Assembly: GCF_026712245.1 (NCBI RefSeq)
Contig: NZ_JAPPUY010000002.1
Span: forward strand, 434,001 to 498,000
Reading direction: 5' to 3'
From: Roseateles hydrophilus
Lineage (GTDB): Bacteria; Pseudomonadota; Gammaproteobacteria; Burkholderiales; Burkholderiaceae_C
Length of the DNA: 64,000 bases
The stretch's first letter is position 1; the number at the start of each line of letters is the position of its first letter. Positions 1 to 64,000 of this stretch are shown one piece after another. A program made the translations under genes and the position numbers. The notes beneath the pieces were generated by a model. That model worked only from the letters and a program-made list of their open reading frames with translations. It was not told where the DNA came from and made no database searches.

Positions 1-43
1 CATCTTCGACTGACACCCCGCCACCACCACAGAGAGTTTGCAT

Positions 44-925
44 ATGAAACGCGTCATGCTGTTCCTGCTCACCAACCTGGGCGTCATGCTGGTGCTGGGC
101 CTGGCCGTGCACCTGCTGGGGTTGAACCAGTTCCTCACGGCCAACGGCCTGAGCGTCGGCGGCCTGCTCGCCTTCGCGGTGGTGATGGGCTTTGGCGGCG
201 CGTTCATCTCGCTGCTGATCAGCAAACCGATGGCCAAGTGGACCGCCGGGGTGCAGATCATCGATGGCTCGCCAGACCCGACCCACCGCTGGCTGGTGAC
301 CACCGTCGCACGCTTCTCGGCGGCAGCGGGCATCCGCGCGCCCGAGGTGGGCATCTACGATGGCCCGCCCAACGCCTTCGCGACGGGTGCGTTCAAGAAT
401 TCGGCGCTGGTGGCCGTGTCCACCGGGCTGCTGCAGTCCATGACGCGTGAGGAAGTGGAGGCCGTCATCGGCCACGAGGTGGCTCACGTCGCCAACGGCG
501 ACATGGTCACGATGGCGCTCATCCAGGGCGTCATGAACACCTTCGTCGTGTTCCTGTCGCGCGTCATTGGCTACGTGGTGGACAAGCTGGTGCTGCGCAA
601 CAACCAGGAAGGCCCCGGCATCGGCTACTACGTGACGACCGTGGTGCTGGACCTGCTGCTGGGCGTGGTGGCGGCGATGGTGGTGGCCTGGTTCTCGCGC
701 CAGCGGGAGTTCCGCGCCGATGCCGATGCGGCGCGGCTGATGGGGCACAAGCAGCCCATGATCAACGCGCTGGCCCGGCTTCACGGTCTGGACCCGGGCG
801 AGATGCCCAAGGCGCTGCAGGCCATGGGCATCAGCGCGCGGCCCAGCGGCTGGCTGGCGCTGTTCTCCAGCCACCCGCCGATGGATCAGCGCATCGCCCG
901 GCTTCAGCAGACGCCGCTGCAATGA
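44..925 (+). CDS. htpX: HtpX membrane zinc protease
   Basis: Inner-membrane M48 metallopeptidase of 293 residues that degrades misfolded membrane proteins with FtsH. Two N-terminal membrane segments (about residues 4-25 and 38-59) are followed by the zinc motif HEVAH, with H144, E145 and H148. Two further hydrophobic stretches lie at about 160-210. The third ligand is probably the Glu in REFRADADA, about residue 222. Length and order match E. coli HtpX. I chose the ATG at 44; an upstream TTG would add only two residues. The next gene begins at or just after the htpX stop, so the two are probably co-transcribed. Confidence 0.95.
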
Positions 926-987
926 CCGGCGCGGGGCGGCCGCAGGCCTCGCCACAATGCGTGGCCAACGCAACCGCCCCGCCGCCC

Positions 988-2133
988 ATGCCTGCCCTGC
1001 CACAAAAGCTGCCCAACACCGGCACCACCATCTTCACCGTCATGTCGGCGCTGGCGGCCGAGCATGGCGCCGTCAACCTCGGCCAGGGCTTCCCGGACTT
1101 CGGCGCCGACCCAGGGCTGCTGCAGGCCGTCACCGACGCGATGGCCGCCGGCCACAACCAGTACCCGCCGATGACCGGTGTGCCGGCGCTGCGCGAGGCC
1201 GTGGCGGCCAAGCTCAACACGCTGTACGGCGCCGCCTACGACGCCGGCAGCGACATCACCATCACCGCTGGCGGCACGCAGGGCCTCATCACGGCGCTGC
1301 ACGCCTGCGTCGGCGCGGGCGACGAAGTCCTCATCATCGAGCCCGCCTACGACAGCTACGACCCCGCCATCCGCCTGGCCGGCGCCGTGCCGGTGGGCGT
1401 GCCGATGACGGCGGATTACCGCATCGACTGGGCCGCCGTGCGCGCCGCCGTCACGCCGCGCACGCGCGCCCTCGTCATCAACACGCCGCACAACCCCAGC
1501 GGCCGCGTGGCCACCCGCGCGGACCTGCAGGAACTGGAACGCATCGCTGAAGCCCATGACCTCTTCGTCATCAGCGACGAGGTCTACGAGCACATGGTCT
1601 ACGACGGCGCGCCGCACGAAAGCGTGGCGCGCCACCCGGCGCTGCGCGAGCGCAGCTTCCTCGTCAGCAGCTTCGGCAAGACCTTCCACGTGACGGGCTG
1701 GAAGGTCGGCTTCGTCGCTGCGCCACCGGCGCTGAGTGCCGCGTTCCGGCGCCTGCACCAGTACACCGTGTTCACCGTGCACACGCCGACGCAGCACGCG
1801 CTGGCCTCCTACCTGGCCGACCCCGCGCCGTGGCAGGGCCTGAGCGGCTTCTACCAGGCCAAGCGCGACGCCTTCCGCGCCGCGTTGGCGGCCACGCCGC
1901 TGAAGCTGCTGCCCTGCGAGGGCACGTACTTCCAGACGGTGGACTACAGCGCCGTGTCCGACCTGAACGAGCTGGACTTCGCCCGCTGGCTGACCACCGA
2001 GATCGGCGTCGCCGCCATCCCGCTGTCGGTCTTCTATCAGCAGCCGCAGGAGCGCCGGCATGTGCGCTTTTGCTTCGCGAAGCGGGACGAGACGCTGGCC
2101 GAGGCCGTGAAGCGCCTGGCAGCATTGGCCTAA
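988..2133 (+). CDS. Methionine-type PLP aminotransferase (YbdL-like)
   Basis: Class I/II fold-type I aminotransferase. The order matches E. coli YbdL, a methionine-preferring aminotransferase: LPNTGTTIF near the start, NLGQGFPDF, NTPHNPSG, ISDEVYEH, and SSFGKTFHVTGWK with the PLP lysine. The C-terminal CEGTYF and CFAKRDETL motifs also fit. Homology begins just after the ATG at 988, which I prefer. An in-frame ATG at 922 overlaps the htpX stop (ATGA) and would add 22 unconserved residues, although that overlap could mean coupled translation. Kynurenine aminotransferase is an alternative within the same subfamily. Confidence 0.85.
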   Translation: MPALPQKLPNTGTTIFTVMSALAAEHGAVNLGQGFPDFGADPGLLQAVTDAMAAGHNQYPPMTGVPALREAVAAKLNTLYGAAYDAGSDITITAGGTQGLITALHACVGAGDEVLIIEPAYDSYDPAIRLAGAVPVGVPMTADYRIDWAAVRAAVTPRTRALVINTPHNPSGRVATRADLQELERIAEAHDLFVISDEVYEHMVYDGAPHESVARHPALRERSFLVSSFGKTFHVTGWKVGFVAAPPALSAAFRRLHQYTVFTVHTPTQHALASYLADPAPWQGLSGFYQAKRDAFRAALAATPLKLLPCEGTYFQTVDYSAVSDLNELDFARWLTTEIGVAAIPLSVFYQQPQERRHVRFCFAKRDETLAEAVKRLAALA

Positions 2134-2250
2134 CGCGCCACGCGGCGGCGCCTGCCGTGATTGGCATGCCCCGTGCTAACCCTCGTGATGAGGCGACGGC
2201 GGGCCTGGCGGCCCGGATGTCCGTCGTGAACCAGATCACGGAGACCCATC

Positions 2251-2937
2251 ATGCTGCACCAGTCGCGTGCCCCCGGCGATGCACCAAAGCGAGCCACGCC
2301 CGCTGTGCGTGCACAGACGGCCGGCGAGTTGTTCGGCAAGACCATCAACCTGTCGGGGCGCCGCCGCTTCACGTCGCAGCGCGTCGTGCTGTATGCCGTG
2401 CTGGCCGCGCAGGGGCGCGAAGGCGCGCTGCTCACGGCGCGGGAGGCGCTGGCGACCTTTGGCGACGCGCATGGCGCCCTGCTTACGGGCGAGCTGGCTC
2501 CGCAGGCGTTGGGTGAGGCGCTGACCGAGGCCTACTTCGGCGCCGACAAGGCCAACGAGCGCATCCTCGCGTTCATCGACCAGGCGCGCCGCACGCTGGA
2601 CGCGATTGCCGCGCAGGCCTTCAACGCGCCGGCGCAGCTGGAGGCCTTGGTGGAGGCCGCCACCCCGTTGCTGGCCACGCTGAACCGGCTCACGCAGGTC
2701 TATGAAGACCTGGCCCGCCAGCAGGCTGCGCAGGCCAAGAAGCAGCTCACCACGGTGATGGGCGACATCGAGCAGATCGCCAAGCATGCGCGCATCGTGT
2801 CCTTCAACGCGCAGGTGGTGGCGGCGCGGGCCGGCACGGCCGGGCGCGAGTTCGCCGTGGTGTCGGGCGAACTGACCAGCATCACCGGCCGGCTCGACGG
2901 CCTGGTGCGCGAGGCGGTGCGCAGCGCCGTGGCCTGA
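2251..2937 (+). CDS. Small soluble methyl-accepting-type signalling protein with PilJ-like N-terminus
   Basis: A 228-residue protein without a membrane segment. Residues about 31-50 ([16 protein letters not shown]) resemble the N-terminal domain of PilJ-type transducers, the 'NLAGRQRMLSQR' pattern. The C-terminal 65 residues carry an MCP hairpin-tip-like segment, with [23 protein letters not shown] and then [11 protein letters not shown]. The usual periplasmic domain, HAMP and long methylation helices are missing. It is therefore a miniature, probably cytoplasmic, receptor or adaptor that may plug into a chemosensory or twitching array. GGAGA at 2240-2244 supports the ATG at 2251. No che gene is adjacent, and the partner array is not visible here. 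Confidence 0.7.
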
Positions 2938-2943
2938 ACGCGC

Positions 2944-3318
2944 TCAGGCCTGCGGCCGCAGCGGGCAACTGGCGCCGGCTTCGGGCGTCTCGGCCAGCCG
3001 CGTGGCCAGCGTGGTGCGCAGGCCTTGCAGCGCGCTGATGCGGGCGTCGATGTCGGCCAGCTTGCGCGTCAGCGTGGCCCGCAGCGCCGGGCCGGCGTCC
3101 TCGCCTTGGACCAGCTGTGGCAGGTCGGCCGCAATCTCGGCCAGCGTGAAGCCCAGCTGCTGCGCGGTGCGCACATAGCCCAGCCATTGCACGGCGTCCT
3201 CGGGGTAGTCGCGGTAGCCGTTGGCGCTGCGGCGCGCCTGCAGCAGGCCGCGCTTCTCGTAGAAGCGCAGGCTGTCGCGGGAGAGGCCGGTGCGCTCGCT
3301 TAGGGTGCCGATCTGCAT
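2944..3318 (-). CDS. MerR family transcriptional regulator
   Basis: A 124-residue MerR-type regulator. The N-terminal winged helix is clear: [26 protein letters not shown], then GYRDY. An antiparallel dimerisation helix follows at about residues 75-110. There is a single cysteine near the C-terminus (ASCPLRPQ), which is not enough to assign metal sensing of the CueR or PbrR kind. It is transcribed away from a small membrane protein, and a classical MerR operator with a stretched spacer lies between them. The inducer cannot be read from the sequence. Confidence 0.9.
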
Positions 3319-3335
3319 GGGGTGTCAAAAAAGCC

Positions 3336-3366
3336 TTGACCCTGGAGCGTAGTCCAGGGGTGACGC
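3336..3366 (+). promoter_or_regulatory. MerR-type promoter/operator
   Basis: A -35-like TTGACC at 3336-3341 is followed by a perfect inverted repeat, CCCTGGA at 3340-3346 and TCCAGGG at 3353-3359. A weak -10 (TGACGC, 3361-3366) gives a 19-bp spacer. This geometry, a dyad inside a long spacer, is the hallmark of promoters twisted open by MerR proteins. The direction points to the membrane-protein gene at 3397; the MerR gene starts 18 bp to the left. I infer that the neighbouring MerR protein binds here. Confidence 0.75.
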
Positions 3367-3396
3367 TGCGCGCCTTCGTCACTTCACTCTGCGCCC

Positions 3397-3843
3397 ATGC
3401 CCGCCTTCAGCCCCGCCCAGTTTCGCCGTGTCGTGCAGGCCAGCGCCGTGTACGACCTGGTCGTCACCGCGCCCTTCGCCACGCCGTGGACGTTTGCCAT
3501 CGCCTTCGGGCAGCTGAGCGCCGTCAACCAGGCGCTGGGCGGCCAGCCCTTGCCGGCCTTCGCGCCGATGCAGCTGCTGTTCGCACTGCTGATGGGCAGC
3601 GTGGTGATGGTGTGGAGCGTGCTGCGGCTGCGTCAGCCGACGCGTCAACTCGGCCGGCATGACGCCGCAGCGCGGGCGCTGTTCAGCCTGTGGATGGCCT
3701 GGACCTGGGCGCAGACGGGCGAGCCGGTGCTGCTGCTGTTCCTGCTGCCCGAGCTGAGCTGGGCGGTGGTGCAGGCCTGGCGCGTCGCCGGCGCGGAGCA
3801 TTCGGTAAGGGGCAACCGAGCTTTCGGGGCGCTTTTGGAATAA
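3397..3843 (+). CDS. Small membrane protein controlled by MerR-type promoter
   Basis: A 148-residue protein with about four hydrophobic segments (roughly residues 20-40, 55-78, 95-110 and 112-130). I do not recognise a named family. It is the only gene directly downstream of the MerR-type operator, so it is the likely regulated target. No metal-binding Cys/His cluster is visible, and the strongest clue to its role is the regulator. The ATG at 3397 lies 31 bp after the presumed -10 region. The next gene, ilvD, begins 59 bp later and looks unrelated. Confidence 0.7.
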
Positions 3844-3902
3844 CCCTGGCGCCGGCGCCGCCGGACAATCGCAGCTCCCTTGCATCCGCACCGACTGCTG
3901 CC

Positions 3903-5765
3903 ATGCCCACGCCTTACCGCTCCAAGACCTCCACCGCCGGCCGCAACATGGCGGGCGCCCGCTCGCTGTGGCGCGCCACCGGCATGAAGGACGACGACTT
4001 CGCGAAGCCCATCATCGCCATCGCCAACTCCTTCACCCAGTTCGTGCCCGGCCACGTGCACCTGAAGGACCTGGGCCAGCTGGTGGCGCGTGAGATCGAG
4101 CGCGTGGGCGGCGTGGCCAAGGAGTTCAACACCATCGCCGTGGACGACGGCATCGCGATGGGCCACGACGGCATGCTGTATTCGCTGCCCAGCCGCGACA
4201 TCATTGCCGACTCGGTCGAGTACATGGTCAACGCCCACTGCGCCGACGCGCTGGTGTGCATCTCCAACTGCGACAAGATCACCCCCGGCATGCTGATGGC
4301 CGCGATGCGGCTGAACATCCCCGTGGTGTTCGTCTCCGGCGGCCCGATGGAAGCCGGCAAGGTGCGCCTGGCCGTGCCCGGCACCGCCACCATCGAGATC
4401 AAGAAGCTGGACCTCATCGACGCGATGGTCATGGCCGCCGACAGCAAGGTCAGCGACGCCGACCTGGCCGAGGTCGAGCGCTCGGCCTGCCCCACCTGCG
4501 GCAGCTGCTCGGGCATGTTCACGGCCAACTCCATGAACTGCCTGACCGAGGCGCTGGGCCTCTCGCTGCCCGGCAACGGCACGGTGGTGGCCACGCACGC
4601 CGACCGCGAAGAACTGTTCAAGCAGGCCGGCCGCACCGCCGTGGAGCTGTGCAAGCGCTTCTACGAGCAGGACGACGCGAGCGTGCTGCCGCGCGCCATC
4701 GGCAAGAAGGCCTTCGAGAACGCGATGACGCTGGACATCGCCATGGGCGGCTCCACCAACACCATCCTGCACATCCTGGCTGCGGCGCAGGAGGCCGGCA
4801 TCGATTTCGACATGAGCGACATCGACCGCCTCTCGCGCGACGTGCCGCAGCTGTGCAAGGTGGCGCCCAACACCAACAAGTACCACATCGAAGACGTGCA
4901 CCGTGCCGGCGGCATCATGGCCATCCTGGGCGAGCTGGACCGCGCCGGCAAGCTGCACACCGACGCGCCCACCGTGCACGCCAAGACCCTGAAGGACGCG
5001 CTGGACCAGTGGGACATCGCCCGCAACCCGAGCGACGCGGTCAAGACCTTCTACAGGGCCGGCCCCGCCGGCATCCCGACGCAAGTCGCCTTCAGCCAGA
5101 ACACCCGCTGGCCCAGCCTGGACTTGGACCGCGCCGAGGGCTGCATCCGCTCGTTCGAGCATGCCTTCAGCAAGGAAGGCGGCCTGGCCGTGCTGCGCGG
5201 CAACATCGCGCTGGACGGCTGCGTGGTGAAGACCGCCGGCGTGGACGACAGCCTGCTGGTGTTCGAAGGCCCGGCGCACGTCGTCGAGAGCCAGGACGAG
5301 GCGGTCGCCAACATCCTGGACGACAAGGTCAAGGCCGGTGACGTCGTGGTGGTGCGCTACGAAGGCCCCAAGGGCGGCCCGGGCATGCAGGAAATGCTCT
5401 ACCCCACCAGCTACATCAAGAGCAAAGGCTTGGGCAAAGCCTGCGCGCTGCTGACCGACGGCCGTTTCTCGGGCGGCACCTCGGGCTTGTCCATCGGCCA
5501 CTGCTCGCCCGAGGCGGCAGCCGGCGGCGCGATCGGCCTGGTGCGCAACGGCGACCGCATCCGCATCGACATCCCGAACCGCACCATCGACGTGCTGGTC
5601 AGCGACGAGGAGCTGGCCAAGCGCCGCGCCGAGCAAGACGCCAAGGGCTGGAAGCCGGCCGAGGCGCGCCCCCGCAAGGTGAGCGCGGCGCTCAAGGCCT
5701 ACGCGCTGCTGGCGACGTCCGCCGACAAGGGCGCCGTGCGCGACCTGGGCCAGCTGGAAGGCTGA
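3903..5765 (+). CDS. ilvD: Dihydroxy-acid dehydratase
   Basis: Catalyses the third step of branched-chain amino acid synthesis, dehydrating 2,3-dihydroxy acids to 2-keto acids in the cytoplasm with an Fe-S cluster and Mg2+. The 620-residue length and motifs match the long E. coli-type enzyme: [12 protein letters not shown]-like [22 protein letters not shown], the glycine-rich GGSTNT, and [15 protein letters not shown] near the C-terminus. All three cluster cysteines are present. The start at 3903 gives [10 protein letters not shown] as in homologues; the open frame further upstream overlaps the preceding gene and is not conserved. A strong terminator follows the stop. Confidence 0.97.
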
Positions 5766-5790
5766 TCTCGCGCGCTGGCGCCAGGCAGCA

Positions 5791-5817
5791 AAAAGCCGCC
5801 CCGAGGGGCGGCTTTTT
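5791..5817. terminator. Intrinsic terminator after ilvD (bidirectional)
   Basis: A 12-bp stem, AAAAGCCGCCCC (5791-5802) with GGGGCGGCTTTT (5805-5816), closed by a GA loop and ending in a T-run. The A-run on the left also makes it work for the convergent PEP-CTERM gene. Confidence 0.92.
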
Positions 5818-5837
5818 CATGGCGCAGGCGCGGCTGC

Positions 5838-6608
5838 TCAGGCGGCCTTGCGGCGGCGAGCGGCGCCGAACACCAGCGCGCCACCGGCGGCCAGCAGGGC
5901 CAGCGAGCTGGGCTCGGGCACGGCGGCGATGGGCGTGGCCAGGCCGGTGGACACGGATAAGCGTGCCTGCAGCCGGGTGGCCTCGGCGCTGTAGTTGGCG
6001 AAGCTGGCTGACAGCAGGCCCGAGGAGCTGGGCGTCAGGGTGCCGGCGCCGAAGCTGGCAAAGGCCTGGCGCGTGCCGGTGCTGCCCACGGTCACGCCGT
6101 CGCCGGGCTGCAGGAAGCGCAGGCTGGCTTGGCTCATCAGGTCGGTGTTGTCCACGATGTCGCTGCCGTTGACGGCCACGTGCGTGTTGGCGCTCATCAG
6201 GATCAGCGTGCCCGGGCTGACGAGGACGTTGAAGCCCGCCAGGGCCTGCGCGCCGGCGTCGCCGTAGGGCGAGGGCAGGGCGCTGTTCAGGCTGGCCATC
6301 AGGCTGAAGCTGGTGGGCGAGCCGGCAACGCCGGACACCGAGGCCAGGGCCGACAAGCCCGTGCCGCTCAGCGAGGCCTGGGCCGTCAGGCCGCCCTGGC
6401 TGTCGAGCAGGCCCGATGCGGTGTACGTGGTGGCCGAGCCGATCTGCGACCCCACCAGCGTGAAGCTGGCGGCGATGCCGTCGTCCGGTGTCAGGTCGAA
6501 CACCTGGATTTGCAGGTTGGACACGGTGGCCGTCAGGCCCGCTGCGGCGGCGTGGCCGGCGATCAGCAGCAGCGCGCTCAGCGCGGCGGCCTTCTTGGTG
6601 AACGTCAT
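5838..6608 (-). CDS. PEP-CTERM sorted exported protein
   Basis: A 256-residue exported protein. The N-terminus is a signal peptide (MTFTKKAAALSALLLIAGHAAAA). The body is rich in Ala, Ser, Gly and Thr. The C-terminus is a canonical PEP-CTERM sorting signal: VPEPSSLALLAAGGALVFG followed by the basic tail AARRRKAA. Such proteins are processed by exosortase (EpsH/XrtA) and often accompany exopolysaccharide production. No exosortase gene is in this window. The body has no domain I recognise. It converges on ilvD and shares its bidirectional terminator. Confidence 0.88.
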   Translation of the reverse strand: MTFTKKAAALSALLLIAGHAAAAGLTATVSNLQIQVFDLTPDDGIAASFTLVGSQIGSATTYTASGLLDSQGGLTAQASLSGTGLSALASVSGVAGSPTSFSLMASLNSALPSPYGDAGAQALAGFNVLVSPGTLILMSANTHVAVNGSDIVDNTDLMSQASLRFLQPGDGVTVGSTGTRQAFASFGAGTLTPSSSGLLSASFANYSAEATRLQARLSVSTGLATPIAAVPEPSSLALLAAGGALVFGAARRRKAA

Positions 6609-6793
6609 GGGGCTAGAGCAGGTGAGATTTGGCAAGGGCGCGAGGGTAAGCGCCGCCATGCACGCAGGCCGGCGTACAGCACCCCGCAGGCGCGGGGTGG
6701 GTTGTTGCGTGGGCGCACCCCCAGGCTGGCAACCGCCGGGCTGCAACGCATGCAGTAGGCTCGCACATCTGTTGTTGTTCTGGCCTTTCCACC

Positions 6794-7606
6794 ATGCCTG
6801 TCGCGCCTCGCACCCCGCCCGACCTATCGTCCTGCCAGCCGTCCCGGCGCCACCTGCTGGTGATGGCGGCGGGCCTGCTGGCGGGCAGCTCGGCAGCTGT
6901 CGCCGAGCCCCTGCCGGCGCTGATCGCACGGGTCAAGCGCTCCGTTGTCGCGGTGGGCAGCTACGGGCTGATGGACACGCCGCGCTTTGGCTTTCGTGCG
7001 GCGGGCTTCGCCGTCGGCGACGGCCTGCATGTGCTGACCAACGCGCATGTGGTGCCCGAGGAAACGCCCGAGCGCATCGACCGCAGCATTGCGGTGCAGG
7101 TGTGGCTGGGCGACGACCAATGGCAGCTGCGCAGCGCCAAGCTGCTGGGCCGTGACCTGCGCAACGACCTTGCGTTGCTGGCCATCGACGGGCCGGCGCT
7201 GCCGGCGTTGAAGCTGGCCGAGCAGGATGCGCCGGAAGGCACGTCCATCGCGTTGATGGGCTTCCCCATCGGCAATGCGCTGGGCCAGGTGCTGGCCACG
7301 CACCGCGGCATCGTGTCGGCCTGGACGGCCATCGCGACGCCTGCGGGCGGCCCGGCGGGCCTCAACCCGCGCGCCGTGCGCCAGCTGCGCGACGGCGCTT
7401 TCAAGGTGATGCAGCTCGACGCCGTCGCCTACCCCGGCAACAGCGGTGGCCCGGTGCTGGACATCGAGACCGGCGAGGTGGTGGGTGTGCTGCAGGGCGG
7501 CGCCATCAAGGGCACCAAGGAGGCGGCGCTGAGCGCGCCGACGGGCATCAGCTATGCGGTGCCCGCGAGCACGGCGGCGAGGCTGCTGGCGGAGTACAAG
7601 CGCTGA
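6794..7606 (+). CDS. Secreted trypsin-like serine protease, Tat-type signal
   Basis: A 270-residue S1-family protease related to the protease domain of HtrA/DegP but lacking a PDZ domain. The catalytic triad is visible as H85 (TNAHVV), D125 (NDLALL) and S217 (GNSGGP). The N-terminus has SRRHLLVMAAGLLAG ending in AVA, a twin-arginine-like export signal. It is probably periplasmic. It is monocistronic, diverging from the PEP-CTERM gene across 185 bp that hold one hairpin (CACCCCGC/GCGGGGTG, 6680-6699). Without a PDZ domain its substrate recognition must differ from DegP. Confidence 0.87.
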   Translation: MPVAPRTPPDLSSCQPSRRHLLVMAAGLLAGSSAAVAEPLPALIARVKRSVVAVGSYGLMDTPRFGFRAAGFAVGDGLHVLTNAHVVPEETPERIDRSIAVQVWLGDDQWQLRSAKLLGRDLRNDLALLAIDGPALPALKLAEQDAPEGTSIALMGFPIGNALGQVLATHRGIVSAWTAIATPAGGPAGLNPRAVRQLRDGAFKVMQLDAVAYPGNSGGPVLDIETGEVVGVLQGGAIKGTKEAALSAPTGISYAVPASTAARLLAEYKR

Positions 7607-7694
7607 CCGATCTGTCCGGCTCTGACCTAGGACAGTTTGTGATCCGTGTGGACTCTGCTGGGCAAGAATTCAAGTCGTTATGGGAGGACTTGAG

Positions 7695-8366
7695 ATGAAG
7701 GACAACAGGTTCCGATTTGGTTTGATTGCCACCATTGCTTGGCTTGGCCTGATGACGTGGCAGTGGTACAGCGTGGGCTTGCCTGACAAGCTCAACGAAC
7801 GTGGCGTTTTTTTCGCTGGTTTTTTTGCGCCACTCGCATTCCTGTGGCTAGTCCTAGGGTATTTGCAGCAAGGCGAAGAGCTACGTCAGAGCACCGAAGC
7901 ATTGAGATTGCAGGCTGAGGAGTTAAGAAACTCCGTCGAGCAGCAAAGCCAACTGGTTGAGGTCAGTCGACGGCAACTGGAGCAAGAGGCGCATGCGCTT
8001 CAGGAAGAGCGCCAGCGCCACACCGATGCATTGCGGCCTCGATTCCAGTTGTCTCACAACGGGTACGCAGGAGCGAACGGTTATTTCAACGTGCCGCTCG
8101 TTTTCCGGAATGAAGGTGGAGCGTCAGTTGACACCACCGTGTTGTTGACCGCACCCAATGGCAAGGTAACGGTGGTGAGCCATGAGCTAATTCGGCGTGG
8201 CGGGGAGCGGCTTGTAGTTGTCAATCTCACGAATGGCCACTGGCAAGGAGAGATTGAATGGAAGGATGAATCCGGCAACCTAGGCCGCGAGCTGTTCGCG
8301 CTAAGAATGGATGGAAGCACGCTGCTGTTTGATCAGCCAACGCCTAGCGAGTCGTCGCACATGTAG
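7695..8366 (+). CDS. Membrane-anchored coiled-coil protein of unknown function, lower GC
   Basis: A 223-residue protein. Two hydrophobic segments (about 10-27 and 37-58) are followed by a coiled coil rich in Glu, Gln and Leu (about 60-120). A beta-rich C-terminal domain of about 90 residues follows (PRFQLSHNGY... FRNEGG... EIEWKDESG). GGGAGGA at 7682-7688 places the start at the ATG at 7695 rather than the one at 7680. Codon use differs sharply from neighbours: TTA, AGA, AAT, GTT and TTT are common and GC is clearly lower, which suggests recent acquisition. I do not recognise the family. Confidence 0.75.
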   Translation: MKDNRFRFGLIATIAWLGLMTWQWYSVGLPDKLNERGVFFAGFFAPLAFLWLVLGYLQQGEELRQSTEALRLQAEELRNSVEQQSQLVEVSRRQLEQEAHALQEERQRHTDALRPRFQLSHNGYAGANGYFNVPLVFRNEGGASVDTTVLLTAPNGKVTVVSHELIRRGGERLVVVNLTNGHWQGEIEWKDESGNLGRELFALRMDGSTLLFDQPTPSESSHM

Positions 8367-8430
8367 TGAGTCGCACGTCGCCCAGTGCCTGACGTGCTTT
8401 GTTTTGTCCGGCGTGTTGCGTCCCAGCAGC

Positions 8431-9696
8431 CTATGAGTTTCTTCGCGCCGAACTTAGCATCGCCTGCAGCAGCACGTTGCACCCCGCCTCGATGTGCTCG
8501 GGCTTGGCGTCCTCGATCTCGTTGTGGCTGATGCCGTCCTTGCAGGGGATGAAGATCATGCCGGCCGGGGCCAGGCGGGCCATGTAGACGGCGTCGTGAC
8601 CGGCACCTGAAACCGCGGGCATGTTGCTGTAGCCCAGCGCGTCGGCAGCCTGTTGCACGGCGGCGATGCAGTCGGGGTGGAAGGGCTGCGCGGGGTAATG
8701 GCTGACCGGTGTGATCTCGATGCTGAGCCCTGACTCGGCCGCGAGCTTGGCGGCCACGGCGCGGATGTCCGCGTCCATCGCGTCGCACAAAGCGTCGGTC
8801 GCGTTGCGCAGGTCGATGCTGAACTTCACGCGGCCCGGGATGACGTTGCGGCTGTTGGGGTGCACCTGCACCATGCCGACCGTGCCGCGGCCATGCGGTG
8901 GGTGGCGGTGGGCGCAGGCGACGACCTCCTGCATCAGCTTCGTCGCCACCTGCAGCGCGTCACGGCGCAGCGCCATCGGCGTGGGGCCGGCGTGTGCCTC
9001 CATGCCGGTGACGACGCAGTCGTACCAGCGGATGCCCAGCACGCCGGTCACGACGCCGATGGTCTTGTCGTGATCCTCCAGCACCGGGCCCTGCTCGATG
9101 TGGGTCTCGAAGTAGGCGCCGATGGGGTGGTCGCCGGGCTCCTGCTCGCCGATGTAGCCGATGCGCTCCAACTCGCCCTTGACCGTCTTGCCTTCGGTGT
9201 CGGTCGCCGCGTAGGCATGCTCCAGCGTGAAGGCCTTGGCGAACACGCCCGAGCCCATCATGACGGGCACGAAGCGCGAGCCCTCTTCGTTGGTCCAGAA
9301 GGCCACCTCGATGGGCGCCTCGGTCTCGATGCCGTGGTCGTTGAGCGTGCGCACGACCTCGATGCCGGCCAGCACGCCGTAGTTGCCATCGAACTTGCCG
9401 CCTGTGGGCTGGGTGTCGATGTGGCTGCCTGTCATGATGGGCGGCAGGCTGTTGTTGCGGCCTGGTCGGCGCATGAAGCCATTGCCGATCTGGTCGATGG
9501 TGACCGTCATGCCCGCCTCGCGCGCCCAGCGCGTGACGAGGTCGCGGCCCTGCTTGTCGAGGTCGGTGAGGGTCAGGCGGCAGACGCCGCCCTTGTCGGT
9601 GGCGCCGATCTGCGCGAGCTCCATCAGCGAGGCCCAGAGGCGCGGGCCGTTCACGCGCAGCGCGGCGAGGTCGATGGGTTTGGTGGGCATGTCCAT
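8431..9696 (-). CDS. Zn-dependent N-carbamoyl amino acid hydrolase / beta-ureidopropionase
   Basis: M20-family amidohydrolase of 421 residues, last gene of the pyrimidine operon. Metal and substrate motifs are visible: GSHIDTQPTGGKFDGNYGV, WTNEEGSRF, ETHIEQGP, GMEAHAGPTPM and the C-terminal DGISHNEIE. In this setting it should hydrolyse N-carbamoyl-beta-alanine (and the thymine analogue) to beta-alanine, CO2 and ammonia. Sequence alone cannot exclude allantoate or L-N-carbamoyl amino acids. A GAGGA element about seven bases ahead supports the ATG at 9696. It begins 10 bases after the dihydropyrimidinase stop. Confidence 0.88.
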   Translation of the reverse strand: MDMPTKPIDLAALRVNGPRLWASLMELAQIGATDKGGVCRLTLTDLDKQGRDLVTRWAREAGMTVTIDQIGNGFMRRPGRNNSLPPIMTGSHIDTQPTGGKFDGNYGVLAGIEVVRTLNDHGIETEAPIEVAFWTNEEGSRFVPVMMGSGVFAKAFTLEHAYAATDTEGKTVKGELERIGYIGEQEPGDHPIGAYFETHIEQGPVLEDHDKTIGVVTGVLGIRWYDCVVTGMEAHAGPTPMALRRDALQVATKLMQEVVACAHRHPPHGRGTVGMVQVHPNSRNVIPGRVKFSIDLRNATDALCDAMDADIRAVAAKLAAESGLSIEITPVSHYPAQPFHPDCIAAVQQAADALGYSNMPAVSGAGHDAVYMARLAPAGMIFIPCKDGISHNEIEDAKPEHIEAGCNVLLQAMLSSARRNS

Positions 9697-9706
9697 GGTC
9701 GAGTCC

Positions 9707-12567
<2,861 letters not shown>

Positions 12568-12585
12568 GGCGCGTTTCCGTGAGGT

Positions 12586-14085
<1,500 letters not shown>

Positions 14086-14099
14086 CACTGATCCTTGTG

Positions 14100-15407
14100 T
14101 CACGCGCAGCCGCTGCGCATGGGGTTGTTGGGATGCGTGGTCCAGTTGGCGTAGCTGCCGTCAATGACGCGGCCGGTACGCGCATCCGTCTCGCCGGGCT
14201 GGAGCGCGCGCATCGTGATGGTGCCAGGGACGGGGCAGATGGACACGCACAGGTTGCAACCCACGCATTCGGCCTCGTTGACGTGGAAGTGGCGCTGGCC
14301 GTCCTTGGTGGCCCAGATGGCCTGGTGCGAGGTGTCCTCGCAGACGACGTGGCAACGGCCGCACTGGATGCAGCTGTCCTGGTTGATGACGGCCTTGTCG
14401 ACGTGGTTGAGGTTGAGCTGGTTCCAGTTCTTGACCGTGGGCACGGCGCGGCCGCGGAAGTCGTCCAGCGACGTGTAGCCCTTTTCGTCCATGAAATTGG
14501 ACAGGCCCGAGCACAGGTCCTGCACGATCTTGAAGCCGTAGACCATGGCCGCCGTGCAGACCTGCACGGTGCCGCAGCCCATGGCGATGAACTCGGCCGC
14601 GTCGCGCCAGGTGGTGACGCCGCCGATGCCGCTCAGCGGCAGGCCGGCCGTGGCCGCGTCGCGCGCGATCTCGGCCACCATGTTCAGCGCGATGGGCTTG
14701 ACGGCCGGGCCGCAGTAGCCGCCGTGCGAGCCCAGGCCGTCGGTGGACGGGCTCATGATCATGCGGTCCAGGTCCACGCCCATCACGGAGTTGATGGTGT
14801 TGATGAGGCTGACCGCATCGGCGCCGCCGGCCTTGGCCGCACGCGCCGGGATGCGCACGTCGGTGATGTTGGGCGTGAGCTTCACGATCACCGGCAGCTT
14901 GGTGTGCGTCTTGCACCACTCGGTGATCTGCTGGATGTACTCGGGCACTTGCCCCACGGCCGAGCCCATGCCGCGCTCGCTCATGCCGTGCGGGCAGCCG
15001 AAGTTCAGCTCCACGCCGTCGGCGCCGGTGTCTGCCACGCGGGAGAGGATGTTGCGCCAGGCCAGCTCGTTGACCGGCACCATCAGGCTCACCACCATCG
15101 CCCGGTCCGGGAAGTCGCGCTTCACGCGGGCGATCTCGTCGAGGTTGGTCTGCAGCGGCCGGTCGCTGATGAGCTCGATGTTGTTGAAGCCGATGACGCG
15201 GCGGTCCTGGCTCCACAGCGTCGCGTAGCGCGGGCCGTTGACGTTGACGACAGGCGGGTCCTCGCCCAGCGTCTTCCAGACGACGCCGCCCCAGCCGGCC
15301 TCGAAGGCGCGGCGCACGTTGATCTCCTTGTCGGTCGGCGGCGCGGACGCGAGCCAGAACGGGTTGGGGCTCTTGATGCCGAGGAAGTTGGTGCTCAGGT
15401 CAGCCAT
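14100..15407 (-). CDS. preA: Dihydropyrimidine dehydrogenase subunit PreA
   Basis: A 435-residue FMN and Fe-S subunit that reduces uracil or thymine to the 5,6-dihydro compound. The N-terminal TIM barrel resembles dihydroorotate dehydrogenase. The active-site loop NFGCPHGMSERGMG keeps the Cys and His of mammalian DPD. The C-terminal domain has two [4Fe-4S] motifs, CIQCGRCHVVC and CVGCNLCVSICP. The start at 15407 overlaps the preT stop by 8 bases, which is expected for two subunits of one enzyme. The aldehyde dehydrogenase ATG at 14085 comes 14 bases after this gene's stop. Confidence 0.95.
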   Translation of the reverse strand: MADLSTNFLGIKSPNPFWLASAPPTDKEINVRRAFEAGWGGVVWKTLGEDPPVVNVNGPRYATLWSQDRRVIGFNNIELISDRPLQTNLDEIARVKRDFPDRAMVVSLMVPVNELAWRNILSRVADTGADGVELNFGCPHGMSERGMGSAVGQVPEYIQQITEWCKTHTKLPVIVKLTPNITDVRIPARAAKAGGADAVSLINTINSVMGVDLDRMIMSPSTDGLGSHGGYCGPAVKPIALNMVAEIARDAATAGLPLSGIGGVTTWRDAAEFIAMGCGTVQVCTAAMVYGFKIVQDLCSGLSNFMDEKGYTSLDDFRGRAVPTVKNWNQLNLNHVDKAVINQDSCIQCGRCHVVCEDTSHQAIWATKDGQRHFHVNEAECVGCNLCVSICPVPGTITMRALQPGETDARTGRVIDGSYANWTTHPNNPMRSGCA

Positions 15408-16773
15408 GGGCGGCCTCCTTGTCGAGATGGCGGACGGTGGCCAGGCCCAGCGCCTGATCGATGCTCGCGGCGGCGCGCTTGCCGTGCTCCACGGCTTCCA
15501 CCGTGAGGTCGCGGCCACCCGCGCGGCAGTCGCCGCCGGCCCACACGCGGGGCAGGCTGGTGCGGCCGTCGGCATCGGTCTTGAGGCGGCCACCCTGCAG
15601 CTCGAGGGCTGCGCCGACGGGCTGGGCGTCAAAGGTCTGGCCGATGGCGCGAAGCACCAGGTCGGCCTCGATGACGAACTGTTCGCCGGTGTCGATGAGC
15701 TTGCCGCCTTCCAGCCGGGTGGCTGCAAAGCGCATGCCGCGCAGCACACCGCCTTCGGCCAGCACGGCCAGTGGACGCGCCCAGCAGCGGATCGTCACGC
15801 CATTCGTCTGCGCCCAGTGCTGCTCGTGCGTGGAGGCCGACAGGCTCTCGGGCCCGCGGCGGTAGACCATCGTCACGGCCTCGGCACCCAGCAGCTTGCT
15901 CTGCACGGCCGCGTCCACGGCCGTCATGCCGCCGCCGATGACGAGCACCTTGCGACCCACCGGCACCTGGGCCGGGTCGCACTGGCGCAGCTCGGCGATG
16001 AAGTCGACCGCGTCGCGCAGGCCGGGCAACTCGGGCTCGGCAATACCCAGCGCATTCACGCCCTGCAGGCCCAGGCCGAGAAAGACGGCGTCGTACTCGG
16101 CCAGCAGGCCGTCCAGCGTGATGTCGCGGCCCAATCGACAGTTCAGCCGCGGCGTGATGCCGCCGATGGACAGCAGCCAGTCAATCTCGCGCTGCGCAAA
16201 CCCACCGGCGACCTTGTAGGTCGCGAGGCCGTATTCGTTGAGGCCGCCCAGCTTTGGTGCGGCGTCGAACAGCACGACGTCGTGTCCGCGCCACGCCAGG
16301 CCATGCGCGGCAGCCAGCCCGGCCGGACCCGCACCGACCACGGCGACCCGTTTGCCGGTCGGCTGGCCGCGCTCGAACAACGGGCGGGCTTTGGGAGTGG
16401 CGAAGTGAGCCTCAACCGCGAAGCGCTGCAGCAGGCCGATCTCGACCGGCTTGCTCTCGTTCGTGTTGCGCACGCAGGCCTGCTCGCACAGCACCTCGGT
16501 CGGGCAGACGCGGGCGCATAGGCCGCCCAGCGGGTTGGCCGTCAGGATGGCCTCGGCCGCGCCGCGCACGTTGTCCTGCGCAATGCGCTGGATGAAGGTG
16601 GGCACGTCGATGCCCGTGGGGCAGGCCGTCTGGCACGGAGCGTCGAAGCAGTAGTAGCAGCGCTCCGCCTCGATGAGGGCCTGGGTGCGGTTCAGCGGCG
16701 CATGGGCATCGCCAAAGCGGCTCGCATAGTCGTCAGCGGCCAGTCGGCCGGGCTTCAGATCGGCAGGGTCCAC
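15400..16773 (-). CDS. preT: Dihydropyrimidine dehydrogenase subunit PreT
   Basis: A 457-residue FAD and NAD(P)H subunit related to the small subunit of glutamate synthase; it feeds electrons to PreA. N-terminal Fe-S cysteines appear in CYYCFDAPCQTACPTGIDVP and CARVCPTEVLCEQAC. An FAD Rossmann motif (VVGAGPAGLAAAHGL) and an NAD(P) motif (VIGGGMTAVDAA) follow. The start is a GTG with GGGAG about seven bases ahead. It is the first gene of the six-gene operon and diverges from the RutR-like regulator across an intergenic palindrome. Confidence 0.95.
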   Translation of the reverse strand: MDPADLKPGRLAADDYASRFGDAHAPLNRTQALIEAERCYYCFDAPCQTACPTGIDVPTFIQRIAQDNVRGAAEAILTANPLGGLCARVCPTEVLCEQACVRNTNESKPVEIGLLQRFAVEAHFATPKARPLFERGQPTGKRVAVVGAGPAGLAAAHGLAWRGHDVVLFDAAPKLGGLNEYGLATYKVAGGFAQREIDWLLSIGGITPRLNCRLGRDITLDGLLAEYDAVFLGLGLQGVNALGIAEPELPGLRDAVDFIAELRQCDPAQVPVGRKVLVIGGGMTAVDAAVQSKLLGAEAVTMVYRRGPESLSASTHEQHWAQTNGVTIRCWARPLAVLAEGGVLRGMRFAATRLEGGKLIDTGEQFVIEADLVLRAIGQTFDAQPVGAALELQGGRLKTDADGRTSLPRVWAGGDCRAGGRDLTVEAVEHGKRAAASIDQALGLATVRHLDKEAAHG

Positions 16774-16803
16774 GGGCTTCTCCCGAGTGGAAAACGGCCA
16801 AAC

Positions 16804-16837
16804 ATTACTAGCCCGTAAAAATTGACGTAGACGTAAA
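16804..16837. promoter_or_regulatory. Candidate operator for the RutR-like regulator
   Basis: The only AT-rich stretch between preT and the TetR gene. It holds the imperfect palindrome TTGACGTAGACGTAAA (16822-16837; TT.ACGT..ACGT.AA symmetric). CGTAAAAA is also directly repeated at about 16814 and 16832. On the minus strand TAGTAAT (16804-16810) could serve as the preT -10. The site differs from the E. coli RutR consensus (TTGACCA..TGGTCAA) but shares TTGAC and its size. Binding by the adjacent TetR protein is inferred. Confidence 0.5.
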
Positions 16838-16880
16838 AACCCGCAGCAAGCGCTTGGTGCGTAACGTCAGAATCCGGTGC

Positions 16881-17519
16881 ATGACCGTGACTGCTCCCGC
16901 GACCCGCACGCCGCGCGCCGCCACCTTGCGCAAGCAGGAGGCCATCCTCGCCGAGGCCGAGCGCCAGTTCGCCCGCTTCGGCTTCGAAGGCGTCAGCCTC
17001 GACAGCATCGCCGCGGCGCTGGACCTCTCGCGCCAGAACCTGCTCTATCACTGGCCCAGCAAGGAGGACCTGTACCGCGCCGTGCTGGACAGCGTCATGG
17101 GCGAGTGGATGGCCAGCATGTCAGCGATTGCCCAGGCTGACGAGCCTGAGGCGGCCATCCAGTCCTATGTGTCGGTCAAGCTGCGCTTCAGCCGCGAGCG
17201 CGCCAGCGGCAATGCGGTGTTCACCCGCGAGATCATGGCCGGTGCGCCGCGCTACCGGGATGTGCTGAAAGCCCAGGTCATGCCGCTGCTGCACGCCGAC
17301 GTGGAGCGCTTCGAGCACTGGGCCGACCAGGGGCTGATCCGCCGCCTGGACTTCACGCACCTGATGTTCCTGATCTGGTCGTCCACGCAGGCCTATGCCG
17401 ACCTGGGGCCGCAGTACTCGCTCTACATGGGCAAGCCGGCGCTGGACGAGGAAGACTTCGAGCGCGCCCGCCGGCTGCTGACCGACATCATCTGGCGCAG
17501 CCTGCAGATCACGCCGTGA
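16881..17519 (+). CDS. TetR-family regulator, RutR-like
   Basis: A 212-residue regulator. The N-terminal HTH lies at about residues 15-60, with ILAEAERQFARFGFEGVSLDSIAAALDLS split across helices, then LLYHWPSKEDLYRAVL. The C-terminal part resembles E. coli RutR, the uracil-sensing regulator of pyrimidine use, in SVKLRFSRE, REIMAGAPRY and the conserved FLIWSSTQAYAD. It diverges from the pyrimidine operon, so it probably represses that operon until uracil or an intermediate binds. I chose the ATG at 16881; a TTG 27 bases upstream is less likely. Its stop abuts the convergent arfB stop. Confidence 0.85.
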   Translation: MTVTAPATRTPRAATLRKQEAILAEAERQFARFGFEGVSLDSIAAALDLSRQNLLYHWPSKEDLYRAVLDSVMGEWMASMSAIAQADEPEAAIQSYVSVKLRFSRERASGNAVFTREIMAGAPRYRDVLKAQVMPLLHADVERFEHWADQGLIRRLDFTHLMFLIWSSTQAYADLGPQYSLYMGKPALDEEDFERARRLLTDIIWRSLQITP

Positions 17520-17927
17520 TCAGTCGGCGTCGCGCCGGCGCCCCGCCTTGACCTCGCTGCGCCGGGCCTTGCCCTGCAGCCGGCGTTGCTGCGAGCCGTA
17601 GGTCGGTTTGGTGGCGCGCCGCGCCTTGGGCACATGGGCGGCCGCCCGCACCAGCTCGATGAGGCGGGCCACCGCGTCGGCGCGGTTGAGGGCCAGGCTG
17701 CGGGACTCCTGGGCCTTGATGACGACGACGCCGGCTGACGTGATGCGCTGGTCCGCCCAGCCGAGCAGCCGCGCCTTCACGCCGTCCGGCAGGCTGGAGG
17801 CGCGGATGTCGAAGCGCAGGTGGACGGCGTTTGAAACCTTGTTGACGTTCTGGCCGCCGGGGCCGCTGGCACGGATGGCGTCGAACTCAAGTTCGCCGGG
17901 TTGCGGCGACCAGCGGAACTCAGGCAC
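17520..17927 (-). CDS. arfB: Alternative ribosome-rescue factor ArfB (peptidyl-tRNA hydrolase)
   Basis: A 135-residue release-factor-like protein that frees stalled ribosomes lacking a stop codon. The GGQ motif is present ([19 protein letters not shown]), as is the basic C-terminal tail ([23 protein letters not shown] in segments) that enters the mRNA channel. Length matches E. coli YaeJ. It starts at a GTG that overlaps the alr stop by 8 bases, so it is co-translated with alr. It ends exactly next to the convergent TetR gene. Confidence 0.93.
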
Positions 17928-19020
17928 TGCGGATGGGCACGCGTGGGGCCACGGCGCACATCAACTCGTAGCCGATGGTGCCGGCGGCCTGGGCCACCTC
18001 GTCGATCGGCAGCCGCGCGCCGTGCGGGCCCTCGCCCCAGAGCGTCACCTCGCTGCCCCAGCCGCTGGCCGGCAGGTCGGTCAGGTCCACCGCCAGCATG
18101 TCCATGGACACGCGGCCGATGGTGCGGCTGCGCCGGCCGTCCACCAGCACCGGCGTGCCGGTGGGCGCGTGGCGCGGGTAGCCGTCGGCATAGCCGCAGG
18201 CCACGATGCCGATGCGCATGGGCTGCTCGGCCGTGAAGGCGCTGCCGTAGCCCACCGTGTCGCCCGCCTGCAACTGCTGCACGCCGATGATCTTGGAGCG
18301 CAGCGTCATGGCCGGGCGCAGATCCCAGTGGGCGGCGTCGTGCTCGGGGAAGTCCGGCACGCCGCCGTAGACCATGATGCCGGCGCGCACCCAGTCGTGG
18401 GCCGTGCGGCCGGCGTGGCGCAGCGTGGCCGCGCTGTTGGCAATCGTGCGCTCGCCGGCCAGGCCGTCGGTGGCCGTGTCGTAGGCGGCCAGCTGGTGGG
18501 CGATGCCGTCATGACCTTGCCGCAAGCTGTCGGCGTCAGAGAAATGCGTCATCAGCCCGATCTCGTCCACCTGCGGCAGCGCGTCCAGCCGCGCGTAGGC
18601 AGCGCGGAAGGCGGCCGGCGGGAAGCCCAGCCGGTTCATGCCCGAGTTCAGCTTCAGGAACACGCGGTGCGGCTCGTGCGTCTTGTGCATGGCCAGCCAG
18701 TCGATCTGCTGCTCGCAGTGCACGGCGTGCCAGAGCTTGAGGCGCGAGCACAGCTCCAGGTCGCGCGGCTCGAACACGCCTTCCAGCAGCAGGATGGGGC
18801 CGCGCCAGTCCAGCGCGCGCAGGCGTTCGGCCTCGGCCAGATCCAGCAGCGCGAAGCCGTCGGCGGCGCGCAGGCCCTCGAAGGCGCGCTCGATGCCGTG
18901 ACCATAGGCATTGGCCTTCACGACGGCCCAGACCCGGGCGTTCGGCGCCTGCGCGCGGGCGCGGGCGAGGTTGTGGGCGAGGGCGTCGGTGTGGACCAGG
19001 GCTTCGATGGGACGTGGCAT
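17920..19020 (-). CDS. alr: Alanine racemase
   Basis: A 366-residue PLP enzyme interconverting L- and D-alanine for peptidoglycan. The PLP lysine is K35 in [10 protein letters not shown]. The second catalytic base is Y258 in VGYGSAF, and the C-terminal domain has [14 protein letters not shown]. In Burkholderiales an alr gene often sits next to lplT, and here the two diverge. Given dadA at 26.4 kb it could serve D-alanine synthesis, catabolism or both. No signal peptide is seen, so it is cytoplasmic. Confidence 0.95.
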
Positions 19021-19150
19021 GTCGGTGAACGCTGGGCTGCGCGGTGTGCGCGGGTGCCCTCATGGGGCGGCGGCGGTCGGCAGCGTCGGGGGGCATCAGG
19101 GATGCGCGATTCTGCGCCGGCCGGCTTGCAGGAAGGCGGCGCAGGCCGCG

Positions 19151-19159
19151 TGCTATAAA
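19151..19159 (+). promoter_or_regulatory. Extended -10 promoter candidate for lplT
   Basis: TGCTATAAA in an otherwise GC-rich alr-lplT gap fits an extended -10 (TGnTATAAT-like). It lies 68 bases before the lplT ATG. No good -35 is found at the standard spacing, which extended -10 promoters tolerate. Confidence 0.45.
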
Positions 19160-19226
19160 CCCGCGCCGCCCGTTGGTCGGCCAAGCTACAAGCATCCGAG
19201 ACAGTCCTGATCGCGCCCGACGACCG

Positions 19227-20519
19227 ATGAAACGCGGCTTCTACACCATCATGTCGGCGCAGTTCTTCAGCTCCCTGGCTGACAACGCGCTGTTCGTTGC
19301 CGCCGTCGAGCTGCTGCGTTCCTCCGGGTCGCCTGAGTGGCAGCGCGCTGCGCTGGTGCCCATGTTTGCGCTGTTCTACGTCGTGCTGGCGCCCTTCGTG
19401 GGCGCGTTTGCCGACTCGGTGCCCAAGGGCAAGGTGATGTTCTATTCGAACAGCATCAAGGTCGTGGGCTGCCTGATGATGCTGTTCGGCACCCACCCGC
19501 TGATGGCCTACGCCATCGTTGGCCTGGGCGCGGCGGCCTATTCGCCGGCCAAGTACGGCATCCTCACCGAGCTGTTGCCGCCGTCGCAGCTGGTCAAGGC
19601 CAACGGCTGGATCGAAGGCCTGACCATCGCCTCCATCATCCTGGGCGTGCTGCTGGGCGGCCAGTTGATCGGCGACCGCATCGCCGGCACGCTGCTGGGT
19701 TTTGACCTGCCTTTCATCGACACCGGCATCGACACCGGCCCCGAGGCCGCCATCGCCAGCCTGGTGTCGCTCTACATCGTGGCCGCGCTGTTCAATCTGC
19801 GCATCCCGCGCACCGAGGCGCCACTGCAGCCGCTGACGCTCAGCCCCGTGGACCTGGTGCGCGACTTCTCGGCCTGCAACAGCCGCCTGTGGCAGGACAA
19901 GCTGGGCCAGATCTCGCTGGCCACGACGACGCTGTTCTGGGGGGTCAGCGGCAACCTGCGCTACATCGTGCTGGCCTGGGCGGCGGCAGCGCTGGGCTAC
20001 GGCACGCAGCAGGCCTCGTCGCTGGTGGGGGTGGTGGCCGTGGGCACGGCAGCGGGCGCCGTCGTCGCGTCGCTGTACTGCCGGCTGGACCGCGCCACCT
20101 CGGTCATCCCACTGGGCATCGCGATGGGCCTGCTGGTGATCTTCATGAACTTCATCAGCAACGTCTGGGTGGCCGCGCCCTTCCTGATCATGCTGGGGGC
20201 GATCGGCGGCTACCTCGTCGTGCCGATGAACGCACTGCTGCAGCACCGTGGCCACAACCTGATGGGGGCCGGCCGCAGCATCGCGGTGCAGAACTTCAAC
20301 GAGCAGGCCTGCATCCTGGGCCTGGGCGCCTTCTACACGGCCATGACGCGCTTCGGCCTGTCGGCCTTTGGCGCCATCACCATCTTCGGCATCGTCGTGG
20401 CCGGCACCATGTGGATCATCAAGCGCTGGCACCAGCGCAACCTCGTCCAGCACAAGGACGAGGTCGAGCACCTGCTGGACCTCGCCCGCAGCGACCACGT
20501 CACGTCGGTGGATCGCTAG
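19227..20519 (+). CDS. lplT: Lysophospholipid transporter LplT
   Basis: A 430-residue major-facilitator protein with about 12 hydrophobic segments that imports lysophospholipids across the inner membrane for re-acylation. The N-terminus MKRGFYTIMSAQFFSSLADNALF split by its first helix is typical of LplT, as are GAFADSVPKGKVM and YSPAKYGILTELLP. No Aas acyltransferase is fused or adjacent. It is transcribed away from alr. The next gene is on the opposite strand. Confidence 0.93.
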   Translation: MKRGFYTIMSAQFFSSLADNALFVAAVELLRSSGSPEWQRAALVPMFALFYVVLAPFVGAFADSVPKGKVMFYSNSIKVVGCLMMLFGTHPLMAYAIVGLGAAAYSPAKYGILTELLPPSQLVKANGWIEGLTIASIILGVLLGGQLIGDRIAGTLLGFDLPFIDTGIDTGPEAAIASLVSLYIVAALFNLRIPRTEAPLQPLTLSPVDLVRDFSACNSRLWQDKLGQISLATTTLFWGVSGNLRYIVLAWAAAALGYGTQQASSLVGVVAVGTAAGAVVASLYCRLDRATSVIPLGIAMGLLVIFMNFISNVWVAAPFLIMLGAIGGYLVVPMNALLQHRGHNLMGAGRSIAVQNFNEQACILGLGAFYTAMTRFGLSAFGAITIFGIVVAGTMWIIKRWHQRNLVQHKDEVEHLLDLARSDHVTSVDR

Positions 20520-20532
20520 GCGGCAGTCGGGC

Positions 20533-21498
20533 TTACTTGGCGCGGCTCTTGCGGCCGGGGCCGGAGGTGGGCTGCAGCAGGTGCTTGCCTTCCAGCACCA
20601 TCTCGATGTGTTCGCTCCACGCGCGGGCGATCTTGAAGCAGCCGCTGTGGTTGAGGTGGATCTCGTTGTGCCAGTCACCACTGATGCCGGTGGAGCCCGG
20701 CGCAGCCAGCGCCAGCGGCACGGTGGTCGAGTCGAACACGAACAGGCCTGGGAAGCCTTCCTTGTCGGCCGCCATGCCCTTGAGCAACTGCGCCAGGTGG
20801 AAGACCATCAGCCGGCTCACCGCCGCCCAGTCAGCCGCCGGCACGCCGTAGGCCTTCATGGCCGGGTACAGCCAGGGGCCGCTGGCGGCGCCCAGGTCGT
20901 CATTGCTCTCGGCGCCCGCCGGGCGGGGCATGGGCACGGCATAGCAGTGCATGAAGACCGGCTTGCCGGCCGAGGGCCCCTGATCGCGCAGGCTCAGCAG
21001 GTGCTTGACGTTGGCGCGCAGGTACTCGGCATAGGTCGCCCAGCCGGGCTCCGAGAAGTAGCGCGCCACGCCGGCCGACGGCGGGCCCCATTCGGTCTGG
21101 CGGCGCATCAGCCGCAGCTCGAGCGGGATGGGCGCGCCGGCCGCGTCGTGCGCGGGCGTCCGGGCAGCGGCGATCAGGTCGTTGCCGCCCACCGACAGCA
21201 GCACGCCGTCCCAGGCCGGGGCTTCGGGGCCGGCCAGCAGGTGCACGAAGTCGGGGCTGGACTCCAGGTCCACCATGTGCGCGAGCGCATTGCCGGTGCC
21301 GGCGCAGTTCACCGTCATCGCCGTTCCGCGGAACACCAGTTCCTGCAGCAGGTTGGCGTGCGCATTGAGCTTGGCGCGTGAGTTTGAGAACCACGAGTCG
21401 CCCTGGGCCAACAGCTTCCAGCGGTAGGCGCCGAAGTCGGGTGGGGTTCGTCCAGCCAGGTCGGCCGGGGTGAAGCAGGCCAGGTGATCCATGAACAT
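20533..21498 (-). CDS. SGNH/GDSL-type hydrolase-like protein
   Basis: A 321-residue protein with the block pattern of SGNH hydrolases: LLAQGDSWFSN (block I), LSVGGNDLIAA (block III) and SGDWHNEIHLNHSG near the C-terminus (block V Asp/His). No export signal is evident, so it is probably cytoplasmic. Substrate class (ester, acyl or acetyl group) cannot be read. The start at 21498 gives MFMDHLACF; an in-frame GTG at 21534 is possible. It diverges from the glutathione peroxidase gene. Confidence 0.65.
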   Translation of the reverse strand: MFMDHLACFTPADLAGRTPPDFGAYRWKLLAQGDSWFSNSRAKLNAHANLLQELVFRGTAMTVNCAGTGNALAHMVDLESSPDFVHLLAGPEAPAWDGVLLSVGGNDLIAAARTPAHDAAGAPIPLELRLMRRQTEWGPPSAGVARYFSEPGWATYAEYLRANVKHLLSLRDQGPSAGKPVFMHCYAVPMPRPAGAESNDDLGAASGPWLYPAMKAYGVPAADWAAVSRLMVFHLAQLLKGMAADKEGFPGLFVFDSTTVPLALAAPGSTGISGDWHNEIHLNHSGCFKIARAWSEHIEMVLEGKHLLQPTSGPGRKSRAK

Positions 21499-21689
21499 GG
21501 GCAGGTTCCGGGGCAGGTTGTGGGCCGGTGCCACCCCAGAGGGCAGCTCCGAAGTTCGCGCGATTGGAAGGCCAGCGACGCAGCGGCCGCCATGCTACAA
21601 ACCCTCACGCGTGGCGGGCAGTAGCATGCGCGGCTTTTCGCAGGGCCACTGCCGGCCCGCGGCGACGCGTGCAGCGCAAGGGGGTACAC

Positions 21690-22178
21690 ATGACCGACAG
21701 CGTTTTCGGCTTCCAGGCCGTCTCCATCACCGGTGAGCCGGTCGACCTCGCCGCCCAGCGCGGCAAGGTGCTGCTCATCGTCAACACCGCCAGCGAATGC
21801 GGCTTCACGCCGCAGTTCAAGGGCCTGGAGAAGCTGTGGCAGGACTACGGCCCGCAGGGCCTGGTCATTCTCGGCTTCCCCAGCAACGAGTTTGGCGGCC
21901 AGGACCCCGGCAGCAACGACCAGATCGCGAGCTTTTGTGAGCTCAATTACGGCGTCAGCTTCCCCATGATGGCCAAGATCAAGGTCAACGGCAGCGAGGC
22001 CCACCCGCTGTGGAAGTTCCTGAAGAGCGAGAAGCCGGGCTTCCTGGGCACCGAGGCCATCAAGTGGAACTTCACCAAGTTCCTCGTCGGACGCGACGGG
22101 CAGGTGATTAAGCGCTTTGCGCCCAATGACGCGCCCGACAAGCTGCGCGCCGACATCGAGGCCGCGCTCAAGGCCTGA
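21690..22178 (+). CDS. Glutathione peroxidase (Cys type)
   Basis: A 162-residue thiol peroxidase that reduces hydroperoxides. The catalytic tetrad is visible: the Cys in NTASECGFTPQ, the Gln in FGGQDPG, and the Trp and Asn in KWNFTKFLV. It uses cysteine, not selenocysteine. Like most bacterial members it may use thioredoxin rather than glutathione. The ATG at 21690 starts the conserved MTDSVFGFQAVS. A small hypothetical gene follows 35 bases later. Confidence 0.93.
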   Translation: MTDSVFGFQAVSITGEPVDLAAQRGKVLLIVNTASECGFTPQFKGLEKLWQDYGPQGLVILGFPSNEFGGQDPGSNDQIASFCELNYGVSFPMMAKIKVNGSEAHPLWKFLKSEKPGFLGTEAIKWNFTKFLVGRDGQVIKRFAPNDAPDKLRADIEAALKA

Positions 22179-22213
22179 CCCCAGAAGCGGGCGTCTTTTG
22201 CCCACAACACCTG

Positions 22214-22513
22214 ATGCCTCACGCGGATGGTCTTGACGAACTCTCCGCCGCGTTGCGGGCGGGTGAAGTGGTGCATGTGTTGCATCACGACTGCATCCAC
22301 CTGCCGCTGCGCGACGACGCGGGCCACCTGGAGGTCAAGGTGTGGGCCGGGCATCCGCCCTCGGTGTCGCTCACGGTTCGCGGCCAGTGGATGGATCTGG
22401 GCGAGATCGAGGAGGACCTCGCCACGCACGCTCAGGCCATCGCGCAACGTTTGACGCTGCAGCTGAGGCAGCGTGGTGTCGAGCCGGTGAACCGAGGAGG
22501 CGGTGCTGCGTGA
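22214..22513 (+). CDS. Small hypothetical protein
   Basis: A 99-residue open frame directly after the peroxidase gene. It has normal codon use for this genome and a mixed alpha/beta-looking sequence (GEVVHVLHHDCIHLPL, then VSLTVRGQWMDLGEIEEDL and a C-terminal helix). I recognise no family. A clear ribosome binding site is not visible. Confidence 0.5.
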   Translation: MPHADGLDELSAALRAGEVVHVLHHDCIHLPLRDDAGHLEVKVWAGHPPSVSLTVRGQWMDLGEIEEDLATHAQAIAQRLTLQLRQRGVEPVNRGGGAA

Positions 22514-22739
22514 GGTGCAGCATGGCCATCGAACGGATTCCCATGCTCAGCAACGCCTTGTGGCGATTTGGCCGTGCTGGGTGGGGCAGCGGTCGGTGGC
22601 GCGCTGCGGCAATGCTGTCGCCATCCATCAATCGTTGAGCAGCAAGTGCAAATCTTGCTGGGCTGCGCTGGGCACCGTGAGCCTACCCGGTGGCCGCGGT
22701 TTGCGTTGGTGGCTGGAGATTGGTCTTCGCGTGAGTCCT

Positions 22740-23100
22740 CGCCGGGAGTTCGCCCCGGCGGGCGACCTACTTTCTTGTGCGCACAAGAAAGTAGGCAAAG
22801 AAAGCGCCCCCGATCCGCCCGCCCCTCGCGTTGCTCGGGGTTCCCTGCGGCACTCAGAACTTGAGGCCTCGCGCAGAACTCGCTTCGCTACGCTGCGCTC
22901 AGACAACTGCGCGAAGTCAGTCCACAAAGTGCGCTGCGCGCACGGCCTCAAGCCCTTCCGTTCCTCGGCGGGCTCAGAGGGGGGAAGCGGAATACCTCGG
23001 TGCGAATGGCTTGTGGGCTTGGCGGTTGGGGTGCGGGTTGTTCACTCACGCCGCTTCTAAACGCCGAGTAACGCAGGAGCCCCGGGGGCGCGATTCAAAG
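22740..23100. repeat. Dispersed structured repeat element (long intergenic region)
   Basis: Most of the gene-free stretch 22514-23045. It starts with a stem CGCCGGG/CCCGGCG (22740-22760). A perfect 30-base palindrome follows, with arms CCTACTTTCTTGTGC (22766-22780) and GCACAAGAAAGTAGG (22781-22795). Next come a CCCCTCG...CGGGG stem (22822-22840) and a long-range stem CTTGAGGCC (22860-22868) with GGCCTCAAG (22944-22952). That stem encloses CTTCGC/GCGAAG (22883-22888, 22911-22916) and GTGCGC/GCGCAC (22929-22943). From memory, similar 'CCTACTTTCTT..AAGAAAGTAGG' elements recur in many beta- and gammaproteobacterial genomes, function unknown. No coding frame is convincing. The right boundary is a guess. 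I see nothing in 22514-22739. Confidence 0.65.
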
Positions 23101-23792
23101 CCCATGAGGCCGCAGCCCCCATCCCTCCACCACCATTGCCCCCGCCCGCGCCGCACCTGCCCATCGGCTTCAGCCGCCGCCAGCAGTTCGTTGGCCGTCT
23201 GCCGTGACACATGGGCCAGCTGCGCCAGTTCCGACTGCGTGGCCTGCACCCGCACCCAGCCGTCGCCTGCCGGCACGCCGCGCTCGCCCGCCAGTTGCGC
23301 CAGCGCCAGCCGGAAGCGCTCGGGCGCCGCGAGGTGGCGGGCGGCCTGCAGCTGGCGCAGCGTGCCGTCATAGCGCTGCGCGAACTCGGCCATCAGCGCC
23401 CGCGCAAAGCCTGGCACCCCGTCCATCAGCAGCGTGTAGGCCTCGCGGCCGATGACGAACACCTCGCTCGCGCCACGTGCCACGGCCTCGTACTCGGCCG
23501 GCAGGCGCGCCGCGAAGGCAGCCAGGCCGAAGAAGCGCGGCGGGGCCACCTCGCCCAGCACCGAGATGCGGCCGTCCGCGCCGGTGAAGCGCGATTCGAT
23601 GGCACCGGCTGCCACGGCGTAGAAGGCTGTGGGCCGCTGCCCCTGAACGAACAAGCTGCGGCCGTCGGCCAGCCGGCGCCGCGGCACCAGGGCGGGCAGC
23701 CGGGCGGCCACGGCGGCCGGCACCCGCAGGCCGGGGAAATTGGCCGTGATCAGCTGGACAACAGCGTCTTCCGGCTGGACGTCATCAGGCAT
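23046..23792 (-). CDS. Crp/Fnr-family transcriptional regulator
   Basis: A 248-residue regulator with a cyclic-nucleotide-type beta barrel (about residues 25-125) and a C-terminal winged helix (about 170-225: TQSELAQLAHVSRQTANELLAAAE). It lacks the four Fe-S cysteines of Fnr, and the canonical cAMP-binding motif is not clear, so the ligand is unknown. The last 20 or so residues (after WWWRDGG) do not look like a family tail and run into the neighbouring repeat element. Only about 60 bp separate it from the divergent DUF2332 gene. Confidence 0.82.
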   Translation of the reverse strand: MPDDVQPEDAVVQLITANFPGLRVPAAVAARLPALVPRRRLADGRSLFVQGQRPTAFYAVAAGAIESRFTGADGRISVLGEVAPPRFFGLAAFAARLPAEYEAVARGASEVFVIGREAYTLLMDGVPGFARALMAEFAQRYDGTLRQLQAARHLAAPERFRLALAQLAGERGVPAGDGWVRVQATQSELAQLAHVSRQTANELLAAAEADGQVRRGRGQWWWRDGGCGLMGFESRPRGSCVTRRLEAA

Positions 23793-23849
23793 GTCGGCAT
23801 TGTCGGCTGGCCGACACGGGTGGGTGGCATGGCTGCCTATGCTGGGCGC

Positions 23850-24947
23850 ATGGACTCACGACAAGACCTGCCCACGCTGCTACGCCGCTTCGGGTGCGAG
23901 GAATGCAGCCAGGAGCCGCTGTACATCGCGCTGTGCGAGCTCGCTGCTATCGACGAGTGCGCGCTGGCGCTGCTGGCCGAGGCGCCGCCCGAGCAGCGCA
24001 AGGCCAATCTGCTGCTGGCGGCGCTGCATGAGCGCGTGCTGGCCGGGGCGGCGCCCGAGCTGGCGGCCTACTTCCCGAGCGTCGGTGGCGAGCGGGCGCC
24101 CGATGCGGCGCTGGGCCCGGCCTTGCGGTCCTGCCTGGCGCGCGAGTGGTCTGCACTGGTGCAGCACCTGCGTCACGGCGCCACGCAGACCAACGAGATC
24201 GGCCGCTGCGCGGTGATCTGGCCGGCGCTCGGCGCCGCAGCGCAGGCGACCGGCGCGCGCCATCTCGCGCTGCTGGACTTCGGCTGCAGCGCGGGGCTCA
24301 ACCTGGGCGTGGACCGCTATGGCTTGCGTTACCGCACGGACGACGGCGCCTGGCACGAGCGCGGCGGGGCGTCGGTGGCCATCGAGTCCCGCTGGCTGGG
24401 CGCCGTGCCGCCGCCGGCCGAGGCCGGTTGGCGCCTCACGCTGCGCCACGGGCTGGACCCGGCGCCCGTGGACGTGAGTGACCCGGCCCGGCTGCGCTGG
24501 CTGCAGGCCTGCCTGTGGCCGCACGATGCGCGCCGCCACGAGCGGCTGGCCGGCGCGGCCGCACAGCTGGCCAGCCTGCCCGTGACGCTGACGCAGGCGG
24601 AGGATTGCATCGCCGCCATCGAGCCCTGGCTGCGGGGGCTGCCGGCTGGCGTGCAGCCGGTGCTGCTGACGAGCTGGGTGCTGTACTACCTGAACGCGGC
24701 CGCGCTCGCGCGGCTGCGCGCCACCGTCGACCGGCTGGCGCTGAGCCACGGGCTGGCCTGGATCTGCGGTGACCTGCCGGCCCTGAGCGCGCCGGCCGAG
24801 GCGCTGCCGCCGGCGCCGGTGCTGCCCGCGGGCGAGGCGCCGTCGTCGCTGACGCTGTGGACGCTGCGGCATGCCCAGGCCGGCCGCGTCGCCGAGCGGG
24901 CGCTCGCCTGGAGCCACCCGCACGGGCGCTGGGTTTCTTGGCTCTGA
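23850..24947 (+). CDS. DUF2332 family protein
   Basis: A 365-residue cytoplasmic protein matching the uncharacterised DUF2332 family. It has an N-terminal helical region with the QRKANLLLAALHERVL-like repeat and FPSVGG. A glycine-rich DFGCSAGLNLGVDRYGLRY at about residues 145-165 looks like a nucleotide or SAM-binding loop but is not proof of methyltransferase activity. The C-terminus ends in WSHPHGRWVSWL. An in-frame ATG at 23829 would add seven residues. It is followed after 29 bases by the aminotransferase. Confidence 0.75.
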   Translation: MDSRQDLPTLLRRFGCEECSQEPLYIALCELAAIDECALALLAEAPPEQRKANLLLAALHERVLAGAAPELAAYFPSVGGERAPDAALGPALRSCLAREWSALVQHLRHGATQTNEIGRCAVIWPALGAAAQATGARHLALLDFGCSAGLNLGVDRYGLRYRTDDGAWHERGGASVAIESRWLGAVPPPAEAGWRLTLRHGLDPAPVDVSDPARLRWLQACLWPHDARRHERLAGAAAQLASLPVTLTQAEDCIAAIEPWLRGLPAGVQPVLLTSWVLYYLNAAALARLRATVDRLALSHGLAWICGDLPALSAPAEALPPAPVLPAGEAPSSLTLWTLRHAQAGRVAERALAWSHPHGRWVSWL

Positions 24948-24976
24948 TAATCCGGCCTCCCCAAGGAGACCGACCC

Positions 24977-26170
24977 ATGTTCCAGCACGTCGACGCCTAT
25001 GCCGGCGACCCCATCCTGAGCCTCAACGAGGCCTTCCAGAAAGACCCCCGCGCCGGCAAGATCAACCTGTCCATCGGCATCTACTTCGACAACGACGGCC
25101 GCATCCCCATGCTGCCGTCGGTGCGCGCTGCCGAGCTGGCCGTGGTCGAGGCGGCCGGCGCCCGGCCGTACCTGCCCATGGAGGGCGCGGCCAACTTCCG
25201 CAGCGCCGTGCAGGGCCTGCTGTTCGGCGAGGGCCACCCGGCCATTGCGGCAGGCCGCATCGCCACGATCCAGGGCGTGGGCTCCAGCGGCGGCTTGAAG
25301 GTGGGCGCTGACCTGCTCAAGCGCTACTTCCCCGACAGCAAGATCTACCTGTCCGACCCGACCTGGGACAACCACCGCGCGGTGTTCGAGGGCTCGGGCC
25401 ATGTCTGCGAGACCTATCCCTACTACGACCCTGCCACCGGCGGCCTGCGCTTCGACGCGCTGCTGGCCTTCTTCAAGACGCTGCCGGCGCGCAGCGTCGT
25501 GCTGATGCACGCCTGCTGCCACAACCCCACCGGCGTGGACCTGACGGCCGAGCAGTGGCGCGCGCTGGTGCCCGTGATCCGCGAGCGTGAGCTGCTGCCC
25601 TTCCTGGACCTGGCCTACCAGGGCTATGGTGACGGCATCGACGAAGACGCCTTCGCCGTGCGCCTGCTGGCCGACGAGGGCATCAGCTTCCTCATCGCCA
25701 ACAGCTTCTCCAAGAGCATGAGCCTGTACGGCGAGCGCTGCGGCGCGCTGAGCGTGGTCTGCCCCGATGCGGACCAGGCTGCCCGCGTGCTGGGCCAGCT
25801 GAAGTTCATGATCCGCCGCAACTACTCCAACCCGCCGCTGCATGGCGGCCAGATCGTGGCCAAGGTGCTGGGCACGCCCGAACTGCGCGCGATGTGGGAG
25901 GCCGAGGTGGCCGAGATGCGGGGCCGCATCCAGGCCATGCGGCGCCAGCTGCACGACGTCATCGCCGCCAAGCTGCCGGGCCGGGACTTCAGCTACTTCC
26001 TGACCCAGCGCGGCATGTTCAGCTACACCGGGCTGAGCGCCGAGCAGGCCGAGCGGCTGAAGACCGAGTTCGGCGCCTACATCCTGCGTTCGGGCCGCAT
26101 GTGCGTGGCGGGGCTGAACACCCGCAACGTCGAGGCCACCGCCGAGGCCATGGCTGCCGTGCTGGCTTGA
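24977..26170 (+). CDS. tyrB: Aromatic amino acid / aspartate aminotransferase
   Basis: A 397-residue class I aminotransferase of the TyrB/AspC group. Visible motifs are NLSIGIYFDNDGRIP, the HACCHNPTGVD substrate loop, DLAYQGYGDG, the PLP lysine in NSFSKSMSLYGER and the C-terminal SGRMCVAGLN. It transaminates phenylalanine, tyrosine and aspartate with 2-oxoglutarate. AAGGAGA at 24963-24969 fixes the start. TyrB and AspC cannot be separated with certainty from sequence; the aromatic type is usual in this bacterial group. Confidence 0.88.
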   Translation: MFQHVDAYAGDPILSLNEAFQKDPRAGKINLSIGIYFDNDGRIPMLPSVRAAELAVVEAAGARPYLPMEGAANFRSAVQGLLFGEGHPAIAAGRIATIQGVGSSGGLKVGADLLKRYFPDSKIYLSDPTWDNHRAVFEGSGHVCETYPYYDPATGGLRFDALLAFFKTLPARSVVLMHACCHNPTGVDLTAEQWRALVPVIRERELLPFLDLAYQGYGDGIDEDAFAVRLLADEGISFLIANSFSKSMSLYGERCGALSVVCPDADQAARVLGQLKFMIRRNYSNPPLHGGQIVAKVLGTPELRAMWEAEVAEMRGRIQAMRRQLHDVIAAKLPGRDFSYFLTQRGMFSYTGLSAEQAERLKTEFGAYILRSGRMCVAGLNTRNVEATAEAMAAVLA

Positions 26171-26183
26171 GGCCGCTGACGTT

Positions 26184-26321
26184 CGGGCCGAGCGCCGGGC
26201 CGTCCCAAGCCGGCCCGGCCTGGCGATGTGCGAGCGGCTTGCCGCCGCGAGCATCGCCGCCCCCTCGGGGGGCCGACTGGCCTCGCCCGCGTTCAGCGGG
26301 GCGAGGCCGGGCGGGGGCACC
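26184..26321 (+). repeat. Dispersed intergenic repeat, copy A
   Basis: The 33 bases at 26184-26216 (starting CGGGCCGAGCGCCGGGCC) occur exactly, in reverse complement, at 43135-43167. Both copies also carry a CCCCCTCGGGGGG core (here about 26259-26272) and end in CGGGGGCACC. This copy includes the stem CCTCGCCC/GGGCGAGG (26281-26306). It occupies the gap between the aminotransferase and dadA and could act as a transcript-end structure or a REP-like element. Confidence 0.7.
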
Positions 26322-26417
26322 TCATAACGCGGGGTGATGGCCGCCGCTGCCGGTTTCATTGGCAGCGGCTTCCCGGCGTCCTTACCCTGCCGGCCAGTTC
26401 AAGAGCCCAGGGTCAGG

Positions 26418-27659
26418 ATGAAGCATTGCGTGGTGATCGGCGGCGGCGTGGTGGGGCTCACCACGGCCTGGGCCTTGCTGCAGCGCGGCCATGCGGTCAC
26501 GCTGGTGGAGCAGGCGACCGATGTGGCCCAGGGCGCCAGCCGGGCCAACGGCGGCCAGCTGAGCTACCGCTACGTGTCGCCGCTGGCCGATGCCGGTGTG
26601 CCGCTGAAGGCGCTGCGCTGGCTGCTGGACCCGGATGGCCCGCTGCGCTTCAAGCCCGAGTTCGACCGCGCCCAGTGGTCGTGGCTGGCGGCCTTCCTGC
26701 GCAACTGCCGTGGCCCGGTGAACCGGCGCGCCACCGAGCGCCTGCTGGCGCTGGGCGCCTACAGCCAGGCCGCGTTCGCGCGGCTGCAGCAGCAGGCGCA
26801 GCTGGGCGAGGCCGTGGCGCTGCGCGCGCCGGGCAAGCTGGTGGTGTACCGCCAGCCGGCCGAGTTCGCCCGCGTCGCGGCGCGGGCACAGGGGGGGGCG
26901 GAGCAGGCGCTGTCGCACGACGACTGCGTGGCGCTGGAGCCGGCACTGGCCGACACCGAAGCCACGCTGGCCGGCGGCATCTTCACGCCCGGCGAGGCGG
27001 TGGCGGACTGCCACGCCTTCTGCCGCCAGCTGCATGAGCGCCTGGCCGCGCACGAGCACTTCCGCGGCCGGCTGGGCGCGCGGGTCGACAGCTTCCTGAT
27101 GGACCGGGCCGGCGCCGTGTTCGGCGTGCGCACCCCGGCCGGCGACGTGACGGCCGACGCCGTCGTGCTGGCCGCCGGCCTGCACAGCCGCGCGCTGGCG
27201 GCCACCGTGGGTGTGCGGCTGCCGCTGTATCCGCTGAAGGGCTACAGCCTCACCGCGCCCATCGGGCCGGGCCACCGCGCGCCCGAGGTCAGCGTGACCG
27301 ACTTCGAGAAGAAGATCCTCTACGCCCGCATCGGCAGCGATCTGCGTGTGGCCGCGATGGTGGACTTGGTGGGCGATGACGCCTCGCTGGACGCCGGCCG
27401 GCTGGCCTCGCTGCAGCGCTCGGTGCGCGCCACCTTCCCGCACGCGGCCGACTACGACCGCGCCACGCCCTGGGCCGGCCTGCGCCCGGCCACGCCCAGC
27501 GGCGCGCCCATCCTCGGCGCCAGCGGCGTTGCCGGCCTGTGGCTCAATGTGGGCCATGGTGCCTTGGGCTTCACGTTCTCGTTCGCGACGGCTGACATCG
27601 TCGCCGCGCTGGTGTCAGGTCATGCCAGCCCGCTGCCGCTGGACGGCCTCGCGCTGTGA
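26418..27659 (+). CDS. dadA: D-amino acid dehydrogenase
   Basis: A 413-residue FAD enzyme that oxidises D-amino acids, mainly D-alanine, to keto acids and passes electrons to the respiratory chain at the inner membrane. The N-terminal dinucleotide motif is VVIGGGVVGLTTAWALL. DadA-type segments are SRANGGQLSYRYVSPLADAG, PLYPLKGYSLT and the C-terminal GLRPATPSGAPILG and NVGHGALGFT. The ATG at 26418 matches homologues. A run of eight G occurs inside the gene at 26891-26898 with the frame intact. The stop overlaps the next start (GTGA). Confidence 0.92.
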   Translation: MKHCVVIGGGVVGLTTAWALLQRGHAVTLVEQATDVAQGASRANGGQLSYRYVSPLADAGVPLKALRWLLDPDGPLRFKPEFDRAQWSWLAAFLRNCRGPVNRRATERLLALGAYSQAAFARLQQQAQLGEAVALRAPGKLVVYRQPAEFARVAARAQGGAEQALSHDDCVALEPALADTEATLAGGIFTPGEAVADCHAFCRQLHERLAAHEHFRGRLGARVDSFLMDRAGAVFGVRTPAGDVTADAVVLAAGLHSRALAATVGVRLPLYPLKGYSLTAPIGPGHRAPEVSVTDFEKKILYARIGSDLRVAAMVDLVGDDASLDAGRLASLQRSVRATFPHAADYDRATPWAGLRPATPSGAPILGASGVAGLWLNVGHGALGFTFSFATADIVAALVSGHASPLPLDGLAL

Positions 27660-28762
27660 CGGCTGACGAGCTCGCCCAGGCCTTGTGCCGGGCCGTGCTG
27701 GCCCAGCGCTTCGAGCAGACGGCCGATGCGCTGCAGGGCGGTGCGCCGCTGGGCGTGATGCCCAGCATCGACCTGGCCGTCGTCGTGTTCGGCGACGCCG
27801 GGCCGGTGGCGGCCAATGTGCTGTTCTCGCGTGAACACCCGCAGGGGCTGGTGGCGCATGTCGACGGCGCGTTCGGTGCCGTGGCCAGCATCGCCTTCCA
27901 TGCGGACGTGCGCGATGCGCAAGGCCGCTCGGTGGCCTGGCTGCCGGGGGCGGACTGGGGCCGCCTGCACTTCCCGCCCTGGTTCGGCGCCGGGCCGCGT
28001 TTCGTGTCGCCCTACCCGGCGTCGCTGCTGAAGCTGATGGTGGCCGTGGGCGTGGCGCGGCTGGTGGACCAGGGCCGCAGCGACTGGCTGCAGGTGCTGG
28101 CGTACGGCGGCCAGGCGCGCCCGGTGGCTGACTGGCTGCACGACATGATCACCATCAGCTGCAACGCGTCCACATCGGCGTTGGTGGCCCACCTGCACGC
28201 CTGCGGCGCCATCCGGCGCGACGGCGAACGCGAGCTGCACAACGAACTGCATGACCTGTTCGCCGCCCACGGCCTGCCAGGCCTGCGCATCGCCAACACG
28301 CGGCCCGACGGCGGCTGGGGCAACGATGCCGGGGCCGGCGTGGGCGAGATCCGCATGACGGCCTGGGACGCGCTGCGGCTGCTGTGGCGGCTGGACGCCG
28401 ACGCGCCGCCGCCCGCCGGTGCGCCCGCGCTGCTGAGCGCCGCCAGCCGGGCCGTGCTGCGCCGCACGCTGGACGCGCAGCAGCTGCACCACATCCTGAA
28501 CAGCGAATCCCTGCGCGCGCTGCCCGGCTGGCTGCCGGGCATCCCCACGCCGCCAGCGACCTTCGCGCACAAGACCGGCAACACGCAGAACTACAGCAGC
28601 GATGCCGGCATCGTGCACGACGGTGGGCTGCACTACCTGATCGCCGTCACCACCAGCCTGGGTTCGCGCTACGCACCGCACGCCGATGCCGCCACGACGT
28701 GGCGCTTGCCGGCGCTGGGGGGCGCGATTCATGCATGGTTGACGTGCCATCACCCGGCATGA
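27656..28762 (+). CDS. Class A beta-lactamase-like serine hydrolase
   Basis: A 368-residue protein with the penicillin-recognising triad in order: SLLK (SPYPASLLKLMVAVG), SCN (ITISCNAST) and KTG (FAHKTGNTQ). The order and spacing fit class A beta-lactamases or related acyl-enzyme hydrolases. No signal peptide is seen at the chosen GTG start, so it may act in the cytoplasm. That is unusual for a true beta-lactamase and suggests hydrolysis of a peptide or amino acid derivative. It is translationally coupled to dadA by a 4-base overlap. Confidence 0.75.
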   Translation: MTADELAQALCRAVLAQRFEQTADALQGGAPLGVMPSIDLAVVVFGDAGPVAANVLFSREHPQGLVAHVDGAFGAVASIAFHADVRDAQGRSVAWLPGADWGRLHFPPWFGAGPRFVSPYPASLLKLMVAVGVARLVDQGRSDWLQVLAYGGQARPVADWLHDMITISCNASTSALVAHLHACGAIRRDGERELHNELHDLFAAHGLPGLRIANTRPDGGWGNDAGAGVGEIRMTAWDALRLLWRLDADAPPPAGAPALLSAASRAVLRRTLDAQQLHHILNSESLRALPGWLPGIPTPPATFAHKTGNTQNYSSDAGIVHDGGLHYLIAVTTSLGSRYAPHADAATTWRLPALGGAIHAWLTCHHPA

Positions 28763-28916
28763 AGCCGGGCCGAGCGCCTGGGCCATGCGCTCAGGTTATG
28801 CCCGGCGCGCAAAGCGTGATCGTCATGGATGCGACGACCCGGGCAGGCCCCTCTGTTCTCCAGGGCCGGCCTGCGGCCATCATGTCGTCAGCGTGTCACT
28901 TCACAGGAAAAAAAGC

Positions 28917-31841
28917 ATGAAGCCCACCCGTATTGCCTGCGCCGCTGCGCTGTTGTGTCTCAGTGGTGCCGTGACGGCCCAAACCGGTGCGAATGCACCG
29001 AGCGAGCAGCAGAAGCTGCAGAAGGTCACCATCACCGGCTCCAGCATCAAGCGGCTGGCGGACGAGAAGGCCATGCCCATCGAGGTGATGACGGCCGCAC
29101 AGATTCGCGAGCTGGGCGTCAGCAGCGCGGACCAGTTGGTGGACTTGCTGTCGGCCAACGTGGCGGGCAACACCAACCAGGTCACCAACAACGCGGTGTT
29201 CGGCACCGATGCCGACAAGACGCTGGGCGGCGCCAACTTCGCCAACCTGCGCGGCCTGGGCCCGACCGGCACGCTGGTGCTGCTGAACGGCCGCCGCGTG
29301 TCCACGCATGGCATGAGCGGTGGCTCGGTGGACCTGAACGCCATCCCGATGGACGCCATCGAGCGCATCGAGGTGCTGAAGGACGGTGCCTCGGCCGTGT
29401 ACGGCACCGATGCCGTCGGCGGCGTGATGAACTTCATCACCCGCAGCGACTACCAGGGCTTGTCGGTCCGCGGCAGCTATTCGACGCCGCAGGCCGCCGG
29501 TGGCGGCCAGACCCGCCGCATCTCGGCGAGCGGGGGCGTGGGCAGCCTGGTGCGCGACGGCTACAACCTGATGGCCACGGTCACCTTCGACAACAACGAG
29601 ATCCTGCGCGGCACCGACCGCCCGTGGGCGACCGGCTACCAGCCCGATCAATACCTGACCCCGGACTCGACCAGCGCCATTCACGCCAACATGATCGCCG
29701 GCAGCTCCTCGACGACGTCGGCGGTCTACAACACGGCGATCCCGGCGACCGGCACCACGGTGGGCAGCAGCGGTGACACCACCCGCTACACCAACCTCAA
29801 CCTGCTGGCCATCCAGGGCCGCTGCCAGGACATCCCCAACCAGGTGCCGCTGGCGCCCAACATCCAGATCTGGGATCTGTTCGGCTACACCAAGGCCAAT
29901 TCGCAGTACCGCTGCACACGCGACTACGGCCGCAACTACATGCTGCGCTCGCCGCAGGAGGCGACGAACGCGCTGGTCAAGGGCACCTTCAACATCAACG
30001 ACAAGCACCAGGCCTCGCTGGAGCTCATCGCGTCGGACGTGACGAACCGCGGCGAGTACTCGCCGCTGCAGGTGAGTTCCGGCAACACGACCGCCACGGT
30101 CAATGGCGTGACCACGGTCTCCAACACCCACCTGCAGACCACCAGCCCCCACTACCTGAACATGCGCACCCTGGTGGGCGCCGCGCAGTTCGACCCGACC
30201 AAGCCCATCGCCTACCGCGTCAACTTCCTGAACGACCTGGGCTTCCGCATCCGCGAGAACAACACCAAGAACCTGCGCGCCCAGGCCTCGCTCGAAGGCA
30301 CGATCGCTGGCTTCGACTACAGCGTCAGCGCGGGCTACGGCGAATCCAAGAGCTCGGCCACGCTGATCAGCGGCTTTGCCAACACGCGCAAGCTCGTCAA
30401 TCTGCTGGCCTCCGGCAAGTACAACCCCTTCATCATGCCGGGGCAGACGCAGTCCGCCGAGGTGGTTGCCGCCTTCGAAGACATGCAGATGCGCGGCAAG
30501 ATCTACGACGGCAAGACCAGCGTCAAGCAGTTCGACGCCACGCTGTCGGGCTCGTTGGGCAAGTTCATGGCCGGCGACATCCTGTTCGCCACCGGCGTGA
30601 ATGCCCGGCAGGAGACCTACGAGTTCTCGGGGTCGCAGAACTTCCTGTGCGTAGACAGCATCACGGCGGCCACGCTGGCCACGTATGACAACGCCGCACT
30701 GACCTACGGCTGCCCGGGCAACACCTCGTCGCCCACGCTGTCGCGCGACATCGCCGCCGTGTTCGGTGAGCTGGTGGTGCAACCGCTGAAGAGCCTGGAA
30801 GTCACGCTGCAGGTGCGGCACGACCAATACCAACAGATCGGCGGCACGACCAACCCCAAGGTCGGCATCAAGTTCACGCCCTTCGACAGCCTGCTGCTGC
30901 GCGCCTCGGCCAACACCGGCTTCCGTGCGCCCACGGCCCAGCAGGTGCGCCAGGGGGTGGTGGTGTCGGCCATGACTGGCCAGTTCCGCGACCCGGTGCT
31001 GTGCGCCGACGTCAACGCGCCCAAGGACGCAACCCAGTGCGCGCGCCTGAGCACGCCGTACGCGACCGGCGGCAACCCGGACCTCAAGCCCGAGACCTCC
31101 AAGCAGTTCTCCGTCGGCATGGTGTTCGCGCCCATCAAGGACTTCCAGGCCTACGCCGACTACTGGCAGGTCGAGCTGGATGATCGCATCCGTGCGCTGA
31201 GCATCACGGAGATGGTGTCCAACTACGAGCTGTTCAAGGACAACTTCGTGCGCGACCCGGCCACGGGCATCGTGCGCTACATCCAGGCCGGCTGGGTCAA
31301 CGCTGCCGGCAGCGAGACCAAGGGCCTGGATTTCGGCATCAAGCACCAGATGACGGCATTGGGCGGCACGATCTCCAGCTCGTTCAGCGGCACCAAGATG
31401 ATCAGCCACAAGGAACGCGCCCTCGAGACCGCGCCCATGCGGGAGTACGTCGGCAAGTGGTCCAACACGACGCTGTACCTGCCCTGGCGCCTGAACGCCA
31501 GCGTCAGCTACCGCACGGGCGCGTGGGGGATGACGCTGTCCGGCCTGTACCGCGACAGCTACGAAGACCAGAACCGCGGCCCGACGGCCCAGGGCGGCGC
31601 CAACTACACGACGGCCCAGCCGTACACGCGCACGGTGAGGTCCTACTCGACCTTCAACCTGGTGGGCAGCTTCTCGGGCATCAAGAACGTGACGCTGAGC
31701 GGCAGCATCCTCAACGTGGCCAACCGCAAGCCGCCGTTCACCTGGCACAACGTGGACAGCGCCTCGGGCGCAGGCTGGGACCCGCGCGTTGCCGACCCGC
31801 GTGGCCGCACGTTCATGTTCTCGGCCGGCTGGAAGCTCTAA
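28917..31841 (+). CDS. TonB-dependent outer-membrane receptor
   Basis: A 974-residue outer-membrane transporter. The signal peptide (MKPTRIACAAALLCLSGAVTAQ) is followed by a plug domain at about residues 35-175. The plug contains VTITGSSIKR, LRGLGPTGTLVLLNGRR, DLNAIPMDAIERIEVLKDGASAVYGTDAVGGVMNFIT in pieces, then a long beta barrel. It belongs to the large receptor group common in Xanthomonas- and Rubrivivax-like bacteria that imports peptides, sugars or aromatics; iron use is not indicated. AGGA at 28905-28908 supports the start. Flanking genes suggest a D-amino-acid or peptide substrate (inference). A terminator follows. Confidence 0.92.
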   Translation: MKPTRIACAAALLCLSGAVTAQTGANAPSEQQKLQKVTITGSSIKRLADEKAMPIEVMTAAQIRELGVSSADQLVDLLSANVAGNTNQVTNNAVFGTDADKTLGGANFANLRGLGPTGTLVLLNGRRVSTHGMSGGSVDLNAIPMDAIERIEVLKDGASAVYGTDAVGGVMNFITRSDYQGLSVRGSYSTPQAAGGGQTRRISASGGVGSLVRDGYNLMATVTFDNNEILRGTDRPWATGYQPDQYLTPDSTSAIHANMIAGSSSTTSAVYNTAIPATGTTVGSSGDTTRYTNLNLLAIQGRCQDIPNQVPLAPNIQIWDLFGYTKANSQYRCTRDYGRNYMLRSPQEATNALVKGTFNINDKHQASLELIASDVTNRGEYSPLQVSSGNTTATVNGVTTVSNTHLQTTSPHYLNMRTLVGAAQFDPTKPIAYRVNFLNDLGFRIRENNTKNLRAQASLEGTIAGFDYSVSAGYGESKSSATLISGFANTRKLVNLLASGKYNPFIMPGQTQSAEVVAAFEDMQMRGKIYDGKTSVKQFDATLSGSLGKFMAGDILFATGVNARQETYEFSGSQNFLCVDSITAATLATYDNAALTYGCPGNTSSPTLSRDIAAVFGELVVQPLKSLEVTLQVRHDQYQQIGGTTNPKVGIKFTPFDSLLLRASANTGFRAPTAQQVRQGVVVSAMTGQFRDPVLCADVNAPKDATQCARLSTPYATGGNPDLKPETSKQFSVGMVFAPIKDFQAYADYWQVELDDRIRALSITEMVSNYELFKDNFVRDPATGIVRYIQAGWVNAAGSETKGLDFGIKHQMTALGGTISSSFSGTKMISHKERALETAPMREYVGKWSNTTLYLPWRLNASVSYRTGAWGMTLSGLYRDSYEDQNRGPTAQGGANYTTAQPYTRTVRSYSTFNLVGSFSGIKNVTLSGSILNVANRKPPFTWHNVDSASGAGWDPRVADPRGRTFMFSAGWKL

Positions 31842-31862
31842 GCTCGCCGGCATCGTGCGAGC

Positions 31863-31885
31863 GAGGCCCCTGCGGGGGCCTCTTT
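31863..31885 (+). terminator. Intrinsic terminator after the TonB receptor gene
   Basis: Stem GAGGCCCC (31863-31870) with GGGGCCTC (31875-31882), loop TGCG, then TTT. It sits 21 bases after the receptor stop and just ahead of the next gene's GTG. Confidence 0.8.
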
Positions 31886-31906
31886 CACTTGTCAACCGGA
31901 GTTCCC

Positions 31907-32806
31907 GTGCACCTCATCACCGAAGCCCAGGTCGCCGCCGCGCTCGACGCCGAGACCGCGCGCCACGCCCTGCGCGCCGCCTTTGCCCAGCATGGCCGTG
32001 GCCAGGCCCAGGTGCTGGCCCGCCACCGTGCCACCAGTGCCGTGGACGGCGCCGCGCTGGCCATCAGCGCGATGGGCGCCATCCTGCAGGCCGACGGCGA
32101 TCTGCCCGCCGTGCTGGGCACCAAGGTCTACTCGGCCCGCAACGGGCGCTATCACTTCCTGGTCAGCCTGTTCTCGGCCGACACCGGCGCGCCGCTGGCG
32201 ACGCTGGAGGCCAACGAGTTCACGCGGCTGCGCACGGCCGCCGCCACCGCAGTGGCGACCGAGCTGCTGGCCCGGCCCGAGGCGCGCACGCTGGCCGTCT
32301 TCGGCGCGGGCATCCAGGCGCGCGCGCATCTGGAGGCGCTCCTGCCGCTGCGCCGCTTCGAGCGCGTGCTGGTCTGCGCGCGCTCGGGCGCCGAGGCGCT
32401 GGCCGCCGCGTTCGGCGGCGAGGCCGTCGATGCCGCCACGGCAGCGGCCGAGGGTGACGTGATCGTCACCGCCACGCGCTCGCCCACGCCGCTGTTCGAT
32501 GGCGCGCGGGTGCGGCCGGGCGCCTTCGTCGCGGCCGTGGGCTCCAGCACGCGCGCCGCGCGCGAACTGGACGACACGCTGCTGGCCCGCGCCGCGACCA
32601 TCGCCGTCGAATGGCGCACGGCCGCCGAGCTGGAGGCTGGCGACCTGGTCCACTGCCCGCCCGAGCGCTGGGTGGAGCTGGGCGAGCTGGTGGCCCGCCC
32701 GCGCCCGCGCGCGGTGCAGGACATCGCCGTCTACAAGAGCGTGGGCATCGGCCTGGAAGACGTGGCGCTTGCCCGTGTCGTGGCGCGTCGCCTGGGGGCG
32801 TGCTGA
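31907..32806 (+). CDS. Ornithine cyclodeaminase / mu-crystallin family enzyme
   Basis: A 299-residue NAD(P)-dependent enzyme of the OCD family, which includes ornithine cyclodeaminase, alanine dehydrogenase and ketimine reductases. The Rossmann motif is TLAVFGAGIQARAHLEAL. The family's GTKVYSARNG, EANEFTRLRTAAATAVAT and VGSSTRAARELDD are present. The start is a GTG with ACCGGAG ahead (31895-31901). It overlaps the next gene by one base. Close to dadA and a carboxypeptidase, a role in amino-acid or ketimine reduction is plausible but not proven. Confidence 0.85.
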   Translation: MHLITEAQVAAALDAETARHALRAAFAQHGRGQAQVLARHRATSAVDGAALAISAMGAILQADGDLPAVLGTKVYSARNGRYHFLVSLFSADTGAPLATLEANEFTRLRTAAATAVATELLARPEARTLAVFGAGIQARAHLEALLPLRRFERVLVCARSGAEALAAAFGGEAVDAATAAAEGDVIVTATRSPTPLFDGARVRPGAFVAAVGSSTRAARELDDTLLARAATIAVEWRTAAELEAGDLVHCPPERWVELGELVARPRPRAVQDIAVYKSVGIGLEDVALARVVARRLGAC

Positions 32807-34230
32807 TGCGTGCGCTGTGGTGGCTGGCGGGTGCGCTGCTGCTGAGTGGCTGCGCGACGACGACCGTGCCCGACCCCGTGCAGGCCGTGCTCGCGCGCCA
32901 GCGCCTGCCGGCCGACAGCGTGGGCTACCTGCTGCAGCCGCTGGACGGCTCGCGCCCCGCACTGGCGCGCCGCGCCGACGACCCGATGTCGCCCGGCTCG
33001 ACGATGAAGCTGGTCAGCGCCATCGTCGCGCTGGACCGGCTGGGCCTGAACCACCGCGGCCGCACGGAGCTGCTGGCGGCGGCGCCGCCGGTGGGCGGCG
33101 TGATCGAGGGCTCACTCATCCTGCGGGGCGGCGCCGATCCCGACCTCGACTGGCCCGCGCTGTGGTGGCTGCTGCGCCAGCTGCGCGAGAGCGGCGTGCA
33201 CGACATCCGCGGCGGTCTTGTCATCGACCGCACGCTGTTCCGCCCGGCGCGGCCGGACCTGGGCCAGCCGCCGTTCGACGAGTCGCCCGAGTTTCCCTAC
33301 AACGTCATCCCCGACGCGCTGCACTTCAACGGCAGCCTGCTGGACTACGAGCTGCAGGCCTCCCCGGCGGGTGTCGCGGCGCGCAGCCTGCCGGCGCTGC
33401 CGGGGCTGGTGGTGGACGCCAGCGCCATGACGCTGGCCGCCGGCCGCGCCTGCAAGGACTGGGATGACGGCTGGCAGCCCGCGCAGGCCCGGCCCGACGG
33501 CGACGGCCGCATCGTGCTGCGGCTGCAGGGCGAGTTCCCGGCGGGCTGCCGCCAGCGCGCCAGCCTGCAGCTGCTGGACCGTCAGTGGCTGGTGGCGCAG
33601 GCCGTGCGCCAGCTGTGGGCGGAGCTGGGCGGCACGCTGGGCCCGGGTGATGCCGAGGCCGCCGCGCCGGCCGGCGCCGTGGTACTGGCCACGCACCGCG
33701 GGCGGCCGCTGGCCGAGGTGATGCGCGGCGTCATGAAGAGCAGCGACAACGCGCTGAGCCGCCTGATCTATCTGCAGCTGGGCGCGCAGGCCGCGCGTGA
33801 GGGCGAGCCCACGCTGGCAGCGGCCGATCGCGTCGTGCGCGACTGGTTCCGCGAGCGCGGCGTGGAGGTGCAGGGGCTGGTGATGGACAACGGCTCCGGC
33901 CTGTCGCGCCACGAGCGCATCAGCCCGGCGCAGCTGGCGCGGGTGCTGCGCGTGGCCCAAGCCGGCCGGCTCGCGCCGGACCTGCTGGCCACGCTGCCGA
34001 TTGCCGGCGAGGACGGCACGCTGTCGCGCCGGCTGCGCGACGGCCCGGCCACCGGGCTGGCGCGGCTCAAGACCGGCACGCTGCGCGACGCCGTCGGCCT
34101 GGCGGGCTTTGTGCCGGATGCGTCGGGCAGGCCCTGGGTGTTCGTGGCCTTCGTCAACCACCCCGACGCGGCGGCCCAGGGGCGCCCGGTGCTGGACGCG
34201 TTGGTGAACTGGGTGGCCAGCCAGCGCTGA
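32806..34230 (+). CDS. dacB: D-alanyl-D-alanine carboxypeptidase/endopeptidase (PBP4 type), lipoprotein
   Basis: A 474-residue S13 peptidase that trims or cuts peptidoglycan peptides. It keeps the three motifs: STMK (SPGSTMKLVSA, nucleophile Ser), SDN (MKSSDNALSRL) and KTG (LKTGTLRDAVG). Unlike E. coli PBP4 the N-terminus ends in a lipobox (LLLSGC), so it should be lipid-anchored, probably in the outer membrane facing the periplasm. The ATG overlaps the preceding stop (TGATG), indicating coupled translation with the OCD-family gene. Confidence 0.92.
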   Translation: MRALWWLAGALLLSGCATTTVPDPVQAVLARQRLPADSVGYLLQPLDGSRPALARRADDPMSPGSTMKLVSAIVALDRLGLNHRGRTELLAAAPPVGGVIEGSLILRGGADPDLDWPALWWLLRQLRESGVHDIRGGLVIDRTLFRPARPDLGQPPFDESPEFPYNVIPDALHFNGSLLDYELQASPAGVAARSLPALPGLVVDASAMTLAAGRACKDWDDGWQPAQARPDGDGRIVLRLQGEFPAGCRQRASLQLLDRQWLVAQAVRQLWAELGGTLGPGDAEAAAPAGAVVLATHRGRPLAEVMRGVMKSSDNALSRLIYLQLGAQAAREGEPTLAAADRVVRDWFRERGVEVQGLVMDNGSGLSRHERISPAQLARVLRVAQAGRLAPDLLATLPIAGEDGTLSRRLRDGPATGLARLKTGTLRDAVGLAGFVPDASGRPWVFVAFVNHPDAAAQGRPVLDALVNWVASQR

Positions 34231-34236
34231 GCCGCC

Positions 34237-34776
34237 TCAGGCGGCGTCCGCGCGCATCGCCTGCCCGAGGCAGCGGCCGCACACGGTGTCGGCCACGACC
34301 AGATCGGCGCTGCCGCTCGCAGGGCCTGCGCCGCGCGCCGGTGTGCCGGCCAGCAGTCGCAGGCATTGGCTGCATCGATAGCAGGCGGCCTGCTGGGGCG
34401 GGCCGTAGCGCAGCGCGGGGCCGCGCGGCGGGCGCGCCTCGCTGTGCAGCAGGCGGTGCCGCACGATGATGTCGCCGCCCGGCAGCGGCTCCAGCGTCAT
34501 CTCCAGCGCGCGGCGGCGCTGCGGCGCATCGCAGCGGTAGGGCAGCGTGCGCGGCTTGCCCGTGAGGCGGGCGGCCTCCAGCGCGGTCTCCAGGTACATG
34601 CGGGTGATGTCGCCCGTCAGGAAGTCCGCCAGCGGCCGCCCGAGCACATGGGCGCGCGTGGCGCGCTCGCCGCCGTTGCTCAGCGCGAAGCGATCCCAGT
34701 CAGGGTCCACATCGACGATGCGGCCGGCTGCGTCGATGCGGTACCAGCGCGCGATGAGGTGTTCATCGGCCGTCAC
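34237..34776 (-). CDS. PAS-domain protein with paired CxxC motifs
   Basis: A 179-residue protein. Residues about 8-115 form a PAS-like domain (WYRIDAAGRIVDVDPDWDRFA, then GRPLADFL). The C-terminal 60 residues carry CYRCSQC and CGRC, which look like a zinc- or iron-binding knuckle. It starts at a GTG that overlaps the stop of the giant signalling gene (GTGA), so the two are co-translated. A redox- or metal-responsive sensor working with that protein is an inference. No output domain is visible. Confidence 0.7.
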   Translation of the reverse strand: MTADEHLIARWYRIDAAGRIVDVDPDWDRFALSNGGERATRAHVLGRPLADFLTGDITRMYLETALEAARLTGKPRTLPYRCDAPQRRRALEMTLEPLPGGDIIVRHRLLHSEARPPRGPALRYGPPQQAACYRCSQCLRLLAGTPARGAGPASGSADLVVADTVCGRCLGQAMRADAA

Positions 34777-37700
34777 TGCAGCACTTTCCCAGGCTGGCAC
34801 CAGGCCAGCACCTGCTCGGCCGGCATGGGCCGGGCAACGTGGTAACCCTGCAGCACCGGCGCGCCGCTGAAGTGGCGCAGGCAGTCGGCCTGGGCGGCGG
34901 TCTCCACGCCCTCGGCCACCACGCGCAGCCCCAGCGCATGGGCCATGGCCATGATGGCTGCGACGATCTCGCGGTCGTCGCGCTGGTCCACCACGCCGTC
35001 GATGAAGCTGCGGTCGATCTTGAGCTCGGTCAGCGGCAGCTGGCGCAGCCGGGCCAGCGAGGAATAGCCGGTGCCGAAGTCGTCCAGCGACAGTTGCACG
35101 TTGAGCCGGCGCAGCTGGCGCAGCAGCGGCTCCAGGTGCTCGCGCTGCTGCATCAGCGCGCCCTCGGTGATCTCCAGCACCAGCCGGTCTCCCGGGATGC
35201 GGTGGTGCATCAGGTGGCCTTGCAGCTTGTCGGCAAAGCTGCGGTCGCGCAGCTGGCGTGGCGCCACGTTGACCGACACCATCAGCTGCTGCAAACCGGC
35301 GGCGCGCCATTGCGCCAGCTGGGCGCAGGCGGCGTCTAGCACCCAGTCGCCGATGTCCTCGATCAGCGAGGTCTCCTCGGCGATGGGCAGGAACATGGAC
35401 GGGGCCACCCAGCCGCCGTCCGCGGTCGGCCAGCGCAGCAGGGCTTCCACGCCCAGCAGTTCGCCGGTCGCGGCGTCTACCTGGGGCTGGTAGTGCAGGC
35501 GCAGCTCGCGGTTGGTGACGGCCTTGCGCAGCTCGCTCTCCACCGTCAGGCGGTTGCGGGCGCTCTCGCCGACCTCGGACGAGAAGAACACGTAGCGGCC
35601 GCGGCCGCTGCGCTTGGCGCGGTACATGGCCGCGTCGGCGTTGCGCATCAGCACGTTGCTGTCCGTGCCGTCCGACGGGTAGATGGCGATGCCGACGCTC
35701 GCGGCAGTGGTGAGCACGGTGTCGTGCAAGGTGAAGGTCTGCGCCAGCGTGCGCGTCATGCGCTCCACGGTCTGCAGGCACTCGTGTCGCGAGCTGTGCT
35801 CCAGCACGACGACGAACTCGTCGCCGCCGAGGCGCGCGACGGTGTCGGCGGCGCGGACGCTCTCGCTGATGCGGCGTGACGCCATGCACAGCATCTCGTC
35901 ACCCGCCTCATGGCCGAGGCTGTCGTTGACGTGCTTGAAGTTGTCCAGGTCCAGAAAGATCACCGCCACCTCGGTCTGGCCGCGCTCGGCGGCTTTCAGC
36001 GCGTGCTTGAGGCGGTCCAGCAGCAGGCGGCGGTTGGGCAGCTTGGTCAGCGGGTCGTGGGTGGCCAGCAGTGCGGCCTGCTCCTGCAGGCGATTGAGCG
36101 CGGTGATGTCCGAGAACACGCCGACGTAGTTCATCACCCGGCCGCTGCTGTTGCGCAGGGCGGAGATGGTCAACCACTCCGGGAACTCCTCGCCGTTCTT
36201 GCGGCGGTTCCAGATTTCGCCCTCCCACATGCCGGTGTCATTGATCTTCTGCCACAGCGTTTGAAAGAACGCCGCGTCATGCCGGCCGGAGGAGAGCATG
36301 TGCGGCGTCTTGCCCAGGGCCTCGTCGGCGGTGTAGCCGGTGATGCGCGTGAAGGCGGTGTTGACCTTGACGATGCGGCGCTCGGCGTCGGTGATGATCT
36401 GGGCCTGGCCGCTGCATTCGAAGGCATTGGCCGCGATGCGGATGTCCAGGTCATCGCGGTGCCATTGCGTGATGTCGATGGCCTGCACGCAGACGGCCGC
36501 AACGGCGCCGTCGTCGTCGAACAACGCGAAACGGCTCACCCACCACTGGCGGCATTGACCGTCGACCAGCACCGATTCCTCATGGTCGACGGCGCTGTCG
36601 GCCTTCAGCGCCTCGGCGTCGCCGGTGCGCAGCACCTGGGCCAGGGCGGCGGGCAGGCATTGCTGATCGGTGCGGCCCACCATGTCGGCCGGGCTGAGGC
36701 CGAAGAAGCGGCTGTAGCCTTCGTTGACGAACTCGTAGCGGCCGGCGGCATCCTTGATGGCCACCATGGCGCTGCCGTGCCGCAGCACGTTCAGCAGGCG
36801 CTGCTCGGTACGGCGTGTGCTGCGTTCGGCGCGGGCCAGCTGGGTGTTGTCCACCAGCGTGATGACCATGCCGCGCCGCTCGTTGCCCGCGACCTTGTGG
36901 GCCATGTGCAGCACGTACTCCCGGCCGTCGTGGGTGGGCGGCAGGTTGATGGCCACGGCGCTCGCGGAGGACTGTGCCAGGCGCAGGTGGTCCAGCAGGT
37001 CTGGCATGCCTTCGGGGCGGCGCATGGTGGAGATGTGCAGGCCCTCGCAGCCCGGGCTCAGCATGAAGATGCGGGCCGCCGCATCGTTGAAGCGGGTGAT
37101 CGAGAACTGGCTGTCCACCACCAGCAGCGGCAGGTCGATGCAGTTCTGGATGCTCTGCAGTTCCTCGGACAGTTGCTGGTAGCGCCGCCACTGGTGGTTG
37201 AGCTCGGCGTTGACGGTGGCCAGCTCCTGGTTGGTGGCTTGCAGCTCCTCGTTGGACGCTTCGAGCTCCTCGTTGCTGGCCTGCAGCTCTTCGTTGGTGG
37301 CCTGGGCTTCCTCGTTGAGGGCCTGCATCTCTTCGGTGCTGGCCTCCAGTTGTTCGACCAGCGCGCGCAGGCGTTCGCGGGCCTCGTCGAGCGCGCCGTC
37401 AGCCGTCAGTGCAGCAGGCGCGGCCGAGGCGCTGCGGCGCGGCCGTTCGCGGCGCAGGAAGGCCAGCAGCGCCTGACGGCGGCTGCCGCGCGTGAAGGGA
37501 TGCAGCACGGCGCGCCATTGCTGGCGGCTGCGCCCTGCGCCCACGGTGAGGTCCACCTGGCTGGCTTGCTGTTGCTCGGGCGGCAGCGCGCACAGGATGC
37601 GCAGCTCACCCGCCACGTCGGGCCGCGCGAGCGACAGCAGGTCAAACGTCTGGGTGCCGGGCTGCAGGCTCAGAAAGGCGCTGATGTCGCCGTGGATCTG

Positions 37701-39293
37701 CAGCACCTGCAGACGCTCATCCAGCAGCACGCACGGGGGCAGGTAGTGTTGTGAAGCCAGGCGCAGCAACTGGGCTTCGGTGTCGGGCATGGCGCTGCGG
37801 CGCAGCGGTGCGGGCAGGGGCGGCGGCGTCGCGTTGGCCATCAGCCCGGGTGAAGGTTGCACCGGCTGGCGTGCATAGAGCCTGTCCACTGGGCGCACCG
37901 GCGCGAACAGGCTTTCATGGTGGAGCACCGACTCGCTGCGCCCGAGCAGCAGCAGCCCGTCGGGCTTGAGCGCGTAATGGAAGGCGGCCATCACGCGCGC
38001 CTGCGCATCCGGCTTCAGATAAATCAGCAGGTTGCGGCAGCTGATCAGGTCCATGCGCGGCAGTGGCGGGTCGCGCGTGACATCCTGGCGTGAGAACACC
38101 ACGCGCTCGCGCAGCCGGCGCGAGAACTCGTACTGCGCCCCCTGTGGCTTGAAGTAGCGCGCCACCAGTGCCTCGGGCAGGTCTGCCAAGGCGGTTGCCG
38201 GGTAGATGCCGCGCCTGGCGATCGCGAGCGCCTCCATGTCGAGGTCGGTGGCAAAGATCTGCAGCGTGTCGGAGGCGAGCCGTTCGCCGAGTGCCTCGGC
38301 GTAGAGCATGGCCAGCGAGTAGGCCTCCTCACCGGTGGCGCAGCCCGGCACCCACACCCGGATCGGTGTTTCCGGCAGCGTGTTGCGCAATTGCTCGGCG
38401 ACGTGGGCTGCCAGCGCGCTGAAGGTGTCGGGGTCACGCCAGAACGTGGTGACCGAGATGAGCGCATCGCGGGCGAGGTGGTCCAGCTCCGCCGGGTCGT
38501 CCTGGCAGACCTGCAGATAGCCCGCCATGTCGGCGATGTCACGCGCCTGCATGCGGCGGGCAATGCGCCGCAGCAGCGTGCCTTCTTTGTAGTCCGCAAA
38601 GTCGATGCCGCAGCGTTGGCGCAGCAGGGCCAGCAGCACGCCGGTCGCGGCGGCATCGATGGGCAGGTCGACGCCGTGCTGCTGCAGTTGCTGCAGCAGG
38701 CGCTCGATGCTCTGGCCGATCGCCGCCGCGTCCACGGCGGCGTCGGCCCCCACGCTCTGCAAGGCAGCCTCCGGCATGCCGCTGTAGCGCGCCGCCGTGG
38801 GGCGCTGCACCAGCGCGCGGCCGCCCGCAGCGCAGATGCGCCGCAGGCCGATGGCGCCGTCAGACCCCGTGCCCGAGAGCACCACGCCCACGGCCTGCGG
38901 GCCCATCGCGTCCGCCAAGGACGAGAAGAACAGGTTGATCGACGGGCGCGGCAGCGAGTGCGGGTCGGGCACGGTCAGGTGCAGGCGGCCGCCGTGCAGT
39001 TCGACATGTGCGTTGGGCGGGCACACCAGCATCGTCCCGCCCTGCAGCGCATCGCCATCGCGGATCTCGCGAACCGCCAGGGTGGTTTGCTTGGCGAGGA
39101 TGTCGGCGAGCAGTGAGCGGTGCGTGGGCGCCAGGTGCTGCAGCACCACATAACAGACGCTTGGCCCGACGGGCAGCCCAGGCAGCGCCAGCTTGAGCGC
39201 CTCGAGACCGCCCGCGGAGGCGCCTATGCCCACGACGAGGCCGGGAAAACGGAAAGTTTCGGGAGGTGCAGCCTCCGTCGCCATCTCTGTCAT
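34773..39293 (-). CDS. CheB-CheR-PAS-GGDEF-EAL hybrid signalling protein
   Basis: A 1506-residue soluble protein. CheB methylesterase (about 15-200) has S26 in GASAGG, H53 in LQHLAP and D145 in SGTGSDGA. CheR methyltransferase (about 215-475) has the SAM motif GCATGEEAYS. A Glu/Gln/Asn-rich coiled coil (about 635-720) is followed by three PAS domains (about 722-820, 830-945, 955-1070). GGDEF is intact (1156-1160) with an RxxD I-site (1147-1150), and EAL is intact (1283-1285). Both c-di-GMP synthesis and breakdown look possible, joined to receptor-methylation-type domains. AAGGGA ahead of the ATG at 39293 fixes the start. No receiver or membrane domain is seen. Confidence 0.93.
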   Translation of the reverse strand: MTEMATEAAPPETFRFPGLVVGIGASAGGLEALKLALPGLPVGPSVCYVVLQHLAPTHRSLLADILAKQTTLAVREIRDGDALQGGTMLVCPPNAHVELHGGRLHLTVPDPHSLPRPSINLFFSSLADAMGPQAVGVVLSGTGSDGAIGLRRICAAGGRALVQRPTAARYSGMPEAALQSVGADAAVDAAAIGQSIERLLQQLQQHGVDLPIDAAATGVLLALLRQRCGIDFADYKEGTLLRRIARRMQARDIADMAGYLQVCQDDPAELDHLARDALISVTTFWRDPDTFSALAAHVAEQLRNTLPETPIRVWVPGCATGEEAYSLAMLYAEALGERLASDTLQIFATDLDMEALAIARRGIYPATALADLPEALVARYFKPQGAQYEFSRRLRERVVFSRQDVTRDPPLPRMDLISCRNLLIYLKPDAQARVMAAFHYALKPDGLLLLGRSESVLHHESLFAPVRPVDRLYARQPVQPSPGLMANATPPPLPAPLRRSAMPDTEAQLLRLASQHYLPPCVLLDERLQVLQIHGDISAFLSLQPGTQTFDLLSLARPDVAGELRILCALPPEQQQASQVDLTVGAGRSRQQWRAVLHPFTRGSRRQALLAFLRRERPRRSASAAPAALTADGALDEARERLRALVEQLEASTEEMQALNEEAQATNEELQASNEELEASNEELQATNQELATVNAELNHQWRRYQQLSEELQSIQNCIDLPLLVVDSQFSITRFNDAAARIFMLSPGCEGLHISTMRRPEGMPDLLDHLRLAQSSASAVAINLPPTHDGREYVLHMAHKVAGNERRGMVITLVDNTQLARAERSTRRTEQRLLNVLRHGSAMVAIKDAAGRYEFVNEGYSRFFGLSPADMVGRTDQQCLPAALAQVLRTGDAEALKADSAVDHEESVLVDGQCRQWWVSRFALFDDDGAVAAVCVQAIDITQWHRDDLDIRIAANAFECSGQAQIITDAERRIVKVNTAFTRITGYTADEALGKTPHMLSSGRHDAAFFQTLWQKINDTGMWEGEIWNRRKNGEEFPEWLTISALRNSSGRVMNYVGVFSDITALNRLQEQAALLATHDPLTKLPNRRLLLDRLKHALKAAERGQTEVAVIFLDLDNFKHVNDSLGHEAGDEMLCMASRRISESVRAADTVARLGGDEFVVVLEHSSRHECLQTVERMTRTLAQTFTLHDTVLTTAASVGIAIYPSDGTDSNVLMRNADAAMYRAKRSGRGRYVFFSSEVGESARNRLTVESELRKAVTNRELRLHYQPQVDAATGELLGVEALLRWPTADGGWVAPSMFLPIAEETSLIEDIGDWVLDAACAQLAQWRAAGLQQLMVSVNVAPRQLRDRSFADKLQGHLMHHRIPGDRLVLEITEGALMQQREHLEPLLRQLRRLNVQLSLDDFGTGYSSLARLRQLPLTELKIDRSFIDGVVDQRDDREIVAAIMAMAHALGLRVVAEGVETAAQADCLRHFSGAPVLQGYHVARPMPAEQVLAWCQPGKVLQ

Positions 39294-39372
39294 GCTTGTC
39301 CCTTGCCCACCTGGCGGCGGGTCAAAGGCAGCATACGTCATGGGGTTATTGCCGGCGAGCCTGACTTGTCAG

Positions 39373-40413
39373 TCAGCTGACGGCGGGGGCTGAAAGCCGG
39401 AGGGTGCCGGTGTCCGCGTCCATCTCGGCCAGCACCCCCACCGGCACCGTCAGCTTGCGGCGGATGTGGCCGATGGCGGCGCCGCGGAACACGGGCACGT
39501 TCAGCGGCAGGAAGTAGTCGTCGAACACCTCATCCAGCGTCAGGCTGCCGTAGCCGTCGCCCGGCTCGCACTTCGTGAACCGGCCCAGCACGACGCCGGC
39601 CAGCTGCGACAGCGCGCCGGCCAGTCGCAGCGTGGAGAGGCAGCGGTCGATGCGGTAGATGTACTCGTTGATGTCTTCCAGAAACAGGATCGCGCCGCGG
39701 CAGTCCGGGAAGTAGGGCGTGCCGGCCAGCGAGGCCAGCACCGTCAGATTGCCGCCCACCAGCCGACCGTGGGCGCGGCCGGCGCGCACGGTGCTGATGC
39801 GCTCCTCGCGGGCCACGAGGTCGTCGGCCGGCCTGACGACCGGGTTGCGCAGCACGGCGGCCTCGGCGTTCATCGCCACGGCGCGGAAGCTCTGCACCGA
39901 GAAGTCGTTCCACTCCGACGACGCCACCGGGCTGTGGAAGGTGACCAGGCCGGTGCGCGCGTGGATGGCGTTGACGAGGCTGGTGAGGTCGCTGAAGCCG
40001 CCGAAGAACTTCGGGCGGCGGCGGATGAGGTCGTAGTCCAGCCGGTCGACGATGCGGTTGCAGCCGGAGCCGCCGGTCAGCGCGAGGATGCCGGCCACCG
40101 AGTCATCGGCAAACATGGCGTTCACATCGGCGGCGCGCTGGGCGTCGGTGCCGGCGAAGGGGCCGCGCCGCGCGCTGACATGCGCGCCCGGCTTGACCTG
40201 GAAGCCCAGCGCCTGCAGCGACTCGATGGCGATCCTCAGCGGCTCGCGCTCGAAGGTGGCGTTGGCGGGGCTGACGAGGCCCAGCGTGTCCCCTGCACGC
40301 AGGCGTGCGGGCCGCAGCGGCCCGGCGGCGTGGGCCGATGCCGAGGTGCCGGCCAGCAGGCTGGCGGCAGCGGCGGTGCCGAATTGCAGGAGGTCGCGGC
40401 GTGACGTGGCCAT
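39373..40413 (-). CDS. LD-carboxypeptidase (S66, muramoyltetrapeptide carboxypeptidase)
   Basis: A 346-residue S66 peptidase that removes the terminal D-alanine from murein tetrapeptides (LdcA) or, in related MccF enzymes, cleaves microcin-type adducts. The Ser-Glu-His triad is S141 (GGFSDLT), E246 (FLEDINE) and H316 (IGHIRRK). The N-terminus has TSRRDLLQFG and a hydrophobic stretch ending AHA, a Tat-type signal, so this copy is exported, whereas E. coli LdcA is cytoplasmic. It probably works on periplasmic murein peptides. It diverges from the solute-binding gene. Confidence 0.9.
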   Translation of the reverse strand: MATSRRDLLQFGTAAAASLLAGTSASAHAAGPLRPARLRAGDTLGLVSPANATFEREPLRIAIESLQALGFQVKPGAHVSARRGPFAGTDAQRAADVNAMFADDSVAGILALTGGSGCNRIVDRLDYDLIRRRPKFFGGFSDLTSLVNAIHARTGLVTFHSPVASSEWNDFSVQSFRAVAMNAEAAVLRNPVVRPADDLVAREERISTVRAGRAHGRLVGGNLTVLASLAGTPYFPDCRGAILFLEDINEYIYRIDRCLSTLRLAGALSQLAGVVLGRFTKCEPGDGYGSLTLDEVFDDYFLPLNVPVFRGAAIGHIRRKLTVPVGVLAEMDADTGTLRLSAPAVS

Positions 40414-40461
40414 GGTGTTCTTGCTGAGTCAGGGATGGAAAGGTAACTGCATACTGAGCGC

Positions 40462-41280
40462 GTGAAGCAGAGTTCTTGGCGCCGTTGTGTGGTGATCGCC
40501 GTGGTGGCGTTGTGGGTACAGGCTGGCCGTGCGGCCGGCACGGAGGGCAACTGCCCGGCGCGGCTGCGCATAAGCTTTCCGGACGCGCCGGCCGAGCCCT
40601 ACCTGCAGGGGCGTGGTGACGCCTTTGCCACGCCGCCGGGCCAGCTGGTGGACTGGGTGCGCGGCGCCCTGAAACGGCTGGGTTGCGACGCGCAGGCCGA
40701 GCTGCTGCGGCTGCCGTCGCGGCGCGTGCGGGCCATGATCGACAGCGGCGAGCTGGACCTCGTGGCCGCCGTGGCCCAGGGCGGGCCGATGGCCGCCTTG
40801 CTGACCCTGCCGCCGCCGCAGGGCGCGCGGGGGCAGTTCGACCTCAGCCTCGCCCAGGTGGAGTACGCGCTCTATGCGCACCGCGATGCCGTGCCGGCGC
40901 AGCGCGGGGCGTCGGGGCCGGTGCTGCCGCCGCAGGCGCGTGTAGGCGTCACGGCCGGCGGCAGTGCGGAGCGGCTGGCCCAGGAGCGCGGCTGGCCGCT
41001 GGAGCCGGCGCCCAGCCACGAAAGCGCGCTGCAGAAGCTGCTCGCCGGCCGCACGCCGCTGCTGCTGATGCACAGCTACTACCTCGATGAGCGGCTGCGC
41101 CGCGATGCGGCGCTGGCACGCCAGGTGGTGCGCGTCGGGCCGCCGGTGGAGCGGCTGCGGCTGCATGTGGGCGCGCGGCCCGCGTTTGCTGCGCAGCAGC
41201 CGGCGTTTGTGAGCCGCTTCTGGCGTGAGCTGTGCCGGCAGTCGGCCGCTGCCGGCGGCGCATGTCGTTTGCCGCCGTGA
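40462..41280 (+). CDS. Periplasmic solute-binding-type protein
   Basis: A 272-residue exported protein with a signal peptide (VVIAVVALWVQAGRAAG). The fold resembles the family 3 amino-acid-binding proteins: RLRISFPDAPAEPYL, RVRAMIDSGELDLVAAV and a second lobe starting RVGVTAGGSAERLAQERG. No transporter partner is adjacent, so it may instead be a sensor-type orphan binding protein. The start is GTG at 40462. Confidence 0.7.
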   Translation: MKQSSWRRCVVIAVVALWVQAGRAAGTEGNCPARLRISFPDAPAEPYLQGRGDAFATPPGQLVDWVRGALKRLGCDAQAELLRLPSRRVRAMIDSGELDLVAAVAQGGPMAALLTLPPPQGARGQFDLSLAQVEYALYAHRDAVPAQRGASGPVLPPQARVGVTAGGSAERLAQERGWPLEPAPSHESALQKLLAGRTPLLLMHSYYLDERLRRDAALARQVVRVGPPVERLRLHVGARPAFAAQQPAFVSRFWRELCRQSAAAGGACRLPP

Positions 41281-41294
41281 GTTCCAATGCCGGC

Positions 41295-41528
41295 ATGAGT
41301 GAAGACCTGCCCCCGCTGCCCGCCCTGGCCCTTGGCCGCTATCGCCACTACAAGGGGGGCGAGTACGAGGTCATCGGCGTCGCCCGCCACAGCGAGACGC
41401 TGGCGCCGCTGGTGGTGTACCGGCCGCTCTACAACGACAGCGGCTGGTGGGTGCGACCGTTCGAGATGTTCACCGGCACGCTGCTGGTGGACGGCGTGCA
41501 GCGTCCGCGCTTCGAGCCCATCGGCTGA
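41295..41528 (+). CDS. DUF1653 domain protein
   Basis: A 77-residue protein made of one DUF1653 domain: GRYRHYKGGEYEVIGVARHS, then PLVVYRPLYNDSGWWVRPFEMF. The small beta fold is widespread; its function is unknown. It begins 14 bases after the solute-binding gene on the same strand. Confidence 0.88.
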   Translation: MSEDLPPLPALALGRYRHYKGGEYEVIGVARHSETLAPLVVYRPLYNDSGWWVRPFEMFTGTLLVDGVQRPRFEPIG

Positions 41529-41534
41529 GGCCAC

Positions 41535-42149
41535 TCACAGCACCCGCGGCAGCTCGCGCCGCACGGCCACGCGGTCGCCGAAGTCGAAGTGCCACCACTC
41601 GGTGGCGATGCCCTGGAAGCCGGCCTCGCGCATGGCGGCGCGCAGCCAGCCGCGCTCGGTGAGCTGCTGCGCGGTCAGCAGGCCCAGCGCGAGATGCTCG
41701 GCCTCGTGGTCGGGGTGGGAGGTCAGTGTCATCTCGTCGAAGCCGCTGCCCATGTCCACCTCGCGGCCCTGCGGGTCCAGCAGCGTGAGGTCCACGGCCA
41801 TGCCGAAGCTGTGGATGGAGCCGCGCTCGGGTGGGGCGAGGTACATCGTCAGCGGCGTGCCCTGCAGCTCGTCCCAGAGGCGCTGCTGCACACGCTGCGG
41901 GCGCAGCGCATCGAGCACCAGCAACCGCCAGCCGGGGCGGCGCGCGTCCAGCCAGGCGGCGGCGTGCTCCAGCGCCTCGGCCGCCTCGCGGCGCAGCCAG
42001 TGGCAGTCGAAGCCGTCGTACACGGCATGGCCCACGAAATTGTTGGCGCTGGCGTAGCGCAGATCCACGGCGATGCCGTGGCGCAGGCTGTCCAGCCGAC
42101 GGAAGTGCGGGTGGGCGGCGATGTCTTCGATGCGGACGGGGGCGGCCAT
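41535..42149 (-). CDS. ddpX: D-alanyl-D-alanine dipeptidase (VanX/DdpX family)
   Basis: A 204-residue M15D zinc dipeptidase that cleaves free D-Ala-D-Ala. Zinc-site motifs are SIHSFGMAVDLTL (His and Asp) and EWWHFDFG (catalytic Glu and His). LRYASANNFVGHAVY is typical of VanX. No signal peptide is present, so it acts in the cytoplasm on imported dipeptide, as E. coli DdpX does. Its ATG overlaps the lysR stop (ATGA). A dipeptide-binding protein gene lies upstream of lysR, giving a compact D-Ala-D-Ala use locus. Confidence 0.92.
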   Translation of the reverse strand: MAAPVRIEDIAAHPHFRRLDSLRHGIAVDLRYASANNFVGHAVYDGFDCHWLRREAAEALEHAAAWLDARRPGWRLLVLDALRPQRVQQRLWDELQGTPLTMYLAPPERGSIHSFGMAVDLTLLDPQGREVDMGSGFDEMTLTSHPDHEAEHLALGLLTAQQLTERGWLRAAMREAGFQGIATEWWHFDFGDRVAVRRELPRVL

Positions 42150-43048
42150 CAGGGCAGTCGAGCAAGGTGTTCGTGGGCGGCGGCGGTGATGAACTTCACC
42201 AGCCGGCGCGAGGCCTGGCCCAGCGGCGCGCTAGCGGCGCTGAGCAGGTAAAGGTGGACGCCGACCTGCGGCGCCAGCGCGCGCACACGCACCCTGGTGG
42301 TGTCGGCGCTGGCGGCGGTGAACGGATCCACCAGCGTCATGCCCACGCCGGCCTCCACCAGCGCGCGGGCGAGCTGGTAGGTCTGCACGGTGATGCGGCT
42401 GGCCAGCGTCTGGCCTAGCGCCTCGCCGGCGTGATGCAGCAGGCCGGCGAGCGGGTCGTCGCTGTGCAGGCCGACGATCTCGGTGCGAATGTCGGCCAGG
42501 TCCAGCGGCCCGTCGCCGCGCGCCTCGGGGCTGGCCAGCGGGCACAACGCCACCATGGCGCCGCTGGCGATGACCTCGGCCTTGATGCCGGGGTGGCGCG
42601 GGTCCTGCAGCGACAGCGCCAGGTCGGCCTCGCCCAGCAGCAGCGCCGACACGATCTCGCGCGTGTGGTGGGTGGCCAGCGAGCAGTTGGCCTGCGGGTG
42701 GGCCTTGCACCAGGGCGTCATGGCGGCCGGCACGATGGCCGTGGCCAGCGCGGGCGTCGCCACCAGGCGCACCTGCTCGGCCTCGCCGCTCTTCAAGTTG
42801 GCGGCCAGGCGGCGGATGCCGACGAGGTCGCGGTTGAGCTTGTCGATCTCGACGAACAGCCGCTGCGCCTCGGGCGTGGGGTAGAGCTTGCCACGCACGC
42901 GGTCGAACAGCGGCATGCCCAGCTGCAGCTCGCAGTGCTGCAGCACCTTGGTGACGGCTGGCTGCGAGATGTGCAGCAGCTGCGCGGCACCGCTGATGGT
43001 GCCGGCCTGCATGATGGCGTGGAAGACCTCGATATGGCGTAGTCTCAT
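42149..43048 (-). CDS. LysR-family transcriptional regulator
   Basis: A 299-residue LysR regulator. The N-terminal HTH is MRLRHIEVFHAIMQAGTIS then AAQLLHISQPAVTKVLQ, and a periplasmic-binding-like effector domain follows (about 90-295). It is translationally coupled to ddpX, which is unusual because LysR genes commonly diverge from their targets. It likely senses a dipeptide or D-amino acid (inference). I chose the ATG at 43048; a start at 43069 lies inside the repeat element. Confidence 0.9.
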   Translation of the reverse strand: MRLRHIEVFHAIMQAGTISGAAQLLHISQPAVTKVLQHCELQLGMPLFDRVRGKLYPTPEAQRLFVEIDKLNRDLVGIRRLAANLKSGEAEQVRLVATPALATAIVPAAMTPWCKAHPQANCSLATHHTREIVSALLLGEADLALSLQDPRHPGIKAEVIASGAMVALCPLASPEARGDGPLDLADIRTEIVGLHSDDPLAGLLHHAGEALGQTLASRITVQTYQLARALVEAGVGMTLVDPFTAASADTTRVRVRALAPQVGVHLYLLSAASAPLGQASRRLVKFITAAAHEHLARLP

Positions 43049-43049
43049 G

Positions 43050-43167
43050 GTGCCCCCGGCCCAGCGCAAACGCTGGTCCGCCCCCCGAGGGGGCCGGCCG
43101 ACTGCCGGGCCAGGAGCCCGGCCGCCAGCCGTGAGGGCCGGCTTGGGACGGCCCGGCGCTCGGCCCG
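43050..43167 (-). repeat. Dispersed intergenic repeat, copy B
   Basis: Inverted copy of the element at 26184-26321. The exact 33-base match is 43135-43167, and the CCCCCTCGGGGGG-type core and CGGGGGCACC end are shared. It also holds the hairpin CCAGCG/CGCTGG (43061-43076). It fills the gap between the dppA-like gene and lysR and ends two bases before the lysR ATG, so it would lie in the lysR leader if transcribed from upstream. Confidence 0.7.
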
Positions 43168-43190
43168 TGAAGGCACTACGGCCACGGTGC

Positions 43191-44765
43191 TCATTTCCGG
43201 TAAACGCCTTCGAAGTCCACGGAGCCGTTCGGCGCCATCTTGAAGCCCACCACGTCCTTGCGCACGGGGATGTAGACGGTGGAGTGCGCCATCGTGATCC
43301 ACGGGCGTTCGCGCTTGAAGATCTCCTGCGCCTTCTCGTACAGCGCGTTGCGCTTCTTGGTGTCGGGCGTGGCGCGGGCCTCGTCGATGAGCTTCTCGAA
43401 CTCGGCGTTGCAGAACTTGATGCCGCCCCGGCTGGTCGCGCAGCTGAGGTTGGGGGTCAGGAAGTCGTCGGCGTCACCCGTCTCGCCGCTCCAGCCGCTC
43501 ATGTAGACGTTGTGCTCGCCGTTGTTGGCGCGCTTGAGGTACTCGCCCCACTCGAAGGTCTTGATGTGGGCCTTGACGCCGATCTTGGCCCAGTCCTGCT
43601 GGATGAGCTGGGCCATCAGCTGGCCGTTGGGGTTGGTGGGGCGCTGCACAGGTAGGGCCCACAGGTCGAGCTCGAAGCCGTTGGGGTAGCCGGCCTTGGC
43701 CAGCAAGGCCTTGGCCTTGGCGGGATCAAACTCGTTCTTCAGTGCCTTGTTGTAGCCCGGAATGGCGGGCGGGAAGGCGCTCACCGCCTGCATTGCGTCG
43801 CCGCGCGGGAACAGCGCCTTGAAGATGGCGTTGCGGTCGATGGCGATGTCCAGCGCCTCGCGCACCTCGCGCTTGTCGGTGGGCGCTTTCTTCAGGTTGA
43901 AGCCCAGGTAGGAGATGTTCAGCGCCTGGATCTTCTCGACGCTGACGTTGGGGTTGCTGCTCAGCGTGCCCACGTCCACGTCGCGCAGCGCGGCCGTCAC
44001 ATGGCATTCGCCAGCGGCGATCTTCTGCACCCGCACATTGGGCTCGCGGCTGATGCTGAACACCAGCGTCGGCGTGGGCTGCTTGCCGCCCCAGTAGTCA
44101 GGGTTGGCCGTCATGCGCAGCACGTCGTCCTTGGCGTAGCTCTTGAACATGAACGGGCCCGTGCCCACCGGCTGCACGTTGATCTGGCTGGCCTTGCCGT
44201 CCTTGAGCAACTGCGCCGCGTACTCGGCGGAATGGATGCCGGCCCACGCAAACGCGAAGTTGGCGATGAAGGTGACATTGGGCTGGTGCAGGCGGAAGCG
44301 CACCGTCAGCTCGTCCACCTTGTCGATGCCCGCGATCAGCTTGGCCAGGCCCAGGTTCTGCGGGTAGATGAAATTGGCCGGGAAGGCCTTGTTGAATGTA
44401 AGGCCAGCGTCAATGAAGCGGCTGAACGTGAACACCACGTCATCGGCGTTCAGCGTGCGCGTGGGCTTGAACCACGGCGTGCTGTGGAACTTCACGCCCG
44501 GTCGCAGCTTGAAGGTGAAGCTCTTGGCGTCGGGCGAGATCTCCCAGCTCGTCGCCAGCTTGGGCACGAGCTCGGTCGTGGGGCGCTTGAAGCCCAGCAG
44601 CCCGTCGAACATCTGGGCGCTGACGGTGTTGGTGCTGGCGCTGTCCCACAGGCCGGGGTCGAAGCCCTCGGGGCTGGCGTCGGCGCAGTAGACCAGCGGC
44701 TTGCCTTGGGCCAGGGCGGCGGCGGGCAGCAGGGCGAGGGCGGTGCAGAGCAGGGCGGTTTTCAT
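43191..44765 (-). CDS. Dipeptide ABC transporter substrate-binding protein (DppA-like)
   Basis: A 524-residue family 5 periplasmic binding protein. The signal peptide is MKTALLCTALALLPAAALA. Family motifs are LVYCADASPEGFDPGLW near the mature start, LATSWEISPDAKSFTFKLRPGVKFH in pieces, NADDVVFTFSR, and PVGTGPFMFKSY. It matches DppA-type proteins, which bind di- and tripeptides and can bind D-Ala-D-Ala. No permease or ATPase genes are adjacent, so it must borrow them from another locus. It lies just upstream of lysR-ddpX on the same strand. Confidence 0.9.
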   Translation of the reverse strand: MKTALLCTALALLPAAALAQGKPLVYCADASPEGFDPGLWDSASTNTVSAQMFDGLLGFKRPTTELVPKLATSWEISPDAKSFTFKLRPGVKFHSTPWFKPTRTLNADDVVFTFSRFIDAGLTFNKAFPANFIYPQNLGLAKLIAGIDKVDELTVRFRLHQPNVTFIANFAFAWAGIHSAEYAAQLLKDGKASQINVQPVGTGPFMFKSYAKDDVLRMTANPDYWGGKQPTPTLVFSISREPNVRVQKIAAGECHVTAALRDVDVGTLSSNPNVSVEKIQALNISYLGFNLKKAPTDKREVREALDIAIDRNAIFKALFPRGDAMQAVSAFPPAIPGYNKALKNEFDPAKAKALLAKAGYPNGFELDLWALPVQRPTNPNGQLMAQLIQQDWAKIGVKAHIKTFEWGEYLKRANNGEHNVYMSGWSGETGDADDFLTPNLSCATSRGGIKFCNAEFEKLIDEARATPDTKKRNALYEKAQEIFKRERPWITMAHSTVYIPVRKDVVGFKMAPNGSVDFEGVYRK

Positions 44766-44886
44766 CGGCGGCGAAAGGCGGGCGGCGTGCCCGGCGGATT
44801 GTTCGGTGCGGCCCAGCGCGCGCAAGCGCTGCGGCAGGCAGGGGCCATAACAAAAGCTTATACCGTGGCGGCCCACAATCGCGGGC

Positions 44887-45771
44887 ATGTGGACCGGCTT
44901 CCAACCCTTCAACGCCCAGCGCGACGGTGTTGCGCTGTTCGCCCGCCATGGCGGCCCCGCGACCGACACCCGCCCACCCTTGCTGCTGCTGCATGGCCAT
45001 CCGCAGACCATGGCCATGTGGCACCGCGTGGCCCCGGTGCTGGCGCGCACGCGCCGCGTCGTGCTGATGGATTTGCGCGGCTATGGCGACAGCGACCGCC
45101 CACCGGCCGGCGAGGGCAGCGCCGCCTACGCCAAGCGTGAGATGGCGCTGGACGCGGTGGCCGTCATGCGCCAGTTGGGCCACGAGCGCTTTGCCGTGCT
45201 GGCCCACGACCGCGGCGCCCGCGTGGCGCACCGGCTGGCGCTGGATCATCCCGAGGTGGTCACCCGGCTGATGCTGCTGGACATCGCGCCCACGCTGGCC
45301 ATGTACGAGGGCACGACCGAGGCCTTCGCCCGCGCCTACTGGCACTGGTTCTTCCTGATCCAGCCCGCGCCGCTGCCCGAGCGCCTCATCGAGAGCGACC
45401 CGCTGGCCTATCTGCGCGACGGCATGGGCCGCCGCGGCGGCAGCTTCTTCGCGCCCGAGGCCTGGGCGCAATACGAGCGCTGCATCCAGCGCCCGGGCAC
45501 GGCCGCCGCCATCTGCGCCGACTACCGCGCCGGGGCTGGCATCGACCTCGCGCATGACCGGGCTGACCGCGACGCCGGCCGGCTCGTCACGCAGCCGCTG
45601 CGCGTGCTGTGGGGCGCGCATGGCGTCGTCGGCCGCTGCTTCGAGCCGCTGGCGCTGTGGCAGGCCGCGGCGGCGGACGTCAGCGGCCGCGCGGTGGACA
45701 GCGGCCACTACCTCGCCGAGGAGGCGCCCGACGCCGTCATCGCCGAAGCGCAGGCCTTCTTCGGCCCTTGA
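44887..45771 (+). CDS. Alpha/beta hydrolase, haloacetate dehalogenase-like
   Basis: A 294-residue hydrolase closest in pattern to fluoroacetate/haloacetate dehalogenases. The nucleophile is Asp (D108 in [18 protein letters not shown]), with neighbouring Arg residues that hold the carboxylate. The halide-pocket signature [10 protein letters not shown] is present, as are the acidic residue in MLLDIAPT and the catalytic His in [10 protein letters not shown]. The oxyanion-type motif is LLLHGHPQT. Activity on natural haloacids is inferred. It is followed by the metH fragment 40 bases later. Confidence 0.82.
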
Positions 45772-45811
45772 GAAGCGGGCGCGGGCCGCAGGCTGCGAAA
45801 ATGCCGCCACC

Positions 45812-46864
45812 ATGAAGCCCATCGCCTACACCCGCGCCAAGGACCTGCCCGCCACGCTGCAGCAACGCATCGCCATCCTCGATGGCGCGATGGGCACCAT
45901 GATCCAGCGCTACAAGCTCGGCGAGGCCGACTACCGCGGCGAGCGCTTCAAGGACCATGGCAAGGACCTGAAGGGCAACAACGAGCTGCTGCTGTTCACG
46001 CGGCCCGACGTCATCCGCGAGATCCACGAGCAGTACCTCGCGGCCGGCGCCGACCTCATCGAGACCAACACCTTCGGCGCCACGTCCGTCGCGCAGGAAG
46101 ACTACGACCTGCCCGAGCTGGCCTACGAGATGAACGTGGTTGCCGCGCAGATCGCCCGCCAGGCCTGCGACAAGTACTCGACGCCCGACAAGCCGCGCTA
46201 CGTGGCCGGCGCCCTCGGCCCCACGCCGCGCACCGCGTCCATCAGCCCGGACGTGAACGACCCCGGCGCCCGCAACATCGATTTCGACACGCTGCGCGAC
46301 GCCTACTACGAGCAGGCCAAGGGCCTGCTGGACGGCGGGGCCGACGTCTTCCTCATCGAAACCATCTTCGACACGCTGAACGCCAAGGCCGCCATCTTCG
46401 CGGTGGACCAGCTGATGGAAGACAGCGGCGAGCGCCTCCCCGTCATCATCTCGGGCACGGTGACGGACGCGTCCGGCCGCATCCTGTCGGGCCAGACGGT
46501 CACTGCCTTCTGGCACTCGGTGCGCCACGCGCGGCCCATCGCCATCGGCCTGAACTGCGCCTTGGGCGCCACGTTGATGCGGCCCTACATCGAGGAGCTG
46601 GCCAAGGTGGCGGGTGACGTGGCCGTCAGCTGCTACCCCAACGCCGGCCTGCCCAACCCGATGAGCGACACCGGCTTCGACGAGACGCCCGACGTCACCG
46701 CGCGGCTGGTGGGCGAGTTCGCGCAGGCCGGCTTCCTGAACATTGCCGGTGGCTGCTGCGGCACGACGCCCGACCACATCGCGGCCATTGCCAAGGCCGT
46801 GTCGGCCTACAAGCCGCGCATCAGCGGCGACCGCTTCTTCAGCAAGATGCTGGACGCTGCTTAG
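45812..46864 (+). CDS. metH: Homocysteine methyltransferase module of split methionine synthase
   Basis: A 350-residue protein equal to the first domain of MetH, the barrel that binds homocysteine and zinc. Motifs are [28 protein letters not shown] (first zinc Cys) and [14 protein letters not shown] (other two Cys). The folate, cobalamin and reactivation domains are missing, and the following gene is unrelated. In many Burkholderiales MetH is encoded as two genes; here the larger half is not adjacent. It cannot make methionine by the MetH route without that partner. Confidence 0.9.
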
Positions 46865-46917
46865 GTCGTTAGCATGCCGGCCGAGCCAGGGGCGTTCCCT
46901 GGCACCCGGGAGCTGGC

Positions 46918-47889
46918 ATGGATTGGCAGACGGTCGTCGCGCACCACGCGCGCACCCAGGGCTGGGACGAGGCGCGGCAGCGCAAGCTGCTCGCGCTAGA
47001 CGACCTGGGTCAGCCGCCCGCAGCGCTGCAGGCCCACGGGCCGCTGGCCCTGCTGGGGCTGGCCGGCCTGCTGGTCGGGCTGGGGCTGATCTTCACCGTC
47101 GCGGCGCAATGGGCTGAGTTGTCGCGGGCTCAGCAGTTCGCGCTGCTGCAGGCTGGCGTGGCGGCAGGTGCGCTGGGCGTCGTGGCCTGGCCGGGGCTGC
47201 GCATGCCGCTGGGGCTGCTGAGCCTGCTGGCCATGGGCGGCCTGCTGGCGTACTTCGGCCAGACCTACCAGACCGGCGCCGACCCCTGGCAGCTGTTCGC
47301 GCTGTGGGCCGCGCTGGGCCTGCCGCTGGCACTGGGCGTGCGGGCCGACACGCTGTGGAGCGCCTGGACGCTGGTGGCCGCGACGGCCATCGCCTTGTGG
47401 ATGGCCGCCCACACCGGCCACCGCTGGCGCGCCGATCCCGACGACCTGGCGGTCCACTTGATCGGCTGGAGCGCGGCGCTGGCTCTGGTGCTGGCGTTGG
47501 GCAGCACGCCGGGGCGGCGGCTGGGCGTGGGCCTGTGGGCGCGCCGGCTGGGCGCCACGCTCGCGGTCTTCCTGGTGACCAGCAGCGCCACCTGGGCGCT
47601 GTTCAGTCAGCGCCCGGCGCTGCAGGTGGTGCTGGCGCTGGCCGTGCTGGCGCTGGCGGCCTGGGCGGCGGCGCGGCCGGCGACGTTCGACCTGTTCACG
47701 CTGAGCGCGGCCGCGCTGGGCCTGAACGTGGTGCTGGTCGGCGGGCTGGGGCGCTGGTTGTTCCACGGTGCCACGGGCGGCAACGGGATGGGTGAGTTCC
47801 TGCTGCTGGGGCTGGTGGCTGCCGGCCTGCTGGCGGCGACGGTCAGCGGGGTGCTGCGCCTGGCGCGCCGCGCCGGGAGCGCTGCATGA
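46918..47889 (+). CDS. DUF2157 membrane protein
   Basis: A 323-residue inner-membrane protein with about nine hydrophobic segments after a short cytoplasmic N-terminus (residues 1-40). It matches DUF2157, a family usually paired with GDYXXLXY proteins as here. Function unknown. A hairpin without a T-run (GCCAGGG/CCCTGGC, 46885-46903) precedes it. Its stop overlaps the next start (ATGA). Confidence 0.82.
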   Translation: MDWQTVVAHHARTQGWDEARQRKLLALDDLGQPPAALQAHGPLALLGLAGLLVGLGLIFTVAAQWAELSRAQQFALLQAGVAAGALGVVAWPGLRMPLGLLSLLAMGGLLAYFGQTYQTGADPWQLFALWAALGLPLALGVRADTLWSAWTLVAATAIALWMAAHTGHRWRADPDDLAVHLIGWSAALALVLALGSTPGRRLGVGLWARRLGATLAVFLVTSSATWALFSQRPALQVVLALAVLALAAWAAARPATFDLFTLSAAALGLNVVLVGGLGRWLFHGATGGNGMGEFLLLGLVAAGLLAATVSGVLRLARRAGSAA

Positions 47890-49463
47890 GCGGCGATCGC
47901 GTCGAGGCGCTGTGGCGGCAGGCCCAGGCTCAGCAGCTGCTGCCGGCGGACGCCGTGTTGCCGCCGCCCGAGCCGGCGCGGCCCTGGCCGGTGGTGCTGC
48001 TGACGGCGCTGGGCGCCTGGTTGGCCGCCGTGCCGCTGGTGGCGGTGCTGGCGCTGGCCTTCGGTCCCTTGTTCCAGCATGGCGGCGCCTGGCTGGCCGG
48101 CGGGCTGCTGCTGGCCGTGGCGGGCGTGATCCTGCGTGCCGACGGCCTGCCGCTGTTCGTCGAGCAGCTGGCCGTGCCGCTGCTGCTGACGGGCGGCGCC
48201 AGCCTGGGCTTCGCGATGTTCCAGGACCTGCCCGACCCCGCCGCTGCCGGGCTGATCGGGGCGGTCGCGCTGCTGCTGGGCGTGCTGGTGCGGCCGCTGT
48301 GGCTCAAGGCCTGCCTGGCGGCCGCGGCGGCGCTGTTCTGCGCGGTGGCGATCGGCCGCCTGGTGTCGCCACGCGGTGCATGGCCGCTGCCGCGCCCGGA
48401 GTGGCTCGGCTGGCATGCCGGCGTGTTGATCTGGCTGATCGCGCAGCGCGCCTGCCGCCCCGTGAGCCTGCGCCCGGGCCGGTTGGCGCTGGCCACCGGT
48501 TGGGGCGCGATGACGCTGCTGGGCCTGGCCCTGTCCTCGGGCATGGCGCTGCTGACCAGCGGCACGCTGGGGCGCTGGGGCAGCACGCACGGCATGGCCT
48601 GGGCGGGCTGGGCGGGCGGCGTGTCGGCCCTGCTGGCACTGGCGGCCGCCGCCTGGCTGGGGCGTGCGTGGCCGCTGCTGCGCAGGCCGGGACCTCTGGG
48701 CGTGGCGCTGGTGCTGGCGGCGCTCGCGGGCTTCATGCCGGCGCTGGGCGCGGCGCTGCTGATGGGCGCCGTCTGCCTGGCCTGGGCGCGCTGGCGGCTG
48801 GCGGTGGTGGCCGCGCTGGCGGCGCTGTGGATCGTCGGCAGCTTCTACTACCAGCTCAGCTGGCCGCTGGCCACCAAGGCGGCGGTGCTGGCAGGCGCCG
48901 GCCTGCTGCTGGGCCTGCTGGCCTGGCCGGCCTGGCGGCGTGCAGCGCCGGGCCAGCCTCAGCCGCGCACAGCGCTGCGGCCTGCCCGCTGGGGCGCGGC
49001 CGTCAGCCTCGTGGCGGTGCTGGCCGTCGTCAACGTGGCCATCGTGCAGAAGGAGGCGCTGATCGCCGAGGGCCAGCCGGTGTTCCTGCCGCTGGCCCCG
49101 GTGGACCCGCGCTCGCTGATGCAGGGCGACTACATGGCGCTGAACTTCAGCCTGCCGGGCGGGTTGCGCGCGGTGGACAGCGGCGCGCTGGGCAGCGCCC
49201 GGCCGCAGGTGGTGGCGCGGCGGGATGCGCAAGGCGTGGCCCGCCTGACGCGTGTGCACGCCGGTGAGGCGCTGGCGGCGGACGAGCTGCTGATCGAACT
49301 GTCGCCCAGCGGTGGGCGCTGGACGGTGGTGAGCGATGCCTGGTTCTTCCGCGAGGGCGAGGAGCAGCGCTGGGCGGCCGCGCGCTTCGGCGAGTTCCGC
49401 GTCGCGCCGGACGGCCGGGCGCTGCTGGTCGGCCTGCGCGGCGCCGGCCTGTCCCGGTTGTGA
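47886..49463 (+). CDS. DUF4401-GDYXXLXY fused membrane protein
   Basis: A 525-residue protein. The N-terminal two-thirds is a DUF4401-type membrane region with about ten hydrophobic segments. The C-terminal part (from about residue 370) is a GDYXXLXY domain with the eponymous motif as GDYMALNF at about residue 414, probably periplasmic. In many genomes these are two genes. Translationally coupled to the DUF2157 gene, so the pair probably forms one membrane complex of unknown role. Confidence 0.82.
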   Translation: MSGDRVEALWRQAQAQQLLPADAVLPPPEPARPWPVVLLTALGAWLAAVPLVAVLALAFGPLFQHGGAWLAGGLLLAVAGVILRADGLPLFVEQLAVPLLLTGGASLGFAMFQDLPDPAAAGLIGAVALLLGVLVRPLWLKACLAAAAALFCAVAIGRLVSPRGAWPLPRPEWLGWHAGVLIWLIAQRACRPVSLRPGRLALATGWGAMTLLGLALSSGMALLTSGTLGRWGSTHGMAWAGWAGGVSALLALAAAAWLGRAWPLLRRPGPLGVALVLAALAGFMPALGAALLMGAVCLAWARWRLAVVAALAALWIVGSFYYQLSWPLATKAAVLAGAGLLLGLLAWPAWRRAAPGQPQPRTALRPARWGAAVSLVAVLAVVNVAIVQKEALIAEGQPVFLPLAPVDPRSLMQGDYMALNFSLPGGLRAVDSGALGSARPQVVARRDAQGVARLTRVHAGEALAADELLIELSPSGGRWTVVSDAWFFREGEEQRWAAARFGEFRVAPDGRALLVGLRGAGLSRL

Positions 49464-49521
49464 ATGCGTACGTTGACAAATGAATTCACGTGAATACATT
49501 TGCGTTCATTGGAGTTCATGA
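49461..49521 (+). promoter_or_regulatory. Promoter with tandem half-sites for the PspA-flotillin operon
   Basis: A consensus -35 TTGACA (49473-49478) and a -10 TACATT (49495-49500) are 16 bp apart. Around them lie TGAATTCA (49481-49488) and TGAATACA (49491-49498), exactly 10 bp apart, then GTTCAT at 49504-49509 and 49514-49519, again 10 bp apart in the opposite orientation. A further TGAAT is at 49461. Tandem half-sites one helical turn apart are typical of ribbon-helix-helix operators. Autoregulation by the first gene is inferred. Confidence 0.6.
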
Positions 49522-50039
49522 AGGCAGGTGGTCGCATGGCGACTCAGACCGTCACGATGGAGCCCTTGTCGGCGCGCATCCCCAGCGACCTCTACCTGTG
49601 GCTGGCCCAGCTGCAGGTGGAGGGCGCCACGACCAACAGCGACAAGCTGCGCGTGCTGCTGGGGCAGCTCAAGCGCCAGCACGATGGCGCGTTCGACTAT
49701 GTGGCCGCCCACGCCTGGGCGCGGGACCTGACGCACCGGCTGCGCGAGGCGCTGGTGCGCATCGAGGGCCAGGAGGGCCGGCATTCCGAGGTGCTGGGCG
49801 GGCTGGTGGAGCAGGTGGCGGCGCTGATGGCGCTGGTCATCAGCCATGCGCCGGCCACAGCCGAGGATGCCGCCCGGCTGGAAGACGCACTGGTTCGCCG
49901 TGCGGCGCTGCTGGGCGAGTCGCTGCTGCGGCAGGCGACGACCGGCGCCGCCCATGCCTTCGATCCGGGCGTGGTGCGCCGCCACCTGGCGACCACGGCC
50001 GAACTGGCCGCCACCCTGAAGACCCTGGAAGGAGCCTGA
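49518..50039 (+). CDS. Ribbon-helix-helix-like protein heading the PspA operon
   Basis: A 173-residue protein. Residues about 10-50 (VTMEPLSARIPSDLYLWLAQL, then TTNSDKLRVLLGQL) read as a beta strand plus two helices, the layout of CopG/MetJ-type ribbon-helix-helix domains. The remaining 120 residues are helical, rich in Ala, Leu and Glu, with no membrane segment. It may be a DNA-binding regulator or a cytoplasmic partner of PspA. GGAG at 49511-49514 is close to the ATG at 49518; the ATG at 49536 is an alternative start preceded by AGGTGG. The next gene starts one base after its stop. Confidence 0.6.
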   Translation: MKAGGRMATQTVTMEPLSARIPSDLYLWLAQLQVEGATTNSDKLRVLLGQLKRQHDGAFDYVAAHAWARDLTHRLREALVRIEGQEGRHSEVLGGLVEQVAALMALVISHAPATAEDAARLEDALVRRAALLGESLLRQATTGAAHAFDPGVVRRHLATTAELAATLKTLEGA

Positions 50040-50040
50040 G

Positions 50041-50706
50041 ATGGCCGAGTCCCTCAAGACCCGCGTGGGCCGCGTGATGGCCGGCGGCCTGCATGCGCTG
50101 CTGGACAAGATCGAGGACCTGCAGCCGCAGGCGGCGATGGAGCAGGCGCTGCGCGAGGCCGGTAGCGTCATCGACGAGGTGCGCCACGAGCTGGGCAGCG
50201 TCAGCGCCAACCGCCACCTCGCCCAGCAGCAGCATGCACGGCTGAATGCCAGCCACGAGGACCTGCGCGACCAGGTGGACCAGGCGCTGGCCGCCGGCCG
50301 CGACGACCTGGCCCGCGCGGCCGTGGCGCGGCAGATCGACATCGAGGCCCAGCTGCCCGTGCTGGAGGCGACGCTGGCCGAGCTGTCGCGTCAGGAGCAG
50401 GAGCTGCAGGGCTTCACCGCCGCGCTGCTGGCCCGGCAGCGCGAGATGCAGGAGGCGCTGGCGGCCTTTCGCCACAGCCGCGCGGCAGCAGCCTCCGCGG
50501 CCCAGCCGGCGGGCGCGTCGGCCGTGGAGCAGCGGCTGACGCAGGTGAGCGAGGCTTTCGAGCGCATCTACAAGCGCCAGACCGGCCTGCACGCGGCGCA
50601 GCCCGGCAGCGCGGCGCAGGAGGCGCAGCTGCGCGAGCTGGACGACCTGGTGCGTGAGCACCGCATCGCCGAGCGCCTGGCGCGGCTGAAGGCGGGGGAG
50701 CTCTGA
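50041..50706 (+). CDS. PspA/IM30 family protein
   Basis: A 221-residue coiled-coil protein of the PspA/Vipp1 (ESCRT-III-like) group that binds stressed inner membrane and helps keep it intact. The N-terminus MAESLKTRVGRVMAGGLHALLDKIED is the membrane-binding helix, and the rest is nearly all heptad-patterned helix. No pspF, pspB or pspC is adjacent, so control must differ from the E. coli phage-shock system. The start follows the previous stop by one base with AAGGAG ahead. Confidence 0.85.
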   Translation: MAESLKTRVGRVMAGGLHALLDKIEDLQPQAAMEQALREAGSVIDEVRHELGSVSANRHLAQQQHARLNASHEDLRDQVDQALAAGRDDLARAAVARQIDIEAQLPVLEATLAELSRQEQELQGFTAALLARQREMQEALAAFRHSRAAAASAAQPAGASAVEQRLTQVSEAFERIYKRQTGLHAAQPGSAAQEAQLRELDDLVREHRIAERLARLKAGEL

Positions 50707-50737
50707 GCATGCGCTGCGATCTCACCGGAGCTGCGTC

Positions 50738-51364
50738 ATGAACCTGTTCACCGCCCCCGAGACCTTGCCCTTCGGCGTGGCCGTGGCACTGATCGTGGCC
50801 GTGGCTCTGCTGGAAGGCCTGGGCATGCTGGTGGCGCTGAGCCCGAGCAATGCCATCGACGAGCTGCTGCCGCAGGCGATGCCCGAGTCGGGGCTGGACC
50901 GCGTGCTGGGCTGGCTGCACCTGGGTCGCGTGCCAGCGCTGGTGCTGCTGCTGCTTTTTCTGCTGGGCTATGCGTTGTTCGGCTATGCGCTGCAGAAGGT
51001 GGCGCTGAACCTGGCCGGCGGCTTCCTGCCGGCCTGGGTGGCTGGCTTGCTGGCGGTGCCGCCGGGCCTGGCCACGGTGCGCGGCCTGGGCAGCCTGGTG
51101 GCCCACATCGTGCCGCGCGACGAGACCAGCGCCGTCAGTGAGCAGTCGCTGGTGGGGCGGGCCGGCGTCGTCAGCGCGGGTGCGGCACGCCGCGGCCTGG
51201 CCGCGCAGGCGCGGGTGCGCGACGCCTTCGGCCGCATGCACTACCTGATGGTGGAGCCCGACCTGGACGACGACGTGTTCGAGGAAGGCGCGCAAATCCT
51301 CATCGTGCGCAAGCTGGGGCCGTTCTACCGCTGCATTGCCAACCCGCATCCCCACCTGATCTGA
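50738..51364 (+). CDS. YqiJ-like OB-fold inner-membrane protein
   Basis: A 208-residue protein with three hydrophobic segments (about residues 10-32, 65-88 and 92-112) and a C-terminal soluble OB-fold-like domain (about 125-205: SLVGRAGVVSAGAARRGLAAQARVRD in pieces, then YLMVEPD). This matches YqiJ/NfeD-type partners of flotillins. It sits directly upstream of the flotillin gene, the same order as E. coli yqiJ-yqiK. Confidence 0.82.
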   Translation: MNLFTAPETLPFGVAVALIVAVALLEGLGMLVALSPSNAIDELLPQAMPESGLDRVLGWLHLGRVPALVLLLLFLLGYALFGYALQKVALNLAGGFLPAWVAGLLAVPPGLATVRGLGSLVAHIVPRDETSAVSEQSLVGRAGVVSAGAARRGLAAQARVRDAFGRMHYLMVEPDLDDDVFEEGAQILIVRKLGPFYRCIANPHPHLI

Positions 51365-51388
51365 CCAACCTGGGAGTAGAAGCAAGAC

Positions 51389-53074
51389 ATGGACAACCTC
51401 ATCGAGATCTCCGCCATCGCCGGCATCGGCCTGCTGGGCCTGCTGACCATCGGCTTCGTCTTCGCGCGCCTGTACAAGCGCAGCACCAAGGAGACCGCCT
51501 TCGTGCGCACCGGCCTGGGCGGCCAGAAGGTCATCATGGACGGCGGCGCCATCGTGCTGCCGGTGTTCCACGAGCGCGTGCTGGTCAACATGAACACGCT
51601 CAAGCTCGAGGTGCAGCGCCGCGAGCGCGAGAGCCTCATCACCAAGGACCGCATGCGGGTGGACGTGACGGCGGCCTTCTTCGTGCGCGTGAAGCAGACC
51701 GAGGAGGCCGTGAGCACCGCCGCGCAGACGTTGGGTGCGCGCACCATGAGCCCGAACGAGCTCAAGGCGCTGGTGGAGGACAAGTTCGTCGACAGCCTGC
51801 GTGCCACGGCCGCCACCATGACCATCCAGGAGCTGCAGGACAAGCGCCGCGACTTCGTGCAGGCGGTGCAGAACGCCGTGGCCGAAGACCTGGAGAAGAA
51901 CGGCCTGGAGCTGGAGTCGGTGTCCCTCACCAGCCTGGACCAGACCGACAAGCAGTTCTTCAACCCGAACAACGCCTTCGACGCCGAGGGTCTGACGCGT
52001 CTGACCGAGCAGACCGAGGCGCGCCGCAAGCAGCGCAACGATGTCGAGCAGGACACCGAGGTGCAGGTGCGCACCAAGAACCTGGAGGCGTCGCGGGTCA
52101 AGCTCAATATCGAGAAAGACCAGGAGTTCGCGACCTTGTCGCAGCAGCGCGAGATCGAGACAGCCCGCGCCGAGCAGATCGCGCTGATCGCCGCTCAGCA
52201 GGCCGAGCGCGGCCGCGAGGCCGAGACGGTGAAGATCGAGGCCGAGCGCCAGGTGGGCCAGCGCCGCATCGAGGCCGAGCGCGAGATCAAGGCGGCCGAA
52301 ATCGAGAAGAACCTCGTCATCCAGACGCGCGAGATCGAGCAGGAGCGCCAGGCTGAGCTCAAGCGCGCCGAGCAGCGCAAGCAGGTGGAGATTGCGCGCC
52401 AGGACACGCAGATTGCGATCGCGACCAAGTCGCGCGAGCAGTCCGAGGCCGACGCGGCCGCCAACCTGGCCCGCGCCGAAGCCGTGAAGGCCGAGGAGAC
52501 CGTCAACACTGCGCGCCAGGTGGCCGTGGCCGAGCGGGACAAGGCCATCCAGCTGATCGAGGCCAGCAAGGACGCCGAGCAGAACGCGATTGCGGTGAAG
52601 GTGTCGGCCTCTGCCGAGAAGGAGGCCGCCATCGACCGCGCCGAGGCGCTGACGATCGAGGCCAAGGCCAAGCAGGCCGCCGCGATGGCCGAGGCTGAAG
52701 GCCGCCGTGCGATCAACGAGGCGCTGAACACGCTGTCCGTCGCGCAGATCGACCTGCAGGTGCGCACCCAGCTGCTGCAGCAGCTGCCCGCCATCCTGGC
52801 CCAGGCCGTCAAGCCCATGGAGCAGATCGACTCCATCCGCATCGTGTCGGTGAACGGCATGCCCGGCCAGGGCGGCAGCGGGGCGGGCGAGGGCGGCGCG
52901 GCGAACGGCGCCACCTTTCCCGAACAGGTCATGAACTCGGCGCTGCAGTACCAGATCGCCAAGCCCATCGTCGACGCCGTCATGCAGGACGCCGGCCTGT
53001 CCAACCAGGGCATCACCGGCATGGCGCAGAACCTGGCCGACATGCTCAAGCCCGCGGCGGCGCCGTCAGCCTGA
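51389..53074 (+). CDS. Flotillin family protein (YqiK-like)
   Basis: A 561-residue membrane-scaffold protein. An N-terminal membrane segment (about 8-28) is followed by an SPFH domain (about 35-210) and a long Glu/Ala-rich coiled coil (about 215-470). The Gly-rich C-terminus ends in a hydrophobic-amphipathic stretch. Such proteins organise membrane microdomains and often pair with NfeD/YqiJ proteins. The upstream PspA gene suggests a joint role in membrane-fluidity or envelope stress. A terminator follows. Confidence 0.92.
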   Translation: MDNLIEISAIAGIGLLGLLTIGFVFARLYKRSTKETAFVRTGLGGQKVIMDGGAIVLPVFHERVLVNMNTLKLEVQRRERESLITKDRMRVDVTAAFFVRVKQTEEAVSTAAQTLGARTMSPNELKALVEDKFVDSLRATAATMTIQELQDKRRDFVQAVQNAVAEDLEKNGLELESVSLTSLDQTDKQFFNPNNAFDAEGLTRLTEQTEARRKQRNDVEQDTEVQVRTKNLEASRVKLNIEKDQEFATLSQQREIETARAEQIALIAAQQAERGREAETVKIEAERQVGQRRIEAEREIKAAEIEKNLVIQTREIEQERQAELKRAEQRKQVEIARQDTQIAIATKSREQSEADAAANLARAEAVKAEETVNTARQVAVAERDKAIQLIEASKDAEQNAIAVKVSASAEKEAAIDRAEALTIEAKAKQAAAMAEAEGRRAINEALNTLSVAQIDLQVRTQLLQQLPAILAQAVKPMEQIDSIRIVSVNGMPGQGGSGAGEGGAANGATFPEQVMNSALQYQIAKPIVDAVMQDAGLSNQGITGMAQNLADMLKPAAAPSA

Positions 53075-53092
53075 CGCTGCCGCGCGCCCAAC

Positions 53093-53125
53093 AAAAAAGG
53101 CCTGCTGGATCAGCAGGCCTTCTTT
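53093..53125. terminator. Bidirectional terminator between flotillin and bfr
   Basis: Stem AAGGCCTGCTG (53097-53107) with CAGCAGGCCTT (53111-53121), loop GAT. It is flanked by an A-run on the left and a T-rich stretch on the right, so it can serve both converging genes. Confidence 0.92.
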
Positions 53126-53140
53126 GCGTCGCCGTCCGGC

Positions 53141-53617
53141 TCAGCTGGCGTCGCCCATCTGCGACTGCAGGTAGTTCTGTGCGCCCACCGTCTGCACCAG
53201 CGCGAGCTGGGTTTCCAGGTAGTCGATGTGCTCCTCGGTGTCGTCCAGGATCTGCACGAACAGCTCGCGGGACACATAGTCGCGCACGCTCTCGCAGTAG
53301 GCGACCGCCTCCTTCAGGTGGGCATGACCGGTCTTCTCGATCTTCAGGTCGCACTCCATCGTCTCGACGGCGTTCTCGCCGATGTAGAGCTTGCCGAGGT
53401 CCTGCAGGTTGGGCAGGCCTTCCAGTGTCAGCACGCGCTCGATGAGCTTGTCGGCGTGCTTCATCTCCTCGATGGACTCCTCGTACTCGTGCTTGGCCAT
53501 CTTCATCAGGCCCCAGTTCTTCAGCATGCGGGCGTGCAGGAAGTACTGATTGATGGCGGTCAGCTCCAGCTTGAGCTGGGCGTTCAGGTGAGCAATGACT
53601 TGCGGGTCGCCTTGCAT
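53141..53617 (-). CDS. bfr: Bacterioferritin
   Basis: A 158-residue haem-containing iron-storage protein that forms 24-mers. Ferroxidase ligands E18, E51 and H54 and the haem ligand M52 fall at the canonical positions when translation starts at 53617 ([14 protein letters not shown]). The later ligands in [13 protein letters not shown] are also present. It diverges from bfd across a candidate Fur box. Confidence 0.96.
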
Positions 53618-53692
53618 GGTGGGGCTCCAGGTTCGTGAATTCGGAGCGAAGTATCGCGAGCCAAAGCCCCACAGCAAAACCGCTCTTTGTGC

Positions 53693-53713
53693 AAATAAGA
53701 TCGATTCGCATTA
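53693..53713. promoter_or_regulatory. Candidate Fur box in the bfr-bfd intergenic region
   Basis: AAATAAGATCGATTCGCATT plus one base agrees at about 15 of 21 positions with the common Fur-box pattern AAATGAGAATCATTCTCATT. It overlaps TAGAAT (53712-53717), the likely bfd -10, so bound Fur would block bfd. A short palindrome CGCATT/AATGCG (53707-53720) overlaps it. Assigned by eye. Confidence 0.5.
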
Positions 53714-53724
53714 GAATGCGCAGC

Positions 53725-53946
53725 ATGATTGTCTGTGTCTGCCATCGCGTCTCCGACCGCGACATCGCCATTGCGGCGTCGTCGGGCTGCCCGAGCTTCG
53801 AGGCCCTGCAGGACGACCTGCGCGTGGCCACGGCCTGTGGCGCCTGCCGCGATTGCGCCTGCGAGGTGTTCGAGGAAAGCCGCATCAAGGGCGGCGCCCG
53901 CGCGCACGGCGGGCCGGTGCCGGTGGCCATGCTGATGCCCGTCTGA
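53725..53946 (+). CDS. bfd: Bacterioferritin-associated ferredoxin
   Basis: A 73-residue [2Fe-2S] protein that reduces the bacterioferritin haem to release stored iron. The four cluster cysteines are C4 and C6 (MIVCVCHRVSD) and C38 and C41 (ACGACRDC), at the expected spacing. No Shine-Dalgarno is visible and TAGAAT lies only eight bases ahead, so the transcript may be almost leaderless. Iron-starvation induction through Fur is the family norm. Confidence 0.94.
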   Translation: MIVCVCHRVSDRDIAIAASSGCPSFEALQDDLRVATACGACRDCACEVFEESRIKGGARAHGGPVPVAMLMPV

Positions 53947-53971
53947 CGGACACCGCTAGAATCTGTTTCCA

Positions 53972-53998
53972 GGCGCCAGGCAATGGCGCCATTTTTTT
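53972..53998 (+). terminator. Hairpin and T-run between bfd and cspA
   Basis: Stem GGCGCCA (53972-53978) with TGGCGCC (53984-53990), loop GGCAA, then seven T. It is 26 bases after the bfd stop. TAGAAT (53957-53962) just upstream could be a cspA -10, in which case the hairpin would be at the start of the cspA leader rather than only a bfd terminator. Confidence 0.8.
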
Positions 53999-54079
53999 GT
54001 TGGCCCTGTCCCGAAGTTGTTGTGTTGTCGCAGCCGCTCACGGCGGGGCCGCACAGCACGACAACCGCAAGGAAATTTC

Positions 54080-54295
54080 ATGAGCACCCAGCAGACCGGC
54101 ATCGTCAAGTGGTTTGACGACGGCAAGGGCTACGGCTTCATCACCCCGGCCGACGGCAGCAAGGACCTGTTCGCTCACCACAGCGAAATCAAGAACAACG
54201 GCGGCTTTCGCACGCTGGCCGAGGGCGCCCAAGTGGAATTCGAAGTGAAGCAGGGCCCCAAGGGCCTGCAAGCCGCGAACATCCGCGCGCTGTAA
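54080..54295 (+). CDS. CspA-family cold-shock protein
   Basis: A 71-residue single cold-shock domain that melts RNA structure. RNP1 is KGYGFITP and RNP2 is [16 protein letters not shown] before the ATG is the ribosome binding site. A leader of roughly 110-130 bases precedes it, long as for many csp genes, and contains the hairpin described at 53972. Confidence 0.95.
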
Positions 54296-54314
54296 TTCAC
54301 ACGCCCGTCTGAAG

Positions 54315-54345
54315 CAAAGCCCGCGCTTGCCGCGGGCTTTGTGCT
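54315..54345 (+). terminator. Terminator after cspA
   Basis: Stem CAAAGCCCGCG (54315-54325) with CGCGGGCTTTG (54331-54341), loop CTTGC. The T-run is weak, but the stem is strong and directly follows the gene. Confidence 0.75.
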
Positions 54346-54379
54346 TTCCGGCCCAGCCCCACGACGACAATTCGAGGTT

Positions 54380-56677
54380 ATGTCCGCCCTGCCTGTCTCC
54401 CCGCCCAAGGCCTTGACCGCCAAACCGTTGACGGGGTATCGCCCTTTCTGGGCCAAGCGCTTCGGCCCCGCGCCCTTCCTGCCCATGAGCCGGCAGGAGA
54501 TGGAGCAGCTCGGCTGGGACAGCTGCGACATCATCATCGTCACCGGCGACGCCTACGTCGACCACCCCAGCTTCGGCATGGCCGTCATCGGCCGCACGCT
54601 GGAGGCGCAGGGCTTTCGCGTCGGCATCATTGCGCAGCCGGACTGGAACAGCGCCGACGCCTTCAAGGTGCTGGGCAAGCCCAACCTGTTCTTCGGCGTG
54701 GCCGCCGGGAACATGGATTCGATGATCAACCGCTACACGGCGGACCGGAAGATCCGCAGCGATGACGCCTACACGCCCGGCGGCGAGGGTGGCAAGCGGC
54801 CGGACCGCGCCACGCTGGTCTACACGCAGCGCTGCCAGGAGGCGTTCAAGGACGTTCCCATCGTCATCGGGGGCATCGAGGCCAGCCTGCGCCGCATTGC
54901 CCACTACGACTACTGGCAGGACAAGGTGCGCCGCTCCATCCTCGTGGACAGCAAGGCCGACCTGCTGTGCTACGGCAATGCCGAGCGCGCCATCATCGAG
55001 ATCGCCCACCGCCTGGCGCGGCGTGAGCCGGTGGAGCAGCTGACCGACGTGCGCGGCACGGCCTTCATGCGCCGCGACAACGACCCGTCGGCCGACGGCT
55101 GGTTTGAGCTGGACTCCACCGAGGTCGACCGCCCTGGTCGCATCGACGAGCTGATCAGCCCCTATCAGGAGATCAAGCAGGAAACGACCTGCTCGACGGC
55201 CGAGGCGGCAGCGCCCGATGCGCCCAAGCCCATCACCATTCACAAGACCGGCCGCATCACCATGCCGCCGCGCGAGCGCACCGTCGTGCGCCTGCCCGCC
55301 TACGAGGTGGTGAAGAGCGACCCCGTGCTCTACGCCCACGCCAACCGCGTGCTGCACCTGGAGACCAACCCCGGCAACGCCCGCGCGCTGGTGCAGCGCC
55401 ATGGCGAGCGCGATCTGTGGATCAACCCGCCGCCCATCCCGCTCTCGACGCCGGAGATGGACCACGTCTTCGACCTGCCCTACGCCCGCGCGCCGCACCC
55501 GAGCTACGCTGACGAGCACGGCAGCCACGATGGCGCGACCAAGATCCCGGCCTGGGAAATGATCCGCTTCAGCGTGAACATCATGCGCGGCTGCTTCGGC
55601 GGCTGCACCTTCTGCTCCATCACCGAGCACGAGGGCCGCATCATCCAGAGCCGCAGCGAAGACTCCGTGATCCGCGAGATCGAGGAGATGCGCGACAAGG
55701 TCAAGGGCTTCACCGGCATCGTGTCCGACCTCGGCGGCCCCACGGCCAACATGTACCGCATCGGCTGCAAGAGCCCCGAGATCGAGGCCGCCTGCCGCAA
55801 GCCCAGCTGCGTCTACCCGGGCATCTGCCCGAACCTGAACACCAGCCACGACCCGCTGATCAAGATGTACCGCCGCGCGCGCGCGCTGCCGGGCGTCAAG
55901 AAGATCCTCATCGGCTCGGGCCTGCGCTACGACCTGGCCGTGCAGTCGCCCGAGTACGTGAAGGAGCTGGTGACGCATCACGTCGGCGGTTATCTGAAGA
56001 TCGCGCCCGAGCACACCGAGGGCGGCCCGCTGTCCAAGATGATGAAGCCGGGCATCGGCACCTACGACCGTTTCAAGCAGATGTTCGAGGCCGCCAGCGC
56101 TGCGGCCGGCAAGAAGCAGTACCTGATCCCGTACTTCATCGCGGCCCACCCCGGCACCAGTGACGAGGACATGATGAACCTCGCCATCTGGCTCAAGCGC
56201 AACGGTTTCCGCGCGGACCAGGTGCAGACCTTCTACCCCAGCCCCATGGCCACCGCCACGGCGATGTACCACTCGGGGCTGAACCCGCTGAAGGGCATCA
56301 GCCGCGACGAGACGCGCGGCGAGAAGGTCGACATCGTGCGCGGCGAGCGCCGCCGCCGCCTGCACAAAGCCTTCCTGCGCTACCACGATGCCAACAACTG
56401 GCCGTTGCTGCGCGAGGCGCTGAAGGCCATGGGGCGGGCCGACCTGATCGGCAACGGCAAGCACCATCTGATCCCGAGCTACCAGCCCGTCACCGACGGC
56501 AGCTACGAGAGCGCACGGCGCAAGAACTCCACGCCCACCAAGGCCGCGGCCAAGCCGGCCACGCCGCGCAAGGGGCAGCTGCTGACGCAGCACACCGGCC
56601 TGCCGCCGCGCGCCACCGGCGCCCGTCCCGGCCCGCGTGTGGCGCCCGGGCGTGCGGGCAAACCCGGTAAGCGCTGA
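54380..56677 (+). CDS. YgiQ-family radical SAM protein
   Basis: A 765-residue member of the YgiQ family. The N-terminal part looks cobalamin-domain-like ([17 protein letters not shown]). The radical-SAM cluster motif is [19 protein letters not shown]. The C-terminal 80 residues are a basic, Pro/Ala/Lys-rich tail ([18 protein letters not shown]) that may bind nucleic acid. The reaction catalysed is unknown. The start at 54380 gives [14 protein letters not shown]. Confidence 0.9.
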
Positions 56678-56793
56678 CCCCGACACGCGGGCTTTTGTCC
56701 GTAGTTCCCGTGGCGACGGCCCTGTGGATGCACTACGCTTGCGTGTCCTGACCGACGAGGCCGCTGCGGCCCGTGCCCGGAGCCTTCTCCCCC

Positions 56794-59007
56794 ATGCAAG
56801 ATACAGCGCCTGCCGACGACGACCTGCTCGAACTGCTTGATGAACCCGAGCATGCCGATTCGGAGCACCGCCCGCACGACCGTCCTTGGCGCATCCTGAT
56901 CGTTGACGACGACGGCGACGTCCACAAGGCCACCGAGCTGGCCATGCAGGGCCTGACCGTCGAGGGTCAGCCCCTCGTCTTCCTGCACGCTTCGTCAGCC
57001 GCCCAGGCGCGGCAACTGCTGGGCACCGAAGGCGATCTGGCCGTGGTGCTGCTGGACGTCGTCATGGAGAGCGAGGACGCCGGCCTGCAATTGGTGCGCC
57101 ACATCCGCGACGAGTTGCGCCTGAACGCCGTGCGCATCGTGCTGCGCACCGGCCAGCCCGGCTACGCGCCCGAGATCGAGACGGTGCAGGCCTACGACAT
57201 CAACGACTACAAGACCAAGTCCGAGCTGACCCGCACGCGGCTCTACACGGTGCTGACCGCAGCCGTGCGCTCCTACCGCCAGATCTGCGCGCTGGAAGCC
57301 AACCGCCGCGGCCTGGAGATGATCGTTGAGAGCAGCACCTCGCTGTCGCGCATGCGCGGGCTCTCCCGTTTTGCCGAAGGCGTCGTCACGCAGCTGTGCG
57401 CGCTGCTGGGGATCCTGCCCGAGGGCCTGGTGTGTGCGCAGTTCAACGGTGATGTGCGCGAGGAGGTGCGCATCGTCGCTGCCGCCGGCCAGTACAGCGG
57501 CCTCATCGACCGGCCGCTGGCGCTGGTCAAGATCCCGGCTGTGCGCGACCGCCTGGAGCGCTGCCTGCGCGAGCAGAAGAGCTTCTACGACGACGGCACG
57601 GTGCTGTATTTCGGTCTGGGCCAGGGGCGGGCCATGGCCGCGTTGGTGGACGTGGGCCGCCAGCTCGACGAGCTGGACCAGCAGCTGCTGCGCGCCTTCT
57701 GCTCCAACATTGCGGTCGGCTTCGAGAACGTGCTGCTGTACAGCCAGCTGCTCGACCAGGCCTACAACGACCCGCTGCTGCGCCTGCCCAACCGCAACCG
57801 CTTCGTCGAGCTGCTGGACCAGAACCTCAAGGACCCCACCGGCGTCACGCTGGCGCTGATCGACATCGACGACTTCTCCGACATCAACGACGCCTTCGGC
57901 CAGCACTTCGGTGACCAGGTGCTGCAGGCCGTCGTGCAGCGCATGAGCGAGATGCTGGGCCTGAGCACGGCCATGGCCCGTGTTGGCGCCGACACCTTCG
58001 GCGTGCTGGGCGAGCACGCCAAGGTCTGCCCCGAGACGGTGTCTGCCGTGTTTGCCGAGCCCTTCATCGTGTCCGGCGAGCGGCTGCAGCTGTCGGCCAC
58101 GACGGGCCTGGTGCGCCTGGGTGAGTCCACCGCCGTGGGCTCGGAGCTGCTGCTGGACGCCCAGATCGCCCTCAAGCGCGCCAAGCAGCACCAGCGGGGC
58201 TCGTCGCAATACTTCTCCGCCGCCATGGGCAGCGATGCGCGCGAGCGCTTCAAGCTGCTCAAGGGCCTGCGCACCGGCTTCGAGGAAAGCCAGCTCTTCG
58301 TCGTCTACCAGCCGCAGATGGATCTCGGCACGGGCCGCGCCATCGGTGCCGAGGCGCTGCTGCGCTGGCGCACGGTGGACGGCCGCTTCATTCCGCCCGA
58401 CCAGTTCATCCCGCTGGCCGAGCAGAGCGGCCTCATCATCCCCATCGGCGAGTTCGTCATGCGCACGGCCTGCGCCCAGCTGCGGCGCATGCAGGGGCTG
58501 GGTCATGCCGACTTCCGCATGGCCGTCAATGTGTCCATGGCGCAGTTCCGCCATCCCGGCTTCATCGACATGCTGGCCCGGTCGCTGCAAGACGGCGGCG
58601 TCGCGGGGCACAGCATCGAGCTGGAGATCACCGAGTCCATGGCCATGGAGGATGCGGAGCTGGTGCGCCGCGTGCTGGCCGAGATCAAGCAGCTGGGCTT
58701 CAGCGTTGCCATCGACGACTTCGGCACCGGCTTCTCCAGCCTGAGCCAGCTGCGCCAGCTGCAGGTGGACCGCCTCAAGATCGACCGCGCCTTCGTGCAG
58801 GAGGCGCAGACGTCCACGGCGGGCTCCACCATCGCGCAGATGGTGGTCAACCTGGGACGTGGCCTGGGGCTGACCGTCATCGCCGAGGGCATCGAGACCG
58901 AGGCGCAGCGGGATTACCTCGTCGGCCTGGGCTGCCACGAAGGCCAGGGCTGGCTGTTCGCCAAGCCCATGCCGGCCGAGGACCTCGAAGCCTGGATGAA
59001 GCGCTGA
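56794..59007 (+). CDS. Response-regulator c-di-GMP phosphodiesterase (REC-DUF3369-GGDEF-EAL)
   Basis: A 737-residue cytoplasmic protein. A receiver domain (about 30-155) has the phosphoacceptor Asp88 in VVLLDVVM. A DUF3369-type sensor domain follows (about 170-320). The GGDEF domain (about 325-480) is degenerate, with GADTF at 398-402, so it cannot make c-di-GMP. The EAL domain (about 490-735) keeps EAL at 520-522, EITES and DDFGTGFSS, so it should hydrolyse c-di-GMP. An in-frame GTG at 56773 is a possible earlier start. No cognate kinase is adjacent. Confidence 0.9.
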   Translation: MQDTAPADDDLLELLDEPEHADSEHRPHDRPWRILIVDDDGDVHKATELAMQGLTVEGQPLVFLHASSAAQARQLLGTEGDLAVVLLDVVMESEDAGLQLVRHIRDELRLNAVRIVLRTGQPGYAPEIETVQAYDINDYKTKSELTRTRLYTVLTAAVRSYRQICALEANRRGLEMIVESSTSLSRMRGLSRFAEGVVTQLCALLGILPEGLVCAQFNGDVREEVRIVAAAGQYSGLIDRPLALVKIPAVRDRLERCLREQKSFYDDGTVLYFGLGQGRAMAALVDVGRQLDELDQQLLRAFCSNIAVGFENVLLYSQLLDQAYNDPLLRLPNRNRFVELLDQNLKDPTGVTLALIDIDDFSDINDAFGQHFGDQVLQAVVQRMSEMLGLSTAMARVGADTFGVLGEHAKVCPETVSAVFAEPFIVSGERLQLSATTGLVRLGESTAVGSELLLDAQIALKRAKQHQRGSSQYFSAAMGSDARERFKLLKGLRTGFEESQLFVVYQPQMDLGTGRAIGAEALLRWRTVDGRFIPPDQFIPLAEQSGLIIPIGEFVMRTACAQLRRMQGLGHADFRMAVNVSMAQFRHPGFIDMLARSLQDGGVAGHSIELEITESMAMEDAELVRRVLAEIKQLGFSVAIDDFGTGFSSLSQLRQLQVDRLKIDRAFVQEAQTSTAGSTIAQMVVNLGRGLGLTVIAEGIETEAQRDYLVGLGCHEGQGWLFAKPMPAEDLEAWMKR

Positions 59008-59019
59008 GGCGGTCCCGCC

Positions 59020-59727
59020 TCAGGCGGCCGGCGCCTCCAGCCGGTAGCCCATGCCCCTGACGGTGTGGATGAGCGGTCGCGGGTGGCCCTCGTCGATCTT
59101 GGCGCGCAGGCGCCGGATGAACACGTCCACCACGTTGGTGAGCGGATCCTCGCTGGCCCCCCAGACCGTGGCCAGGATGCGCTCGCGGCTGAACAGCCGC
59201 CCCGGCGCGCTCATCAGCAGCTCCAGCAGGGCCAGCTCGCGGGCCGTGAGTGTGAGGGCGCGGCCCGCTCGGCTGGCGCGCATCTGCTGCCGGTCGAACA
59301 CCAGGTCGTCCACCACCAACTGGGCCGCGCGTGCCGGGCGCAGGCCGCGGCCGCGGCGGGCCAGGGCTTCAATGCGGGCCAGCAACTCCTCGAACTCGAA
59401 GGGCTTGACGAGGTAGTCATCTGCCCCGGTGCGCAGGCCGGTGACACGGTCTTCCAGTGAGCTCAACGCTGTGAGCATCAGGATAGGCATGCCAACGCCA
59501 GCGGCGCGCAGCGTCTGGCAGACCTCCAGGCCGTTCATGCCCGGCAGCATCAGGTCCAGCAGCAGCAGCGCGTCCTCGCCCTGGGCATCGCTGCCGGCAG
59601 CCTCCTGCGCGGCAGCCAGGGCCTCCGGCCCGGTGCCGGCCAGCTGCACGTGGTAGCCCTCGGCGCGCAGCCCGCGCTCCAGAAAGGCCGCGATGCGGGC
59701 ATCGTCCTCGGCCACGATGAGCTTCAT
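59020..59727 (-). CDS. OmpR-family response regulator
   Basis: A 235-residue two-component regulator. The receiver has acidic residues near the start (AEDD), phosphoacceptor D58 in LLLLDLMLPG and the Lys in DYLVKPFEF. The C-terminal winged helix (about 140-233) has LTLTARELALLELLM and VVDVFIRRLRAKID. The ATG overlaps the stop of the kinase gene (ATGA), so the pair is co-translated, but here the kinase is first. Confidence 0.94.
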   Translation of the reverse strand: MKLIVAEDDARIAAFLERGLRAEGYHVQLAGTGPEALAAAQEAAGSDAQGEDALLLLDLMLPGMNGLEVCQTLRAAGVGMPILMLTALSSLEDRVTGLRTGADDYLVKPFEFEELLARIEALARRGRGLRPARAAQLVVDDLVFDRQQMRASRAGRALTLTARELALLELLMSAPGRLFSRERILATVWGASEDPLTNVVDVFIRRLRAKIDEGHPRPLIHTVRGMGYRLEAPAA

Positions 59728-61331
59728 GCGGCGGCCCTCGTGCCGATGGCGCACAGCGGCAGGGTCAGCGTCGCCACGGTGCCGCCTGTCGGACGCGGCG
59801 CGAGGCGCACGTCACCGTCGTGCCCGCGGGCCAGCGCTTGCGCAATAGCCAGGCCCAGGCCGCTGCCGTCAGCCCGGTGGCGGCGGGCCCGTTCGCTGCG
59901 CCAGCGGTGCTCGAAGACGCGGCCCAGATCCTCGGGCGCCAGGCCAATGCCTTCGTCTTCGATGCACACCTCGGCGCAGCCGGGTGCGTCTCCCACCACC
60001 TGCACCCTCACGTGTACCGTGCCGCGCGGGTGGGAGTACCGCACCGCGTTGTCCAGCAAGGCCATCAGCAACTGGCGCAGCCGCTGCGCATCGCCCTTCA
60101 CCGGCAGCGCATGCAGGGGCAGGTCGACATCGGGCAGGTCGACGCCCTGCGCAGCGGCCAGGGCTTGCGCCTGCTCCACCGCCTGCCGGATGGGCTGGCC
60201 CAGGTCCAGCGGCACCCGGCGGATGTCGACCGCCTCGATGTCGCTGCGCGCCACGGTCAGCAGGTCGTCGATGACCCGGCCGAGCTGCCCCGCCGTGTCG
60301 GCGATGCGACGCAGGGCGCCCTGGTACTCGTCCACCGGCTTGTCGCGCCCGCGCAGCGTGACCTCGGCCTCGCCGCGGATCACGGTGGTGGGCGTGCGCA
60401 GCTCATGGCTGATGTCGGCAAACAGCCGCCGGCGCCGTTCCTCGGCGATCTGCAGGGCCTCCAAGGCCTCGCTGAGTGCTCGCGTGCGTTCGGCCACCTG
60501 CTGCTCCAGCGCCATGCGCCGCTGGGCATCGCGCTCGCGGTGGGCGGAGAGCTCGGCGGCCATGGCGTTCACGCTGCCCGCGAGCAACGCGAACTCGTCG
60601 CGCCCCTGCAGCGGGATGCGGTGCTCCAGCTCGCCCCGTTGCAGCGCTACCGCCGCCGCCCGCAGCGCGCTCAGCGGGCGGCGCAGCGCGCGGGCGAAGT
60701 ACACGGCCAGCGCCAGCGCCAGGGCGCCGATGGTGACGGCCGTCGTGATCCACAGCGTGCGCATGCGCGTCATGGCGCGGTCGGTGTCGTCGCGCTTCTC
60801 GCGCACCGACTCGGCCTCGCGGGCCGTGCTCTCGGCCAGCAGGCGGCGCAGGTCTCGCCCCTGGGCCATGTCGAAGTGTTCGCTCGCCGCCGCCCAGAGC
60901 GCGGCCGGACTGCCGCTGCCCGGCACAGGGTGTTCGCTCAGTTGCGGCACCAGGGTGTCGAGCTTCTGGCGCAGCACCACCAGCGCATCGCGCCGTTGCA
61001 GCTGGCGTTCCCGGGCGCGGGGGCGGTCGTCCAGGACCTCGGCGCGCTCGGCCAGCCGGTCCAGCCGGTCCAGCGTGGCGCGCATGGTGGCGGCAAGCTG
61101 CTGCAGCTCGGGCAGGTGCGCGCCCGCGTCGAACTCCCGCTGCGCGGCCCAGGCGCGCAGCCGCTGCTTGTCGGCCGACAGCTGCGAGAAGCCGAGCTGG
61201 ATGTCGGCCGCCACGCGCCCGCGCAGCACCTGATGCTCGGCCACGCGCACCGACCACAGCGCCAGCGCGCACTGCGCGACCGCAGCGGCTGCCAGGAAGA
61301 TGAGGGCCCAGGTCAGGCGGCGTCCGAACAT
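59724..61331 (-). CDS. Sensor histidine kinase
   Basis: A 535-residue membrane kinase. TM1 is at about 5-27 and TM2 at about 193-213, around a helical periplasmic domain rich in Arg, Leu and Glu. HAMP follows at about 214-270. A HisKA domain has H309 in DISHELRTPTTVIRG, and a HATPase domain has LLDNAVRYSHP, DEGIGLAPEDL and GSGLGLAIA. The stimulus is unknown. It is paired with the OmpR-type regulator and diverges from a secreted protein gene that may be its target (inference). Confidence 0.92.
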   Translation of the reverse strand: MFGRRLTWALIFLAAAAVAQCALALWSVRVAEHQVLRGRVAADIQLGFSQLSADKQRLRAWAAQREFDAGAHLPELQQLAATMRATLDRLDRLAERAEVLDDRPRARERQLQRRDALVVLRQKLDTLVPQLSEHPVPGSGSPAALWAAASEHFDMAQGRDLRRLLAESTAREAESVREKRDDTDRAMTRMRTLWITTAVTIGALALALAVYFARALRRPLSALRAAAVALQRGELEHRIPLQGRDEFALLAGSVNAMAAELSAHRERDAQRRMALEQQVAERTRALSEALEALQIAEERRRRLFADISHELRTPTTVIRGEAEVTLRGRDKPVDEYQGALRRIADTAGQLGRVIDDLLTVARSDIEAVDIRRVPLDLGQPIRQAVEQAQALAAAQGVDLPDVDLPLHALPVKGDAQRLRQLLMALLDNAVRYSHPRGTVHVRVQVVGDAPGCAEVCIEDEGIGLAPEDLGRVFEHRWRSERARRHRADGSGLGLAIAQALARGHDGDVRLAPRPTGGTVATLTLPLCAIGTRAAA

Positions 61332-61509
61332 GGCCGGATTCTCGGGCGCCGTCGGGCGCGCGTGCATGAACGCCAGATGAACAGCCCATGCGTGGCCGTT
61401 CATGCGCGCGTCAGCCTGGCCTCATCGGCCGACCACGGCGAGTTCATGGCCCGCGGGCTCAATGGCGCCACGGCGCAAGCGGCGCCGAGCATTCACCAGG
61501 AACCCCCTC

Positions 61510-62073
61510 ATGAAGAAGACACTGTCCCTGTTCGCCCTGCCTGCGGTGCTTGCCGCTGCCGTGCTGCCTGCCCAGGCCGAGGTGCCGCTGGCCAACCGGG
61601 CCATCACGCAGGCCGAGGTGCTGGCCGCCCAGACCGGCTGGTGCAAGGCGCTGCTGGACATCGGTGCTGCAAACGCCAGCGGTGGCCAGGCGGCGGCCAA
61701 GGCGCTGGCCGAGAAGGTCATCGACACTGCCTACGGTTACCAGATGGGCCCGGTGCTGTTCAAGCCGACGCTGACCGTCGCGCCGCAGACCTTCCGCACG
61801 ACCAAGGCCGGCGCGCTGGCCTACTTCGTCGGCGGCGACCCGGCCTTCCCGAAGGACGACGGCTTCGCGCTGAAGGGCTGGACGCGCTGCGAGGTCAGCA
61901 ACAGCGCCATCTTCATCGCGGGCGACTCGGCCAGCACGCAGGGCAACGTCAGCTTCACCGGCAAGGACGGCAAGGTCACGACGGTGGACAAGACCTGGAG
62001 CTATGTGAAGGACGACGCCGGCCGCCTGCGCATCGTGGTGCACCACTCCTCGCTGCCCTACACGCCTCGCTGA
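61510..62073 (+). CDS. Secreted NTF2-like/SnoaL-like protein
   Basis: A 187-residue periplasmic protein with signal peptide MKKTLSLFALPAVLAAAVLPAQA. The mature part resembles a small alpha+beta family seen in proteobacteria and some algae: LDIGAANASGG, GYQMGPVLFKPTL, ALAYFVGGDP, and the C-terminal RIVVHHSSLPYTPR. Homologues are sometimes misnamed phosphoribosyl-AMP cyclohydrolase; no such motif is present. Function unknown. It diverges from the histidine kinase gene. Confidence 0.75.
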   Translation: MKKTLSLFALPAVLAAAVLPAQAEVPLANRAITQAEVLAAQTGWCKALLDIGAANASGGQAAAKALAEKVIDTAYGYQMGPVLFKPTLTVAPQTFRTTKAGALAYFVGGDPAFPKDDGFALKGWTRCEVSNSAIFIAGDSASTQGNVSFTGKDGKVTTVDKTWSYVKDDAGRLRIVVHHSSLPYTPR

Positions 62074-62138
62074 GGCCGGCGCTCGCCGCTGTGAGGTCGC
62101 CGGCTTAGACTGCGGCGACCTCACCGCAAGGAGCGTTC

Positions 62139-63356
62139 ATGAGCCTCGCCAAGATCCTCGTCGCCCAGGGTGGCGGCCCCACCGCCGTCATCAACCAGAG
62201 CCTGGTCGGCGTGGTGCTCGAAGCGCGACGGCAGGCCGGCGTGGGCAAGGTCTATGGCGCTCGCCACGGCGTGCGCGGCATCGTCAACGAGGACTTCGTC
62301 GACCTGACGCAGGAGACCAGCCACAACCTGGAGCTGGTGGCCGGCACGCCCGCGTCGGCGCTGGGCTCCACGCGCGACAAGCCTGATGCTGCCTACTGCC
62401 ACGAGATCTTCACGGTGCTCAAGGCGCACGAGATCACGCACTTCTTCTACATCGGCGGCAACGACTCGTCCGACACCGTGCGCATCGTGTCCGAGGAGGC
62501 GCAGGCCGCGGGCTATGCGCTGCGCTGCATTCACATTCCCAAGACCATCGACAACGACCTGGTCGGCAACGACCACACACCCGGCTACGCGTCCGCCGCG
62601 CGCTTCGTGGCCCAGGCTTTTGCCGGCGCCAACCTCGACAACGCGGCGCTGCCGGGCGTCTACGTCGGCGTCGTCATGGGCCGCCACGCCGGCTTCCTGA
62701 CCGCCGCCGCGGCCCTGGGCAAGAAGTTCGACGACGACGGCCCGCACCTCATCTACCTGCCCGAGCGCGCCTTTGACACCGAGCAGTTCCTGCACGACGT
62801 GAAGGCCACGCATGAGCGCTACGGCCGCTGCGTCATCGCGGTCAGCGAGGGCATCCACGACGCGAGCGGCGCGCCCATGCTGTCCAAACTCGCTGGCGAA
62901 CTGGAGCGCGACGCGCACGGCAACGTGCAGCTCAGCGGCACGGGCGCGCTGGCCGACCTGCTGTGCGAGGAGATCAAGGCCAAGCTGGGCATCAAGCGCG
63001 TGCGTGGCGACACCTTCGGCTACCTGCAGCGCAGCTTCCTCGGCTGCGTGAGCGACGTGGACGCCCGCGAAGCCCGCGAGGTGGGCGAGAAGGCCGTGCA
63101 GTACGCCTTCCACGGCGACCGCGACGGCTCCGTGGCCATCAAGCGCACCGGCACCTATGCGGTGGATTACGAGCTGCTGCCGCTGACCGCCGTGGCCGGC
63201 AAGACGCGCACGATGGAAGACCACTTCATCAACGCCGCCGGCACGGACGTGACCGACGCCTTCCGCCTCTACCTGCGCCCGCTGCTGGGTTCGGGCATGC
63301 CGGACGCCTTCCGGCTGCGGCCCAACCCGGTGCCCAAGGTGCTCAAGCGCGGCTGA
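62139..63356 (+). CDS. pfp: Pyrophosphate-dependent 6-phosphofructokinase
   Basis: A 405-residue phosphofructokinase. GGGPTAVIN and GGNDSSDTVRI form the phosphate-donor site. PKTIDNDL carries Lys where ATP-dependent enzymes have Gly (PGTIDND), which indicates pyrophosphate as phosphoryl donor. MGRHAGFLT contacts the sugar phosphate. The reaction is reversible and cytoplasmic. AAGGAG at 62128-62133 fixes the start. Its 3' end overlaps the convergent gene by 14 bases. Confidence 0.92.
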   Translation: MSLAKILVAQGGGPTAVINQSLVGVVLEARRQAGVGKVYGARHGVRGIVNEDFVDLTQETSHNLELVAGTPASALGSTRDKPDAAYCHEIFTVLKAHEITHFFYIGGNDSSDTVRIVSEEAQAAGYALRCIHIPKTIDNDLVGNDHTPGYASAARFVAQAFAGANLDNAALPGVYVGVVMGRHAGFLTAAAALGKKFDDDGPHLIYLPERAFDTEQFLHDVKATHERYGRCVIAVSEGIHDASGAPMLSKLAGELERDAHGNVQLSGTGALADLLCEEIKAKLGIKRVRGDTFGYLQRSFLGCVSDVDAREAREVGEKAVQYAFHGDRDGSVAIKRTGTYAVDYELLPLTAVAGKTRTMEDHFINAAGTDVTDAFRLYLRPLLGSGMPDAFRLRPNPVPKVLKRG

Positions 63357-64000
63357 GGCGCGCCAGCGCCCACACCTCCACGCGGCCCTGTGCCCAGGTG
63401 AGCGCCAGCCCGCTGCCACACCACACGGCGAACAGCATCAGCGGCGACACCCAGGCCCCGGGCAACATGGCGTAGCCCAGTGCCGCCGCTGCGGGCAGCA
63501 GCGAGTACATGGGGCCCCAGCGCAGGCTCATGCGCAGGGCATGGGTCACCGGGTACAGCAGCGCGGCCACCGGCATGGGCAGGCGCAGCCGGCCGTCGGC
63601 GTGGGCTGCCCCCAGCAGCACCACCAACGCCGCCCCGCACAGCACCGTCACGGCCAGCCCCGCCGTGGCCGGGCCGCTGAGCAGGGCCGCTCCCGCCAGG
63701 GCGATCAGGCCGACGCAGGTGATGCCCTGCTCCGGGTCCCGCGGCCAGGCGCCCGCGAGCCCGGCCAAGCCCAGCAGCCCGCAGGCCACGTCAATGAGCC
63801 CGCCCGCCGCAGGTGCGCCGCCAGGCTGTAGCAGCTGAGCGCCGGCCGTGTTGACGTAGGCCAGCAAGGCAGCGGCCGCCAGCAGCCCCAGCCCCAGGGC
63901 TGGCTGGCGGCGGGACAGGGCCCAGGCCTGGAGCAGGCGGCCGGCGCGGCCCGGTGGTTGGGCGAGCACGGCGCCCGCCGTGTAGACCGCCCCCAGCGCG
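63343..64000 (-). CDS. Membrane protein, C-terminal part (gene runs off the window)
   Basis: The reading frame is open to the window edge, so the start lies beyond 64000; an internal GTG at 63969 is not needed as a start. The visible 218 or so residues hold about six hydrophobic segments and end with a basic stretch. Possible relatives include membrane glycosyltransferase C-termini, but I cannot assign a family. It overlaps the end of the phosphofructokinase gene tail to tail. Confidence 0.6.
   Translation of the reverse strand, partial: ALGAVYTAGAVLAQPPGRAGRLLQAWALSRRQPALGLGLLAAAALLAYVNTAGAQLLQPGGAPAAGGLIDVACGLLGLAGLAGAWPRDPEQGITCVGLIALAGAALLSGPATAGLAVTVLCGAALVVLLGAAHADGRLRLPMPVAALLYPVTHALRMSLRWGPMYSLLPAAAALGYAMLPGAWVSPLMLFAVWCGSGLALTWAQGRVEVWALARLSRA

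What the first reader, a model, noticed from the sequence alone, without database searches (positions are those of the whole stretch)
49461..53074. PspA-YqiJ-flotillin membrane-stress operon headed by a ribbon-helix-helix-like gene with tandem half-sites
Four tightly spaced genes join a PspA/IM30 protein, a YqiJ-like OB-fold protein and a flotillin with a 173-residue protein whose N-terminus reads as a ribbon-helix-helix domain. A TTGACA/TACATT promoter is overlaid by TGAATxCA repeated at 10 bp and GTTCAT repeated at 10 bp in the opposite direction. No PspF/sigma-54 or PspC is present. This looks like a self-contained, autoregulated membrane-protection system with a different control logic from the classical Psp response.
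Basis: partly seen in the sequence, partly recalled or inferred. Interest (0 to 1): 0.72.

Follow-up and report, generated by a model that had tools for sequence, protein, structure and literature searches.

The report
Self-regulated PspA-flotillin membrane-stress operon
This is a four-gene operon for membrane maintenance, headed by an unnamed protein that probably binds DNA and shuts off its own promoter by sitting on a row of evenly spaced 10-base sites kept in many related bacteria; the membrane genes are a known set, the switch looks undescribed.

Summary
Window 49473-53074 carries a sigma-70-type promoter and four same-strand genes: a regulator, a PspA/IM30 protein, YqiJ and a flotillin. 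In-frame stops in relatives put the regulator's start at 49536 (167 aa), not 49518. The "half-sites" are tandem 10-bp quasi-palindromic boxes (49480-49519; WYGNATNCRW; the fourth weak) over the -35/-10 spacer, the -10 and the expected start site. Box pairs 10 bp apart occur in 54 of 57 upstream regions, the window's included, and in 4 of the 5 most distant (25-30% identical regulators). Lag-10 self-similarity is z=17.1 in 42 regions, 5.0 in those five. The double box occurs once in the 4.77-Mb genome. The ribbon-helix-helix (RHH) call gets no support from Pfam, PDB-sequence or Foldseek searches, but profile-profile comparison gives it: hhalign 88.5%, score 29.0, 0 of 200 shuffles above 16.5. 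Every relative whose contig continues has pspA next. The PspA-YqiJ-flotillin core is published (PMC11237479) and resembles the Pseudomonas bac operon; this head gene and operator were not found in print. Best reading: autorepression by a dedicated RHH protein. DNA binding, sign of control and stress signal are inferred. New variant of a known kind.

The parts
49473..49478 (+). -35 hexamer TTGACA; 44 of 52 aligned upstream regions begin TTGAC or TTGTC here
49495..49500 (+). -10 hexamer TACATT, 16-bp spacer
49480..49489 (+). operator box 1 ATGAATTCAC, inside the -35/-10 spacer
49490..49499 (+). operator box 2 GTGAATACAT, over the -10
49500..49509 (+). operator box 3 TTGCGTTCAT, over the expected transcription start
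49510..49519 (+). operator box 4 TGGAGTTCAT, weak (below the 7-of-8 threshold)
   Evidence: sequence; not in the box list
49536..50039 (+). regulator gene (167 aa): N-terminal RHH-like domain (residues about 8-50) plus C-terminal helical domain (about 55-165)
50041..50706 (+). PspA/IM30 family gene (221 aa), 1 nt after the regulator stop
50738..51364 (+). YqiJ family membrane protein with OB-fold domain (208 aa)
51389..53074 (+). flotillin, YqiK type (561 aa; 53% identical to E. coli YqiK)
53097..53121 (.). hairpin with an 11-bp perfect stem between the operon and the convergent bfr gene, probable terminator (A-run on its left, short T-rich tail on its right)
   Evidence: read from sequence; not in the list of the scan

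Best explanation
A dedicated local regulator controls a PspA-YqiJ-flotillin membrane-maintenance operon. Its N-terminal domain is an RHH dimer domain. Dimers bind tandem 10-bp quasi-palindromic boxes, one per DNA turn and so on one face, from the -35/-10 spacer to the transcription start, and block RNA polymerase: negative autoregulation of the whole operon. The C-terminal helical domain is probably the signal input; release of the repressor during membrane stress, perhaps by contact with PspA or the flotillin/YqiJ complex, would raise PspA (membrane binding and repair) and flotillin/YqiJ (microdomain scaffold). Shown here: gene order, promoter, operator conservation, a single operator in the own genome, profile-level RHH homology, absence of the operator in six loci without the regulator. 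Inferred: DNA binding, repression, the signal, the physiology.
For: Gene order: of 49 orthologue loci, 46 have all four genes in order; the other 3 (L049, L062, L063) are cut by contig ends. Five distant homologues (25-30% identity) also sit directly before pspA, with YqiJ in 4 of 5 (in L118 the contig ends about 320 nt after pspA) and flotillin in the 3 for which enough sequence was taken. Regulator in 12 of 200 family genomes, the own one included, after setting aside a spurious 13th hit (G175/L014); all 12 have pspA and YqiJ beside it. Operator: lag-10 z=17.1 for 42 upstream regions, 5.0 for the five distant ones; box pairs at 10 bp in 54 of 57; box G and C at 91-100% in 44 aligned promoters. 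Specificity: double box once in the own genome, control pattern none; no pair before 3 PspA-YqiJ-flotillin operons and 3 YqiJ-flotillin loci in which the regulator is absent by HMM search, nor before E. coli yqiJ, yjfI or pspA. RHH: hhalign 88.5%, P 2.7e-6, 44 columns, score 29.0 against a shuffled maximum of 16.5; with the wider RHH profile 29.5, against a maximum of 15.7 for 64 segments of these protein families. The predicted DNA-binding part is the conserved part: 92% against 68% mean column identity in 35 sequences. Boxes overlie the only promoter found.
Against: No Pfam, NCBIfam or PDB-sequence match identifies the domain as RHH; two sub-threshold Pfam matches touch RHH or unknown families (MatP_C in L067, E 0.023 and in the C-terminal half; DUF6290 in L119, E 0.062) and count for nothing. 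AlphaFold monomers put a short helix where the strand should be, mean pLDDT 90 for the N-terminal model; Foldseek has no significant match. Single-sequence hhalign is weak for Arc (P 0.005) and NikR (0.01), negative for Mnt and MetJ. L047, L052 and L118 lack the box pair; L052 and the related L056 have a different upstream although their RHH segment is nearly unchanged. Three of five PspA-YqiJ-flotillin operons in the class sample lack the regulator. Nothing tests a PspA-regulator contact or any stress signal. The box pattern was drawn from the near relatives; only the lag test and the five distant loci are free of that.
Confidence: 0.72

Rival explanations
1. The head protein is a cytosolic partner or chaperone of PspA, like BacA/YjfI (DUF2170, CesT/Tir fold) in the Pseudomonas bac operon, and the boxes belong to another, unlinked regulator.
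For: Same position before pspA as BacA, whose loss raises the Bac proteins (abstract and passages of PMC10948618). Adjacency to pspA in every locus that could show it. C-terminal helical domain.
Against: No DUF2170 match and no BLAST match to YjfI; all-helical C-terminal model. The boxes follow the regulator: absent in 6 loci with YqiJ-flotillin but without it, and single in the genome, as expected of a local regulator rather than a global one. N-terminus aligns with RHH_1.
Confidence: 0.13
2. The protein binds the boxes but activates, or only sets the basal level, with no stress input (a plain homeostatic loop).
For: Negative autoregulation alone can stabilise expression; no sensor motif was recognised in the C-terminal domain.
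Against: The C-terminal domain (about 110 residues) is kept down to 25-30% identity with invariant residues, more than a simple repressor needs. Boxes lie on the -10 and the start, where bound protein usually represses rather than activates (general knowledge).
Confidence: 0.12
3. The repeats are only a conserved promoter, no operator.
For: The repeats overlap the -10, which is conserved anyway.
Against: The spacer and the post-start bases are conserved with G and C exactly 10 bp apart; a plain spacer should not be. Lag 10 and its multiple 20 stand far above all other lags (the next, lag 5, z=5.0), and in the five distant loci only lag 10 stands out, z=5.0.
Confidence: 0.03

Closest known systems
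bac operon of Pseudomonas aeruginosa (bacABCDEF; PMC10948618 abstract and passages, PMC2587700 passages)
   Same: Head gene followed directly by a pspA homologue; the cluster PA14_16140-16180 includes PA14_16160 (short NfeD) and PA14_16180 (SPFH protein PaFlo3) per PMC13086221 passages; loss of the head gene raises the other proteins; PspA homologue induced by osmotic shock.
   Different: Head gene is DUF2170/YjfI (T3SS-chaperone-like fold), not the protein here; the promoter proposed there is sigma-54 type, here sigma-70-like with tandem boxes; six genes there.
CesT/Tir-PspA-flotillin-AAA+-YqiJ operons (PMC11237479, section 19 read)
   Same: PspA, flotillin and YqiJ/YuaF-type proteins encoded together.
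   Different: A CesT/Tir gene and an AAA+ ATPase there, neither among the four genes here; that section reports an RHH gene only as the last gene of a different, spermine-synthase group.
E. coli yqiJ-yqiK
   Same: YqiJ and flotillin order; window proteins 29% and 53% identical.
   Different: No pspA or regulator upstream of yqiJ in the stretch fetched (starts 208 nt before yqiJ); no box pair there. That yqiJ-yqiK stand alone is also said in PMC2636767 passages.
E. coli pspF-pspABCDE
   Same: PspA/IM30 family protein (25% identity), a dedicated local regulator.
   Different: No PspF over cut-off in the genome, no PspB or PspC in the operon, sigma-70-like promoter.
RHH repressors with arrayed operators (Arc, MetJ, CopG; operator geometry recalled, not looked up)
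   Same: Profile-level similarity to RHH_1; short repeated palindromic sites over the own promoter.
   Different: 10-bp box and period, long helical C-terminal domain, no match to their Pfam families.

Membership tests
Ribbon-helix-helix superfamily | strand-helix-helix sequence homology | tested here: met
   hhalign to an RHH_1 profile (13 loci plus NikR): 88.5%, score 29.0, 0 of 200 column shuffles reach it; at most 15.7 for 64 other segments against the wider RHH profile
Ribbon-helix-helix superfamily | match to a curated RHH family model | tested here: not met
Ribbon-helix-helix superfamily | intertwined dimer with a two-stranded sheet | tested here: inconclusive
   monomer models only: both helices, short helix instead of strand, no Foldseek match
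Ribbon-helix-helix superfamily | sequence-specific DNA binding | not testable with these tools
   conserved boxes are indirect evidence only
PspA/IM30 | PF04012 over its cut-off | tested here: met
   54.9 bits, cut-off 33.9
PspA/IM30 | classical PspA (TIGR02977 equivalog) | tested here: not met
   36.5 bits, cut-off 242.95
Classical Psp system | PspF activator | tested here: not met
   none over cut-off in the genome
Classical Psp system | PspB/PspC encoded in the operon | tested here: not met
   the four genes match other families or none; one PspC elsewhere in the genome; PspB not searched in the genome
YqiJ | PF21001 and PF07290 over cut-off | tested here: met
Flotillin | PF15975 and PF01145 over cut-off | tested here: met
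   the FloT equivalog NF058507 is not reached (73 bits, cut-off 700)
bac operon | DUF2170/YjfI head gene | tested here: not met
   no Pfam match, no BLAST match to YjfI
bac operon | sigma-54 promoter | not tested
   a sigma-70-type promoter was found; no -24/-12 scan was run

The most novel reading that the evidence does not exclude
A Psp-type response with inverted logic: an RHH repressor whose helical C-terminal domain reads the assembly or membrane state of PspA (ESCRT-III-like) or the flotillin ring, so that membrane recruitment of the structural proteins pulls the repressor off a one-face array of 10-bp boxes. This would be an uncatalogued regulator family kept from Burkholderiales to distant members of the phylum.
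Probability: 0.25. Interest if true: 0.72.

Novelty: new variant of a known kind. Interest (0 to 1): 0.5.

Why it matters
Many PspA proteins lie outside the PspF circuit (PMC11237479, PMC10948618 passages) and how they are controlled is largely open. This names a candidate dedicated regulator family, its operator, its start codon and a simple reporter test, and offers a compact system in which PspA, YqiJ and flotillin are probably made from one regulated transcript.

Tried and rejected
Tried without gain: Pfam, NCBIfam, PHROGs and PDB-sequence searches for the regulator. The two best PDB matches (Ika8, Ika4; E 2.2e-7 and 0.0018) come from internally repeated chains whose single repeats score E 2 or worse, and start at residue 27; set aside. 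phrog_3335 (E 0.0016 for the window segment, 4 of 12 members) has no named function and was not matched by Arc, Mnt, MetJ or NikR, so it proves nothing. Foldseek on both models: nothing. Phage search with the N-terminus: one chance hit, E 7.

Rejected: the 49518 start; a wider regulon with the same double box (it occurs once; single boxes elsewhere were not counted); the neighbouring bfr/bfd genes as part of the system (no match in 47 other loci examined, which hold only about 2 kb beyond the flotillin in most cases; the queries do find their own genes); the upstream DUF2157/DUF4401 pair as part of the operon (besides the window, directly adjacent in L018 and about 1.5 kb away in L021 only); G175/L014 as an orthologue (E 7.7e-4, no operon gene found there). 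A claim that PspA-YqiJ-flotillin operons always carry this regulator is false: 3 of 5 in the class sample lack it.

Rows dropped before counts: eight upstream regions identical to another and the second window copy; L062 (too short upstream); 57 regions reduced to 42 by 6-mer similarity; 52 aligned promoters reduced to the 44 that begin TTGAC or TTGTC for the column table. Whole-genome searches with A1 and A2 scored at most 9 candidates per genome, so their counts are lower bounds.

Full report
What is there. The window lies in a 4.77-Mb genome; its closest regulator relatives in public genomes are from Pelomonas and Roseateles. Four genes run on the plus strand: regulator 49536-50039, PspA/IM30 50041-50706, YqiJ 50738-51364, flotillin 51389-53074, with gaps of 1, 31 and 24 nt. 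The only promoter-like site found in 46800-53800 is TTGACA-16-TACATT at 49473-49500. A hairpin at 53097-53121 separates the operon from the convergent bfr gene (sequence).

Start codon. Of 61 upstream rows (the window twice, some loci held twice), 11, or 10 distinct, have an in-frame stop within the six codons before the codon equivalent to 49536: L003/L015, L004, L016, L017, L019, L020, L028, L029, L038, L042.

Operator. The general box is WYGNATNCRW, a quasi-palindrome; the fourth box of the window fits it poorly. A test that assumes no motif, best self-match at each lag against dinucleotide shuffles, gives z=17.1 at lag 10 and 11.2 at lag 20 for 42 dereplicated regions; the next is lag 5 (z=5.0), which a palindromic box of this size may itself produce. 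For the five distant loci alone only lag 10 stands out (z=5.0; the next 1.3). With the box pattern, 39 of 42 dereplicated and 54 of 57 regions have a pair exactly 10 bp apart; shuffles give a mean of 0.16 of 42; control segments 600-750 nt upstream give 0 of 42. Misses: L047, L052, L118. L056 is counted as a hit although its upstream looks different from the rest. In 44 promoters beginning TTGAC or TTGTC, the box G is at 98, 100 and 91% and the box C at 98, 100 and 93% for boxes 1-3. The box pattern came from the near relatives, so for them the pair count is partly circular.

Dedicated control. A degenerate double-box pattern occurs once in the own genome, here, and its control pattern nowhere. 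The array is absent before three PspA-YqiJ-flotillin operons and three YqiJ-flotillin loci in which an HMM of the regulator finds nothing (E 0.2 or worse, against E 1e-62 or better in four loci that have it), and before E. coli yqiJ, yjfI and pspA.

Gene context. Of 49 loci in public genomes, 46 have the four genes in order and three are cut by contig ends. In 200 genomes of the family, 12 have the regulator, the own one included (a 13th hit, L014, is spurious), 15 have YqiJ over cut-off and 23 have PspA over cut-off; all 12 regulator genomes carry both next to it. Two of the three other YqiJ genomes have YqiJ-flotillin without PspA beside it; the third is a marginal match with no operon gene found. 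G030 of the same genus has none of the three. Wider searches found the regulator in 2 of 368 other class genomes and 3 of 397 other phylum genomes, lower bounds since few candidates per genome were scored; all five are directly before pspA. In the class sample (339 genomes), five PspA-YqiJ-flotillin operons were seen: two with the regulator (the own one and G280) and three without (L127-L129). So the regulator is one of several ways to head this gene set.

Is it RHH? Against: no library match, monomer models with a short helix at the LSAR stretch, no Foldseek match, weak or no single-sequence hhalign match to four known RHH proteins. For: the 50-residue N-terminal profile of 40 sequences aligns over 44 columns, with one single-residue insertion, to an RHH_1 profile made from 13 loci of related genomes and NikR: 88.5% probability, score 29.0; 200 column shuffles reach at most 16.5 and the reversed profile 8.2. 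With Arc and Mnt added to the RHH profile the score is 29.5 (shuffles at most 15.2), and 64 segments of the same operon's protein families reach at most 15.7 against it. I take RHH as likely, about 85% (judgement).

How it probably works. RHH dimers on boxes one helical turn apart would line one face of the DNA over the promoter and repress the operon. This follows from position and general knowledge of RHH repressors; it was not measured. The C-terminal helical domain has invariant residues even among relatives at 23-30% identity and is the natural input site; PspA, its constant neighbour, is the first candidate partner. That step is conjecture.

Against what is known. The PspA-flotillin-YqiJ association is published (PMC11237479, section 19 read), where the RHH gene mentioned is the last gene of a different group. 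The Pseudomonas bac operon has a similar layout with a DUF2170 head that behaves as a negative regulator (PMC10948618 abstract and passages; PMC2587700 passages). Literature searches for PspA with YqiJ and flotillin, PspA with flotillin and RHH, RHH with phage shock protein, RHH with PspA, DUF1449 with PspA, and RHH with 10-bp direct-repeat operators list nothing whose title or abstract start reports this head gene or operator; apart from PMC11237479 the papers were seen as listings only, the library holds open-licence papers only, and supplements were not read. The orthologue on a Vitreoscilla filiformis plasmid record is annotated 'hypothetical protein'.

Verdict. A real, conserved, dedicated and probably autoregulatory unit on a known gene set: a new variant of a known kind, of moderate interest.

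Noticed in passing
window 53141-53946: A bacterioferritin-like gene (minus strand) and a Bfd-like gene lie just downstream; neither was found in 47 other loci examined (positive control), so the adjacency is probably chance. Names are from sequence resemblance, no family search was run.
   Followed up: yes
window 46918-49463: A DUF2157 gene and a DUF4401/GDYXXLXY membrane gene run up to the operon's promoter region on the same strand; besides the window directly adjacent in L018 only.
   Followed up: partly
L052 and L056, upstream of 5001: Two MAG relatives keep a nearly unchanged DNA-binding segment but have a different upstream with ATGTATGCATATG-like sequence instead of the usual array.
   Followed up: no
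G000 contig C6:144417-144587: A PspC-domain gene about 340 kb away in the same genome; its context was not examined.
   Followed up: no
window 49554-49694: Weak match of the N-terminus to phrog_3335, a 56-position phage family of unknown function (E 0.0016).
   Followed up: partly
L128, around 1197-2264: In one class-level PspA-YqiJ-flotillin locus without the regulator, a gene that by eye resembles a second SPFH/band-7 protein lies before pspA.
   Followed up: no
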